Shown piece after piece: positions 1 through 49,437 of a DNA stretch of 49,437 bases. The position numbers and the translations under genes were made by a program. The notes under the pieces were generated by a model. It had not been told where the DNA came from and ran no database searches. It saw only the letters and a list, made by a program, of their open reading frames with translations. Source of the stretch: Pseudobdellovibrionaceae bacterium (GTDB lineage Bacteria; Bdellovibrionota; Bdellovibrionia; Bdellovibrionales; JAMPXM01); assembly GCA_947462815.1 (NCBI GenBank), contig CANHQR010000021.1, forward strand, positions 1 through 49,437, written 5' to 3'. Every line of letters starts with the position of its first letter. The stretch's first letter is position 1.

Positions 1-29
1 AGCTGGCCCACATGAGTGGTTGCCTCAAT

Positions 30-64
30 CGAAGCCCCGTTGGCGTGAATGCCTCGGGGCTTCG
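30..64. repeat. 10-bp stem-loop inside the IS left end
   Basis: CGAAGCCCCG at 30-39 pairs perfectly with CGGGGCTTCG at 55-64, and the 15-nt loop holds a further GGC/GCC pair. There is no T-run on either side, so it is not a convincing intrinsic terminator. It may instead shield the transposase start from outside transcription, as hairpins do in some IS elements (inference). Confidence 0.4.
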
Positions 65-180
65 GTGTTTGTGGTGAGAGAGCCCTTCTGGGCGTGAAGA
101 CGAACCCCGGACCGCGCCGACATTGAGTTTGTCGTCAAAGCCTTCCGGCGGCGGTTTCGCGTTTGAACGGCGCGACTGCC

Positions 181-1110
181 ATGCGCCCCGCTTGCCCGCA
201 TTGCCAAACTCATTCGGACCAGCCGCAAGGTGATCAGATTTTCTGGCGGGGGCATTACTTCCGGGCTTGCGATCGAACTTGGATCCGACGTTACCGCTGC
301 GGCCGATGTCGTCGAAGTTTCTCGAGCTCCACGACAGATGTCTTTCGGAGAACTCGGCGGCGTGATCTGCATAAAGTGATGCCTCAGTTACTTTCTTACG
401 GGCTGACGCTTCGGGGTCTGGCGCACGTGTTCGGGGCCAGTCGAACCACTATTGCGCGCAAGCTGCGACTGCTTGGAGCGATCGCGCGAGCCGACTTTGC
501 TACCGAGCTTGCCGATCTCAAGCCTTTGCAAGTCATTCAGTTTGATGAGATGGAAACCTTCGAGCACACAAAGTGGAAACCTCTTTCGATCGCAACAGCC
601 GTATGCGAGAACACGCGGCGAATCCTGGGGTTCGAGGTTGCACGAATGCCTGCGCGAGGACTCTATGCCAAGCGGGCTTGCGAGAAGTACGGGCGAAGGC
701 GCGATGGACGCGCGAGAGCTCGACGAAAACTTCTGAGGCGTCTGGCTCCCAAATTGACGAGTCTGGGCCTCATCAAATCCGACAAGAACCCAGGCTATCC
801 GCCGCTGATCCGAGAAATTCTGCCTCGGATCGAGCATCAGCGCTTCAAAGGACGACGAGCTTGCACAATTGGCCAAGGCGAGCTCAAACGCGGTGGCTTT
901 GATCCGCTCTTTAGCTTCAATCACACCGCAGCGATGATTCGCGCTCACGTGAGTCGACTCGTGCGACAAACCTGGTGCACGACAAAAAAGATTCCGTCGC
1001 TCGAGGACCATCTCTACATCTACGCGAACTTTCACAACAACGAATTGCTGACGCTGAATCAACGTCGGGCGATGCGTCCCTCCAGCAAATTTAGAACTCG
1101 CTCTTCATGA
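181..1110 (+). CDS. IS1-like transposase
   Basis: Transposase expected to cut and join the element's ends in the cytoplasm. The 309-residue product (from ATG 181) begins with a zinc ribbon: CPHC at 5-8 and CGRC at 40-43. A helix-turn-helix-like stretch follows at about 76-98. The catalytic-type block FDEME (D122) and a second SDKNPGYPP block (D201) match the LDEM and TDGW blocks of IS1 InsB. The C-terminal NHTAAMIRAHVSRL and FHNN stretch resembles the end of InsB. The third acidic residue normally found before RHN in IS1 is not obvious here. Unlike classic IS1, there is one uninterrupted reading frame, so no frameshift is needed. A TTG start at 163 would add six residues. No good ribosome-binding site is visible for either start. 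Confidence 0.75.
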   Translation: MRPACPHCQTHSDQPQGDQIFWRGHYFRACDRTWIRRYRCGRCRRSFSSSTTDVFRRTRRRDLHKVMPQLLSYGLTLRGLAHVFGASRTTIARKLRLLGAIARADFATELADLKPLQVIQFDEMETFEHTKWKPLSIATAVCENTRRILGFEVARMPARGLYAKRACEKYGRRRDGRARARRKLLRRLAPKLTSLGLIKSDKNPGYPPLIREILPRIEHQRFKGRRACTIGQGELKRGGFDPLFSFNHTAAMIRAHVSRLVRQTWCTTKKIPSLEDHLYIYANFHNNELLTLNQRRAMRPSSKFRTRSS

Positions 1111-1274
1111 GATCCCGACTTGCTATAGATCGCACAGCGAGCCGTGGGTCTGTACGTTGAAGAGCGAAACTTATCACAATTGCTTTGAAGTCGTCTTTTT
1201 GATGGCCACTTGACCTTGGTCGACCTCTGATCGTGCGTCGTCAGGCCGGGAAGATTTAGCGTGGATGCCATTTT

Positions 1275-1303
1275 TTGACCAGGCAAGTGTGCCAGCTTAA
1301 GAT
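1275..1303 (+). promoter_or_regulatory. sigma70-type promoter at the IS/nuclease junction
   Basis: TTGACC at 1275-1280, a 17-nt spacer and TAAGAT at 1298-1303. The spacer overlaps the IS right inverted repeat. The -10 ends six bases before the ATG at 1310, so transcription should start at or next to the start codon. No Shine-Dalgarno site precedes that ATG. Confidence 0.55.
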
Positions 1304-1309
1304 GGGGCC

Positions 1310-1888
1310 ATGAAAATCATCCTATGCACTCTCATCTCGCTCGCGCTCATCCACATTTCGGCGACTGACGCTCGCCCCGATGCCAAGAAAAGCGCCCTAC
1401 GTGAGGTACGTGCTCGAGTCGTATCCTGCCACGACGGAGACACATGTCGTGTTCAGGAGTTAGTGCCTGTCGGCAAAGATGCTCCAGGAAAGTTTCGAAC
1501 GGGCGAGAAGTTTTCTGTCCGCTTAAGCGGAATTGATGCGCCTGAGATTGGCCAGGAATCTGCGAACGATGCCAAACGGTACTTGGAAGATCTGTTGAAG
1601 GGAAAAGAGGTGCGACTCATGTGCGATGGCCGTTCCTATCAGCGCCGAACCTGCGAAATATTTTTGGGTGATATTCATGTTCAACACGAGTTGGTTCGTC
1701 AGGGTTGGGCTTGGGATTCGCCGAAATACTCAGGAGGTCGATATGCGAAGGCTCAAGCTGAGGCGCGAAAGGCAAGAATTGGCATTTGGGCGAAAGATGG
1801 ACCGAGTTTGCGAAGTCCGGCCTGCCATCGCGCCAAATCCAAGCAAGCACGCCGCAATTGTTCTCGCGACCCGAGATTTCAAGAATAG
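1310..1888 (+). CDS. secreted thermonuclease-like protein (SNase family)
   Basis: Exported Ca-dependent nuclease of the staphylococcal nuclease (TNase/SNase) family, cutting DNA or RNA outside the inner membrane. The 192-aa product has a signal peptide (residues 1 to about 21). The fold motifs follow in order: DGDT (42-45), VRLSGIDAPE (70-79) with Arg71 and Glu79 matching catalytic Arg35 and Glu43 of S. aureus nuclease, QRRTCEI (111-117) supplying the second arginine, HELVRQGWAW (126-135) and ARIGIWA near the end. The C-terminal tail has two cysteines and many basic residues. ATG 1310 has no Shine-Dalgarno site but sits six bases after a -10 box, suggesting a leaderless message. It is directly downstream of an IS end. 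The family call is firm; substrate is not known. Confidence 0.9.
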   Translation: MKIILCTLISLALIHISATDARPDAKKSALREVRARVVSCHDGDTCRVQELVPVGKDAPGKFRTGEKFSVRLSGIDAPEIGQESANDAKRYLEDLLKGKEVRLMCDGRSYQRRTCEIFLGDIHVQHELVRQGWAWDSPKYSGGRYAKAQAEARKARIGIWAKDGPSLRSPACHRAKSKQARRNCSRDPRFQE

Positions 1889-2009
1889 TCCTCGAGGCAT
1901 GCCGTAAAGAGATTGAGAGTCCGGCGGGCTGAATTGGCACTGACGTGGAGCTCTCAGGCGCTCATTTAGATCTGAAATCGCGCTCCGCAGTCAATTTCTC
2001 CACGATCAT

Positions 2010-3392
2010 TTAAGGGGCCTTTTGGCGAAGATCGGTCACACAGAAGTCAATTGATCGCTCTGAATTCGCTGTTAGTCCGTCAAGCCCACTCAAATGTGCC
2101 AGCTGCGAAAGCACCACGGCTGCAATTCGCCGATACCCGAGCGCGTTGTATTGAATCGCATCGGCTCGCAAGATGATGATGGCCTGGTTGGAGACTTGGT
2201 CTCGCGTTACGTCGATTTCGTCGAGCCAATTCGGCTTTGACCAAAACTCATCGACCTCATGGGCGGTGGCTGGCACATCGCGCACGGCGCTGGTCGTATC
2301 GATGAAATAGCTTCGCTGTTGGGGCCGATGGTAGGCCTCATATTCGCGACGATCGATCGAGACTCCGTCGTGGCGAATCAAGAAGATCGGGGTCTTGCGC
2401 TCGAGCGCCCAATTTTGAGCACGCCGATTGGCTTCTCGCCATCCGTTCAAGCTCGCCTCGCGATCAAGTTCCGTGACTTTGCGTTCTAGACGAATGCAGA
2501 GTTCCCAATGGCGCACCGAGGATCGAGCGCAAAATCGTCGCAGGCTTTGAATAGTTGAACCGACGCGGCGGATTCTTTCCGCATCACCACCACCTGTATC
2601 GCCTTGATCCGTACGCAAGTATTTTTCAATCCAACCATAGTCCCATATGACCAAGTCCGGACGTAGTTCGTCGCCCTCAGCCTGCAGGCGCGACCAACCC
2701 ATTATGGCGGTCGCGCCCTGTCGGCCCGCATTGATGAACTCAAATCGAGGCGGACGTTGGCAGCCTGCGGCTTTAAGCTGATCTTGAAATTTCTGCGAGT
2801 TCATCTCGGACTCAAGGATCGCGGAATAAGTCTCTTCATCATTCACGGCATGGCCGAACGCGGGATATGAGCCGAGGACGAGAACGCGGAACACAGGTCG
2901 CGAAGGATCCGCTGTCGAGGTCGTGGTGGGGCTCAGATGCCCTCGGGCGTGATTCGCTCGAAACCCTTGGCTTGTGGAAGTGATGGTATGGAGCGAGGGA
3001 CTCTCCGGGTGGCGCAGAAAATTCGGTACCTTCCATTGCTGACTGGGTGGCAGGCGTGTCCGCAAGAGAATGCGTTGCATGCGCTCGATATCGTCAAAGC
3101 CACGATTCACGAAGGTATCGAGTGGCGGAGAAAAAATGTTCGGTCGCTGATCTGGCGGAGTCAGCCAGAGGCGGTCAATACGCGGCTGGACGGCCTTGCG
3201 CATAGCGGCCTTTTGAATTTCGCCGGCAGGTATGAGTCCGGCCTCGTTGGTCGTGAGTGAAGTGGGACGCTCGCGATCGATTCGGTAGAGACCTTCGACC
3301 GCAATCAGAGCAGCGCCCGTTGAGCCGATGAAAATCGCAACCCATTTTGTCGCAGTGACAGCTGAGCTCAAAAGATTTTTCAGATTGGCCAT
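2010..3392 (-). CDS. membrane-anchored SGNH/GDSL-like protein with degenerate active site
   Basis: The 460-aa product has one N-terminal membrane segment (about 15-35) and a large periplasmic or extracellular domain. The block LGSYPAFGH (173-181) occupies the place of the GDS/GxSxxxG nucleophile block and resembles LGPSSAFGWG of the divergent neighbour. Where active relatives have GxND this protein reads DYGWIE (251-256), and where they have DxxH it reads DAIQ (411-414), so the catalytic His and oxyanion Asn are missing. It is probably a catalytically dead paralogue with a binding or partner role (inference). The start is ATG 3392: the open frame continues upstream to 3680, but only from 3392 does the protein begin with a sensible membrane anchor, and a longer version would overlap the divergent gene at 3501. 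Confidence 0.65.
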   Translation of the reverse strand: MANLKNLLSSAVTATKWVAIFIGSTGAALIAVEGLYRIDRERPTSLTTNEAGLIPAGEIQKAAMRKAVQPRIDRLWLTPPDQRPNIFSPPLDTFVNRGFDDIERMQRILLRTRLPPSQQWKVPNFLRHPESPSLHTITSTSQGFRANHARGHLSPTTTSTADPSRPVFRVLVLGSYPAFGHAVNDEETYSAILESEMNSQKFQDQLKAAGCQRPPRFEFINAGRQGATAIMGWSRLQAEGDELRPDLVIWDYGWIEKYLRTDQGDTGGGDAERIRRVGSTIQSLRRFCARSSVRHWELCIRLERKVTELDREASLNGWREANRRAQNWALERKTPIFLIRHDGVSIDRREYEAYHRPQQRSYFIDTTSAVRDVPATAHEVDEFWSKPNWLDEIDVTRDQVSNQAIIILRADAIQYNALGYRRIAAVVLSQLAHLSGLDGLTANSERSIDFCVTDLRQKAP

Positions 3393-3466
3393 GGACTTCG
3401 ATCCAATCACAGGAGTGGACTCGGCCCAAGTTAAATCCGATCTTTTCACCACGTGAGAGCTGATGG

Positions 3467-3495
3467 TTGACAGGTCGAAGCTGCAGTTCTCCAAT
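3467..3495 (+). promoter_or_regulatory. candidate promoter for the SGNH hydrolase gene
   Basis: TTGACA at 3467-3472, a 17-nt spacer, then TCCAAT at 3490-3495 (4 of 6 to TATAAT), ending five bases before ATG 3501. No Shine-Dalgarno site precedes that ATG, which again fits a leaderless start. Confidence 0.4.
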
Positions 3496-3500
3496 GGCGC

Positions 3501-4682
3501 ATGCGCTGGCGCCGTCGACTCATCGTTATGCTGATTGCGAGTTGTTTTTGGGTTTTGGTTGCCGAGCTCGGCGCCCGGCTTTGGCGCGGAATCGGTGCTG
3601 ATCCATTGGATCGAGCTCGACGAGTGATGCGGATTCATGATGAGCGAATGTGGATGATGAAGCCCGCAATGGAAACGCATTTCGAAGGGGCCGAGTTGAT
3701 CACAGACGAGGCGGGATTTCGAACGTCACCAGATGAAGCCTCGGATGACTTTCCTGTCCGACTCAAGAATGCCGAGGTGCTCTTGCTGGGGCCATCTTCG
3801 GCGTTTGGCTGGGGCGTACCTGCTGAAAAGACCTACTTTAATTTGGCGCTTCGTGCTGGAGGCGCTCGGGGCGTGAATCTTTCCCAGGTCGGATATGGTG
3901 TGCAGCAAGGCCGCGAGATTTGGCGCGAACTGGGCGAACAAGTTCCACGGCTGGTGGAGGCGGGTAAAGCCCCGCGCGTGATCATCTTGGCTTATGGCGT
4001 GAACGACATCGATCGGGCTCGTTTCTTTGTTTCGAATGGCCGTCCCGATCGAGAGTTCTTTGGCGATCAAGTCGACGAATCCACGCGTCGAAGCTGGCAA
4101 GAGCAATTGCATAGAGAATCTCAGTTCATGTCGACGGCGCTCGGGCAGTTGTTGTTGCGATCTCTTCAGGAGCTCGCTTTTGCTGTCGGCTGTGCCAGTC
4201 CTATTAAATTGGAAACCCGGTCGACGCCCGAAGAGTTCGCTGAGATTTTGTTGCGGTGGAAGGCCGATTTGGAAAATCTCGGTCATATCGTCTTGGTGTT
4301 AGATTCCCCTTTTCGCTACCCATTTGCGCTGGATGAAGGCCAGGCCAAACAAGCAGATGAGTGGTTTGCGAAATCTGCGGACGCTTCGCAGTTGGGAAAT
4401 TGTCGGGACGCGAGGCGGTGGTTGAACGAAGCTCGACGAGCTGAGCCGCATCGAGTGATGCTGAACCTACAGCAACTCAATTCTCGCTTGGAAGAAATGT
4501 TGGGAAAAGAAGCATTGAGTACGAACTCGCGAGGTGGATTCATTCGGGTTCGAGACGAGTTGAACTCAGCCGAAGACTTTGTAGACCCCATTCATTTCTC
4601 CGTGCAGGGGCATATTAAAGTGGAGTCAAAAATTCGTCCGACCTTATTGAAGGCCTTAAGCGAGGTTCGCGCTGAAAAGTGA
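3501..4682 (+). CDS. membrane-anchored SGNH/GDSL hydrolase
   Basis: Probable esterase or acyl-transfer hydrolase of the SGNH superfamily, anchored by an N-terminal membrane segment (7-24) with the domain outside the inner membrane. Family blocks are intact: GPSSAFGWG (97-105) with the nucleophile serine at 99 or 100, GYGV (131-134), GVND (166-169) and DPIHFS (362-367) with the Asp/His pair at 362 and 365. The 393-aa product is divergent from a degenerate relative and is followed 35 nt later by a DUF5989 peptide. SGNH and DUF5989 genes are often adjacent in surface-polysaccharide or carbamoyltransferase loci (family knowledge), so acyl modification of a surface glycan is a reasonable but unproven guess. 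Confidence 0.75.
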   Translation: MRWRRRLIVMLIASCFWVLVAELGARLWRGIGADPLDRARRVMRIHDERMWMMKPAMETHFEGAELITDEAGFRTSPDEASDDFPVRLKNAEVLLLGPSSAFGWGVPAEKTYFNLALRAGGARGVNLSQVGYGVQQGREIWRELGEQVPRLVEAGKAPRVIILAYGVNDIDRARFFVSNGRPDREFFGDQVDESTRRSWQEQLHRESQFMSTALGQLLLRSLQELAFAVGCASPIKLETRSTPEEFAEILLRWKADLENLGHIVLVLDSPFRYPFALDEGQAKQADEWFAKSADASQLGNCRDARRWLNEARRAEPHRVMLNLQQLNSRLEEMLGKEALSTNSRGGFIRVRDELNSAEDFVDPIHFSVQGHIKVESKIRPTLLKALSEVRAEK

Positions 4683-4717
4683 TTTAACCTCGACCGAGTT
4701 CAAAGGAGGATGGGGAC

Positions 4718-4981
4718 ATGTCTGAGAATCAAAAGCCGCAAGTGACTCCGACGAAGGGATCCGCTCCAACGGAGGCGCCGTTGTCTGGTTCAGATTTGCG
4801 AACAGATGACAGTGCGCCGCCGCGGACGCTCAAAGAATTTTTGTTGTTTGTATGGGCGCGAATCCGAAGGGAGGGCAAGTGGTGGCTCATTCCACTCTGG
4901 ATCCTCCTCGTCATTCTGGCCATCCTTCTGGTTCTTTCAGGCAACGGGGCTCTCTTGCCAGCAATTTATCTCGCGTTCTAA
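4718..4981 (+). CDS. DUF5989-family single-pass membrane peptide
   Basis: An 87-aa protein with a disordered, Pro/Thr/Ser-rich N-terminus (1-38), an amphipathic basic stretch (about 39-53) and one membrane helix (about 54-74), ending in PAIYLAF. The LxxFxWxxxRxxxKWWLIPLxxLL pattern is that of DUF5989 peptides. A strong ribosome-binding site (AAAGGAGG) precedes ATG 4718. It lies 35 nt behind the SGNH hydrolase gene and is probably cotranscribed with it. Function of the family is unknown; association with the SGNH enzyme in the membrane is inferred from linkage. Confidence 0.7.
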   Translation: MSENQKPQVTPTKGSAPTEAPLSGSDLRTDDSAPPRTLKEFLLFVWARIRREGKWWLIPLWILLVILAILLVLSGNGALLPAIYLAF

Positions 4982-5129
4982 CACTTCAGTTCGCGAGCTT
5001 GATGACTGAGTCTCTCCGTTCAACTTCGAATTATATTTATATAAGTCTTTAATAAAGTCTGAGGTGATCGGCTCACAAAATCTGTGAGAGCGTAATTCGC
5101 CAGGCACGAGTTTCTGAAAACATCTTCCG

Positions 5130-5145
5130 TGTCTAAATTTAGACA
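5130..5145. promoter_or_regulatory. 16-bp perfect palindrome, operator-like
   Basis: TGTCTAAATTTAGACA reads the same on both strands. Flanking CTTC (5124-5127) and GAAG (5147-5150) extend the symmetry with a one-base offset. It resembles a dimeric repressor site, but no intact gene starts directly beside it. Confidence 0.4.
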
Positions 5146-5526
5146 TGAAGTAGGCCCCCTACCGACGAACGACTTCAAGACGGTCAGAGGTTCGATACAT
5201 TTCAATTCGCTATTCAACTGTACAAAAGGTCTCAGCTGTCACCGGACTTGCACCCTCTCATCGTCGAGCGATGGCGATCGGACCGAATTCACGCTTCAGA
5301 AGCGCCGATGAATCAACACGACCAAACGCTCATGCGTGGGAACGTCAAATGACCAACAAGAATATGGTCTTCAAGAAGACGTGTCCCTAAATGAAGCACA
5401 TCAGCCTTACGAGCTCTTCCAGGGTTGAGAAGAAGCAATTCGAGGCTTTAGCCGCGCTGATCAACCAAATCGGCCATTGAAATCTTCAAATCTGTGTGCG
5501 ACTTCGATCAAAAGAGGGGAGTCAAC

Positions 5527-5670
5527 ATGCGGAAGGGGGAGCCAGTGGAAGACTACCGGGGCGCCATGGGTGAGTACCGCACAGGCGCCGTTCTTGTACA
5601 AATTTACGAGATCGACAGATTCAAACGGAGTGCGAAGCGGGTCGCTACCTTAGATCGTGGCTTGGTTTGA
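5527..5670 (+). pseudogene. IS110/Transposase_20-like fragment
   Basis: A 47-codon frame whose second half (TGAVLVQIYEIDRF then KRSAKRVATLDRGLV) resembles the C-terminal Transposase_20 block of IS110/IS1111 transposases: a short hydrophobic helix, an E-D-x-x-R/H-F turn, then SAKxLAxxxGL. No other part of an IS110 transposase is recognisable nearby. If real it is a relic; the match is by eye and short. Confidence 0.4.
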
Positions 5671-5738
5671 GAAGGTATGGTTTTTCACCAGCCCAAAGAG
5701 TTAGACACATATTAAGGTGGCCATAAGCTCGACAAAGA

Positions 5739-6263
5739 TTAAGCGCCGCGCTTCGCAGCAAGTTCCTTCCAACCCTCGCGATCAAAGAGGATCACAGCTC
5801 GATCGCCAGAGGGCTTAAAGAAGTGCACATAGCCCGTTCCAAATCGAGGATGACGAATCGGTCCCTCGCGGAGAGCGGCGCCCATCTGGTAAACTTGTGG
5901 ATCGGAGTGAGGAGTCGTGCTGGAGATCGGTGGAACGGAAACATCTCCATCTGCAGCACGTTCTGTAAAAAAATACTCGCCTTGCCTAGCGGCTCGGGGA
6001 GCATCGAGCCTAAGAGCTCGCCAATTTTCAAACTCGACGATGAATTTGCCATTCATCGGTAAGATTCGGCGAACGCTAGCCTTGCCCAAGATCGGCTGTT
6101 GTTTCTGATGGGTCACATAGATGTAGATCCAAAGCCCGCGATGGCTCTCGATGGCTTCGCGAACTCGCGCTGTTGTGGTGATGCTAACAAGGCGATCGCT
6201 ATCCCATAAATTGTCGAAGACTTGTTTTTCCTGCGGCGGATGAACAATCAGGTAAAGGCTCAT
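5739..6263 (-). CDS. hypothetical protein with UvrD/PcrA-type C-terminal Tudor-like motif
   Basis: A 174-aa soluble protein, no signal peptide. The N-terminal 100 residues look beta-rich and match nothing I recognise. After a Ser/Thr/Pro linker (about 105-122) the C-terminus carries IRHPRFGTGYVHFF (136-149) and ILFDREGWKEL (158-168). This V/I-x-H-x-x-F-G-x-G-x-V ... v-x-F-x-x-x-G-x-K-x-L pattern is that of the Tudor-like tail of UvrD/PcrA helicases, which in PcrA contacts RNA polymerase. A role in transcription or nucleic-acid binding is therefore possible but only inferred. ATG 6263 has a purine-rich AAAGGA site upstream. The gene stands alone between two sparse regions. Confidence 0.6.
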   Translation of the reverse strand: MSLYLIVHPPQEKQVFDNLWDSDRLVSITTTARVREAIESHRGLWIYIYVTHQKQQPILGKASVRRILPMNGKFIVEFENWRALRLDAPRAARQGEYFFTERAADGDVSVPPISSTTPHSDPQVYQMGAALREGPIRHPRFGTGYVHFFKPSGDRAVILFDREGWKELAAKRGA

Positions 6264-6917
6264 CGGGAATTTTTCCTTTCACGGAGGGCACGGTTAAAAA
6301 AACATGGAAGTCGAAGTCTTAATTTTGCCAAGACAACGCTTTTTCGCCGAGTCCAGACGCAATATCGCCTATGGCTGTCCGTATACTATCTCGCTCTTTG
6401 AGACTCGCGTTAAGTGCTTGAGTGCAGGAAGGGGCGTTGAGTCTAGACTTGCGATTCGTCTATCTCCGAGATTTTCCAAATCGCCAGCTCGACGAGGGCC
6501 ATAGGCCTCGACAAACATCTTCAAACCAATTCAGCGATCTACGGAGGCCAAAGCATAACTCTGCAGATTAAATTTTGAATCAGCTCAACGCATTTGCGGA
6601 GAAAAGACTCCGGACTTGGCGAGTATTGTGAAAATCGAGATTTAGATTTCGTCTTTGCGCGAAGTGGCTGTTCCAAGCTGATTCCGAGGCTTCAAGAGCT
6701 TGTGGATCTCTATTTGTTGTCGTTTGCTTTGTCGTGAAAATCATTCGCGACTCCGAATAGAGGAGGTGCATCTCTCGACTCTATCAGAAGAATATGGCAA
6801 AGGGATGACTAAGACTGTTGTTTATTGGCCTATGGCCAATTCGCTGTAGTCAATTGGCTATGACCAGTTGTTTCTGGCCAGTTGTCTATGAAATGACTCA
6901 CCGATGAGTGACGCCCC
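6264..6917. other. 654-bp region without a supported gene
   Basis: Short frames exist on both strands but none has a good start signal or recognisable protein. The only structure I see is the cluster of hairpin-forming repeats at 6824-6885 just before the next gene. Confidence 0.5.
6824..6885. repeat. three imperfect TTGGC-TATG-CCA repeats upstream of an exported protein gene
   Basis: ATTGGCC-TAT-GGCCAAT (6824-6840) is a perfect 7-bp hairpin. A degenerate copy, ATTGGCTATGACCAGTTG, lies at 6853-6870, and a third partial copy, CTGGCCAGTTG, at about 6875-6885. They could be operator sites for the gene starting at 6918, or slippage products. Confidence 0.4.
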
Positions 6918-7463
6918 ATGCTTCGTCGTTTGTCCCTGACCCTCTGCCCGCTGCAATTTTGTAACTTTGTTCGTTTCGACACAGCTTTCAACGCACTTAC
7001 CCATTCTCTTCGTCATTCAGCTCGGATCCTCAGCCTTGCGACTGTCAGCCTTAAGAGTCTTGCAGTTTTTGTGCTTTTAGATGGGACTCCAGGGTTGGCA
7101 GCTCCAATCGTCGCGGCGAATTCGCCGGTCTTGGCCGTGACACAATCTCAGAGCTACAAAGACTTGTGGGAATCGATGGCCCAGATGGCGGCTCTGGATC
7201 AACGACTTTTGAGTTGGTCAGAAGTGGCCGAAGAGCCCCAAGCCGATGGACGAGTGCTTGTTCGATTGACCTTCATTGCCGTCCGACATTTCCGCCCTGG
7301 CCACGGTGCACTTCCGATGTGGAGAGGATCGATCTTGAGTTCGGAAGTGGGATGGGTGGATGCCGTTCGGTCTTATGGCGAAGTTCGAGGTCTGGTTATG
7401 TTGGATGAGTCCCAGTCGGGTTGGGTCCTCGTGGACTTCCACTGCCGCCCTTCACTCCGTTAA
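6918..7463 (+). CDS. hypothetical exported protein
   Basis: A 181-aa protein of unknown function. The first 30 residues are unusual for an export signal. A hydrophobic segment at about 40-62 ending in PGLAAP looks like a signal peptide, so the true start may be further in or the N-terminus unusually long. The mature part has SYKDLWESMAQMAALDQRLLSW, then a beta-rich region that includes VLVRLTFIAVRHFRPGHG and GWVLVDFHCRPSLR. The start at 6918 has no clear Shine-Dalgarno site. It is preceded by the repeat cluster at 6824-6885 and followed by a 260-bp leader region of the next gene. Confidence 0.5.
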   Translation: MLRRLSLTLCPLQFCNFVRFDTAFNALTHSLRHSARILSLATVSLKSLAVFVLLDGTPGLAAPIVAANSPVLAVTQSQSYKDLWESMAQMAALDQRLLSWSEVAEEPQADGRVLVRLTFIAVRHFRPGHGALPMWRGSILSSEVGWVDAVRSYGEVRGLVMLDESQSGWVLVDFHCRPSLR

Positions 7464-7663
7464 ATCTACGGAAGGTCCTTCGTCGGCAAAATCGGGCGAG
7501 GCCCGCCGTCTGGCTCATTCAGGCGGCAACGGCCTAAGCCCCTGCAAGCGAGGCGAAGATGACCTGGGCCTCATCTGGGTGTCATTTGGTCGTCATAGAG
7601 TCGTCATCTGGTCGCGAACTTCAATATGGGGACTTTGACAGAAAACTGACCAAGGCTCTCGCG

Positions 7664-7672
7664 TGCTAAGTT
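7664..7672 (+). promoter_or_regulatory. extended -10 promoter of the outer-membrane protein gene
   Basis: TGCTAAGTT fits an extended -10 (TGn plus TAAGTT). A weak CTGACC lies 15 nt upstream at 7646-7651. The predicted RNA start is near 7679, immediately before the hairpin at 7682-7705. Confidence 0.4.
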
Positions 7673-7681
7673 GCGCCCCCA

Positions 7682-7705
7682 GCCTGAGTCATTTATGACT
7701 CGGGC
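7682..7705 (+). promoter_or_regulatory. 5'-UTR hairpin of the outer-membrane protein mRNA
   Basis: GCCTGAGTCAT (7682-7692) pairs with ATGACTCGGGC (7695-7705) through 11 pairs including one U-G pair. It is followed by a moderately T-rich stretch, and the next gene's ribosome-binding site (AAGGGGGA) starts about 10 nt later. Because it should sit within a few bases of the 5' end, an ompA-like stabilising stem is likelier than a terminator. Confidence 0.45.
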
Positions 7706-7727
7706 CTTGTTTCTTAAGGGGGACTTT

Positions 7728-8756
7728 ATGAGATCCATTCTTCGTACCCAAAGCTTCAGCGGAGCCGATTTCTCTGCGAGTTTGATCGCGTGTTGGATTG
7801 TCGGCTCAATGAGTTTGCCTCAAAGGGCTTGGTCGGAGACCACCACGTCCAACTCAAGCGTCGCGGCTCAGACCGCGACCTCGCTGCAAGCGGCGCCTTC
7901 GGATGCGACGAGCTCAACTCGCCTTCAAGACTTTGTGGGACAAAAAAAGTTTGAAGAGACGCAGACCATCAACGATCCGAAGTTGAAAGCCGACAGTGGA
8001 TCCCTCTCTCGGTTCTCCATGAAGGGGAGCCTCTCCTACTTCGGCCCAACTTTCGGTGATCTTTCGGCTGCTGATCAACCCAACCCAGATGGGGGCGTGG
8101 GTGTTTATGCTCAGGCCATTCGCGGCAGTGTGAGTGCGCGCTATCGTTTCTCCTCGGATGCCGCGATGAGCGCGGGAACAGGCGTTGCGTTTCTCAAGCC
8201 TTTCCATGGTTGGGAAAGAACCGACGTCAACAATCCTTTCCTCAGCTACGATTTCAATTCTCGATGGGCGGGAATTCAAGCTCGCAACTCTCTCGGTGCC
8301 TCGATCACGACGGTGCCAAACTATCGCAACACCGGCCAAGTTGGCGGGTTGAATGCCGGCCAAAGTTTTGTCTACCGCTGGATGGGTTCGGGATGGGCGC
8401 TCAGCTTTGACTACGACTTGTCGTATTGGATTTTCGAAAGAAGTTTTCGGCCTGGATCTCCTCGCAAGGGAGGCGACGGTTTGGTCTCGCAATGGACGAT
8501 GTCGTGGATTCCGGGCGTGAAGTACAACTTCTCTGACAAGTTGAACGTTAATGGCACGGTTGGCTTTTTGGCGTACAATCCACGATCGACCACGGACCTC
8601 GGGGTGATTTGGAGCCGTACGCCGACGCTTCGTCTGGGGGCCGGCTACGCACTGACTCGCGATGTTTACCTCAATCCCTACATTCAAGGCTTTGCCACCA
8701 ACATGCGTGCCGAGATGGTCACCATGAATGTTTCGGGAGTGTTTTCCGTCCTCTAA
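7728..8756 (+). CDS. probable outer-membrane beta-barrel protein
   Basis: A 342-aa exported protein. Signal-peptide-like residues 14-36 (SLIACWIVGSMSLP followed by QRAWS) precede a Ser/Thr/Ala-rich linker to about 65. The rest alternates short amphipathic strands rich in Tyr, Trp, Gly and Asn (FSMKGSLSYFGPTFGDL, ARYRFSSDAAMSAGTGVAF, FVYRWMGSGWALSFDYDLSYW, LRLGAGYALTRDVYLNPYIQGF) and ends in GVFSVL, all typical of a transmembrane barrel. ATG 7728 is chosen for its AAGGGGGA site and the signal peptide; the frame is open 19 codons upstream. No specific porin or transporter family was recognised. Confidence 0.7.
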   Translation: MRSILRTQSFSGADFSASLIACWIVGSMSLPQRAWSETTTSNSSVAAQTATSLQAAPSDATSSTRLQDFVGQKKFEETQTINDPKLKADSGSLSRFSMKGSLSYFGPTFGDLSAADQPNPDGGVGVYAQAIRGSVSARYRFSSDAAMSAGTGVAFLKPFHGWERTDVNNPFLSYDFNSRWAGIQARNSLGASITTVPNYRNTGQVGGLNAGQSFVYRWMGSGWALSFDYDLSYWIFERSFRPGSPRKGGDGLVSQWTMSWIPGVKYNFSDKLNVNGTVGFLAYNPRSTTDLGVIWSRTPTLRLGAGYALTRDVYLNPYIQGFATNMRAEMVTMNVSGVFSVL

Positions 8757-8836
8757 ATTTTGATTTTGCGATCGTCGAGTCCGGCTGAGTCAAAAAAATC
8801 TGGTCAATGCTCGATCTTTGGATTGAGCTGAGCTAC

Positions 8837-9529
8837 ATGAAATTCCTCGTCTTGCTTTTCGCCGTTTTCTCTCTCGGACTCGTGTCTCAAGAGGCTCGCG
8901 CTTGTCGTTGCGCTCCGAAGGTTTGGGATCAGCTGGCGAAGGACCCGACGCAAGCGCCGCTGATCACTTTGCTGAAGGTTCCCCCAAGCGCGAACTCCGA
9001 TTCGAAACCTGTCATTCCAAAGACGACTTCGCTGCGTCAGCTACGTCTCGAACTCATGCCCTACAAACGTGGCGCTCCGCAATTTTGGAAGGAGACCGGA
9101 AGCTCCTGCGATCTGCGATGGCAGGAAGACGTTTGGTATGTCTTGGTGAGTCAGGTGCAGTCGGATGAGCAGCCGATACTCTGTAATTCATGGGCTCGGC
9201 CTGTGGCCGAGGCGAACGACTGGATCGGTGGCCTCGAGAAGGCTTGGGATAAAAATCTACTGCAGGCGAATCCGCATTGGTCGTTGGGTTGTCAAAAGGA
9301 CTCAGATTGTGTCGTGGATGAAGGCCTCGCCTGCTTGCCGAGTTTTGCGATTCGTCCTCAATTTAAGACGGCTCTTCAGAAGTGGCGCAAGGAGCAGGAG
9401 CCGCGACTCAACTGTGAGCGAGGTCCTGCGCCGGTCCGTCGGTCTGCGATGAGCGTTCGAGGGAAGTCAGCCGACCCGCAGCAAAGCGCGCGTTGTCATA
9501 CAGGTGTTTGTGAACTTGTCGTGCGTTGA
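8837..9529 (+). CDS. secreted cysteine-containing protein, netrin/TIMP-like N-terminus
   Basis: A 230-aa protein. The signal peptide (1-22, cleaved after EARA) leaves a mature protein starting CRCAP, the CxCxP opening typical of bacterial netrin/TIMP-like domains. The later segment with DVWYVLVSQV, ILCNSW, a short linker and AEANDW matches the second half of that fold, where a Cys bonds to the N-terminal CxC. The C-terminal half adds five more cysteines (GCQKDSDCVVDEG and following), suggesting a disulfide-linked extension. In animals TIMPs inhibit metalloproteases; the role of bacterial versions is unknown. ATG 8837 is preferred over ATG 8807 because the signal peptide begins there. Confidence 0.55.
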   Translation: MKFLVLLFAVFSLGLVSQEARACRCAPKVWDQLAKDPTQAPLITLLKVPPSANSDSKPVIPKTTSLRQLRLELMPYKRGAPQFWKETGSSCDLRWQEDVWYVLVSQVQSDEQPILCNSWARPVAEANDWIGGLEKAWDKNLLQANPHWSLGCQKDSDCVVDEGLACLPSFAIRPQFKTALQKWRKEQEPRLNCERGPAPVRRSAMSVRGKSADPQQSARCHTGVCELVVR

Positions 9530-9631
9530 GCTTGCGGGCCGCCGCGCGGGCTCCTAAGTTATGGGACTCGATCTCAATGAGTCTTACGACGTACGAGGCG
9601 CAGTTTAATCGTCTAAAGAAGGTGGGTTACG

Positions 9632-10171
9632 ATGTCGCAGAATGAAATGGCAAAAGTCGAAGTTTATGAACTGACAGTTCCGCAGATGATTCGGAGTCTC
9701 GAGGGTCTCAAAGGCGTACTCAAAAAAGCCCAAGTTCATTTCGCCGATCGCAAAACAGACTTCGCTGTTGTGGCGCAACAGCGCCTCACTCCCGACATGT
9801 TTCCGCTGGGCAAACAGATTCAAATTGCGACCGACACAGCGAAGGGCTGTGTGGCTCGACTCATGGGAGAAAAGCCTCCCGTTTTTGAAGACAATGAAAG
9901 CACTTATGAGCAGTTTGTGAGCCGGATTGATCGCACGATCGCGTATCTTCAGTCGGCGCGGCCGGAGCAGTTTGCGAAGTGGGAAGAGCAAGTGATTCGC
10001 TTTCCGTGGTATCCGGGGCACCATTTGAAGGGTCGAGCCTTCCTCGTTCAGCACGCCCTTCCCAATTTTTATTTTCACTGCACGACGGCCTACGCCATTC
10101 TGAGGCAGCACGGTGTGCTCGTCGGTAAAGCCGATTTTTTGGGTCAACAGGACTGGTTGAAGGACACTTGA
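9632..10171 (+). CDS. DUF1993 family protein
   Basis: A 179-aa soluble helical protein of the DUF1993 family (DinB-like four-helix bundle expected). Hallmarks are YELTVPQMIRSLEGLKGVLKKA near the start, then RLTPDMFPLGKQIQIATDTAK (51-71) and ARLMGEKPPVFEDNESTYEQF, with NFYFHCTTAYAILRQHGV near the C-terminus. No catalytic role is established for the family. ATG 9632 has a GAAGGTGGG site six bases upstream. It appears monocistronic, with 102 bp before it and 114 bp after. Confidence 0.85.
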   Translation: MSQNEMAKVEVYELTVPQMIRSLEGLKGVLKKAQVHFADRKTDFAVVAQQRLTPDMFPLGKQIQIATDTAKGCVARLMGEKPPVFEDNESTYEQFVSRIDRTIAYLQSARPEQFAKWEEQVIRFPWYPGHHLKGRAFLVQHALPNFYFHCTTAYAILRQHGVLVGKADFLGQQDWLKDT

Positions 10172-10285
10172 TCGATCGACGACTCCCGCCGAGTGATCGA
10201 AGATTTCGTTGCGGGAGCATCCCTTCTCTGGTGATGTTGCCGCACGAGGATGGCCGATGTGTCGGGCAAACCTTGAAGACCAAAC

Positions 10286-11509
10286 ATGTGTCGTAAGAAA
10301 GTGACGCTCATGCAGAACTCTCGAAGACTTTTGCATTCGTATTTCAATTCGCCTCCTCTGCGATTTTCCGACGCTTCAATGAGTGCAGGGGTGCTGATCT
10401 TGCTCAGTGCGATGATTGTGAGTGCGTTTCCACTTCGTTCTTATGCGCAGAACCTCGCTTCGACGACACCCCAGCTCAAAGTCCTTCATCAAGGCCGCGA
10501 CGTCATTTGGGGCTTTGATTTCCTCAGCGCCGACGAAGTGGTGATGACAGAACGGAAGGGCGAGCTGAAGCTTTTGAAGCTGGAAGGCACAGCCTCAGGC
10601 GCCTCGCGAGTCTTGACGGTGAAGTCCGCACCTCAAGTGTGGTCCAAAGGCCAAGGTGGGCTATTAGACGTAAGAGTTCATCCGGAGAAGAAAGATTGGA
10701 TTTACCTGACCTATGCGGCCCCTCTCCAGAAAGGCGGTGCAACGGCTTTGGGTCGGGGGCGAATCGAGCGCGATGCCCAGGGGGCTCGCTTGGTGGAATG
10801 GAAAGAGCTATTTCGTTCGGATGCTGGCGGAACCAGCGGCGTGCACTTTGGCTCGCGGATCGAGTTCAAACGTGAAGCGAACGCCTGGCGTCTCTACATG
10901 ACCATCGGTGATCGAGATGAGAGAGATCGGGTGCAATCGCTGAAAGCGCATAATGGGAAGATTCTGCGATTCGATCTGGATGGCCGAGTGCCTCAAGATA
11001 ATCCCTTCGTGGGGCAGGAGCAGGCTCATCCTGAGATTTGGTCCTTGGGGCATCGCTCCCCACAAGGTTTGGCCCGACACCCTGTGACCGACGACCTGTG
11101 GATGGCCGAAATGGGTCCACGCGGAGGTGATGAGCTCAACCTTGTGAAGCGCGCGGCGAACTATGGTTGGCCGAAGCTAACCTATGGTCGCGAATATTGG
11201 GGGCCTTCCATCGGCGAGGGGCAAACTCGGGCGGGATTTGAATCACCCGTGGTGCACTGGGTTCCGTCGATCTCGCCATCGGGTATAGCCTGGGTGAATT
11301 CGGACAAATACCCGGCTTGGAAGGGGAGTCTTTTACTCGGGACTTTGAGTGGTACGCACATCCGTCGCTTGAGTTTCAAAGGCTCTGTGGTGACCGGGCA
11401 AGAAATTCTATTCGCCGATCAAGGCCAAAGGTTTCGGATCCTGCGTGAAGGTCCTGATGGATGGATGTATTTTGCGACGGATGCTGGAGTTTTGGGTCGC
11501 ATACAATGA
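10286..11509 (+). CDS. periplasmic PQQ-dependent aldose sugar dehydrogenase-like protein (YliI/GSDH family)
   Basis: Six-bladed beta-propeller quinoprotein expected to oxidise aldoses in the periplasm with PQQ and Ca. The 407-aa product has a signal peptide at about 32-54 (ILLSAMIVSAF to SYAQ), and the propeller motifs follow: VIWGFDFL, GQGGLLDVRVHPE, SGVHFGSRI (base His and Arg region), NGKILRFDLDG, SLGHRSPQGLARHP and GPRGGDELNLVKRAANYGWP. These match the GHRNPQG and GxNYGWP signatures of soluble glucose/sorbosone dehydrogenases. ATG 10310 (residue 9) is an alternative start; neither start has a clear Shine-Dalgarno site. No PQQ synthesis genes are in the window. Confidence 0.85.
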   Translation: MCRKKVTLMQNSRRLLHSYFNSPPLRFSDASMSAGVLILLSAMIVSAFPLRSYAQNLASTTPQLKVLHQGRDVIWGFDFLSADEVVMTERKGELKLLKLEGTASGASRVLTVKSAPQVWSKGQGGLLDVRVHPEKKDWIYLTYAAPLQKGGATALGRGRIERDAQGARLVEWKELFRSDAGGTSGVHFGSRIEFKREANAWRLYMTIGDRDERDRVQSLKAHNGKILRFDLDGRVPQDNPFVGQEQAHPEIWSLGHRSPQGLARHPVTDDLWMAEMGPRGGDELNLVKRAANYGWPKLTYGREYWGPSIGEGQTRAGFESPVVHWVPSISPSGIAWVNSDKYPAWKGSLLLGTLSGTHIRRLSFKGSVVTGQEILFADQGQRFRILREGPDGWMYFATDAGVLGRIQ

Positions 11510-11637
11510 TTCGGATCGATACCTCGGATGTAATTTGTCCAAGTTAGACTGAAGAGACTTCGACCGCCCTGTGAGGACTCGAGGTTGACCCTTCGGCTCT
11601 GCTAAACCTTGCGCCTTCCAAACGTGCAGGGGTGAGC

Positions 11638-13263
11638 ATGAAGTGCCGTGAAGTTCAGATCCGTGAAATGCAATTCACGGTTCAGAGAGATTTAGTCGCG
11701 AAAAATGGGCGAGTTTCACCTTGGGCCTCCCTCAAAAGAGGGACGAGGGGCTGTCTCCATCAGCTCCTCGCGTTTGGCCTTGTTTTCGTGGCCTCGGCCC
11801 CGGCCGTCGCGGGCCCTGCAGGCGTTTCGAATGCAGACTTGTCGACGGCGGAACGGGATTCGGCTCCCTTCAACTTTGATGTTGTCAGAAACGGGGACTC
11901 GGCGCGCACAGCACAGACATCTCAAGTTGAAACTCGTGAAGCCGTCGTGGTCGGTGGAGGTTTGGCGGGGCTTGCGGCCACACGTGATCTGCTTCGGGCC
12001 GGCACAGATGTCATGCTGTTTGAGGGCAGCCAACGCTTTGGCGGTCGTGTAATGACGGTCGATGACCCCTTCGGTCTTGGTTTGCGAATCAATGCGGGAG
12101 CGGAGCTGGTCGATTCGACTCACACCGAGATTCGAGCTTTGGCGCGTGAACTGGGTGTTTTGATTGTGGATCGTCCAGTGGCGAGCATTGAGAACCGAGT
12201 GGATCAAGCAGGTCGCTGGGTTGGGGAGTCCGATTTTCTGCGAAACCTATCGGCGCAAGATTCTCGAGCTCTCGAGGCCTTGTCCAAGTGGCGGGCCTCG
12301 GAAGATGTCAGCTTGGCCGCCAAGCTTCGATCTGTTCGCGCGAGTGTCGCCCTGTATGAATACGTGGCTCGTGCTATGGAGAGCGAGTGGGGACGAACTC
12401 CCGAGCAACTCAATCGGCAAGTGTTCTTCGATACTTTCGATGTTCGGCGAGAAGACGATGCGCGCGGCCGTTCAACTTGGCGGATCGAACTTTTGCCACA
12501 CAATGATGAGAAGTCCTTCTTTTCGCGTGGCTCTGAATCCTTGGTGGAAGCTCTTGTCGACAAGATCCCGGCGGGTCAGCGCGCACTCGGCTGGAGGCTC
12601 AAGAGCGTCGAAGAGCTGCCTGAACCTCGAGAGCCCGGACGACGGTACCAGCTCGCACTTGAAAATGAACGGGGACAGCAGCGCGTCGTCCAAACAGCAA
12701 AACTTCTCCTCGCGATGCCCGAGGCGAGCTTGCGCGAGGTCGAGTTTCGAGTTCCTGGGATATCTCGCCAGGTCACGCAGGCCAATGCGCAGTGGGCGCA
12801 GAACTCAAAAATCGTTTTGTACTTTAGCGCGCGCGATTGGTCTCCGTTTGCGGGATTAGCTCGCGATCCAAGGGGAGGACTCGCATTTCAGATGTGGGAT
12901 TCAAGTCTCGATGCGCGAGGTCCCGGAGCGGCGATCACCTTGTACACGGGGCAATTGGCGAGTCGAACCCAAGTTGAATCCGCGGTTCAGCATGCACTGA
13001 ACTTGCTGCGCTCCCGAGGTGAGGGTGCGCACTATGTCGGCTACGCCACGCACGAGTGGACGAGATCATATCCAGGTGCAGATCGACCAGGCCCTCGGCG
13101 TGAGGCTTCGCGAGTTCGCCGTCACGGTGAAATCTATTTTGCGGGCGACGCGTGGAGCGAGGAACACAAAGGTTATATGAATGGTGCGGTCGAGGCCGGC
13201 CGTGCGCGAGCTCTCGAGATCCTGTTGACCTCCGGTAAACAATGCGCGGTGATGTTTCGCTGA
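11638..13263 (+). CDS. exported flavin-dependent amine oxidase
   Basis: Flavin monoamine-oxidase-family protein. From ATG 11638 (541 aa; CAGGGG site five bases upstream) it has a signal-like hydrophobic stretch at about 40-58 ending PAVAGPAG. The FAD-binding VVVGGGLAGLAATRDLLRAG starts near residue 104, with LFEGSQRFGGRV as the E-x-x-x-R-x-GGR motif. The C-terminus has IYFAGDAWSEEHKGYMNGAV with SG-type residues replaced but the FAD-contacting GYMNGAVEAG motif intact. It should oxidise an amine or amino acid outside the cytoplasm and yield H2O2 and ammonia (family knowledge). The substrate cannot be read from the sequence. It is upstream of an alcohol dehydrogenase, 216 bp away. Confidence 0.85.
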   Translation: MKCREVQIREMQFTVQRDLVAKNGRVSPWASLKRGTRGCLHQLLAFGLVFVASAPAVAGPAGVSNADLSTAERDSAPFNFDVVRNGDSARTAQTSQVETREAVVVGGGLAGLAATRDLLRAGTDVMLFEGSQRFGGRVMTVDDPFGLGLRINAGAELVDSTHTEIRALARELGVLIVDRPVASIENRVDQAGRWVGESDFLRNLSAQDSRALEALSKWRASEDVSLAAKLRSVRASVALYEYVARAMESEWGRTPEQLNRQVFFDTFDVRREDDARGRSTWRIELLPHNDEKSFFSRGSESLVEALVDKIPAGQRALGWRLKSVEELPEPREPGRRYQLALENERGQQRVVQTAKLLLAMPEASLREVEFRVPGISRQVTQANAQWAQNSKIVLYFSARDWSPFAGLARDPRGGLAFQMWDSSLDARGPGAAITLYTGQLASRTQVESAVQHALNLLRSRGEGAHYVGYATHEWTRSYPGADRPGPRREASRVRRHGEIYFAGDAWSEEHKGYMNGAVEAGRARALEILLTSGKQCAVMFR

Positions 13264-13479
13264 AGTCCTCGTGTGAAGATATGGGATTTGATGGCAGAGT
13301 TTGGGCGTTATGGGATGAGTTGACCCGTTCTCTTATTTGGAATGGGGTTTCACTCGTGAAGCTGATCCAACACCGAGCCGTCGACGCCAGTTCGAACGCG
13401 AGGCTTTTGTCCTCAAACTTCAGGACCCAAACCTGGAGCCATCAATCTCATAGCCAGCTCAAAACCAGGAGGTTCACCG

Positions 13480-14580
13480 ATGAGCACGTCGTCATCCTCA
13501 AGCCCAAGTTCAAGTTCTTCCCAAGTCGCCAATGAAGTTAAAGCCCAAGGCTACGCGGCCTTTGACCCCACTTCGTCGCTGAAGCCCTTTGTTTTCCATC
13601 GACGCTCTCCGGAAAAGACAGATGTGCAGATCAAGATTCTGTTCTGTGGAATTTGTCACTCCGATGTTCACTGGGTGAAGGGTGATTGGGGACCACAAAC
13701 TTATCCCGTTGTTCCCGGTCACGAAATCGTCGGCCGAGTGGAGTCGGTTGGGCCGGCAGTCAAGAAGTTCAAAGTCGGCGATCTCGTGGGTGTCGGTTGT
13801 TTGGTGGACTCCTGCCGAGAATGTGGTTCCTGCCGTGAAGACGAAGAGCAGTACTGCGAGCGCGGTGGCACGTTCACCTACGGATCACCGGATCCTCGCG
13901 GTGGTATCACGCAAGGCGGATATTCGTCACACATTGTGGTTGAGGAGCGCTTTGTGTTGCGTGTCCCCGAGTCGATCTCGCCAGCTTCGGCGGCTCCCCT
14001 ACTCTGTGCCGGTATCACCACGTATTCGCCACTGAAACATTGGAAGGCGGGGCCAGGTCAGCATATTGCTGTTGCGGGTCTCGGTGGGCTTGGACACATG
14101 GCCGTCAAGATCGCTCGAGCGATGGGAGCTCACGTCACAGTGCTTTCAACCTCACTGAAGAAACAAAAAGATGCAGAGCGCTTAGGAGCACACGAGTTCA
14201 TCGCTTTGTCCGGTGCCAACGATTTTGCGAAATCTGCGAAAAAGTTCGATCTCATCATCAACACCATTTCAGCATCGCACAGCTATGATGCTTATCTGAG
14301 CTTATTGAAGAAAAACGGCACGATGGTTCTTGTCGGACTTCCTGGGCCTCAGCCGGTGCAGGCTTTTAGTCTCGTAGGTGGTCGTCGGCGATTGGCTGGC
14401 TCCTTGATTGGCGGTATTCGCGAAACTCAAGAGATGCTGGATTTTTGTGCTCAGCACAAGATTGCAGCGGATATTGAGACTGTGAATCCCGAGCAAATCA
14501 ATTCGGCTTATGAACGTTTGTTGAAGAACGACGTGCACTATCGTTTTGTGATTGATCTCCAAGCGGAAGCGGGAAGCTGA
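13480..14580 (+). CDS. zinc-dependent alcohol dehydrogenase, YahK/CAD type
   Basis: NAD(P)H-dependent aldehyde reductase/alcohol dehydrogenase of the cinnamyl-alcohol-dehydrogenase branch, cytoplasmic. Catalytic-zinc ligands are C56 (CGICHSD), H81-E82 (GHEIVG) and C176 (LLCAGIT). Structural-zinc cysteines are at 112, 115, 118 and 126. The dinucleotide motif is GLGGLG (200-205). Total length 366 aa, usual for the family, but with a 13-residue serine-rich N-terminal extension. ATG 13480 follows AGGAGG. The 3' end overlaps the convergent creC gene by 83 bp, and its own terminator lies inside creC. Confidence 0.9.
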   Translation: MSTSSSSSPSSSSSQVANEVKAQGYAAFDPTSSLKPFVFHRRSPEKTDVQIKILFCGICHSDVHWVKGDWGPQTYPVVPGHEIVGRVESVGPAVKKFKVGDLVGVGCLVDSCRECGSCREDEEQYCERGGTFTYGSPDPRGGITQGGYSSHIVVEERFVLRVPESISPASAAPLLCAGITTYSPLKHWKAGPGQHIAVAGLGGLGHMAVKIARAMGAHVTVLSTSLKKQKDAERLGAHEFIALSGANDFAKSAKKFDLIINTISASHSYDAYLSLLKKNGTMVLVGLPGPQPVQAFSLVGGRRRLAGSLIGGIRETQEMLDFCAQHKIAADIETVNPEQINSAYERLLKNDVHYRFVIDLQAEAGS

Positions 14581-16057
14581 GTCTGGCCCGGCAGCCGAAG
14601 GGGGCCTTCCCGTTGATTTCAAAGCGTCCACCATGCAGCCGCAGAATTTCTTGAACGAAGCTCAGGCCTAAGCCTGAGCTTTTTTTTCCGGTGCGCGGTC
14701 GCTCTGTGGAAAAAAATCGTTCTGTGGCTCGTGCTTTTGCGAAATCAGGGAGACCGACGCCATCATCATCAATTTCAATAGTTAATTCTCCTCGATCAAG
14801 ACCTGTTCCCATCGCTTGCATCGAGTGGGTCGCACGAATTCGTATATGGAGCCCTTCGTTACGAGCGAAGTCGATCGAGTTTTGCAATAAATTTGCCATG
14901 GCTCGCCAAATCAAAAAGCGTTCACCAAACATCATCAGCGCGTCGTCGATCTGAACCTCGACGTGACTTGTTTGGAACGAGCGAACTTGAGGTTCAAAAG
15001 ATTCAAGAACTTCGTCGATGAGCAGACTGAGATTGAAGCTTTCTCCTCGCAGTTGGCCTTCGCGAGCTTCGAGCGAGGCGAGCTCTAAGAGTCGGTCGGC
15101 AAGATCGCGAAGACGCTGAGCATCGCCCTCGATGTTCTGCAGCAATTGTTGTCGATCTGCCGGCGCAAGCTGATCCGCGCTCAAAAGTTCTGAGGCGCCT
15201 AGAATACCGGTGAGTGGCGATTTCATTTCATGGGTGAGATTGTGGACGTAGCTTTCAATGTATTGCTTCGCATCGAGGCGTCGTCGGAGAGACTCGATCG
15301 CGTCGGCCAAAAATCCAATTTCATCATGGGCCAAGCGTGGTCTTTGGAGCGTTTGCGTGCGACCCATGTTCTCGACGTACTCCTTGAGCCGTCGAACGGG
15401 TCGAGAAATCCAATAAGTGGCAAAGAGAGACAGCGGCAGAGCGACCAGAGCCAGCGTCAAGATGAGGAGCCCCCCGAGCAGTGTTTGATTACGACCAATT
15501 TGTGTCGCCACACTCTCTACGGGCTTACCGATGGAGAGTACCCCTGAGATCTTTTGATCAACAACGATCGGCGCAGCGATGAAATGAATCGAGGTTCGGG
15601 GATCGTCGGGATTTTCACGTGTCGCGCGAGCACCGTAGCGGCCGCGCAGAGTTAGGGCCACGTCGCGCCAATGGCTAAAATCAGTTCCGCGGGTTTCGCG
15701 GCCTTCCGAGTCCAGCAGAAGCTGGCCGTCCGCATCCGTGATAAAAATTCGAAGACGCAAGTGCGAGCTTCGGTCGATAGAGTTTCGCCCCTGAAACTTC
15801 GTAGATTTGAGAACCTGCAAAGACTCAGTGAATTCGTCGACGGCTTGCTGAATCGAGCCCTTCGCTTTCGCGCGCGCTGCGAGATCCGAAGCGAGAACCC
15901 GACTTGTGTCGATCAGGGTGAGTTCGACGGCCTCAAGAAACTGTGGGCGCAGTTCTCGATATACGCCGAGTGCGACAAGCCCGACGCAGGCGATGCTAAG
16001 GATCATGAAGCTGAGGGTCAATCGCGTGCGGAGTTTCAGGTTGCGCAGCAGCCGCAT
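14498..16057 (-). CDS. creC: sensor histidine kinase CreC
   Basis: Inner-membrane sensor kinase that phosphorylates CreB. From the N-terminus the 519-aa product has a membrane segment (about 15-33), a periplasmic sensor region with SHLRLRIFITDADGQLL (98-114) typical of CreC, a second membrane segment (about 192-216), HAMP, the H-box VHNLTHEMKSPLTG with His276, an N-box (NLLQNSID), the G1 box DDDGVGLP and the G2 box SGLGLSF (461-467). It starts two bases after the creB stop, so translation is probably coupled. A Ser/Asn-rich C-terminal tail overlaps the 3' end of the convergent alcohol dehydrogenase gene. In E. coli CreBC responds to carbon status and fermentation products. Confidence 0.9.
   Translation of the reverse strand: MRLLRNLKLRTRLTLSFMILSIACVGLVALGVYRELRPQFLEAVELTLIDTSRVLASDLAARAKAKGSIQQAVDEFTESLQVLKSTKFQGRNSIDRSSHLRLRIFITDADGQLLLDSEGRETRGTDFSHWRDVALTLRGRYGARATRENPDDPRTSIHFIAAPIVVDQKISGVLSIGKPVESVATQIGRNQTLLGGLLILTLALVALPLSLFATYWISRPVRRLKEYVENMGRTQTLQRPRLAHDEIGFLADAIESLRRRLDAKQYIESYVHNLTHEMKSPLTGILGASELLSADQLAPADRQQLLQNIEGDAQRLRDLADRLLELASLEAREGQLRGESFNLSLLIDEVLESFEPQVRSFQTSHVEVQIDDALMMFGERFLIWRAMANLLQNSIDFARNEGLHIRIRATHSMQAMGTGLDRGELTIEIDDDGVGLPDFAKARATERFFSTERPRTGKKSSGLGLSFVQEILRLHGGRFEINGKAPFGCRARLSFPLPLGDQSQNDSARRSSTNVHKPN
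14659..14687 (+). terminator. intrinsic terminator of the alcohol dehydrogenase gene, inside creC
   Basis: AGCTCAGGC (14659-14667) pairs perfectly with GCCTGAGCT (14672-14680) around a CTAA loop, followed by seven Ts (14681-14687). It lies 78 nt past the alcohol dehydrogenase stop. On the opposite strand the same bases encode SSGLGLSFV, the G2 ATP-lid region of CreC. Confidence 0.9.
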
Positions 16058-16059
16058 CC

Positions 16060-16740
16060 TTATGTCTCACTTTCACTCAGCGAGTAGCCAAGCCCGCGAT
16101 GGGTTTGAATCGGCGAGAGGTCCGGGCGAACTTCTTTGAGTTTGGCACGCAGGGATTTGATATGTGCATCGACGGTCCGTTCTAAGCTCATATCGGGATC
16201 ATCCCACAAGCTCTGCATAAGTTGATGGCGTGAAAACACAACTCCAGGACGGCGGATGAAAAGCTCCAGTAGCTTAAACTCGTAGCGCGATAGCTCTAGA
16301 AGTTTCCCATCAAAACTGATGCGATACTTATCGTGGTCGACATGAAAGAGGCCAAGACGATTTTGAGATGCAGCGATCCGACCCCTTTGTCCCAAGGCCC
16401 GAACACGAAGAGTCAACTCTCGGGGGCTAAACGGTTTGGTGAGATAGTCGTCACCTCCCAGTTCAAAGCCCACAATCTTGTCCGTTTCGCTGGCCCGAGC
16501 TGTTAGAAAGAGAATCGGCGTCTGATCGTGTCGTCGAAGCTCGCGACAAAATTCAAATCCGGTCTGATCCGGAAGCCCAACATCTAAGATGATCACCGAG
16601 TAGTGTTCTCGACTCATCTGCAAGCGAGCCTCAGTAACCGTCTTAGCGTGAGTTAGGGCAAAGCCCTCCTGCTGGAGGGCCATGCGCACGTTGTCGGCGA
16701 TTGAGATTTCGTCTTCCACCAACAACACCTTAAGGCTCAT
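16060..16740 (-). CDS. creB: response regulator CreB (OmpR/PhoB class)
   Basis: Cytoplasmic DNA-binding regulator, 226 aa. The receiver domain (1-118) has acidic residues D10-E11, phospho-acceptor D53 (ILDVGLP), T80 and K102 (LTKPFSP). The C-terminal winged helix (about 128-222) has LSRYEFKLLELFIRRPG and the recognition helix ERTVDAHIKSLRAKL. It overlaps creD by four bases (ATGA) and precedes creC by two, so the three genes form one operon. The TTCAC boxes upstream of creD are the expected CreB target, so the operon is probably autoregulated. Confidence 0.9.
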   Translation of the reverse strand: MSLKVLLVEDEISIADNVRMALQQEGFALTHAKTVTEARLQMSREHYSVIILDVGLPDQTGFEFCRELRRHDQTPILFLTARASETDKIVGFELGGDDYLTKPFSPRELTLRVRALGQRGRIAASQNRLGLFHVDHDKYRISFDGKLLELSRYEFKLLELFIRRPGVVFSRHQLMQSLWDDPDMSLERTVDAHIKSLRAKLKEVRPDLSPIQTHRGLGYSLSESET

Positions 16741-18098
16741 ACGTCGGACCTCGTGGAAAGATTTGACTCAGCACGAACGGACGAGTGTGTCGTTTCGTTG
16801 AGAGTCGCCGATCCCGAAGTTGCAAAGGCTCGAGTCCAATTCACACGCATGGTCATGAGCATAAAGGCCGAAAGTGCGAGGAACAAGGAGATCGCACCGA
16901 TCAACAGAGCAAAGTCTTCGCTCGAGAGCATGGTGTAAACCAGCGCATCGATCAGCAGGAGGACGAACGCCAGGACTGAGGTTTGCCGGGTTTTGGCACC
17001 GATTCCCTTCAAGTAAATGACGAGTAGGACTAAAACTGCCGAGCAGCCTGCGACGTAACTCAAGGCGAAGCCGAGATGTTCACTCAGGGCCAGGAGGAGG
17101 ATGTAGAAGGCGCTGAGGGGAAGCGTCATCAGCAAGTAGTGCAGCCCGTGAAGTCGAAGCGCCCATAGCGTCTCCATCAGGAAAAGAGAAGTCAGAAGCA
17201 GTAAGATGATGAGGCTCGAATACTTCAGCGCGCGCTCCGTCTGTGAGTAAATGTTAACGGGGCTCAGGTGCTCCACGGTGATGCTTTGATTCAGCTGACT
17301 CTGCATGAGTGACCAGGTCGCGGAGAAACCGTCCGGCGTGATTTGCTGCTCAATGGGGAGCTGCCCACTGAAGCTCGGATGGGGCCATTTCGAAGTCATC
17401 CTCAACTTGAGCTTTTCTGCAGGCAGGCGAAAGTCGACGCCTGCGAAGCCGTTGAGCTTGAGATCCATCTCGAAGTGAACGCTCTGTCCGGGCGAAAAAT
17501 CAGGAACAACAGCTTCGAAGCCTTTCTCGGTTCGACTCAAACGTGCGGCCTGGCCGTTAATCTTGAAGCTAAACTCGTGAATCGATTTACTCGTCGGTAG
17601 ATCCCATAAGATTTTCTGTTCCCCACTGATGAGCACCTCGTTGGTCTTCCGCGGTTGCACATCTCTGGGTAAGCGAAACTCGCCGACCATTTTCAAATGA
17701 GCTTTGTAGATGGGAATATCGAAGATCCCTCGCTCGCGAATTTCAATGTCGTCCGTCCAAGAAATGTCGAGGACCTCTGGGGTCAGAAGGCGCTGATCCT
17801 CAGTCCAAATAATGCGTTGTCCCTTCTCGGTTGCCTCTGTTTGAGGATATTGAAATGGCAACACGAACTGGAGGCTTTGAATTTGGTGGCGATCGGCCCA
17901 ACCGTCCACCACACTTTGCTGCGCCTGTAACTCATAAGCTTGGCGTTCGTGAACGACCGAGCGAATCAGGCAACTCGGTGTATTGGCGACTAAGAGTAGT
18001 CCGCCCAGAGTGAACAACTTGAGCCAGAGGGCCGATCGGCCCGTGCGTGGTGGTGTATCGGATGATTGGGTTTTGGCGATGTTTGGGTTGGGCTGCAT
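16737..18098 (-). CDS. creD: inner-membrane protein CreD
   Basis: CreD-family inner-membrane protein of about 453 aa (E. coli CreD is 450). It has an N-terminal membrane segment (about 24-43), a large periplasmic domain (to about 280) with QFVLPFQYP and RGIFDIPIYKAHL, then about five to six helices (including SLIILLLLTSLFLMETLWAL and YLLMTLPLSAFYILLLALSEHLGF, the CreD signature) and a hydrophilic C-terminus. In other bacteria it is the CreB-regulated output gene linked to envelope and beta-lactam stress. ATG 18098 follows GGAGG; an upstream TTG at 18116 is less likely. Here creD is the first gene of the operon, whereas E. coli has creABCD. Confidence 0.9.
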   Translation of the reverse strand: MQPNPNIAKTQSSDTPPRTGRSALWLKLFTLGGLLLVANTPSCLIRSVVHERQAYELQAQQSVVDGWADRHQIQSLQFVLPFQYPQTEATEKGQRIIWTEDQRLLTPEVLDISWTDDIEIRERGIFDIPIYKAHLKMVGEFRLPRDVQPRKTNEVLISGEQKILWDLPTSKSIHEFSFKINGQAARLSRTEKGFEAVVPDFSPGQSVHFEMDLKLNGFAGVDFRLPAEKLKLRMTSKWPHPSFSGQLPIEQQITPDGFSATWSLMQSQLNQSITVEHLSPVNIYSQTERALKYSSLIILLLLTSLFLMETLWALRLHGLHYLLMTLPLSAFYILLLALSEHLGFALSYVAGCSAVLVLLVIYLKGIGAKTRQTSVLAFVLLLIDALVYTMLSSEDFALLIGAISLFLALSAFMLMTMRVNWTRAFATSGSATLNETTHSSVRAESNLSTRSDV

Positions 18099-18132
18099 GT
18101 GACCTCCATGAACCAAAGCATGGAGGGGGAAT

Positions 18133-18159
18133 GTGAAAATACCGTGAAGCCGGGGTGAA
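18133..18159 (-). promoter_or_regulatory. triple cre-tag (CreB-binding boxes)
   Basis: Read on the minus strand, three TTCAC pentamers lie at 18159-18155, 18148-18144 and 18137-18133, each separated by exactly six bases (11-bp period). The published CreB box is the direct repeat TTCACnnnnnnTTCAC, so this is two overlapping boxes. It lies 35 bp upstream of creD's start. Confidence 0.8.
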
Positions 18160-18165
18160 TTGATG

Positions 18166-18314
18166 AAGCTGGGCCATTTGAGTGTGCTCGGTTCTGAGTA
18201 TTAACGAGACATTTCAACAACTTAAGGCGCATTTTGCCGACGCGAAAACTTCGCTCGCTGGCCGCCTCCCCGATGGAAAAGTTCGACCAAAAGCACACTC
18301 AAGTGGCCCAGCTT
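18166..18314. mobile_element. 149-bp MITE-like element with 23-bp inverted ends
   Basis: The arms 18166-18188 and 18292-18314 are inverted copies with one mismatch (each reads AGCTGGGCCA-T/C-TTGAGTG-TGCT from the outside). They share about 15-16 of 19 bases with the left end of the IS1-like element at 1-19. The 103-bp interior has no frame of note. One arm ends inside the stop codon of the upstream flavoprotein gene. A non-autonomous derivative of the IS1-like family is inferred. Confidence 0.55.
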
Positions 18315-20460
18315 AAGAGGGCCGAGTGGGACGGGTGAGCCTAAAAAAGTTCGAAACAAGCTTCAGCGCCCATTCGGGCTTGCGGGCTTGTCGCCAGCGT
18401 CCGGCGACGAATTTATTGGCTTCGGCCATCGTCGGATAAATATGGATGGTGCGCAGAATGTCGTTGAGACCGCGATTCGCTTTCATCGCGGCAATGTATT
18501 CGGTGATCCAGTCTCCCGCCTTGGCTCCAACAATACTGACGCCCAAAATACGATCGCTTCCCGGACGAGTCAGTACTTTGATGAAGCCATTGGCTTCGCC
18601 ATCGGCGATGGCGCGATCGAGGTCGTCGATCGGGTAAGTCGTGACCTCGTAAGGGATGCTCTGCTCGCGAGCTTCGATCTCGTTGAGGCCCACTCGCGCG
18701 ATTTCCGGATGTGTGAAGGTTGCCCAGGGAATGACGCGATAGTCCGCGTTGAAACTTTTGAACGGCGAGAAGAGCGCGTTGACGCTGGCATACCAAGCTT
18801 GGTGGGCAGCGGTATGTGTGAATTGGGAGGGGCCCGCGACATCGCCACAGGCATAGATCGTAGGAATGTTCGTGCGAAGCGTAGCATCCGTCTTGACTCG
18901 GCCATCTGAAGTCAGCTCGACGCCGAGCTCTTCGAGACCGAAGCCGCGCGTGTTGGCTGTTCGGCCCAAAGCGAGGAGCACGCGATCAAACTCAATTTGA
19001 ATTTCGCCGGCGAGGGTTCGTGCTTGAAGGGTGTGCGGCGAGGTGAAAGTGGAGGCCTCGGTGTTGAGATGAACTTGAATCCCCTCGCGGCGGAACTGTT
19101 TGAGAAGGAGTTCGCTGACCTCGGCATCTTCGCGTGGCACGAGTCGATCGCCGCGCTCGATCAAGGTGACGGGCGTGCCGAGACGATGAAAAGCCTGTGC
19201 GAGTTCGCAACCGATCGGCCCCCCTCCTAAAACCACGAGGCTCTTGGGTTGGGACTCAAGATTCCAAACGTTGTCGCTCGTGAGGTAATTGACTTCGCTG
19301 AGGCCAGCGATCTTGGGTACGCGAGGTCGAGCTCCTGTCGCAATCACAATTCGATGCGTGTTGAGAGTGGCTCCGTTCACTTCCACTTGCCAGGGCGAAA
19401 CGATACGAGCCTCTCCTTGGATGCATTCGACTCCAAGTCCGGTGTAGCGTTCGACAGAGTCGTGAGGCTCGATGTCGCGAATGACATGTCGTACGCGGGC
19501 CATCACTTGTGCGAAATCAATGCGAGGTGGTGAGGTGTGAATCCCGAAGCGCGAGGCCTCGCGAATTTCGTGTGCCGCGTGGGCAGCACGAATCAAAGCT
19601 TTGCTCGGTACACATCCCGTGTTGAGACAGTCGCCGCCCATTTTATGCTTTTCGATCAGCGCGACTTTTGCTCGAATCGCCGCGGCAATGTAAGAGGTGA
19701 CAAGTCCAGCTGAGCCGGCGCCGATGACAATTAAGTTGTAGTCAAACTCCGAGGGTCGAGAAAAGCGTCGGAGCACACGACGAGACTTCAACCAAGACAA
19801 TCCGCGCCGAAGAAAAATCGGCAAGAGCCCAAGGGCGGCGAAAGAAAGCACGGCCGTGGGCTGGAGAATGCCACTCAGCGACTCGATGCGGTTGAGCTCG
19901 CGTCCCGCATTCACGTAGGCCACCGTTGCCGGAAGCATGCCGAGCTGACTCACGAACATGTAAGTGGCCGTGTGAATTGGGGTGAGCCCCATCGCTAAAT
20001 TGACGACAAAAAACGGAAATGCCGGCACCAAGCGGAGGGCAAAGAGGTACCAAGCGCCTTCGCGCTCAATCCCTTCATCGAGAGTCTTCAGGCGATGTCC
20101 CCAGCGTTTGCGTACAAAGTCCCGAAACAGGTAGCGCGAGCCCCAAAATGCGAAGGTGGCACCAATCGTTGAACAAAAGCTCACGAGTAGGGTACCGCCC
20201 AAAAGGCCAAACAAGTAGCCCGCGAGGAGAGTCAGTAGCGTGGCACCGGGAAGAGAGAGAGCCGTGCTGGCGATGTAAATCGCAGCGAAGCTCAAAGCGA
20301 AAGTCACGGGGCTCTCAGCCTGTTGGTTGCGCCATTCGAGTTCTCGAGCCTTGAGTTGCGAGAGGGAGAGTTGGTCGAGGGCTCCGCTCCAAAAAATGAA
20401 TCCGATACCCAAAGCGAGCATCGCAAGGACGGCCCAGCGCACACGATTCGACGTCATCAT
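18313..20460 (-). CDS. VTT (TVP38/TMEM64) membrane domain fused to flavin disulfide reductase
   Basis: A 715-aa two-part membrane flavoenzyme. Residues 1-235 form a DedA/VTT-type membrane domain with about six helices, including the family motif FALRLVPAFPFFVVNLAMGL (140-159). Residues 240-715 are a class I pyridine nucleotide-disulfide oxidoreductase related to mercuric and lipoamide reductases: GAGSAG (247-252, FAD), GGDCLNTGCVPSKA (275-288) with redox cysteines 278 and 283, an NAD-binding VVLGGGPIGCELA, YACGDVAG, and a dimerisation domain ending HIYPTMAE with the active-site His673/Glu680 pair. The fusion is known in other bacteria. It probably passes electrons to a small disulfide or quinone at the membrane; the substrate is unknown. 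The gene follows the TerB-like gene by 13 bp. Confidence 0.9.
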   Translation of the reverse strand: MMTSNRVRWAVLAMLALGIGFIFWSGALDQLSLSQLKARELEWRNQQAESPVTFALSFAAIYIASTALSLPGATLLTLLAGYLFGLLGGTLLVSFCSTIGATFAFWGSRYLFRDFVRKRWGHRLKTLDEGIEREGAWYLFALRLVPAFPFFVVNLAMGLTPIHTATYMFVSQLGMLPATVAYVNAGRELNRIESLSGILQPTAVLSFAALGLLPIFLRRGLSWLKSRRVLRRFSRPSEFDYNLIVIGAGSAGLVTSYIAAAIRAKVALIEKHKMGGDCLNTGCVPSKALIRAAHAAHEIREASRFGIHTSPPRIDFAQVMARVRHVIRDIEPHDSVERYTGLGVECIQGEARIVSPWQVEVNGATLNTHRIVIATGARPRVPKIAGLSEVNYLTSDNVWNLESQPKSLVVLGGGPIGCELAQAFHRLGTPVTLIERGDRLVPREDAEVSELLLKQFRREGIQVHLNTEASTFTSPHTLQARTLAGEIQIEFDRVLLALGRTANTRGFGLEELGVELTSDGRVKTDATLRTNIPTIYACGDVAGPSQFTHTAAHQAWYASVNALFSPFKSFNADYRVIPWATFTHPEIARVGLNEIEAREQSIPYEVTTYPIDDLDRAIADGEANGFIKVLTRPGSDRILGVSIVGAKAGDWITEYIAAMKANRGLNDILRTIHIYPTMAEANKFVAGRWRQARKPEWALKLVSNFFRLTRPTRPS

Positions 20461-20473
20461 TTATGCCTCAAGA

Positions 20474-20929
20474 TCAGATGAACCAAAGATCTAACAAATC
20501 AAGAAATCGAGAGCGAAAGCTCTGAGGCTGATGGGCGGCCCAGCGAGATTCCACCTGCTTTTCGACTTCGCTGAGGGCTGGGCGGAGCGCTTCAAGATCG
20601 AACTTTTTCATATGCAGGCTCTCAAGATGCTCCAGAGCCATCTGCTCGTAGCTAGAGAAGTTTTGATCGTGATAAAACATCACGCGCGCCAGATACAGAA
20701 GCCGGGCTCGGTCGCGGGGATCTTTAATTTCCATGAAGAGTCGTTCGGGCGACTCCGCTTGTTCGAAGCCACGGAGGACTTCGGCTTTTTCCTCCGGAGA
20801 AAGCTTGGATCTTCCTAGGAAGTCGCTGATGAACTCGCGTTCAGCCGAATTGGAATCGTGATCGACATGGGTAAGAGCGACGAGCGTCTTCCACATCTTC
20901 AGCTGGCTGGCGTTTACGAAACCTGTCAT
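20474..20929 (-). CDS. TerB-like helical protein
   Basis: A 151-aa soluble, all-helical protein. The segments LVALTHVDHDSNSAEREFISDFLGRSKLSPEEKAEVL and LLYLARVMFYHDQNFSSYEQMALEHL have the pattern of TerB/DjlA-type bundles: two acidic, metal-binding-like DxDxxxxxxE loops, one after each of two helices. The acidic positions D24, D26, E31 and D88 are visible. TerB-type domains are found in tellurite-stress and chaperone-associated proteins; no function can be assigned here. It is 13 bp upstream of the VTT-flavoprotein fusion and likely cotranscribed with it. A GAGG site lies eight bases before ATG 20929. Confidence 0.65.
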   Translation of the reverse strand: MTGFVNASQLKMWKTLVALTHVDHDSNSAEREFISDFLGRSKLSPEEKAEVLRGFEQAESPERLFMEIKDPRDRARLLYLARVMFYHDQNFSSYEQMALEHLESLHMKKFDLEALRPALSEVEKQVESRWAAHQPQSFRSRFLDLLDLWFI

Positions 20930-20988
20930 AGCTGGGACCTCGTTCTAAATTGACCGTCGGCGCCCGGAGTTCCGAGCCGACAAGGGGC

Positions 20989-22104
20989 TCAATACTTGGC
21001 CGCCGTGAAGGAAACTTGCACCTGCGTCCCCGTGGGCTCCGGCTTGAGATCGAGTTCCTCACCAAACACCAAGGCATTTCGGGTCGGGTCATACACCCAA
21101 CCTTTTTTTGGATCATTCGGAATCACTTGGCTTCCGAAAGTCACGACGATGGTCTTCGGCTGGGGGGCGCGAGTGAGATAAAGAATGCTGCCCACCTTGC
21201 GCACCAGATCGGCACCGAGTGCGGCCAGCTTCACGCCGAAGTCGGGCTCACAAAGGCTGAAGGTTTGCGCTTTGGTCAGTCGGAAAAACTCCTCGAGTTT
21301 TTGCGGCACAGGCTCACCTGATCGATCGCAATTGCCCACGTTCGTGGGTACGTGCACGCCGTAGACGATGATCTTTGCAGGATCATTGCCTTTGAGTTGC
21401 AGTAGAAACTTATGCAGATCTGTGGCGCTCAGGCGGGATTGGTCGTCGGCGTCGGTGACAAACACAATGGCCAGATGAGCCTGTGGCCGATAAAAGCCCT
21501 TGTTAGCGCCTTGAAGATTGGGAGGTGTCAGCGCCGCTTGCACGGGTGAAAAGAACATTTCACTCGCCGAGCCATCGGTTCCAGGGCGCATGTTGGTTTC
21601 AAGGATCGAGGCCCCGCCGGTCGTTGTGCGTGTGACGAACTTCGTGGTGCCGTGCAATTCTCCGCGCCAGCCGTAGCCAGGTACGGGCCGCCAGGGTGGA
21701 TCGTCCATGTTCGATGTCAATACGCCAATGTGATAGTCCAAAATTTGATTGGCAACGATTCCCTGGGTGAAGAGCTGAGAATTCTTCGCGAGGTTCTGCT
21801 GATGTCCCGCCATGGAGCCGGAGTCATCGATCACAAACAAAATGTCCAAATCTCGACTGAACGTCACTTTCGTATCGCTGACATCCGTGACTTGCTCGGG
21901 CTTATCGACCTGTTGAGGTACGAGTTTGGGAGTTGTAGGCGAGCAGGCTCCGAGGGCCAAGAGGAAGAAGGAAGCCGCACAGAGTGAGATCCTAAGCCCG
22001 AAGCGCTTGGGTTGGGATCGAGGGCGCCCAAACGGCGCCTGGCTCTGAGGCTGGGTTACTGAGGAGAGGGCGAACATTTGGAGTGAAACGAATCCGTGTT
22101 TCAT
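20989..22104 (-). CDS. VWA-domain lipoprotein
   Basis: A 371-aa lipoprotein. The hydrophobic segment SLCAASFFLLALGAC (40-54) gives a lipobox with the acylated Cys54; the 39 residues before it are unusually long for a signal peptide. The mature protein has a von Willebrand A domain with the MIDAS motif DDSGSM (93-98), later threonine and aspartate positions (VFVTDADDQS), and a C-terminal beta domain beginning near PQPKTIVVTFGSQVIP. VWA domains bind protein ligands through a divalent metal; the partner is unknown. ATG 22104 has no properly spaced ribosome-binding site but is six bases from a -10-like box. Confidence 0.8.
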   Translation of the reverse strand: MKHGFVSLQMFALSSVTQPQSQAPFGRPRSQPKRFGLRISLCAASFFLLALGACSPTTPKLVPQQVDKPEQVTDVSDTKVTFSRDLDILFVIDDSGSMAGHQQNLAKNSQLFTQGIVANQILDYHIGVLTSNMDDPPWRPVPGYGWRGELHGTTKFVTRTTTGGASILETNMRPGTDGSASEMFFSPVQAALTPPNLQGANKGFYRPQAHLAIVFVTDADDQSRLSATDLHKFLLQLKGNDPAKIIVYGVHVPTNVGNCDRSGEPVPQKLEEFFRLTKAQTFSLCEPDFGVKLAALGADLVRKVGSILYLTRAPQPKTIVVTFGSQVIPNDPKKGWVYDPTRNALVFGEELDLKPEPTGTQVQVSFTAAKY

Positions 22105-22110
22105 TCCTTA

Positions 22111-22140
22111 ATTGAATCGCTCGAGTGAAACTGATGTCAA
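22111..22140 (-). promoter_or_regulatory. candidate promoter of the VWA lipoprotein gene
   Basis: On the minus strand TTGACA (22140-22135), an 18-nt spacer and TTCAAT (22116-22111), six bases before ATG 22104. The intervening TAAGGA directly abuts the ATG and is too close to act as a Shine-Dalgarno site, so a leaderless start is suggested. Confidence 0.45.
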
Positions 22141-22181
22141 AGCGAAGCTGTCGAATCCGGACGCAGTGCGCGCCGTGGCCT

Positions 22182-22541
22182 CTATTTCTCCTCGAGTCCC
22201 AAGGTGTTGCCCGCGCTATCCCAGAAACTCACGAACTTGGGGCTTTGGCCTTCACGTCGAGGCGTACCGACCTTCACGCCTCGAGCTCGCAGCACTTCGA
22301 GTGCCCCATCGATGTCGTTCGTGGCGAAGTAGATGATGGGCCCAAAGCCGACATCCTTGGATTCGGCCTCGGTGGGATGAAGATCCAACCGAAACTTCAT
22401 CGTCTCGTGGTAAAGTGAGACGTAGGCGTCCGGGGCCTCGTGCCGCACTTTGAATCCTAAAATTTCCTTATACCAGCGCGATGCGCGCGATAAGTCAGTC
22501 ACATAGAGCATGGGATGTGAGAAGCCTGTGAATTGTTGCAT
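22182..22541 (-). CDS. VOC-family (glyoxalase/bleomycin-resistance-like) protein
   Basis: A 119-aa cytoplasmic protein of the vicinal oxygen chelate superfamily, a paired beta-alpha-beta-beta-beta fold that usually binds a metal. Visible marks are MLYVTDLSRASRWYKEILGFKV (11-32), the second-half IIYFATNDIDGALEVLRARGVKVG, and the terminal block KFVSFWDSAGNTLGLEE, where D-x-x-GN-x-L/I/-x-L is the family signature. The start ATG 22541 gives a normal-length protein with GGAG nine bases upstream; the frame is open to 22646 into the tetR gene. It follows tetR by 61 bp on the same strand. The substrate is unknown. Confidence 0.85.
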   Translation of the reverse strand: MQQFTGFSHPMLYVTDLSRASRWYKEILGFKVRHEAPDAYVSLYHETMKFRLDLHPTEAESKDVGFGPIIYFATNDIDGALEVLRARGVKVGTPRREGQSPKFVSFWDSAGNTLGLEEK

Positions 22542-22602
22542 GAGAATTGGCTCCGACGGAGTGAGGTTGTACTCCGTTTCGCTGACGAGCGAGAGTTGCA
22601 CC

Positions 22603-23352
22603 TTACTCGCGCGAAGTGGACTTGTTCGAGTCTTGTCGCAATGCAAGCGGCTCAGGAATCACGAGCTGAAGCACTTGAAACAAAGGTTGCAGCACTCGGC
22701 CTGTGAGGGGAATGCGAGAAAAGCGAATCAGGCGAATGATCTGCGGGGTGAGCAGGCGAATGAGTTCGCGAGTTTGCTTTTGCTCAGGCGAAGTATCAAA
22801 GACCCAGTAGAAGATGAGCCCCATCATATACATCCATAGAAGCTCGGGCAGGTAGGGGCGAAGCTTGGCATGGGCGCTCAGATCACTGCCATCGATGCAC
22901 TCGCGCATCAGATCAATGGTGGCCTCGCGAATTTCCTTTTGGTCTGGACCGAAGGGCGAGAGCGTGGATCGAGGGTCGACGGCCGTTCGAGATAAAACGA
23001 TCAACAGCTCGCGCGAGGAGCGAAACGTCGAAAGTCGTGCCTCGAGTAAGCCCATGTATCGAGCTTCGAATCGTTCGTGCGCGCTCATGGCTTCGCGCGC
23101 GGCCTCTGCGAATTGCGCAAAAGTCTGCTCGTAAAAGCGTTGGATCACGGCCTCTTTGCTGGGGAAGTGGTAGTAAAAGGCGCCCGGGGAGAGTTCTGCG
23201 GCCTGAGCGAGATCCCGCATTGTCGTTTGATCAAAGCCACGGCGAAGAAACTGATCGATCGAAATCTCATAGAGTCGCTCGGCGGTGCGCTCGGATTTAC
23301 TTTTTTTCGATTTTAATTCCTCTGTGGAATCGAGGTGTTGAGTCTTCGCCAT
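22603..23352 (-). CDS. TetR-family transcriptional repressor
   Basis: A 249-aa regulator. The N-terminal HTH domain (about 22-70) has the TetR pattern RRGFDQTTMRDLAQAAELSPGAFYYHFPSKEAV. The C-terminal ligand domain is helical, with a hydrophobic stretch (LLWMYMMGLIFYWVF) and a positively charged tail. It is transcribed away from a membrane protein/epimerase gene pair, and the 118-bp gap holds three related AT-rich repeats likely to be its operators. A -10-like TAGAGT ends six bases before the ATG. Autoregulation and control of the divergent pair are inferred from layout; the ligand is unknown. Confidence 0.9.
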   Translation of the reverse strand: MAKTQHLDSTEELKSKKSKSERTAERLYEISIDQFLRRGFDQTTMRDLAQAAELSPGAFYYHFPSKEAVIQRFYEQTFAQFAEAAREAMSAHERFEARYMGLLEARLSTFRSSRELLIVLSRTAVDPRSTLSPFGPDQKEIREATIDLMRECIDGSDLSAHAKLRPYLPELLWMYMMGLIFYWVFDTSPEQKQTRELIRLLTPQIIRLIRFSRIPLTGRVLQPLFQVLQLVIPEPLALRQDSNKSTSRE

Positions 23353-23358
23353 GAGCTC

Positions 23359-23439
23359 ACTCTAGGGCGTTTTTAAGGCGTTTAAAAGAAGTAATTGAAC
23401 GCGTTTAAAAAATGAGGCATAATTTAAACACGTTCAAAA
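23359..23439. promoter_or_regulatory. TetR operator repeats in the divergent promoter region
   Basis: Two 15-bp arms, TTGAACGCGTTTAAA (23395-23409) and TTTAAACACGTTCAA (23423-23437), form an inverted repeat with one mismatch and a 13-bp spacer. Each is itself nearly palindromic. A third related copy, TTAAGGCGTTTAAAA (23373-23387), overlaps a GGCGTTTxxAA direct repeat (23366-23387). The -10-like TAGAGT for tetR (minus strand, 23364-23359) adjoins this third copy. Confidence 0.65.
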
Positions 23440-23470
23440 TAAGTCATTAAGTCATTGAAAGGACTTAGAT

Positions 23471-23947
23471 ATGAGCCGTATTTCCTTACCCCATCAGCTC
23501 CACGTCGCCGCGAGTCTGAGCTTCGCTCTCACCCTTTGGAGGATCTACGAAAATCTGCGATCACGCTCGACGGATGTGGAGGGCGCGGCTTGGCAGACGG
23601 TGAGCGTGACGAGTCTCGCCGTCCTCCTGTGCACCGCTGTCGTGACCGCACATTTTCTACCTCGGCGCTTGGAGTTGTGGGCCTTGGATCGCCGCCCCTT
23701 TTTAGGCGCGTTCGTCGTCAGTCTGATCCACATTTATATCCAAATGCTCGCGCTCCAGGTGTTCGTTACGGTTCTCGACGTTTGGGCGGGGCTTTACCGT
23801 GATGGGTTTTGGGTTGTGCCGCTTATGCCATTACTTTGGCAGGCGTGGTTTGCGCCGATCACGCTTTCCGTGCTGTTGATCAGCACCGTCGGCGGCGGAA
23901 TGATGCTTCGATATCTCGGAGGTCGCCGTGACTACTTTAGCCACTAA
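23471..23947 (+). CDS. hypothetical four-helix membrane protein
   Basis: A 158-aa integral membrane protein with about four helices (10-25, 43-62, 77-103, 117-147). There is no recognisable domain. One segment, HIYIQMLALQVFVTVLDVW, and another, PLMPLLWQAWFAPITLSVLL, are helix-forming with polar spots. AAAGGA precedes ATG 23471 by about eight bases. It overlaps the epimerase gene by 20 bp, so the two are cotranscribed and probably under the divergent TetR repressor. Function unknown. Confidence 0.7.
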   Translation: MSRISLPHQLHVAASLSFALTLWRIYENLRSRSTDVEGAAWQTVSVTSLAVLLCTAVVTAHFLPRRLELWALDRRPFLGAFVVSLIHIYIQMLALQVFVTVLDVWAGLYRDGFWVVPLMPLLWQAWFAPITLSVLLISTVGGGMMLRYLGGRRDYFSH

Positions 23948-24863
23948 CTCTAAGCCGCGTCTGGTGATCGCGGGCGCGAACTCGTACTTAGGAAAAGCTG
24001 TTGCGGATTACTTTCAAGCGAAATCCTGGATGGTGGTGAGCCTTGTGCGTCGCGCAGGTTCAGCCCCGACTTCGACTCACGAAGTTTTATGGGATGGTCA
24101 GACTCTCGGTGATTGGACTCATGCTCTCGAGGGAGCTGATGTGATCTTGAATCTTGCAGGTCGAAGTGTGAACTGCCGGTACTCAAAAAAGAATCGCCAA
24201 GAGATCCTGCGCTCGCGTGTCGATAGCACGCGAGTCCTGGGCGAGGCCATCAGCTCATTGAAGCAACCGCCACGTCTGTGGCTCAATTCCAGCACGGCGA
24301 CGATTTATCGCGATGCCCGAGATCGAGCACAGGATGAAATCGACGGCGAGCTCGGCAAGGGCTTCTCGGTCGAGATCGCAAAAGCCTGGGAACGCGAATT
24401 GAATGAAGCGAAGATCTCCCAAAGTGTGCGTCGAATCGCGCTACGGACGGCGATGGTTTTTGGCCCGGGTCGAGGCGGAGTTGGCGAGGCCTTTGCGCAA
24501 ATCGTCCGGCAGCGCCTCGGCGGGCGCGCGGGGAGTGGCGCGCAGTATGTGTCGTGGATTCATCTGCAAGATTTCTTGCGCGCTCTCGAGTTTCTCATTG
24601 AGCATACGGAGTTGTCCGGTGCGGTGAATTTGGCGGCGCCGGATCCGCGCCCGAATGGCGAGTTCATGCGAGTCTTGCGTGAGCGAATGAAAATTCGGAT
24701 CGGCTTGCCGGCTCCAGAATGGCTTCTGGAGCTCGGAGCGATCTTCAAGCGTACGGAAACGGAGCTGTTGTTGAAGAGTCGTCGCGTGTGGCCAAGGCGA
24801 CTTCTGGAGGCGGGGTTTCAGTTTCAACATCCGAATTGGGAATCCGTACCTCTCGACGGATGA
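23928..24863 (+). CDS. TIGR01777 family NAD(P)-dependent epimerase (YfcH-like)
   Basis: SDR-type epimerase family protein, 311 aa, cytoplasmic. The nucleotide-binding loop reads AGANSYLGKAV (15-25) instead of the usual GGTGFIG. The family's LAGxSVNxRY and IxxSRxxxTxxL blocks are present as NLAGRSVNCRYSKKNR (77-92) and ILRSRVDSTRVLGEAI (95-110), followed by NSSTATIY. The C-terminal DUF1731-like region contains NLAAPDPRPNGEFMRVL. The start is GTG 23928 with GGAGG five bases upstream, inside the end of the preceding gene. Substrate unknown; YfcH/SulA-type members are linked to nucleotide-sugar-like chemistry only by family resemblance. Confidence 0.85.
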   Translation: MTTLATNSKPRLVIAGANSYLGKAVADYFQAKSWMVVSLVRRAGSAPTSTHEVLWDGQTLGDWTHALEGADVILNLAGRSVNCRYSKKNRQEILRSRVDSTRVLGEAISSLKQPPRLWLNSSTATIYRDARDRAQDEIDGELGKGFSVEIAKAWERELNEAKISQSVRRIALRTAMVFGPGRGGVGEAFAQIVRQRLGGRAGSGAQYVSWIHLQDFLRALEFLIEHTELSGAVNLAAPDPRPNGEFMRVLRERMKIRIGLPAPEWLLELGAIFKRTETELLLKSRRVWPRRLLEAGFQFQHPNWESVPLDG

Positions 24864-24903
24864 GTGTTCAATGAGGTCCTCGGAGGCTGGGGCCTCGCGG
24901 TGC

Positions 24904-25908
24904 TCACCGGTCTTCGATGGCTTGATAGATTGCATTGCCGAGATAGGGATTCCCTCCTGAGTCGGCTCGGTGATACCAAGCCAGCGCACCTTCGACGGGA
25001 TGGCTTTTGCCTAGAATGGAATTGCCGAGATTTTCGGGTCTGTACTCGCGATAGAGATAAATGGCGAGATCGCCGAGAGGCGTCGGCATGGTTTCGCGAG
25101 CTTGCAAAAGCGACATAATGTGATTGTTGTCGTCGGCCTCATCGGGGTTGAGGCTGGCTTGAGCGATCAAGCCCAAAGATCCCCAAGCTAAAAAGGCATC
25201 GGTGGCCAGCAAAACGGGGTAGCAGGATCGGCAATCAAAGGCGCGGATATACTCTCCGATTCCCACGGGACCAATAAAGTCGTCATTCTGATATTTGCCG
25301 AGGCGAAGGGCGTGCTGTTGAGCCATGTCCTTGAGTCGATCTCGCATCTTGTACTTTCCGAGAGCAACCAAAAGGGGTCGGTGCTGGTCTCGGGAGAAGC
25401 GTCGTGGATCTGAGCGAAAGCCGGCCTGGTGAGGATGTCTTACATAAATTCCAGGTTGGACCTCGAGTTTCTCGAGCGACCGCAGAAAACCATCGCGATC
25501 ATCGTGGAGATAGTAGAACATACCGGTGCGTTGTGCGGTGTCGCCGCCATCACCGTCGCTTTGTACGATCAGGCCGTTATCGTCAAGGTGCAGGGGGAAT
25601 AAATCTTCGACGGGGGAGCTGAGTCCCTCCTCCTCCATTCGCGAGAGGTCCACCAGCACTTGCATCTCGTGACGTGTCAGTCGCTGCAGGTCATGAGGTG
25701 CAGGGGCAACGTCGGCGCTCAGCCAGAGACCGGCGCGATCAGGCTCTGGAGCGAAAATGGGTTGGAACACAAAGCTACTTGTAGAAAGCGAGGCAGGGGA
25801 TCTTCCTAAATCACGGCTGATGGATTCAGGAGCGGGAACAAAAGGATTGTAGACGTATTGAACGCCCAAGAGGCTCAGATAAATTCCAATCGGCCACCGC
25901 ATTTTCAT
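24904..25908 (-). CDS. hypothetical secreted protein, 334 aa
   Basis: Unrecognised exported protein. An N-terminal hydrophobic stretch (WPIGIYLSLLGVQYVYNPFV, 5-24) is a signal peptide or anchor. The mature part has DNGLIVQSDGDGGDTAQRTG (110-129), RHPHQAGFRSDPRRFSRDQ and then a helical region with GSLGLIAQASLNPDEADDNNH. The blocks of Asp/Gly followed by RTG and the SRDQ motif resemble alpha-toroid carbohydrate-active proteins loosely, but the match is not good enough for an assignment. ATG 25908 follows GGAGGGAG. It is convergent with the epimerase gene, whose stop is 40 bp away. Confidence 0.6.
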   Translation of the reverse strand: MKMRWPIGIYLSLLGVQYVYNPFVPAPESISRDLGRSPASLSTSSFVFQPIFAPEPDRAGLWLSADVAPAPHDLQRLTRHEMQVLVDLSRMEEEGLSSPVEDLFPLHLDDNGLIVQSDGDGGDTAQRTGMFYYLHDDRDGFLRSLEKLEVQPGIYVRHPHQAGFRSDPRRFSRDQHRPLLVALGKYKMRDRLKDMAQQHALRLGKYQNDDFIGPVGIGEYIRAFDCRSCYPVLLATDAFLAWGSLGLIAQASLNPDEADDNNHIMSLLQARETMPTPLGDLAIYLYREYRPENLGNSILGKSHPVEGALAWYHRADSGGNPYLGNAIYQAIEDR

Positions 25909-26117
25909 GCGAACTCCCTCCCTCCATTTTAGACACAGGGGAGGAGGGAGCGGGAAAAAGTACTCGAGAACTTCGACGGATGACGCCTGGATTGTCGCTC
26001 TGGTTGCGGGTTTCGTGGAGTTGTTTCAAACTGATACAGAGACAGGCTTCGTCAATCAGTCCCTCGAAGCATCGAAGCTTGCTGGGAAGAGCCTCTGGAC
26101 ACTTCACACTTCGGAGA

Positions 26118-26348
26118 TCAGGAACGATTTTCCGTACTGGGGGGCTCGTTCGATTTCTGGGTCGAAGACGGAGAGTCAACAGAGTCCCCGCGGTGGGCTT
26201 GTTCGGCTTCCAAGGCGACCTTGCCCGTGATCCCCACCCACTCTGGGAAAAGCAGCATAATGACGATGTAGGCGACAATTCCCAGAACAAATACGATGCC
26301 GCCGGCGACGATGACCCACTGACTCGAATCTTCCATGTCGACGAGCAT
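26118..26348 (-). CDS. small single-pass membrane protein
   Basis: A 76-aa protein. Residues 10-33 (WVIVAGGIVFVLGIVAYIVIML) form one membrane helix followed by an amphipathic region and a Ser/Pro-rich C-terminal tail. No family was recognised. ATG 26348 has no ribosome-binding site, but TAATTT ends six bases upstream as a possible -10; ATG 26336 is an alternative start. It stands alone between two exported-protein genes of the same strand. Confidence 0.5.
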   Translation of the reverse strand: MLVDMEDSSQWVIVAGGIVFVLGIVAYIVIMLLFPEWVGITGKVALEAEQAHRGDSVDSPSSTQKSNEPPSTENRS

Positions 26349-26435
26349 AGCTGAAAATTAAGTCGAGGTCTCGTCGAACCTCCGGTCGAATCGCAGAATC
26401 CTGAATTTTTCTAGGGCCGACTCATGCATCGGCAA

Positions 26436-27053
26436 TCAAGCTGTGGCCCGCTTTGTTTTTTTCGCAGGCTTCTTCTTTTTGGGGGGTGGAGAAGTCTTCT
26501 TCAGAGAGGATTGTGTTTTTGAAGTCGTTTGGCCTTGGGGTTGAGCCAACTTTGGCAGCGAACGTGGACTTGTCTCTTGGGCTCCGCGCTGTGGTCCATA
26601 TTGAGAAGGCGCCGGAGCCGCCAGAAGCTTGGCCACGCTCTTTCGCAGTGTGGTCTCGTCGATCCTGTGTGAGCTTGGTGCGGGCTTAACGGTGAGCGTG
26701 CGAGGCTTTTGCCCTGAGGTGAAAACTGTCACCCGATTCATTTCCCCATCCAGCATTCCGGGACAATGCACCACAAGGCTTTCGCCCTCCGGACTTTGAA
26801 GTCGATAGGCGCGCACCAAATCGCCATTGTCTATGCTCTCGGGCGTACAATACGCCTTCGCGTCCCATTCGCGACCATGGACACGCAACTTGTTGTCATC
26901 GAGGTGCTCGATCAGCAAGGAGGTGTCTTCGATCGGCTCCAGGATCTCCATGGCCTGGGCTTGGGCCTCAGGCGCAGCTAACGCGACGACGAAGACGAAT
27001 GACAGGCTGAACCAGATTGGGCGAGGCCAGCATGGGGCGGCAATATGTGACAT
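26436..27053 (-). CDS. hypothetical exported protein with lysine-rich tail
   Basis: A 205-aa protein of unknown function. A signal peptide (about 10-30, FVFVVALAAPEAQAQA) precedes a 90-residue domain containing two cysteines (AYCTPE, VVHCPG) that could form a disulfide. A linker rich in Pro, Gln and Ser leads to a strongly basic tail (KKTSPPPKKKKPAKKTKRATA), as in proteins that bind nucleic acid or polyanions. ATG 27053 is preferred because GAGGA precedes it; the frame extends to a GTG at 27074. Confidence 0.55.
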   Translation of the reverse strand: MSHIAAPCWPRPIWFSLSFVFVVALAAPEAQAQAMEILEPIEDTSLLIEHLDDNKLRVHGREWDAKAYCTPESIDNGDLVRAYRLQSPEGESLVVHCPGMLDGEMNRVTVFTSGQKPRTLTVKPAPSSHRIDETTLRKSVAKLLAAPAPSQYGPQRGAQETSPRSLPKLAQPQGQTTSKTQSSLKKTSPPPKKKKPAKKTKRATA

Positions 27054-27182
27054 AATTCCTCGCGGGAGATTCACGTGATTTCAGCTGATCTGATGGGACT
27101 CACCTTGCGCAGCTCACCTGACGCTGCTCGTTTTGTCGAGGCGGCTTGACCCGATTGAGTACGAGGCGCGACAAAGGTCCAT

Positions 27183-27575
27183 ATGTCCATTCTCGTTTAC
27201 CAATACCCCGCATGTAGTACTTGTAAGAAGGCCCTCGCATTTTTGCGCGAGCAAGAGATTCAGTTTGAATCGCGACACATCGTGGATTCGCCGCCGAGCT
27301 CTCGGCAGCTGGCTCAAGTTTTAAAGTGGCTTCGAGCTGATGGTGGTGAATTGAAAAACCTGTTCAATACATCGGGTGAGCTCTATCGCGAGATGAAAAT
27401 TGCCGATCGACTGAAAGCTGGGCTCTCTGAGAGTGAAGCGCTGGATTTACTGGCCCAACACGGCAAGCTCATCAAACGACCCTTGGTCCTCGGGGCGGAT
27501 TGGGCCCTCGTGGGATTTCGGGAAGAGGTCTGGACAAAGCACTTCGACAAAATTGGCTCAGCGAAACGTGGCTGA
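27183..27575 (+). CDS. ArsC/Spx-family thioredoxin-fold protein (YffB-like)
   Basis: A 130-aa cytoplasmic protein of the arsenate-reductase/Spx thioredoxin fold. It carries the redox motif CSTC (11-14) followed by KKALAFLREQEIQFE, then ELKNLFNTSGELYREMKI and the HGKLIKRPLV block, which are signatures of the family. Arg/Lys residues of the arsenate pocket are only partly recognisable, and Spx-type transcription binding cannot be told apart from YffB-type reductase. ATG 27183 follows AAAGG at good spacing. It is followed 98 bp later by the phospholipase D gene. Confidence 0.85.
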   Translation: MSILVYQYPACSTCKKALAFLREQEIQFESRHIVDSPPSSRQLAQVLKWLRADGGELKNLFNTSGELYREMKIADRLKAGLSESEALDLLAQHGKLIKRPLVLGADWALVGFREEVWTKHFDKIGSAKRG

Positions 27576-27673
27576 ATACGTCACGAAACCGCCGATCGCC
27601 AAACGGTCCTGCTCCGCGCGGACCGCCTGAAAAACATTTTGGAATTTTCTGGTCGGCGTGTGAGCGTGGAGAC

Positions 27674-29197
27674 ATGTCACTCACATCTCTTGAAAAGAGG
27701 ATCGCGAAGATCGCTCGTCGAGGCGCCTGGACTTGCCTCATTCTCATCGTCGGACTCTATGCGGTCGTGGCCGCCGGCCTTGCCGTCCTAAAATTTTGGC
27801 CTGCACCGGAGTTTCACATCGAAGATGCATTGACGGCAAATTCGCAAAGCCCGCATCGCATACGCCTGTTGTCCAAGGGCGAAGACAGCTTACGGGCTCG
27901 ATTGGCGATGATCCGCTCGGCTAAGAAGAGCTTGGAGCTTGAGTTCTTCATTTATAACGTTGATGAGGCGAGCCGAATGTTAACGAGCGCATTGATTGAG
28001 CGCGCCCAGGCCGGCGTGAAAGTCCGCGTTCTCGTCGACTTTTCGGCACCGGTCTTCCAGCTGCAGCCGATCTACGCTCGGTATTTGCTCCAGCATGGAA
28101 TTGAAGTGCGTTACTACAACACCAGTGCGAACTACCGAGTCGTGAGCTTGCAACATCGCAGTCACCGAAAGTTACTGATCGCCGACGGGCACGCCGTGAT
28201 CACGGGAGGCCGAAACATAGGCGACGAGTACTTTGATTTGCATCCGCGATTCAACTTTCTCGACACCGACGTACAGGTTGTTGGTCCGATCGTCGAAAAA
28301 ATCCAAGAAAGTTTTGATCTGTATTGGGCTTCGGATTTTAGCTCGGAGCCGCCGCAGATCGCTGTGCCACTCTCTAGCCAAGAGGCTGAGATGGTTAAGA
28401 AGCTCTATGCGGAACAAGGGCGTGATGCAGAGCTGCGCGCGTATTTTGAGCCTTTGCCAACGGCGGCCAAAGAATCGCCGCAAGAATCGCCACACGAGTT
28501 ACCGCAGGAGATTCTGGTCAAATTACCAAATGAATCTCCGAAAACCCACACTTGCGAGGACCTCAGTTTCATCACGGATTATCCAGCGCAAGGCGAAAAC
28601 CAACGCCAAGTTTTCAAGCGCTTAGTCGAAGAACTGGCTCAGGCGAAGGAAGAAGTCATCGGCGAGAGTCCCTACTTTGTGATTCGCGAAGGCGGCCATG
28701 ATGCGCTCAAGCAAGTGGTCTCGCGCGGTGTAAAGCTCAAGGTGCTAACGAACAGCTTGGGTTCTACGGATGCGTTTTATACGGTTTCGGCGTTGGCCTC
28801 GCGTCTGGATTGGATTGCGGATTCTGGGATCGAGCTTTGGGCGTACGATGGACGGAGCCTCTCTGGGGTTTCCAGCCAGCGGTGGACGTCTTCGCATCGG
28901 TGGGGACTACATTCCAAACGCGCCGTCATTGATCGAAAGCACGTCCTGATTGGTACCTACAACGTGGACCCTCGCTCCGCCAATCTCAATTCCGAATTGA
29001 TGCTGATTTGTCGCAATCAGCCTGAGTTTGCAGCCGAAGTTCTGGCGGACCTCGAGCTTCGTCTACAACAGTCTCAGCGGGTAATGGGTGAGGGGTCTTG
29101 GCGCCTCGCTCCCCTAATTCAAGATGCGAGCGCAATTCAGGTGCTCATGAGCATCTTATCGTTGCCGCTGGTCAGGATGTTTGATTTTCTTTTATGA
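27674..29197 (+). CDS. phospholipase D family protein, ClsC/YmdC-like cardiolipin synthase
   Basis: Membrane-associated PLD-superfamily enzyme, 507 aa (E. coli ClsC is 473). After a hydrophobic N-terminal anchor (21-40) come two HKD catalytic motifs: HRKLLIAD with H164, K166 and D171 (followed by GHAVITGGRNIGDEYFD), and HSKRAVID with H413, K415 and D420 (followed by RKHVLIGTYNVDPRSANLNSE). These two motifs form the active site that exchanges phosphatidyl groups, as in cardiolipin synthesis. A Pro/Glu-rich insertion near residue 270-300 is extra. The start ATG 27674 is preferred because the anchor begins just after it and GTGGAG lies upstream. Confidence 0.85.
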   Translation: MSLTSLEKRIAKIARRGAWTCLILIVGLYAVVAAGLAVLKFWPAPEFHIEDALTANSQSPHRIRLLSKGEDSLRARLAMIRSAKKSLELEFFIYNVDEASRMLTSALIERAQAGVKVRVLVDFSAPVFQLQPIYARYLLQHGIEVRYYNTSANYRVVSLQHRSHRKLLIADGHAVITGGRNIGDEYFDLHPRFNFLDTDVQVVGPIVEKIQESFDLYWASDFSSEPPQIAVPLSSQEAEMVKKLYAEQGRDAELRAYFEPLPTAAKESPQESPHELPQEILVKLPNESPKTHTCEDLSFITDYPAQGENQRQVFKRLVEELAQAKEEVIGESPYFVIREGGHDALKQVVSRGVKLKVLTNSLGSTDAFYTVSALASRLDWIADSGIELWAYDGRSLSGVSSQRWTSSHRWGLHSKRAVIDRKHVLIGTYNVDPRSANLNSELMLICRNQPEFAAEVLADLELRLQQSQRVMGEGSWRLAPLIQDASAIQVLMSILSLPLVRMFDFLL

Positions 29198-29241
29198 AGT
29201 TATAGAGCTCTGAGAGCGCGCGGAAAGGGCCCAAGGCAAAT

Positions 29242-29991
29242 ATGGCAAAGGCGCCGATTCGATTACTTGTTGTCGAAGACGAGGTCGAGCTACTCGATGT
29301 GATCCATCGGCTGTTCGCTTCGCTCGGTTTCGACGTCAAAGCCGCAAGTGATGGGCTTGCCGCGTGGCAAATGTGTGAAGCCCATGAATTCGACATTGTT
29401 CTCAGCGACGTGCGAATGCCTGTGCTCAATGGGCTAGAACTGCTTAAAAAAATCAAAGCACGAAATGCCGATTGTCCCAAAGTCGTAATGATGTCAGGAC
29501 ACAGCGATTTTCCGCTTTCAAAACTCTACGCTGAAGGTGCGGATGGATTTTTTGAAAAACCCTTCAGTTCAGAGGCCGTACGTCAATTTCTCATCGATGG
29601 TCTTGTCCCTAGCTCTGAGCGCTGGTCGAAGTTCAGTCGTAAGCCCGCTTCTTTGCGGGTCGACTTCACATTTCGCTCATTTGACGAAGCTCTTCGCACG
29701 AGAAGTTTGAAGGCGGGACGTAGCGGCTTCTTTCAGCCTTGCGACACGCAACTACCGATGCTGGGGACCTATGTCGATTTCGAATTCCAATTTCGCGAAT
29801 TTTCGGGAAGTGAAAAGGGAGCAGGAAAGATCGACGGTCAAGGGATTGTTCGGTTTCATAAGCAAGGCGATTCGCCGCAGTCACCGTCGGGTTATGGCGT
29901 TGAAATTCTTCAGCTGAATTTCGAGGCAGGAAAAAAATGGGTCGAGAGCGTTAGAGCCTGGGGTATTGTCGCCAGTATTCCTGAATCCTGA
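29242..29991 (+). CDS. response regulator with PilZ-like C-terminal domain
   Basis: Cytoplasmic two-domain regulator, 249 aa. The receiver domain (1-120) has D12/E13, phospho-acceptor D56 (VLSDVRMP), S85 (MSGHSDFP) and K106 (FEKPFS). The C-terminal region, with GRSGFFQPCDTQLPMLGTYVDFEF, a glycine-rich turn and GQGIVRFH then SPSGYGVEILQLN, resembles the PilZ-like domain used in delta-group response regulators, although the RxxxR c-di-GMP motif is not clear. The likely role is to sense phosphorylation and alter motility or secretion through a PilZ partner. No kinase gene is adjacent. Confidence 0.75.
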   Translation: MAKAPIRLLVVEDEVELLDVIHRLFASLGFDVKAASDGLAAWQMCEAHEFDIVLSDVRMPVLNGLELLKKIKARNADCPKVVMMSGHSDFPLSKLYAEGADGFFEKPFSSEAVRQFLIDGLVPSSERWSKFSRKPASLRVDFTFRSFDEALRTRSLKAGRSGFFQPCDTQLPMLGTYVDFEFQFREFSGSEKGAGKIDGQGIVRFHKQGDSPQSPSGYGVEILQLNFEAGKKWVESVRAWGIVASIPES

Positions 29992-30186
29992 ATTAAACCG
30001 TGACCTCCACGTACCTTAACTCGCGGCTGTCCGTCGAATTGCGCTTCCCGCTCATGTCGTGATTGTGTCGCAACTGTTTTGATGTTTCCGTTTTTGATTC
30101 GGCGGTTCTCCCTAAAAACTGACGTAGTTGAGACTTGAGTCATGGTGTTCCAAAACGACCAGCGAAGAGCTGGAGAGGGACACCCG

Positions 30187-30450
30187 ATGAAGCAAAGATT
30201 CACAGAAGATCAGATCATTTCAGCCGTCAAAAAACTGGAGGCTGGTCTAACCGCGAAAGAGCTCTCTAGGGAACTCGGCGTAACGCAGCAGACGCTTTAC
30301 CACTGGAAGAAAAAATTCGGCGGCATGGACGTCTCGGAAGCCCGGCGCATGAAGGCGCTCGAAGCTGAGAACGCGAAGCTCAAGCGCCTTGTCGCGGAGT
30401 AAGCCCTCGATATCATCATGCTGAAGGATGTAAACTCAAAAAAGTGGTAA
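30187..30450 (+). pseudogene. IS3 orfA with an internal nonsense codon
   Basis: HTH-type orfA (87 codons, usual for the IS407 group). It starts MKQRFTEDQIISAVKKLEAG, with HTH ELGVTQQTLYHWKKKFGGM and the leucine-zipper-like ALEAENAKLKRLVAE. A TAA at 30400-30402 follows LVAE; in intact relatives this codon is Gln (LVAEQALD), so CAA to TAA is the simple explanation. Reading continues as ALDIIMLKDVNSKKW to TAA 30448-30450. Without it the frameshift site would be reached, so orfAB fusion is blocked unless the stop is suppressed. Confidence 0.85.
30438..30444 (+). other. programmed -1 frameshift heptamer A AAA AAG
   Basis: AAAAAAG is in phase with orfA as A AAA AAG (codons 30439 and 30442). Slipping back one base moves reading into the orfB frame (GTG GTA AGG...), which is the standard IS3 mechanism. 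It is located downstream of the orfA nonsense codon. Confidence 0.85.
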
Positions 30451-31283
30451 GGCCCAAAGGTCGACGAACTGAGGCTCTGTATCTGGTCAAAAAGTACGAG
30501 ACCACGAAGGCCCGGTGCTGTCGTCTGTTAGGCCTAAGTCTTTCGACATTTAGCTGTGAAGAAGTTCCGCATACAGACGGTCCCATTCGAGATAAACTCG
30601 TCTCGTTGGTGGGCGAGAACAAACGCTTTGGGCATCCGCGTCTCTTTGTTCTTCTGAAGCGAGATATGCCGGAGGTTAACCACAAGCGTTCGCATCGCAT
30701 TTACACGGAACTCGAGCTTCAGATCGCAAGAAGGAAGCGCAAAAAACTTGGAATTTACCAGCGTCTACCGCCGACAATTGCGACAACGCCCAATGAGGTT
30801 TGGGCGATTGATTTTATTTTCGACTATCTGGAAACGGGCCGAAGACCCAAGACACTCACGGTTGTCGATGAGTATTCGAAGATCCCTCCAGGAATCTTGG
30901 TCGATCACTCAATCCGCGGAGTCGATGTGACAAAATTCTTAGATCATCTTGCTTCGGGTTCTTACCCGAAGATCGTGAGAATCGATCAGGGAACAGAGTT
31001 CACATCTCGAGCGATGCTGTATTGGGCCTACAGAAGCGGCATAGAGCTCGAGTTCACGCGAGTCAGAAAGCCGAATCAAGTGATCGAGTCATTCAACTCA
31101 CGAGTACGAGACGAGTGTCTCAATGAACACGTCTTCCTCTCGTTACAAGACGCCCGCGAGAAAATCGACGAATGGCATTGGAGGTGCAACAACATCAATC
31201 CACATTCGAGTTTAGGGATGAAGGCCCCATTGGAATTTGCAAAAGAACAACGACAGGGACAGGAAGCCGTGCTGGCAAGCTAA
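30444..31283 (+). CDS. IS3-family transposase orfB (DDE integrase core)
   Basis: The 279-codon frame is reached by -1 frameshift from orfA; the GTG at 30444 is the first in-frame start. The integrase core has DDE blocks: WAIDFIFD (first Asp), RIDQGTEFTS (second Asp) and NQVIESFNSRVRDECLNEH (Glu). The C-terminus, HSSLGMKAPLEFA, is typical of IS3. The N-terminal HTH_21-type region (YLVKKYETTKARCCRLLGLSLSTF) resembles intact relatives. It is full-length but is probably made poorly or not at all as an orfAB fusion because of the stop in orfA. Confidence 0.85.
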   Translation: MVRPKGRRTEALYLVKKYETTKARCCRLLGLSLSTFSCEEVPHTDGPIRDKLVSLVGENKRFGHPRLFVLLKRDMPEVNHKRSHRIYTELELQIARRKRKKLGIYQRLPPTIATTPNEVWAIDFIFDYLETGRRPKTLTVVDEYSKIPPGILVDHSIRGVDVTKFLDHLASGSYPKIVRIDQGTEFTSRAMLYWAYRSGIELEFTRVRKPNQVIESFNSRVRDECLNEHVFLSLQDAREKIDEWHWRCNNINPHSSLGMKAPLEFAKEQRQGQEAVLAS

Positions 31284-31336
31284 CGCTACCTGACTCAAGA
31301 TCGATGACTCACTGAATCTTGGGAGAGCCGCCGTCA

Positions 31337-31650
31337 GCGTCGGTACTCCACATTTTAACAAGTTCGAATGAAGGCCACACAGCTCAATCGAAAACTTGAC
31401 ACCAAGAGAATTTACTCGAAGAAAGATGCAATCACAGATCGCTTGCTGGCGCGAAACTTCTAAGTCTCAGAGCGAACCAATCAAACAAGACAGACCAAAA
31501 TTCAGAGCTGTGTAGGAGTCTTTCTGACCTAGGTCTTGAGAGCATGGCCCACACGAAGTCTAGTTAGGCATCTTGAATTCACTTGAATTCAAGTGATGCG
31601 CTCGAAACTCCGATTGAATGACCGAGTACAAATCTTAAGGGGAGGTTTCT
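31337..31650. other. 314-bp gap between IS3 element and next gene
   Basis: The gap has no recognisable gene. A basic 31-codon frame starts at ATG 31368 and ends at 31463 but matches nothing I know. The gap ends with the 16-bp palindrome at 31580-31595 and the leader of the next gene. Confidence 0.45.
31572..31595. promoter_or_regulatory. palindrome with tandem half-sites, operator-like
   Basis: CACTTGAATTCAAGTG (31580-31595) is a perfect 16-bp palindrome. A direct repeat of CTTGAATTCA (31572-31581 and 31582-31591) overlaps it. It is 55 bp upstream of the TTG start at 31651 and resembles a repressor site. Confidence 0.45.
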
Positions 31651-32979
31651 TTGGGCCATTTGAATGTAGTTTTCAATCGGATCTTGGGCGTCCTATTATC
31701 CGGCATCGTTTTCAGCGCCCAAGTATCGCTCGCGCAGAGTCGATTCGTGGGAGGCGAGGGCAAGGCGGAAGTTCCGCAAAACCAAAGACCACCTTCGGCC
31801 GAGGAGCGGCTTAAACTGCTTCGCCTGTTCGTCAGCACTACAACAAAGTCGAGTAGAGCGAAAAATCTTTCGATCGGTAATTGGCTTTCTGAAATGCGGT
31901 TTGTTATGCGAAGCGAGGATTATGCGGTCATTCGTTCGTATGCAGAGGCGCATCAAGCACTGGATCTTCCTTTGCCTCGAGCCGAGGCGAACTCCGGTGA
32001 AGTACGTATTCGGCTACTGAATCTTCGCTTGAAGCATCAACCGAGCGAGGGGGGCGAGCACGGTTTGCTTATAAACGGCCAGCTTGCCTTCAAAGGTACA
32101 TCGATCGATCCAGGTGGTCTGGCGGAAATTGAAAAACAAGTTTTTTCCGCGATCGGAAGCTCGAAGTCGGCTCGCCATGGATCTCGGCAGCCCTGGATGG
32201 GGGTGGCGTGGCTGGGAGCGGCGAGGGTTGCTCTGAACAGCTTCTCTGCTTCAGAGTCGGAGGCCTTCGTTCCGCTTGTGGCTGCGCCGGCGGTTGTTGG
32301 CACTGTTATGAGCGGGGGCTTGCTCGCTTTTATGCTTTGGTTGGAAACTGGCCACCAGAACTATGCCGCATGCTTGGATCGGCAAATTTCGGGTCAGTAC
32401 GCAATCAATTGTCAGATGACGAGCTTCGCAGATCCGGACAAGCTAATAACTCAGTCTCTAGAGCCTGAACTTGGATACCGAGATGTGAGTCTCCGCTGCG
32501 AAAATGATCGAGCTGTCGGCTTAAGCTTTGCTCAGAATCCGATGCCGCAGTCTCTCATTCGGTATCGTGGAAACTCCTCGATTTCTAATTTCAGATTCGT
32601 TCGGGATCAAGAAAACGGTGGTGTGTTGACGAGGTTTGTCGTCAACACACAAGCTCGATACGGAAGTGAAAATCGAAGCATCAATTGTTCTTATGAGGTA
32701 TCCGCCGGCAAAGTCGTCAATACTCGAGAAGCCGACAGCGAAATTTGTGAGTCAGCACGCAGAATAGCGAGATCTGCTGACACTTTCCTAAACGAAAGCG
32801 CAAGTCCAGAGGTTGGGCGAATGATTCCCGGCGGAGGAGCGCCAGCTCTACCTGTTGAATTACTGGATAAATGCTGTGCCTCTACGAATTGTTCCAGAAA
32901 ATTCCCGTCAAGGCCCGAGCCGGCTGCTGGATCCTCCGGTTCGAGAGATAGTTCTCGAGGTGCGCCTGTTGGTCGTTGA
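31651..32979 (+). CDS. hypothetical exported protein with internal membrane segment
   Basis: A 442-aa protein beginning with TTG 31651, chosen because GGAGG lies five bases upstream and the product then starts with a signal peptide (ILGVLLSGIVFSAQVSLAQ, 11-29). The mature part has a helical region (50-90), a beta-rich region, a hydrophobic segment at about 208-233 (FVPLVAAPAVVGTVMSGGLLAFMLW), and a cysteine-rich C-terminal part (nine cysteines, with CCASTNC near the end) that is probably disulfide-bonded. No family was recognised. It lies between the IS3 element and transposase debris and may be island cargo. Confidence 0.6.
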   Translation: MGHLNVVFNRILGVLLSGIVFSAQVSLAQSRFVGGEGKAEVPQNQRPPSAEERLKLLRLFVSTTTKSSRAKNLSIGNWLSEMRFVMRSEDYAVIRSYAEAHQALDLPLPRAEANSGEVRIRLLNLRLKHQPSEGGEHGLLINGQLAFKGTSIDPGGLAEIEKQVFSAIGSSKSARHGSRQPWMGVAWLGAARVALNSFSASESEAFVPLVAAPAVVGTVMSGGLLAFMLWLETGHQNYAACLDRQISGQYAINCQMTSFADPDKLITQSLEPELGYRDVSLRCENDRAVGLSFAQNPMPQSLIRYRGNSSISNFRFVRDQENGGVLTRFVVNTQARYGSENRSINCSYEVSAGKVVNTREADSEICESARRIARSADTFLNESASPEVGRMIPGGGAPALPVELLDKCCASTNCSRKFPSRPEPAAGSSGSRDSSRGAPVGR

Positions 32980-33186
32980 TCAGCGCTCAAGGGTGAATTA
33001 TTCGTAGTTCGAACTTGGAGCCCGAATACTGAGTTCGAACTGCGTCAGTCCATTGAGAAACTGTCCTTGAAATTCCACCTAAGCGCCAACTCTATGTTGG
33101 AAGGCGCGTTCGAAATTCACGACCACTTTCAAAGCCACTCGCCACTGCCGACATTCGCACTTGGCGAATCAATGGGATCCGGCGTC
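32980..33186. other. non-coding gap beside transposase debris
   Basis: I see no gene or RNA here. It probably contains the decayed remainder of the element whose orfA fragment lies at 33187-33519. Confidence 0.35.
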
Positions 33187-33519
33187 TCAATTGTGGAAAA
33201 TTATTATTTTTTTGAAGGCCAAGTTCTTCTCCTTGATCTCCGCGATGACGTCGCGCATGCGGTTGATCTCGAATCGCATCGCTTATTCTCGCTCATCATT
33301 CTTCAACGACGCTTCCTTCGGTCTGCGCTTCGTATCAAATCCGGAGAGTACAGCTGCGAAGAACTGGTCCTGCCATCCATATAAACTCTGCGGCGTCTTG
33401 ACGTAATTCTTCGCCAGCTTTGAGATCGGAGCTCTCATCGTCAGATGCCACTTCACGATTTTGAATTTCTCTTCCGAGGAAAATCGCTCAAGATTGGGAT
33501 GGAGGTCTTGTTCGTTCAC
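33187..33519 (-). pseudogene. IS3-type orfA remnant with internal stop
   Basis: A 111-codon frame interrupted by one TAA (33285-33283). The N-terminal part RFSSEEKFKIVKWHL and SKLAKNYVKTPQSLYGWQDQFF is an HTH_Tnp_1/IS3 orfA. Past the stop it continues INRMRDVIAEIKEKNLAFKK, the usual coiled-coil end (xKDEVIAEIxEEnvaLKK). No intact orfB follows on this strand. A relic. Confidence 0.7.
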
Positions 33520-33663
33520 TTCGTCACTTCTTTGACGCGGTCAACGTGATGGCGACATCCCATCATCAACTAAACGTTCGCATCAAAAGTCCGACTAACA
33601 AAAAAGCGGAACACCTATTTCTACGTTAACGACTATTTGCCGCGGTTTATCTTAGAAGTTTAG

Positions 33664-33777
33664 CCCAGAAAGCGACCTCACTCAGGCCTTGATTACTGTT
33701 CACCAGAAGAGTACGACGACAAAGTCAGCCAAGGAGCCAATCGAACAAAACTCCCGCTGTTAAAGCTGTTCGTCTAA
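33664..33777 (+). pseudogene. C-terminal scrap of an IS3-type orfB
   Basis: A 37-residue frame, RKRPHSGLDYCSPEEYDDK followed by VSQGANRTKLPLL, ending TAA 33775-33777. It matches the RxHSxLGYxSPEEYE end of IS3 orfB proteins. An in-frame TAG (33661-33663) lies directly upstream. It is on the opposite strand to the orfA remnant, so at least two events, or an inversion, are implied. Confidence 0.6.
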
Positions 33778-33812
33778 AACAAGGCCCTCGCACTGAATAT
33801 GAAAGAGTCGAC

Positions 33813-35885
33813 ATGAGTTCTATTGGAAATCTTCTATCATTTCCAGGCCGGCTCAAGAAACTCACAATTTTGGTTTCTGTGGTCTTCGTGACGTTGCTGC
33901 TGACGACGCGAATATTTAACGGTTGGTTCGAACTGGTAGGCTGGCCTGTTTACGATGGCTTTCAGCGTGCGACGGCTAAACCGGCCAAAGACGATATTGT
34001 GGTTGTGGTAATTACGCAGGCTTCGTTGGATGCTATGCGGGAAGATCCTAGTTTGAGACTTGGATGGCCATGGCCCCGGGAAATTTACGGGCCGTTCCTT
34101 GAGACAGCATCGCTTTTGAAAGCCACTTCAGTCACTTTTGACCTTTTGTTTGATAGTTATTCCGTCTATGGCAAAGCGGATGACGAAGCATTTAATAAGG
34201 CACTTAAAAAGTACCTTGTTGATAATCCGGCGTCGCGTGTCGTGTTCCCGGCGCCCACGTCGATCTCCTTTAAAAAACCAAATTCCGACATTACCAAAGA
34301 GATCGACGCAAAACTTTTTTATGGCGCGGTCAATATTCCGCTCGAAGAGGACGGGGTTTACCGCCGAGTTCCTTGGGCCTTTGAAAGTCCTGACGGCGAG
34401 AAGTTTCCTTCTCTTGGTGAAGCCGCGATTCTTGGTCGAACTCGAATTGATTCTAGCAATGAACGGTTTTTGCCATCTGGCGATGTGAAGTCCACGCTTA
34501 TCAAGTTTTATGAGAGAGACACTCTTCCGTTGGTCGATTTCATCGATGTGCTGCGCGTTTATCGCTCCGAATTTCACGATGGCCCGAAGGATGAAGCGGT
34601 AACTGAGGCCAAAAAGATGCTGGGCGGCAGGCACTGGATCCTCGGAGTTGCAGCACCTGGACTTTTTGATTTGCGGCCCTTGCCAACGGATGAACGCGCG
34701 CCAGGTGTTTATGTCCACACAACAAAGGCTTTAAATCTTATTTACGGAGAAAGTATACGCAGGACTCCAGACTGGGCGATTGCCTTTTCAGCGCTATTAC
34801 TTGGCTTAGGCTTGGCCGTCGCTGTATTTCGTCCCGCAAGCCCTCGGCCGGCACTTTTGTCAACCGTCGTCATTATTCTTTTCCTGATTCCTTCGCTGAG
34901 CTTTGTTTTTTGGTTGAGTGACTACTGGCTTAATCCTGTTTCGTTTATAGTTGCTTTTGGTGCCTTGGCGATCGCTTATTTGTCTTTTCGATTTCAGACT
35001 GAGTGGAAAGAGCGCGAACGTTTTATTCAGTCTATTAAAAACTCGATGTCAGACTCGATGGTTCAGTTGATTCGGTCTGGCAAGTTGAGCGCGACCAGGT
35101 TTGGAGACCGTCGCGAAATTTCGATTTTATTTTCGGATCTATCGGGCTTTACATCTCTGGCAGAATCGACCGACGCCGACAAACTCGTCGAAATTTTAAA
35201 CATGTATTTGGACGAGTGCGTCGACCTGGTTTTTTCTCATGACGGTTTTGTCGATAAATTCATTGGCGATGCAATTATGGCACTCTGGGGGGCGCCAGTG
35301 GTCGGCCAGAATGATCACGCGCAACGCGCCTACCGCACGGCCTTGGAATACCAGGCCGCTGTCGATCGATTTAATGCGAAGGCTCGTGAAAAGTTTGGCT
35401 TCGAGGGCATTCTGTTTGTTGCCCGTGTCGGGCTTCACACCGGACACGCGATCTGCGGAAATATCGGCTCGCACAATCGTTACAACTACACGGCCGTCGG
35501 TGATTCCGTAAATCTAGCGTCGCGCCTCGAGGGACTTGGAAAGCAGTACGACGTGACACTTTTGATGAGCGAGGACGCAGTAAAATCAGCGGGCGCCGAA
35601 GGCTCCTCTGAGATCTATCTTGTTGATAAAGTCGCGGTAAAGGGTCGATCGAAACCTGTGATGATTTATTCGGCGACCGCCGGGATCGCCGCCGAAAAGA
35701 TCGCGGGATACAAAGCTGCATTTACACTCTATTTTCGAAGAGAGTGGAGTGCCGCGGACCAGGCCTTTGGCCAAGTCCTAGAGGTTCCACCGGCTAAGAT
35801 CATGCAGCGGCGTTGCCAAGATGCACTCAAACACGGTGAACTTAAGCAGCTGAGGATGGGAGTCTGGCATCATGACGAAAAATAG
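33813..35885 (+). CDS. CHASE2-domain class III adenylate cyclase
   Basis: Membrane-bound cyclase expected to make cAMP. The 690-aa product has an N-terminal membrane helix (about 15-32), an extracytoplasmic CHASE2 sensor (about 40-315; DIVVVVITQASLDAM, GWPWPREIYGPFL, FDLLFDS are its signatures), three further helices (323-342, 350-368, 374-392) and a C-terminal class III catalytic domain. Catalytic metal residues are D442 (FSDLSGFT) and D486 (FIGDAIMALWG), adenine-selecting residues are K482 and T560, and transition-state residues are N567 and R571 (SVNLASRLE). Thr in place of Asp at the second position is usual in class IIIb cyclases. The 3' end overlaps the next gene by 14 bp. The CHASE2 ligand is unknown. 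Confidence 0.9.
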   Translation: MSSIGNLLSFPGRLKKLTILVSVVFVTLLLTTRIFNGWFELVGWPVYDGFQRATAKPAKDDIVVVVITQASLDAMREDPSLRLGWPWPREIYGPFLETASLLKATSVTFDLLFDSYSVYGKADDEAFNKALKKYLVDNPASRVVFPAPTSISFKKPNSDITKEIDAKLFYGAVNIPLEEDGVYRRVPWAFESPDGEKFPSLGEAAILGRTRIDSSNERFLPSGDVKSTLIKFYERDTLPLVDFIDVLRVYRSEFHDGPKDEAVTEAKKMLGGRHWILGVAAPGLFDLRPLPTDERAPGVYVHTTKALNLIYGESIRRTPDWAIAFSALLLGLGLAVAVFRPASPRPALLSTVVIILFLIPSLSFVFWLSDYWLNPVSFIVAFGALAIAYLSFRFQTEWKERERFIQSIKNSMSDSMVQLIRSGKLSATRFGDRREISILFSDLSGFTSLAESTDADKLVEILNMYLDECVDLVFSHDGFVDKFIGDAIMALWGAPVVGQNDHAQRAYRTALEYQAAVDRFNAKAREKFGFEGILFVARVGLHTGHAICGNIGSHNRYNYTAVGDSVNLASRLEGLGKQYDVTLLMSEDAVKSAGAEGSSEIYLVDKVAVKGRSKPVMIYSATAGIAAEKIAGYKAAFTLYFRREWSAADQAFGQVLEVPPAKIMQRRCQDALKHGELKQLRMGVWHHDEK

Positions 35886-36540
35886 ATTCACCAGTTTAAT
35901 TGTAACCACCTTGCTCTTTATAGAACCCTCGATCGCTCTGGCTGCCGAGCAGGCGGCCGTAGTCGCAAAAACTCCTCTGAAGGCCACTCCATCCTTTCTT
36001 GGCGGAAAGGTTGTTCGCCAGTTAGAGCCCGGAGTGCTGGTGAAAGTGGTTGAGACAAAGGGCAATTTCTCTAAAGTTGAGTTGGCTGACGATCCGTCTG
36101 TGAAGGGTTGGGTGAGCACCCCTTCAATTTCGAAAAATAAAAATGTTTTGGCCGGCGTTGCAAACATGAAGGCGGCTCACAAGGTGACCTCAGACACCAA
36201 GGGTCGAATTGCGAGTTCAATGGGCGCCGTTGCAAAAGGAGTCTCGGACATTTCTCCCGCGGCGCAGGCGGCAGCTTCTTCGGTAAAAGATAAGTCGGCT
36301 TCATTGAAAAAAGATGTTGGGGCGGTTGTAAAAGGCAAATCGCAGAACGCCCGAGAGGCGCTAGAAAATGAGGTTGGCGCTTACTCCGACGAGGTGAAGA
36401 ATGCCGCCGCTGAGACAGCTGCAAAATTTAAAGGAAAATCGGCTTCGACCTTGGAAAAAATTGAGGCACTCAAGATTTCTGAATCTGAAATATCGAGATT
36501 CATGAAAGAGGGCGGTCTTCGCAGCCGCTTGATTCGCTAA
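35872..36540 (+). CDS. exported SH3b-domain protein with coiled-coil tail
   Basis: A 222-aa protein with a signal peptide (1-24). The bacterial SH3b domain at about 27-90 includes KATPSFLGGKVVRQLEPGVLVKVVETKGNFSKVEL and KGWVSTPSI, a fold that usually binds peptidoglycan or peptides. The remaining 130 residues are Ala/Lys/Ser-rich and helical, suggesting a coiled coil. It overlaps the cyclase gene by 14 bp and is 24 bp upstream of the M48 protease gene, so the three form an operon. It could sense the envelope for the cyclase, but this is inference. Confidence 0.7.
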   Translation: MTKNRFTSLIVTTLLFIEPSIALAAEQAAVVAKTPLKATPSFLGGKVVRQLEPGVLVKVVETKGNFSKVELADDPSVKGWVSTPSISKNKNVLAGVANMKAAHKVTSDTKGRIASSMGAVAKGVSDISPAAQAAASSVKDKSASLKKDVGAVVKGKSQNAREALENEVGAYSDEVKNAAAETAAKFKGKSASTLEKIEALKISESEISRFMKEGGLRSRLIR

Positions 36541-36564
36541 TGCTAAACATTAGAGGATGGAAAA

Positions 36565-37500
36565 ATGAAGTTGAAGACTAAAGTCTGGGCGGTGATAGCG
36601 CTTATGATTTTCATGGGTGGTTGTGAATCCATGAAGAAAGTCGCGTCGACTGCAGGCGAAGTTTTGGGCGACGAAGAAATGGAGCTTGCGATAGCCAACT
36701 TAGATCCAAACCAAGTGGTTCAAATTGGGCGAGACATGTCAGTTGCCTTGGTCGAGAAGTATCCACTTGTCGAAGACCACGAAGTGATTTCCTATCTTAA
36801 TAAAGTAGGGCAGTACATTTCCCTCCATCTTGATAACGGCCCCAAAAACATTAAGTGTGGCGGGGGAAAAGAAAAACTTTTCCCGGCTGAAGGGTTCAGG
36901 TTCGCGGCTTTGAAGACCGACGAAAAGCTCGCGATGTCTTTTCCGGGTGGCTATGTCTACATTTCGACTGGGATGCTGAAGACTTTGAAGTCAGAGGATC
37001 AATTAGCCGCGATATTGGCTCATGAGGCGACGCACGTGATTTGCCAAGATGGCCTAGCTGAAATTGAAAACGTAGCTCTTAGGAAGGGCGTATCGAAAGC
37101 AACCGAAGGCGGGATGTCGCTCGCGAAACAAGCGGGACTGAATACGAACGTTACCGGAGATGCCTCAATTGACGGACTGGTCGAATCAGAATTGAGCGAG
37201 GGAGTTTCGGGACTGATGGGAAAAGCCTACGAAAAGTTTTTCCAGAATCCATTTTCGCGCGATCAAGAAAAAGTCGCAGATCGCGGAGCCATACTAGCGG
37301 CTTATCGTTCTGGTTATTTTCCAGCGGACTATATCGAGTTCACCGCCGCCCTGAAGGCAGAGGAATCAAGTCGTCATCCAGCAAGCGCCGATCGAGTAAA
37401 AAGACTACAAAAAGATTATCTAAAAATGCAGAAAAAGGGCGTGATGGATACTTCGAAGGCTCGCGAAAAACGCTTCGCAGACTTCAAAAAGCTTCTGTAA
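36565..37500 (+). CDS. M48-family lipoprotein metalloprotease
   Basis: A 311-aa zinc protease. A signal peptide with lipobox FMGGC (Cys20) anchors it to a membrane. The catalytic site is HEATH (153-157) with E154; the third ligand is probably E235 of QEKVADRGA, and HPASADRVKRL near the C-terminus is characteristic of BepA/LoiP-type M48 enzymes that process or assemble outer-membrane proteins. It is the last gene of the cyclase-SH3b-protease operon. Substrates are unknown. Confidence 0.85.
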   Translation: MKLKTKVWAVIALMIFMGGCESMKKVASTAGEVLGDEEMELAIANLDPNQVVQIGRDMSVALVEKYPLVEDHEVISYLNKVGQYISLHLDNGPKNIKCGGGKEKLFPAEGFRFAALKTDEKLAMSFPGGYVYISTGMLKTLKSEDQLAAILAHEATHVICQDGLAEIENVALRKGVSKATEGGMSLAKQAGLNTNVTGDASIDGLVESELSEGVSGLMGKAYEKFFQNPFSRDQEKVADRGAILAAYRSGYFPADYIEFTAALKAEESSRHPASADRVKRLQKDYLKMQKKGVMDTSKAREKRFADFKKLL

Positions 37501-37723
37501 AGCGAATGGCCAAGGGTATTGATCTGAGACCCGGAAATTGGCTCATTTTCTATGCAAGTCGGCCTGCGAAAAACTTAGACCTTGGGAGGGTCAGGATTAA
37601 GCGCAAGCTGTTGACCTCGGGATCAGAAAAATTCCTACCAAAGCCTGATCAAGCCAACAGCCAAGCTCATTGAAACGGAAAGACTGACGTCGGTTTCAAG
37701 ATCTATTCGATAAGCTTCGAAAA

Positions 37724-38827
37724 TTATTTCGCGATCACAAGCTCTTTGACGTCAGCGTTATGATCGGCATCATCGTCAATCACTTGCTGTTTAACTTTCG
37801 AAAAATCGATCTTCTTCAAATCGATCTTTCGAATCCGACGATTATACATCGTATGATAATAGTAAACACGATTCTTAAGATCAGACGCAGAGGTTATCTG
37901 CGTTGCACTTTCGATATCCTTCGCGATTTTTTCCTTCGATCCTGTGGCTCCAACAGTAATATTAAAGCTATCTAAAATCCGAAACGCCTCAAAAACTGCA
38001 TCTTTACCAGTCGCCAGGGGCCGAACTACCGAAGTCAGGACAGCAGCGCGAACAAAGCGTGAGGGTGGAGTGAAGTCTCCAGGAAGGCCGACAAGCCCTG
38101 AACCGCCACCCAGTGGTGTAAACTTAACTTTGTCAATTTCAATAGGGTTTGATGGGGTCGAAGAAAGGTGAATGTAATTTCGAAGGTTCGTCAAATGCCA
38201 ATCGTAAGTTGGCGAATTGGTAATCACGCCACGGAAAGCATCATAAGTTTTAACCTTACCGCCATCTACGATCTCGATGATCATAGACTCACCACTGGGG
38301 TCGCTGATCTTCCAGTGAAATGGCAATGGTACCCCTCCAAAACGTGGGTCAGCCACATTGACCACGATCACATCATTCAGATGGTTTCGTACTTCCTTGA
38401 CAGTTTTAAAACTCGAAAGCATCCATTGCATATAGTCACCGACGCTCATTGACTTACTCGCATCGGCTTTTTTGTAGACCTGAAAGTCCGCAAAACCAGG
38501 AAGGTAGTACATGCCTACATACAAGCCCTCCTCATTTAAGCCATCGGGGCCGTAGTTTTGTCCGTAACCTGATACAAAGACGAATCCATATTTTCCGGTC
38601 CACTTCATCCCATTTAATCCGTCGGGAGTCTGCGCCTGGTAGCCCCTAGCTCTCGGAAAAACAACCAGACGATTGTGCTGCGCATCGCCCAGGGCCCATT
38701 CAACTGTTCGCGCCACCACCACAGTTTGGTCTGCGGCTTTTAAGGAGATCCCTGTGCAGGCATCACTGATCGATGGCTTAAATAAAAGACTCACAACAAT
38801 CGCAGCAAATATTTTTTGTTTTTTCAT
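37724..38827 (-). CDS. exported Ntn-hydrolase of the choloylglycine hydrolase/penicillin acylase family
   Basis: A 367-aa enzyme whose signal peptide (1-23, ending ISDA) is followed directly by CTGIS, so Cys24 becomes the N-terminal nucleophile. Other active-site motifs are recognisable: R41 in [10 protein letters not shown] (the usual Asp is replaced by Glu), the Asn of [10 protein letters not shown], and the Arg of SRFVRAAV. Family members hydrolyse amide bonds of bile salts, penicillin V or acyl-homoserine lactones; the export and replaced Asp suggest a lactonase/acylase-type role rather than bile-salt hydrolase, which is speculative. ATG 38827 is chosen for the signal peptide; the frame is open to TTG 38863. 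Confidence 0.85.
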
Positions 38828-38893
38828 AAGGAAGTGGGTAGCAGGATTGAACTTAAATGCCAAGTTGGTTCCAAATGACTAAATTCAATCCTT

Positions 38894-39001
38894 ATGACGC
38901 TTCGGGCTCAGAAGGATTTCGATCTTGGCAATGATAATGACGTTCGAGGTCAGAGCACGGAGACACCGACCTGTCCCAACTGCGGAAGCATTAAGCGATG
39001 A
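38894..39001 (+). other. possible zinc-ribbon peptide or transposase scrap beside tRNA genes
   Basis: A 35-codon frame ending TPTCPNCGSIKR then TGA. The CPNCGS-K opening is like the zinc ribbon at the N-terminus of IS1/IS1595-type transposases, but only one half of the ribbon is present. It has no ribosome-binding site worth naming. It may be a remnant; it lies on the tRNA side of the accessory region. Confidence 0.3.
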
Positions 39002-39019
39002 GGTGAAGGCATTGTAAAT

Positions 39020-39095
39020 TGGCGTCCCCATGGGGATTTGAACCCCAGTATCCACCGTGAAAGGGTGGTGTCCTAGGCCACTAGACGATGGGGAC
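39020..39095 (-). tRNA. tRNA-Glu (TTC)
   Basis: On the minus strand the cloverleaf folds with acceptor GTCCCCA pairing TGGGGAC, the anticodon stem CCACC/GGTGG around CTTTCAC (anticodon TTC), and the T-arm with GGTTCAAATCC. Discriminator G and an encoded CCA lie at the 3' end (39023-39020). It is 42 bp downstream of tRNA-Lys. Confidence 0.95.
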
Positions 39096-39137
39096 CCGAG
39101 ACATTTGTCCTTTTGAAACAAAGTTCGCTTGAGAAGT

Positions 39138-39213
39138 TGGTGAGCCGCGATGGATTTGAACCATCGACCCCATCCTTAAAAGGGATGTGCTCTACCGGCT
39201 GAGCTAGCGGCTC
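39138..39213 (-). tRNA. tRNA-Lys (TTT)
   Basis: On the minus strand the acceptor GAGCCGC pairs GCGGCTC, the anticodon loop CTTTTAA carries TTT between CATCC and GGATG, and the T-loop is GGTTCAAATCC. Discriminator A and the encoded CCA end at 39138. It is transcribed first in the Lys-Glu pair. Confidence 0.95.
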
Positions 39214-39416
39214 GTCACCAGGTCAAAAGCGAGGCGCCAAATTCCGATTTTTAGCTCTTGCTGTCAACTAGATTGGAAGAAATCTGCGCGAACTCAAGAA
39301 GAAGTGGGGGAGATCTGGCCTCTTCGAACCTGCTGAAACTTAAAGCAAATTCGCAGCGCAGAGAAGAGCCACGTTGTGAGTCCAGATGTAAACTATGGCG
39401 CAGCCCTCGCTGAATC

Positions 39417-40712
39417 TCATGCAAACAGCGGCTTAATCCACAGAGTTTGCTCGCGGCCTGGGCCGACCGAAACCACATCGATCGGTGTGGCCACTTCGCT
39501 GGCCACAAACTGAATGTAGTCGCGAGCGGCCTGTGGCAAGTCCTGGAGCGCTCGCACATTGCGCAGATCGCCCGACCAGCCGCTCAGCGTCCGATAAATC
39601 GGTTCGACACGAGCAAGGTCAGTCGAGGACACCGGTAGTTCTTTTATCTCTTGACCGGCCAGCCGATAGGCCGTGCAGACTTCGATGCGCTCATGGCCGC
39701 TCAACACATCCAATTTCATCAAAGCGAGAGAGGTGATCCCATTCACGCGAATCGCGTATTTGAGCGCGACCAAATCCAACCAACCGCAACGTCGTGGGCG
39801 CCCTGTGGTCGCCCCAAACTCGCCACCTTCTTGGCGCAAACGTTCCGCGAGATCGCCGTGCATCTCCGTGGGAAACGGGCCCGAGCCCACCCGCGTGGTG
39901 TACGCTTTGGTGATACCCACAATCTTTTGCAAGAGATTGGGGCCTACTCCCGATCCGACACAGGCGGAGCCCGAGAGTGTCGAGCTCGAGGTCACGAAGG
40001 GATAGGTCCCGTGCAGAAGATCCAGCATGGTACCTTGTGCGCCTTCGAATAGAACTTTACGTCCGCCTTTGAGCGCTTTGTGAATGATGAAGGAGGCGTC
40101 CTTGCATCGATAGGGCTCGAGCTCCTCCGCGAGAGCCAGAACTTCGCGTTCGACCTCGTCCACAGACACCGGCTTGGCGTTGTAGAACTTCTCGAGCAGG
40201 AAGTTTTTCTCCTTCAGCGAGTGTTCGAGCTTCTCGCGAAGCTTGTCGCGATCAAAAAGATCGCCGAACAAGACAGCCCGTCGCGAAGCTCGATCCTCGT
40301 AGGCGGGGCCAATGCCCTTACCCGTGGTGCCGATTTTCTCGTTGCCCAGAGCCGCTTCGCGAGCTTGATCAAGCTGGCGGTGATAGGACAAAAGCACCGT
40401 GCATTGATCGGAAATGCGCAACTGCTCGGGATTGGACAGCACGCCCGCGGCTTTGAGGTCGTGGATCTCTTTGGCCACTTCGGCAAGGTCTAACACCACA
40501 CCGGCTGCGATCATACATGTGGTCTTCGAGTGGAGAATGCCGCTGGGTACTAGGTGCAAGACGGTTTTAACGTTGTTGACGACGAGCGTGTGGCCCGCAT
40601 TCGCGCCGCCTTGGTAGCGCACCACAAAGTCCGCGTGGGCGGAGAAGACGTCGACGACTTTACCTTTACCTTCGTCGCCCCATTGAGCGCCGACAACGAT
40701 TAAGCCCGGCAT
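39417..40712 (-). CDS. purA: adenylosuccinate synthetase
   Basis: GTP-dependent enzyme that joins IMP and aspartate in the first step of AMP synthesis, cytoplasmic. The 431-aa product has VVGAQWGDEGKGK (6-18) with catalytic Asp13, NAGHT with His41 (the same numbers as in E. coli), GTTGKGIGPAYEDRASR, and TTGRPRRCGWLD. ATG 40712 is chosen because GGAGG precedes it and the protein begins at the conserved strand; the frame is open 24 codons upstream. It is downstream of the SerA-like gene by 85 bp on the same strand. Confidence 0.97.
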   Translation of the reverse strand: MPGLIVVGAQWGDEGKGKVVDVFSAHADFVVRYQGGANAGHTLVVNNVKTVLHLVPSGILHSKTTCMIAAGVVLDLAEVAKEIHDLKAAGVLSNPEQLRISDQCTVLLSYHRQLDQAREAALGNEKIGTTGKGIGPAYEDRASRRAVLFGDLFDRDKLREKLEHSLKEKNFLLEKFYNAKPVSVDEVEREVLALAEELEPYRCKDASFIIHKALKGGRKVLFEGAQGTMLDLLHGTYPFVTSSSTLSGSACVGSGVGPNLLQKIVGITKAYTTRVGSGPFPTEMHGDLAERLRQEGGEFGATTGRPRRCGWLDLVALKYAIRVNGITSLALMKLDVLSGHERIEVCTAYRLAGQEIKELPVSSTDLARVEPIYRTLSGWSGDLRNVRALQDLPQAARDYIQFVASEVATPIDVVSVGPGREQTLWIKPLFA

Positions 40713-40797
40713 ATGACCTCCAAGAATGGCCCCGCTTGTACTTTGCGAAGCCGAGAAAGTCGCAGAATTGCGGAGCTTTATCAAGCTCAGGGCGCCG

Positions 40798-41790
40798 TCA
40801 AGGCGCGTTTGCGAAACGATAGGTGTACCACTCCGCTCGTGGCGGCAGCATATTCGGAGCGTCTTGGCCCTCGAGGAGCTGTAAGACGCTTGACGCCGCC
40901 TGCAGCGAGGCCTCTCGGAAGGCCGTCTCGGTCAGGGCGCCAACATGCGGTGTGCAGAGCACTTGCGGATGAGACCATAGGGACGAGTCCTGAGGCAGCG
41001 GCTCGCGAGCGAACACATCCAAAGCAAACAAGCCGCGGCCACCGGACTTGAGATGCGTGATTAAGTTATCTTCGGCCAAAACTTCACCCCGCGAAGTGTT
41101 GATCAGAACTTGAGCGTCGCGAAGATGCTGGAGGTGACCGCCGTGAATCAGACGGCGTGTTTCATCTGTGAGCGGCACGTGGAGGCTGATCACATCGGCC
41201 GCGTGAATCAGTTCATCCAAAGCCAAGCGCTCGGCTCCGCAATTGCGAAAGGCCTCGTCATCTAAATACGGATCGTATGCGACCAACTTCATGCCGAAAG
41301 CCTGGGCGATGCGACCCACGTGTCGGCCGATGCGACCAAGCCCCACGACGCCATAAGTTCGTCCGCTCAAACTTTCACCGAGCATTTCTTCGCGTGAAGC
41401 CCAGCGCGACTCGCTTTGAGCGCTCCAAGCCGAATTCAGCTTGCGAGCGGCTGCTAGAGCCAGCGCCCAGGTCAGTTCGGCCGCCGGTGCGGTGTGCGCA
41501 TCCGGAGTGTAAGCGAGGCGCAGGCCTCGCTCGCTGGCAGCATTCAAATCCAAGTGCTCAAAGCCGGCCGTCGCCGTGACGACCGCGCGGAGCTCAGGGG
41601 CTTTGGCGAGTCGTTCGCGCGTGAGCGCGAATCGGCTGCGGACGATGAGGGCGTGACAAGGAGCGAGATCCGCGTCGCTCACGATCTCCACGAGGCGTGC
41701 GCCGACTCGACCATGCAGTCTCTCGGTGAGCCAAGCTCGCGCTTCAGCGTGAAAGCGATCCGCAACACCAATGATGAAACCTTGGCTCAT
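40798..41790 (-). CDS. D-2-hydroxyacid dehydrogenase, probable D-3-phosphoglycerate dehydrogenase
   Basis: NAD-dependent dehydrogenase of 330 aa, cytoplasmic. The nucleotide motif is GLGRIG (150-155). The catalytic triad is R234 (NTSRGEVL), E263 (AREPLP) and H282 (TPHVGAL). There is no C-terminal ACT or ASB domain, so it is the short SerA type. It overlaps the aminotransferase gene by four bases, and such a pair is a known arrangement for the first two steps of serine synthesis (3-phosphoglycerate to 3-phosphohydroxypyruvate to phosphoserine). The substrate is inferred from that linkage. Confidence 0.85.
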   Translation of the reverse strand: MSQGFIIGVADRFHAEARAWLTERLHGRVGARLVEIVSDADLAPCHALIVRSRFALTRERLAKAPELRAVVTATAGFEHLDLNAASERGLRLAYTPDAHTAPAAELTWALALAAARKLNSAWSAQSESRWASREEMLGESLSGRTYGVVGLGRIGRHVGRIAQAFGMKLVAYDPYLDDEAFRNCGAERLALDELIHAADVISLHVPLTDETRRLIHGGHLQHLRDAQVLINTSRGEVLAEDNLITHLKSGGRGLFALDVFAREPLPQDSSLWSHPQVLCTPHVGALTETAFREASLQAASSVLQLLEGQDAPNMLPPRAEWYTYRFANAP

Positions 41791-43037
41791 CGCAAGCCCT
41801 CCGTTTCCGACGAGGTGTGGCTCGCGAGTACAAAGGGATGTTGAGTGAGAACGGATTGAGCGACGCGAAGTGCTTCGGCTCGCTGCTCGGGTGCGACAGA
41901 GCCAGGTCGTAGGCTCTCGAGTGAATCGGCAAGCCCGGCAATCGCCGCGAGCAGGTCCTCATCGCGAATGTAGCCCATATGTCCAATGCGCAGCACACGG
42001 CCCTTCAGCTGATCTTGCCCGCCCATCAGAATGAGTCCGTAGTCGACCTCAAGTTTTTCTCGCCATTTTTGGCCGTCGATTCCCTCAGGAACGGTAATCG
42101 CAGTGAGTGTCGGCGACGGTACGCGCGGAAACACTTTGAGCCCAAGATGAGGTAAGGCTGACCTGGTGGCGAGAGAAAGCCCTGCAATTCGATACTGCCA
42201 ATGTGGAGCGCCCGCCGCCTCGATTCTGGACAGAATGTATTCGAGCGCGCGCAACAGAGGCACCGGCGAAGAAAAGTGCGATTCGCCCTTTTGATTGGCG
42301 GCCCGTTCGGCGCGGATATCGAAGTAGCTTCGAGGAGCACGCGCCTGCGGAATCTTCTTCCACGCGCGTTCGCTCCAAGCGAGAAGGGCGAGGCCCGTCG
42401 GCAACATGAAAGCTTTTTGGCTGCCGCCGACCATGCCGTCGATATCCCACTCATCCATGGGGAGGGACAGGGCGCCGAGCGCGGTGATGGCATCCAAGAG
42501 TACGAGAGTGTCGCTGTGGCGCGCGCGCGACAGTTGCACGATCTCTCGCACCGGGTGAAGAGCTCCCGTTGAGGTTTCGCAAACTTGCGACATGAGAATG
42601 TGCAAGGGCTCCTCGGCGCGAAGCCAAGCCTCAAGTTGCACGGGGTCCACAGATTCGCCCCAAGGGACCTCAAAACGGCGCACGATCGCGCCGTAGGCCT
42701 GAGCCATCTCCGCCCAACGTTCGCCAAACTTTCCACTGACGATCACGCCCACGCGATCGCCCGGCGAGAGGACGTTGACCATCAAAGACTCCATGCCGCC
42801 TGAGCCTGTGCAGGTTTGCACAAAGGCCGGCTGACTTGTGCCGAACACGCGCGGCAAGAGCTTCAGTAAATTGCGGAAAACTTTTAAAAACTCAGGTGTG
42901 CGGTGATGTTCGATCGGCCGAGCTAAGATCTCGAGCACTTCCGGCGGCACAGGCACTGGGCCGGGAGTCAGAAGCCGTGGGATCTGAATGATCGAGGCAT
43001 CGTGGAATTGAGGATGGGGATCAGCTGGCGAGTTCAC
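41787..43037 (-). CDS. class V PLP aminotransferase, probable phosphoserine or serine-type aminotransferase
   Basis: PLP enzyme of the alanine-glyoxylate/serine-pyruvate aminotransferase branch, 416 aa, cytoplasmic. It has LLTPGPVPVPP near the start, TGSGGMES, the PLP-Asp of LLLDAITALGA (about 182) and the lysine of GGSQKAFMLP (about 208). The start is GTG 43037 with AAGGA four bases upstream; TTG 43061 is the other choice. Linkage and four-base overlap with the SerA-like gene suggest it transaminates phosphohydroxypyruvate. An extra 40-residue C-terminal tail is present. Confidence 0.85.
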   Translation of the reverse strand: MNSPADPHPQFHDASIIQIPRLLTPGPVPVPPEVLEILARPIEHHRTPEFLKVFRNLLKLLPRVFGTSQPAFVQTCTGSGGMESLMVNVLSPGDRVGVIVSGKFGERWAEMAQAYGAIVRRFEVPWGESVDPVQLEAWLRAEEPLHILMSQVCETSTGALHPVREIVQLSRARHSDTLVLLDAITALGALSLPMDEWDIDGMVGGSQKAFMLPTGLALLAWSERAWKKIPQARAPRSYFDIRAERAANQKGESHFSSPVPLLRALEYILSRIEAAGAPHWQYRIAGLSLATRSALPHLGLKVFPRVPSPTLTAITVPEGIDGQKWREKLEVDYGLILMGGQDQLKGRVLRIGHMGYIRDEDLLAAIAGLADSLESLRPGSVAPEQRAEALRVAQSVLTQHPFVLASHTSSETEGLR

Positions 43038-43252
43038 GTGGTCCTTCGTCTCTTGGGTCAATGTATGGGTCGCACTCTTCTTGTCGCAATCTTCAGCGTC
43101 ATCGGGGGGCGTCGTTCGGGGGCGTTATCGGGTTGGTTGACGGGGCTGCTCAAGCATCAGGCGTTCTCTCGGTAGACTCTCACTCATTCTCGGTATTCCC
43201 CCTTCAGTTTGAGAGCGGCGCGAAACAGGTGAGGCTTCCAGCGAAGCTCTCC

Positions 43253-43281
43253 TTGAAGAGCACACGCCTCATCGCTAAACT
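43253..43281 (+). promoter_or_regulatory. promoter of lptE-holA, leaderless type
   Basis: TTGAAG (43253-43258), a 17-nt spacer and TAAACT (43276-43281), ending six bases before ATG 43288. No Shine-Dalgarno site is present. The start point should coincide with the ATG. Confidence 0.5.
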
Positions 43282-43287
43282 CATCGC

Positions 43288-43917
43288 ATGTCGACCCGCC
43301 CTATGGGAATCCCTCAGCCCAGCTTTTTACGAACTCGCGCAGCGTGTCTTGCGATAGAGTGCGCGGCTGCGATTGTGGCGACGCTTGTGCTGAGCTCGTG
43401 TGCGTATTCCTGGGGCCTGGGGCCTCGACGCTTGCCCGAAGGCCATTCTCGTTTAGCGATTCCAGTTTTTAAAAACCGGACGCATGAGGCCGGGGCCGAA
43501 GTCGCCTTCACCAATTCGATGATTCGCGAATTTCAGCGCTCGCGCATCGGGCAGATCGTTGATAAACGCGAAGCCGAGGTCGTCTTGGAGGGCAGCGTGG
43601 ACGAGATCGCCTCCACCTCAGTCGACCAATTGAAAGTTGACCAACCCGGAGGCTTGATTCCGCAAGGCACCATCTTGAACACCGTCTATCGAGTGACGGT
43701 GCGCACGAGCCTACAGCTCAAGCGCGTGAGCGACGGCCGAATCATCTGGTCGGATTCCTTTAGCGGCGAGCGCAGTTACCTGGCCCCCAAGCTCGGTTTG
43801 GAAGGACTGAATTCTGCCAACGCGCTCTACAACCATAGCGCCCGGCAAGAATTGATCGCCGCGATGGCCGCCGATGTGATGGCCGAAGCTCATGGCCGAT
43901 TGACGGAGAACTTCTGA
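43288..43917 (+). CDS. lptE: LPS-assembly lipoprotein LptE-like
   Basis: Outer-membrane lipoprotein that plugs the LptD barrel and helps deliver LPS. The 209-aa product has a lipobox LSSC (Cys38), then YSWGLGPRRLPEGHSRLAIPVFKNRTHEAGAEVAFTNSMIREF, the SLxIPxFxNxT-x-x-x-x-E pattern of the LptE/DUF family, and EAEVVLEGSVDEI. It is one base from holA (overlapping ATGs at the stop), which matches the lptE-holA order in other proteobacteria. The N-terminal 20 residues before the hydrophobic stretch are unusually long. Confidence 0.85.
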   Translation: MSTRPMGIPQPSFLRTRAACLAIECAAAIVATLVLSSCAYSWGLGPRRLPEGHSRLAIPVFKNRTHEAGAEVAFTNSMIREFQRSRIGQIVDKREAEVVLEGSVDEIASTSVDQLKVDQPGGLIPQGTILNTVYRVTVRTSLQLKRVSDGRIIWSDSFSGERSYLAPKLGLEGLNSANALYNHSARQELIAAMAADVMAEAHGRLTENF

Positions 43918-44951
43918 TGGCCGCGACGGAAATGACCTACAATCGTCTCACGCAGGTTCTCAAAAAGAGCGATTTTGCGCCTTTGTATTTGTTCTTTGGT
44001 GAAGAGAGATTTTTGTCTGAGCGAGCCGCGGCCGATGTGGTGCAAGCTGTCGTGCCTGAGGGCTTTCGCGATTTTAATCTCAGCGTATTCGATGGACAAG
44101 ATTGCGATGTGAATCGCGTTCGCGATGCTCTGGAGACCTTGCCGATGATGGCGCCGAATCGCCTGGTGCGCCTCGACCAGGCGGACGAGTTGACAGATAA
44201 AGAATGGGACGTCCTCATGCCTGTCATCGAGCAAATGGCGGCGGGACGCCTGGCGGGTGTGGTGTTAGTGGTACTCGCTCGCAAGATCGACAAGCGCAAG
44301 AAGCACTGGAAGCGACTGTTGGAAAGCGGCGTGCAGATGGAATGCAAACGCCCTTATGAAAATCAGATTCCTGATTGGATTGATTTCCTCGGCGAACGGC
44401 ATCGCATCGGTTTCGATGAGGACTCGCGTCTAGCACTTCAGCAGGTGGTGGGTTCTCACCTCCACGACCTCGATGGAGAGATCCGCAAACTCGCCATCTA
44501 CTTGGGGGGGCGCGAGGGCAGCAAAAAAGTGCACGCAAAAGTCGAAGACGTTTTGAAAGTGGTCTCGCGGGTGCGCCACGAATCCGTCTTCGACTTCACG
44601 GATGCTGTGGGGCGCGGAGATCGGGCGCGTGCACTTTATTGCCTCGCGAACTTGCTCGATCAGGGTCAAAACGAAATGGGTATTCTGGCCTTGGTGGGCC
44701 GGCACGTGCGCATCTTGCGTGCGATTCTGGAGGGCTCACGCGAGGGTCTGGTGGGGCAAAAGCTCGCCGCGCGTGCCGGTGTGTCGCCATTTTTCCTGCG
44801 CGATTATGTGGATCAGTCCAAGCTCTGGTCGGCCAACAAGTTGGACCAGGCCCTCGAGGCCTTGCTGGATACAGATCGGGCCCTGAAGTCTTCGCCGATG
44901 TCTTCGCACATTTGGCTTGAGAACTTTGTTCTGCGTGTCTGTTCGCATTGA
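43917..44951 (+). CDS. holA: DNA polymerase III subunit delta
   Basis: Clamp-loader subunit that opens the beta clamp, cytoplasmic. The 344-aa product has the N-terminal FAPLYLFFGEERFLSERAAADVV, LPMMAPNRLVRLDQADEL, and C-terminal helices with VFDFTDAVGRGDRARAL and NEMGILALVGRHVRILRAIL typical of HolA. It starts with ATG 43917 overlapping the lptE stop (TGATG), implying translational coupling. It is followed by a 110-bp gap to the PilZ gene. Confidence 0.9.
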   Translation: MAATEMTYNRLTQVLKKSDFAPLYLFFGEERFLSERAAADVVQAVVPEGFRDFNLSVFDGQDCDVNRVRDALETLPMMAPNRLVRLDQADELTDKEWDVLMPVIEQMAAGRLAGVVLVVLARKIDKRKKHWKRLLESGVQMECKRPYENQIPDWIDFLGERHRIGFDEDSRLALQQVVGSHLHDLDGEIRKLAIYLGGREGSKKVHAKVEDVLKVVSRVRHESVFDFTDAVGRGDRARALYCLANLLDQGQNEMGILALVGRHVRILRAILEGSREGLVGQKLAARAGVSPFFLRDYVDQSKLWSANKLDQALEALLDTDRALKSSPMSSHIWLENFVLRVCSH

Positions 44952-45028
44952 GACCCAACTCAAAGCGGGGAATTGACAACCCTGTGAGGGCGCACGGACA
45001 GGGCCTCCGCCTCGCCTCAGGTCGAGCT

Positions 45029-45056
45029 TCAAGAATTCGGTCTGTTTCGCCGATAA
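45029..45056 (+). promoter_or_regulatory. FliA (sigma28)-type promoter of the PilZ gene
   Basis: GCCGATAA at 45049-45056 is identical to the FliA -10 consensus, and TCAAG at 45029-45033, 15 bases upstream, is close to TAAAG. The predicted start point is within a few bases of ATG 45064, so this message would also be leaderless. Confidence 0.6.
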
Positions 45057-45063
45057 TAAGTTG

Positions 45064-45645
45064 ATGGTCTTTAAACATTATCTCAAACAGGCCAAGCTCG
45101 AGGAATCGCGCTCGGGAACGCGGCGTGCGCCTCGGCGTGCGTATCGAAGGCCGATGGGTCTATTGTTTGATGGCGAGTACCAGGTGATCGAGGGTCGGCA
45201 GCTTTCCGAAGGTGGCGCGATGGTTATCGTTCCGGCTGTTTTAGCCCGCCGATGGACGGCGGGACGATCCGGAACGCTGGCTTTGATTCTTCCTGAGCAA
45301 CTGGGCTCAGATGCTGAATCAAGCGCCAGCGCTGACGAACGGGCGATGGTGTTGCGAGCTGTCGCCATTTATCAAAACCCAGTTCCAGAAGGCGTCGCCA
45401 TAGGATTGAAGTTTAGCGAGCTACCCTTTCAAAACCGACGCATGATTCGAAACTACGTGGCGGCTAAGTCAGCCGATGAGGTGGCGGATGGTGGTCGAGA
45501 GACACATCGGCTGGGCGGATCCGCCGATCCCTCGCTCGCCGTCGGTGAACGCGAACCGGGTTCTCAAGCTTCAGGTGAGGCATCGAGTTCACCCCAGCCA
45601 ACGAGCTTTACGCGAGCCAAGCCTCCTGAAGCGAATGAGGCCTAA
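45064..45645 (+). CDS. PilZ-domain protein
   Basis: A 193-aa soluble protein. The N-terminal basic block RRAPRRAYRRP (about 20-30) supplies the RxxxR of PilZ domains, followed by GLLFDGEYQVIEGRQLSEGGAMV (the D/NxSxxG position reads LSEGG), GVAIGLKFSELPFQNRRMIRNYV. This is a c-di-GMP binding fold. The C-terminal 60 residues are low-complexity (Ser, Gly, Ala, Pro). The 3' end runs into a 15-bp tandem repeat that includes the stop codon. A near-perfect FliA -10 just upstream suggests flagellar-regulon expression. Confidence 0.75.
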   Translation: MVFKHYLKQAKLEESRSGTRRAPRRAYRRPMGLLFDGEYQVIEGRQLSEGGAMVIVPAVLARRWTAGRSGTLALILPEQLGSDAESSASADERAMVLRAVAIYQNPVPEGVAIGLKFSELPFQNRRMIRNYVAAKSADEVADGGRETHRLGGSADPSLAVGEREPGSQASGEASSSPQPTSFTRAKPPEANEA

Positions 45646-45670
45646 GCGAATGAGGCCTAAGCGAATGAGG
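45631..45670 (+). repeat. 15-bp tandem repeat over the PilZ gene stop codon
   Basis: GCGAATGAGGCCTAA is present at 45631-45645 and 45646-45660, with a partial third copy at 45661-45670. The TAA of the first unit is the PilZ gene stop. Slippage here would leave the protein unchanged because each unit carries its own stop. Confidence 0.8.
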
Positions 45671-45714
45671 ATAGAGGCTTGGTAGCCGGAGGTTCAGTCT
45701 TGGCGATAAGGTCG

Positions 45715-45742
45715 AAAAAAAAGGAGGCGTTGGCCTCCTTTT
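45715..45742. terminator. intrinsic terminator of rpsT, also usable by the PilZ gene
   Basis: AAAAGGAGGC (45719-45728) pairs with GCCTCCTTTT (45733-45742) around a GTTG loop. For the minus-strand rpsT transcript, eight Ts follow. For the plus-strand transcript of the PilZ gene, TTTT and then GCTTTT follow, weaker. It ends transcription 150 bp past rpsT. Confidence 0.9.
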
Positions 45743-45769
45743 GCTTTTGACGGACTTCTCCGCCTTTTT

Positions 45770-45859
45770 CATCAAGTCTGCTTCCATCAAGTCCGCTTTC
45801 ACCAAGTTTGCTTCCACCAAGTTTGCTTCCACCAAGTTTGCTTCCACCAAGTTTGCACT
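45770..45859. repeat. six-copy 15-bp minisatellite between rpsT and its terminator
   Basis: Six units at 45770, 45785, 45800, 45815, 45830 and 45845. Three are identical (CACCAAGTTTGCTTC), the others differ by one to four bases. On the minus strand it is in the rpsT frame and would read as A(N/D)L-type pentapeptides (VEANL, VKADL, MEADL). Confidence 0.9.
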
Positions 45860-45892
45860 TAGGGAATTTGAATGTCGGCTTTGTGAGAACGC

Positions 45893-46159
45893 TTACTTCG
45901 ACGCGGCTTTGTGGGCCATCTTCGCCAAGCGGCTCATTTTACGAGCCACAGTCTTCTTGTGCATAGCGCCCTTCGCGACAGCCTTGCTGAACTTCGAGTT
46001 CAGTTCTTTTAGAGCCTCGGGAACTGCTTTTTTGTCGCTACCCAAAAGGGTGCGAACTTTCTTTTCCACCGTGCGGACCGCCGCCTTAGTTTGCGAGTTG
46101 CGTGCGTTGCGACGGACAGCCTGACGAGCGCGTTTTTCTGCGGACTTATGAGTTGCCAA
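45893..46159 (-). CDS. rpsT: 30S ribosomal protein S20
   Basis: Primary 16S rRNA-binding protein of the small subunit, 88 aa. It starts MATHKSAEKRARQAVRRNARN and ends KMSRLAKMAHKAASK, the standard S20 pattern. The start codon is TTG at 46159, preceded by GGGGAGG seven bases upstream. E. coli rpsT also begins with UUG, which is needed for its translational autoregulation, so the same control is plausible. It is divergent from murJ, and its open frame continues past the stop through the 15-bp repeats to about 45608. Confidence 0.97.
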   Translation of the reverse strand: MATHKSAEKRARQAVRRNARNSQTKAAVRTVEKKVRTLLGSDKKAVPEALKELNSKFSKAVAKGAMHKKTVARKMSRLAKMAHKAASK

Positions 46160-46243
46160 GGGTTAACCTCCCCAATAACGACAGAGGGAGAAGGCGTAAC
46201 ACGTCGCACCCTGCTTTTGCAACACTTTGTCAGGGCCTGGAAC

Positions 46244-47971
46244 ATGACCCGAAGTCCTCAATCCACCGAGAATTCAGCCCATCACTCGGGCGAGAATTTG
46301 GCCGAGAATTCAATCGAAACGCAGGGCGTTGGTGGCCGGCACCATCTGGGACGAGCTGTCAGTTCGGTGGCCCAGTCCGCGAGTCTCGTGGCTTTGGGAA
46401 CCTTGGCCTCGAGAGTGTTGGGTCTTTTGCGCGATATGCTGTTGGCCCGGCACTTTTCGCCCGAGGTCCGGGATGCCTTTGTTGTGGCCTTCCGTTTGCC
46501 GAATATTTTCCGAAGGCTGTTTGGTGAAGGGGTTTTGTCCGCAAGCTTTTTGCCGAGTTTGGTGATCGCGCTCACGCGCCCCTCGGCACCCGGTGAGGCC
46601 ACAAGGCTCGTGGGTGCGGTTTTCACTTTACTCTTATCGCTCACCACCCTGATCTCGCTCTTCGGAATCGTCTTCATGGATGAGTTGATGCGGCTTTTGT
46701 TGAGCGGTGGTTCCTTCAATGAGGTGCCGGGCAAGTTTCAACTCACCGTCGATTTGGCGCGCATCATGTTCGGATTTGTGGCGCTGGTCTCGATGTATGC
46801 GTTTTTTATGGCGGTCCTCAATAGCCTGCATCGCTTTGCGCTCGCCGCACTCGCACCCTGCCTTTTCAACCTGAGCCTGATCATCGCCATCCTCGGCTTT
46901 CGCGGACAAGCTCAGGCGGAACGCGCCCTCGCTTGGAGTGTGTTGGTGGGCGGTGCCTTGCAAATGCTCATTCTCGTACCGGCGATCCGCCGCGCGGGTC
47001 ATTGGCCAAAACTGGGCTTTTTCTGGTCGAGTCCCCAGGGGCCGCAGCCCGTATGGACACTCCCTGAGGTGCAGAAGGTGTTTGCGGCGATGGGGCCGAG
47101 CCTCCTGGGGCTGGGTGTATTGCAGGTGATGACGGTGCTCAACGTGGTCTTCGCGTCGCGGCTTCCCCAGGGCGCGCATACAGCGATTTATCTGGCGGAT
47201 CGACTCTTTGAATTGCCGCTTTCGCTGATTGCGGTGAGTGTGGGCTCGGCCATGCTCCCCACTTTGTCGGGGCAGTGGGCTGCCGGCGATACGGCGAGTA
47301 TGACGGCGACTTTACGGCGTGGACTTCGCTTTGTGTTGTTTTTGGCGCTGCCTTCGGCTGTTGGACTTTTTGTCTTGGCGGAGCCGATCACCGAGGTGCT
47401 CTTTCAGGGGCGAGAGTTCCGCTACGCGGATGTGCTCATGACCTCAGAGGTGATTCGGGTTTCAGCGATCGGCCTTGTGATGGCTGCGGTCGTGAAGCTT
47501 CTGGCGCAAGGATTCTTTGCAGTTGGCAACACCTGGTTTCCCGCGCTGGCGGGTGTGGTGACCTTAGCTTGCCACGCCGTCTTTGCGTGGGCGGGGACGC
47601 GATCTTTGGGACTCTTGGGATTAACCGCGGCGACGGTGCTCTCCAGTTTGGTGAACGCCGTGCTGCTCGGCCTCGCCTATTCAAAGTGGGTCGGACCTTT
47701 GGAGTGGCGACAAACTGTGGGCTTGGTTTTGAAGCTCGCATTGGCCTGTGGGGCCTTGGCCGCGGGCTGTTTGATCTACGAACCTTTGGTGTTGGAATTT
47801 GGTTCGCGCTTTTTGACAAGATCGGTGGCCTTGACGGCTTCCATCTTTTTGGCCAGTGGGCTCTATTTTGCCGCCACGGCGATTTTGAGAGTGCCCGAGC
47901 TCGGCGAATTCGCCTTGCGCGCCCGCGAACTGGTGACGGCTCGCCGTCGCCGATCGGCCTCAGTCCAGTGA
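46244..47971 (+). CDS. murJ: lipid II flippase MurJ
   Basis: Inner-membrane flippase that exports the peptidoglycan precursor lipid II (MOP exporter superfamily). The 575-aa product begins with a hydrophilic 40-residue extension rich in Ser, Glu and His, then about 13-14 helices. Motifs include SRVLGLLRDMLLARHFSP, FRLPNIFRRLFGEGVLSASFLP and LRFVLFLALPSAVGLFVLAEPI. The frame is open to 46091 across the divergent rpsT, so ATG 46244 is the sensible start. It faces mazG convergently, 78 bp apart. Confidence 0.95.
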   Translation: MTRSPQSTENSAHHSGENLAENSIETQGVGGRHHLGRAVSSVAQSASLVALGTLASRVLGLLRDMLLARHFSPEVRDAFVVAFRLPNIFRRLFGEGVLSASFLPSLVIALTRPSAPGEATRLVGAVFTLLLSLTTLISLFGIVFMDELMRLLLSGGSFNEVPGKFQLTVDLARIMFGFVALVSMYAFFMAVLNSLHRFALAALAPCLFNLSLIIAILGFRGQAQAERALAWSVLVGGALQMLILVPAIRRAGHWPKLGFFWSSPQGPQPVWTLPEVQKVFAAMGPSLLGLGVLQVMTVLNVVFASRLPQGAHTAIYLADRLFELPLSLIAVSVGSAMLPTLSGQWAAGDTASMTATLRRGLRFVLFLALPSAVGLFVLAEPITEVLFQGREFRYADVLMTSEVIRVSAIGLVMAAVVKLLAQGFFAVGNTWFPALAGVVTLACHAVFAWAGTRSLGLLGLTAATVLSSLVNAVLLGLAYSKWVGPLEWRQTVGLVLKLALACGALAAGCLIYEPLVLEFGSRFLTRSVALTASIFLASGLYFAATAILRVPELGEFALRARELVTARRRRSASVQ

Positions 47972-48049
47972 GCGGCCTGGCGGATCAGGTTGGGGCGACG
48001 TCAATACGGCGGAGGTGATGAATTGAAGCTGTGGCGTCGGCTTTGGTGC

Positions 48050-48910
48050 TCAGGGCTGGTTTGAGAGTTGGCGGGCCTTGGCGAGGCGCCAAAAGTTCTC
48101 GAGTTCCTCTGGAGATCTCGATTCATAGCTTCGGCCATCTTTGAGCTCGGCTTCCGCAGCAATGGCCCGCATGAGAAAAAATCGAGATTCAAATCGCGCA
48201 TTACCTTCCCGCAGCGCCTGCTCGGGGTCCAAATCAAGATGTCGCGCCAGCTGCGCAACGCTAAACAAAAGATCGCCGATTTCATGCTGACAGGCCGCTC
48301 GATCGCGGCTGACGAGCGCTTCACGCATTTCCGCGACCTCTTCGTCCACTTTGAGCATAACGTCTTCCGGCTTGGTCCAATCGAACTTGAGACGCCGTGT
48401 CTTCTGACCAATTTTTGCCGCACGCTGCAGAGCGGGGAGAGCCAGAGGCACATCGAAGCGCTCTTGATTCGGATGGGCTAGAGGGGCTTTGGACTCGGCC
48501 GCCTTAATTTTCTGCCAGTTGTCGAGAACCTCTTGAGCATTTGCGACTTGCGTGTCGCCGAAAACATGCGGATGTCGGCGTACCATTTTTTCGCCAATCC
48601 CCCGGATCACGTCGGTCATATTGAAGCGCTGCTCTTCTTCGGCGAGTCGCGCGTGCAACACCACTTGCAGAAGCACGTCGCCCAACTCCTCGCAGATCTG
48701 TTGGTCCGAGCCTCGCTCCAAGGCTTCGATCAACTCGCAGACTTCTTCCATCGCGTAGGGTGTGAGGCTTTGATGTGTCTGCTCAAGATCCCAAGGGCAG
48801 CCGCCGGGTGAGCGGAGGGCGGCGACGATCTGGACGAAAGAGGTGAAGTCGTTCAGATTTTTTGGAATGGGGTGCGAAGGTTTTGCGGCTTTGGTCGGTG
48901 AATCGCTCAT
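48050..48910 (-). CDS. mazG: nucleoside triphosphate pyrophosphohydrolase MazG
   Basis: Cytoplasmic house-cleaning enzyme that hydrolyses (d)NTPs to NMP and PPi and can lower ppGpp. The 286-aa product has two MazG domains. The first has CPWDLEQTHQSLTPYAMEEVCELIEAL (38-64) and EELGDVLLQVVLHARLAEE; the second has KVDEEVAEMREAL and HEIGDLLFSVAQLARHL, so the EExxE and ELGD metal sites are present in both. ATG 48910 is chosen because the conserved part starts soon after; the frame is open to 49060. It is convergent with murJ. Confidence 0.95.
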   Translation of the reverse strand: MSDSPTKAAKPSHPIPKNLNDFTSFVQIVAALRSPGGCPWDLEQTHQSLTPYAMEEVCELIEALERGSDQQICEELGDVLLQVVLHARLAEEEQRFNMTDVIRGIGEKMVRRHPHVFGDTQVANAQEVLDNWQKIKAAESKAPLAHPNQERFDVPLALPALQRAAKIGQKTRRLKFDWTKPEDVMLKVDEEVAEMREALVSRDRAACQHEIGDLLFSVAQLARHLDLDPEQALREGNARFESRFFLMRAIAAEAELKDGRSYESRSPEELENFWRLAKARQLSNQP

Positions 48911-49037
48911 AGCCCTAGGTCGCATCCAGTCGCGACAAAGTCCAGCCTGCAAATCGCGACGCGAAAGTCTTTTCCTTGCTGGTGACCGGAAAGAGTAGCA
49001 TGAAGGGAGCAACGCGGTTCGGCATCCTGAGGTGGGC

Positions 49038-49437
49038 TTGAAATTCGGTGGACGTTCCAAGCATTCGAAGACCGGCAGTCGCGAGTCGCTGCAGTATCGA
49101 TCGAAGTATATCGATCACTCGCTGCGCTTTCTCGATTGGGTGAATGAACTGGGTCTCGAGCGGACGTGGTTGGGCCGTCACTTGGCATGGGCCGAGGAGA
49201 ATTTTCGACTCCGTCGGCTGGCGATGGTGTTTTTGTTTTCGATTGCGCTGTCACTGTTATTGTTTTGGGAAATCGATCTTTCGTACTCTTACCGCGTCGG
49301 CGATGTGGTCTCGCGCGACATCAAATCCCCCATCAGCTTTGAAGTGATCGATGAAGTGGCGACCGAACAAAAGCGGCGTCAAGCGGAGCGGTCGATTGCC
49401 CCCGTCCTCGATTATGATCGCGGTGCCTACGACGACT
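49038..49437 (+). CDS. 7TM-HD family c-di-AMP phosphodiesterase-like protein, 5' part
   Basis: The window ends inside this gene (133 codons visible). An amphipathic basic N-terminus leads to a membrane helix (about 62-77, MVFLFSIALSLLLFW), then SYRVGDVVSRDIKSPISF, a short run to EQKRRQAERSIAPVLDYD, the start of the extracytoplasmic 7TMR-HDED region of PgpH/YqfF proteins. The remaining six helices and the HD domain lie beyond the window. TTG 49038 is chosen because GAGG is five bases upstream. In PgpH the HD domain hydrolyses c-di-AMP. Confidence 0.85.
   Translation, partial: MKFGGRSKHSKTGSRESLQYRSKYIDHSLRFLDWVNELGLERTWLGRHLAWAEENFRLRRLAMVFLFSIALSLLLFWEIDLSYSYRVGDVVSRDIKSPISFEVIDEVATEQKRRQAERSIAPVLDYDRGAYDD

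Follow-up and report, generated by a model that had tools for sequence, protein, structure and literature searches.

The locus lies on contig CANHQR010000021.1 of a Pseudobdellovibrionaceae genome (GCA_947462815.1), and the whole 49,437-nt stretch was taken as the window of the analysis. Three neighbouring genes on its minus strand make up a cre operon. The gene creD (16737-18098) codes for an inner-membrane protein of 453 aa (PF06123, E 4.9e-81; NF008712, 278 bits with a cut-off of 275), creB (16060-16740) for an OmpR/PhoB-type response regulator of 226 aa (NF008296, 285 bits, cut-off 273; alignment), and creC (14498-16057) for a sensor histidine kinase of 519 aa (NF008312, 441 bits, cut-off 356). 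The first two genes overlap by 4 nt and the gap between creB and creC is 2 nt. All three products, which are encoded together, score above the NCBIfam equivalog cut-offs, and the same gene set is found in relatives; the earlier note was thus right to place the boxes described below in front of a creD-creB-creC operon. The best start of creD is the ATG at 18098, preceded by the Shine-Dalgarno sequence GGAGGT at 18107-18102 of the minus strand, and the TTG at 18116, used in the mechanical open reading frame, was rejected in its favour. Directly upstream on the same strand, 18313-20460 encodes a 715-aa fusion protein that has a membrane domain of VTT (DedA) type at its N terminus and, linked to it, a pyridine nucleotide-disulphide oxidoreductase of the mercuric reductase/lipoamide dehydrogenase type.

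The position of creD at the head of the operon had been pointed out as a difference from E. coli, and correctly so: in E. coli creD follows creBC. The creD-creB-creC order is common to four genomes of one family, namely the genome under study (G000, 3.43 Mb), G004, G005 and G010, where it is spread over two contigs. In three genomes of the same taxonomic order (G029, G036 and G050) creC lies upstream of creD, and in G139 creD is divergent from creBC.

Upstream of creD, positions 18159-18133 of the minus strand read TTCAC CCCGGC TTCAC GGTATT TTCAC, that is, three exact pentamers with two 6-nt gaps and steps of 11 bp, exactly as first described. The trimer begins 61 bp and ends 35 bp before the ATG of creD, the first gene of the operon. 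We designate its units as putative CreB half-sites 1 (distal, 18155-18159), 2 (middle, 18144-18148) and 3 (proximal, 18133-18137), the last of which putatively replaces a -35 element and lies at a conserved distance from the -10 hexamer. The cre/blr tag of the literature (TTCACN6TTCAC, PMC4689548), with which the CreB box given in the earlier note agrees, occurs here in two exact overlapping copies (18159-18144 and 18148-18133).

Could such a repeat be a functionless product of chance? TTCAC is frequent as a single word and even as a dimer. In G000 the dimer alone has 17 places and its control 10, a mild enrichment, and the dimers away from creD lie within open frames or have no fitting -10 hexamer, so that a dimer by itself is weak evidence. 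The exact trimer, in contrast, occurs at a single place in the genome (none for the reversed-pattern control), and with up to two mismatches at 10 places versus 3. When the 150 bp preceding creD were dinucleotide-shuffled 300 times, no shuffle reached its score of 15/15. Since the register is also conserved and the distance to the -10 element fixed across orthologues (see below), a chance origin is scarcely credible. The search proposed at the outset, of the genome and of relatives, thus found the trimer once in G000; exact trimers also occur in the family members G002, G003 and G012, where no close CreB was found. These matches are near-identical short repeats. The trimer motif alone is thus not diagnostic, and as a family-wide marker it was rejected.

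What has been kept in the orthologous creD promoters is the array as such, and at that level the claim withstands the refutation named in the earlier note, a lack of the boxes in orthologous operons. From two to four half-sites in a common 11-bp register stand in each of seven independent creD promoters, from what is taken to be one phylum. Four units are present in G004 (TTCAC/TTCCC/TTCAT/TTCAC, 18 of 20 letters), in G010 (TTCAC/TTCAG/TTCAC/TTCAC, 19 of 20), in G036 and G029 (TTCAT/TTCAT/TTCGC/TTCAT, 16 of 20), in G050 (TTCAT/TTCAC/TTCGC/TTCAA, 17 of 20) and in G203 (TTCAC/TTCAC/TTCGT/TTCTT, 16 of 20), while G005 has two (TTCAC/TTCAC, 10 of 10). Few or no dinucleotide shuffles score as high as these arrays when three or four units are counted. 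When TTCAC-like pairs were pooled, 16 were spaced at 11 bp, 10 at 22 bp and 5 at 33 bp, with about 0.3 expected for each distance; this spectrum and the two to four units of the orthologues correspond to 11-bp tandem units of variable number, as in PHO boxes. G139, with its divergent creD, has no significant array of up to three units, and several creD promoters of other bacteria that we examined have no clear array. Gammaproteobacterial creD promoters are enriched in 11-bp pairs (12 versus 0.84) and mildly in 21-bp pairs (5 versus 0.8); the idea of strict 11-bp arrays in all of them was rejected, as many of these promoters show nothing. Relatives were also sought among the genome contigs, where two matches only were found, both distant.

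The earlier note had taken the trimer for something special, two dimeric boxes fused into one. With two or four units in the same register among orthologues, three is just one length of a variable array, and the trimer is not exceptional; because the number of boxes varies, it is better described as a tandem array of variable length, comparable to PHO-box arrays. Half-sites 2 and 3 alone might form the working box, half-site 1 being a functionless leftover. The published minimal tag is a dimer (PMC4689548), only two units are present in G005 and at E. coli cbrA and cbrB, and since unit number varies and two suffice in G005, the third half-site need not matter. We nevertheless find this rather unlikely: half-site 1 matches TTCAC at every position, and in most of the orthologous promoters of the phylum one or two units are kept in addition to the proximal pair.

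Six nucleotides beyond half-site 1 begins a dispersed, lineage-specific element of 149 bp (18166-18314). Its copies measure 145-159 bp; the inverted arms of 23 bp are conserved (AAGCTGGGCCAYTTGAGTGTGCT in the copy before creD), the middle only poorly so. Arm matches number about 47 in G000 and are almost absent from 12 family relatives, and the element resembles a small mobile element of the non-autonomous kind; a search of 17900-18500 against Rfam returned no match. The 715-aa gene described above has its stop codon at the element border. Similar arms are found about 95-147 nt from the ends of seven G000 contigs (C28, C87, C101, C78, C23, C33 and C63; L137-L143). Their flanks fall into two groups, nearly identical within each, and this suggests longer elements in several copies, perhaps insertion sequences with the same arms, that broke the assembly.

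The near end of the element, at 18166, coincides with the place that a fourth half-site would take, 18166-18170, where the letters are AGCTT. The array may once have had four units, the fourth of them replaced by the insertion. Such an account concerns origin and is compatible with our best explanation of function. It draws on the four units of G004 and G010, in neither of which the element arms were found. On the other side, G005 has two units without any element, which leaves the replacement a hypothesis only, and no target-site duplication was recognised; we hold it to be improbable.

The array also stands at a fixed distance from a -10-like hexamer. A consensus scan of the creD promoter found no -35/-10 pair, as is expected where a promoter depends on an activator. 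Exactly 10 nt downstream of half-site 3 lies CATGCT (18117-18122, minus strand), a putative -10 hexamer, which puts the tag within the promoter upstream of creD. Promoters were compared by whether the hexamer has A in second and T in sixth place, the key positions of a -10 element. The last half-site followed by exactly 10 nt and NANNNT was present in 9/9 promoters, seven from creD genes of the phylum and two from E. coli cbrA and cbrB, the hexamers being CATGCT, GAACCT, GAATCT, GATCCT, CAAAAT, GACACT, GATACT, TAAATT and TAGTCT. At other offsets from 0 to 25 such a hexamer was found in at most two of the nine. The 10-nt offset had been spotted before testing, and this is taken into account by using the maximum over 20 offsets, which in 20,000 shuffles never rose above 6/9. 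E. coli creD was not among these nine. Behind its tag come TTCAA, at a step of 10 bp, and then, 10 nt on, CATAGT, so that this promoter falls off the 11-bp register unless a 10-bp step is allowed; CATAGT would fit the 10-nt rule with one slipped unit, and alternative choices of the -10 are possible.

Which regulator do these boxes serve? Another member of the OmpR/PhoB type, for example PhoB or PhoP, might be considered, as TTCAC is not exclusive to CreB: Streptomyces PhoP repeats are 11-nt units with the core GTTCACC (PMC4415409, PMC6283541). Against this, the arrays stand at creD promoters, in operons whose CreB keeps the recognition-helix region of E. coli, and their layout equals that of E. 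coli cbrA and cbrB. The CreB encoded here is 49% identical to that of E. coli in the alignment, with near-identical recognition-helix regions (RTVDAHIKSLRAKL versus RTVDTHIKTLRAKL in E. coli), and its NF008296 score and this alignment indicate a conserved DNA-binding domain. Service to a different regulator is therefore very unlikely.

We favour, with a probability of roughly 0.8, the reading that the triple box is the operator of a class II promoter of the PhoB type, activated by CreB. CreC would phosphorylate CreB, and CreB~P would bind the 11-bp repeats head-to-tail on one face of the DNA. From the place of the -35 element, 10 nt before CATGCT, the proximal pair (half-sites 2 and 3) would help RNA polymerase to start a common creD-creB-creC transcript. 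PhoB is established to take the place of the -35 element, and by analogy CreB may do so at creD. The layout agrees with that of activator promoters where regulators of this type sit on 11-bp direct repeats, head-to-tail and beside the polymerase (PHO boxes, PMC4415409; PhoB-polymerase model, PMC3348028). Half-site 1 could provide an extra contact that raises affinity and cooperativity, or could offer a dimer two alternative binding registers; it may be filled by protein contact, as are the weaker outer units beside the strong core pair of Streptomyces PhoP operators (PMC6283541).

Activation should raise the levels of all three proteins, CreD, CreB and CreC, since the genes of the latter two lie almost directly behind creD, and positive autoregulation would follow from the order of the operon. 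The stress regulator CreB very probably binds the triple box to switch on its own operon. That CreBC would activate creD we infer from the E. coli regulon, where creD, cbrA and cbrB are jointly induced by colicin M (PMC3599342). Activation should not be taken for granted, since CreBC lowers creD expression in Stenotrophomonas maltophilia (PMC4689548). The creD leader implied by the putative -10, only about 12 nt, also counts against our best explanation, as do the variable number of units, the creD promoters of other bacteria that lack a clear array, the result for G139 and the 10-bp step of E. coli creD. As a more speculative extension, which we think distinctly doubtful, CreB acting on long arrays (at least three units) at a single creD-first operon would constitute, in this phylum, a self-amplifying switch with its steepness set by box number, and the mobile element would have altered the setting by trimming the array in the G000 lineage.

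The combination TTCACN6TTCAC N10 NANNNT offers a sharper search pattern for CreB targets, its strict 10-nt distance being found also at E. coli cbrA and cbrB. Within the family it finds creD in G000, G005 and G010. A wider CreB regulon in G000 was looked for with the full pattern and none was found, as the creD site alone matches outside open frames; the sole other composite match (C8:77257) was rejected because it lies inside a 265-aa open frame. In G004 a perfect match to the full pattern (TTCACGGTTTTTTCACATTGCCTTGCGATCCT, L113, C28:2361-2392) lies 17 nt upstream of the start codon, ATG, of a second uppS gene (undecaprenyl diphosphate synthase), apparently a single-gene unit in a genome that also has creD-creB-creC. 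This uppS is a possible CreB target and, as one case in one genome, a lead only; it might link CreB to the supply of lipid carrier and to envelope stress.

How does the triple box relate to known systems? It shares with the E. coli/Aeromonas cre/blr tag, found upstream of creD/blrD and the cbr genes, the pentamer, the 6-nt gap, the regulator family and the target gene; its spacing of 10 nt to a -10-like hexamer is also that of E. coli cbrA and cbrB. It differs in having a third perfect unit in register, and in that one promoter here precedes creD-creB-creC, whereas E. coli creD follows creBC with its own tag just upstream. In Pseudomonas and Stenotrophomonas the same three genes also lie side by side, creD being last there. 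PHO boxes, the operators of E. coli PhoB and, in 11-nt units, of Streptomyces PhoP, are likewise 11-bp head-to-tail repeats whose number varies by promoter, with a core pair and weaker outer units, and their regulators belong to the same OmpR/PhoB family as CreB (PMC4415409, PMC6283541). They differ in the E. coli word CTGTCAT and in the signal, phosphate; we liken the triple box to them and claim no membership. We regard it as a real, conserved CreB operator-promoter, predicted from sequence, and a clean three-box case. Tandem arrays are already known for related regulators, and as two to four copies are found at this position in relatives, the triple box is a neat instance of a familiar type of switch and does not define a new type. 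The new points are the view of the cre tag as an array, with the dimer suggested as its minimum and the operator extended to distant bacteria, the strict 10-nt rule, and a creD-first operon that is probably self-regulated.
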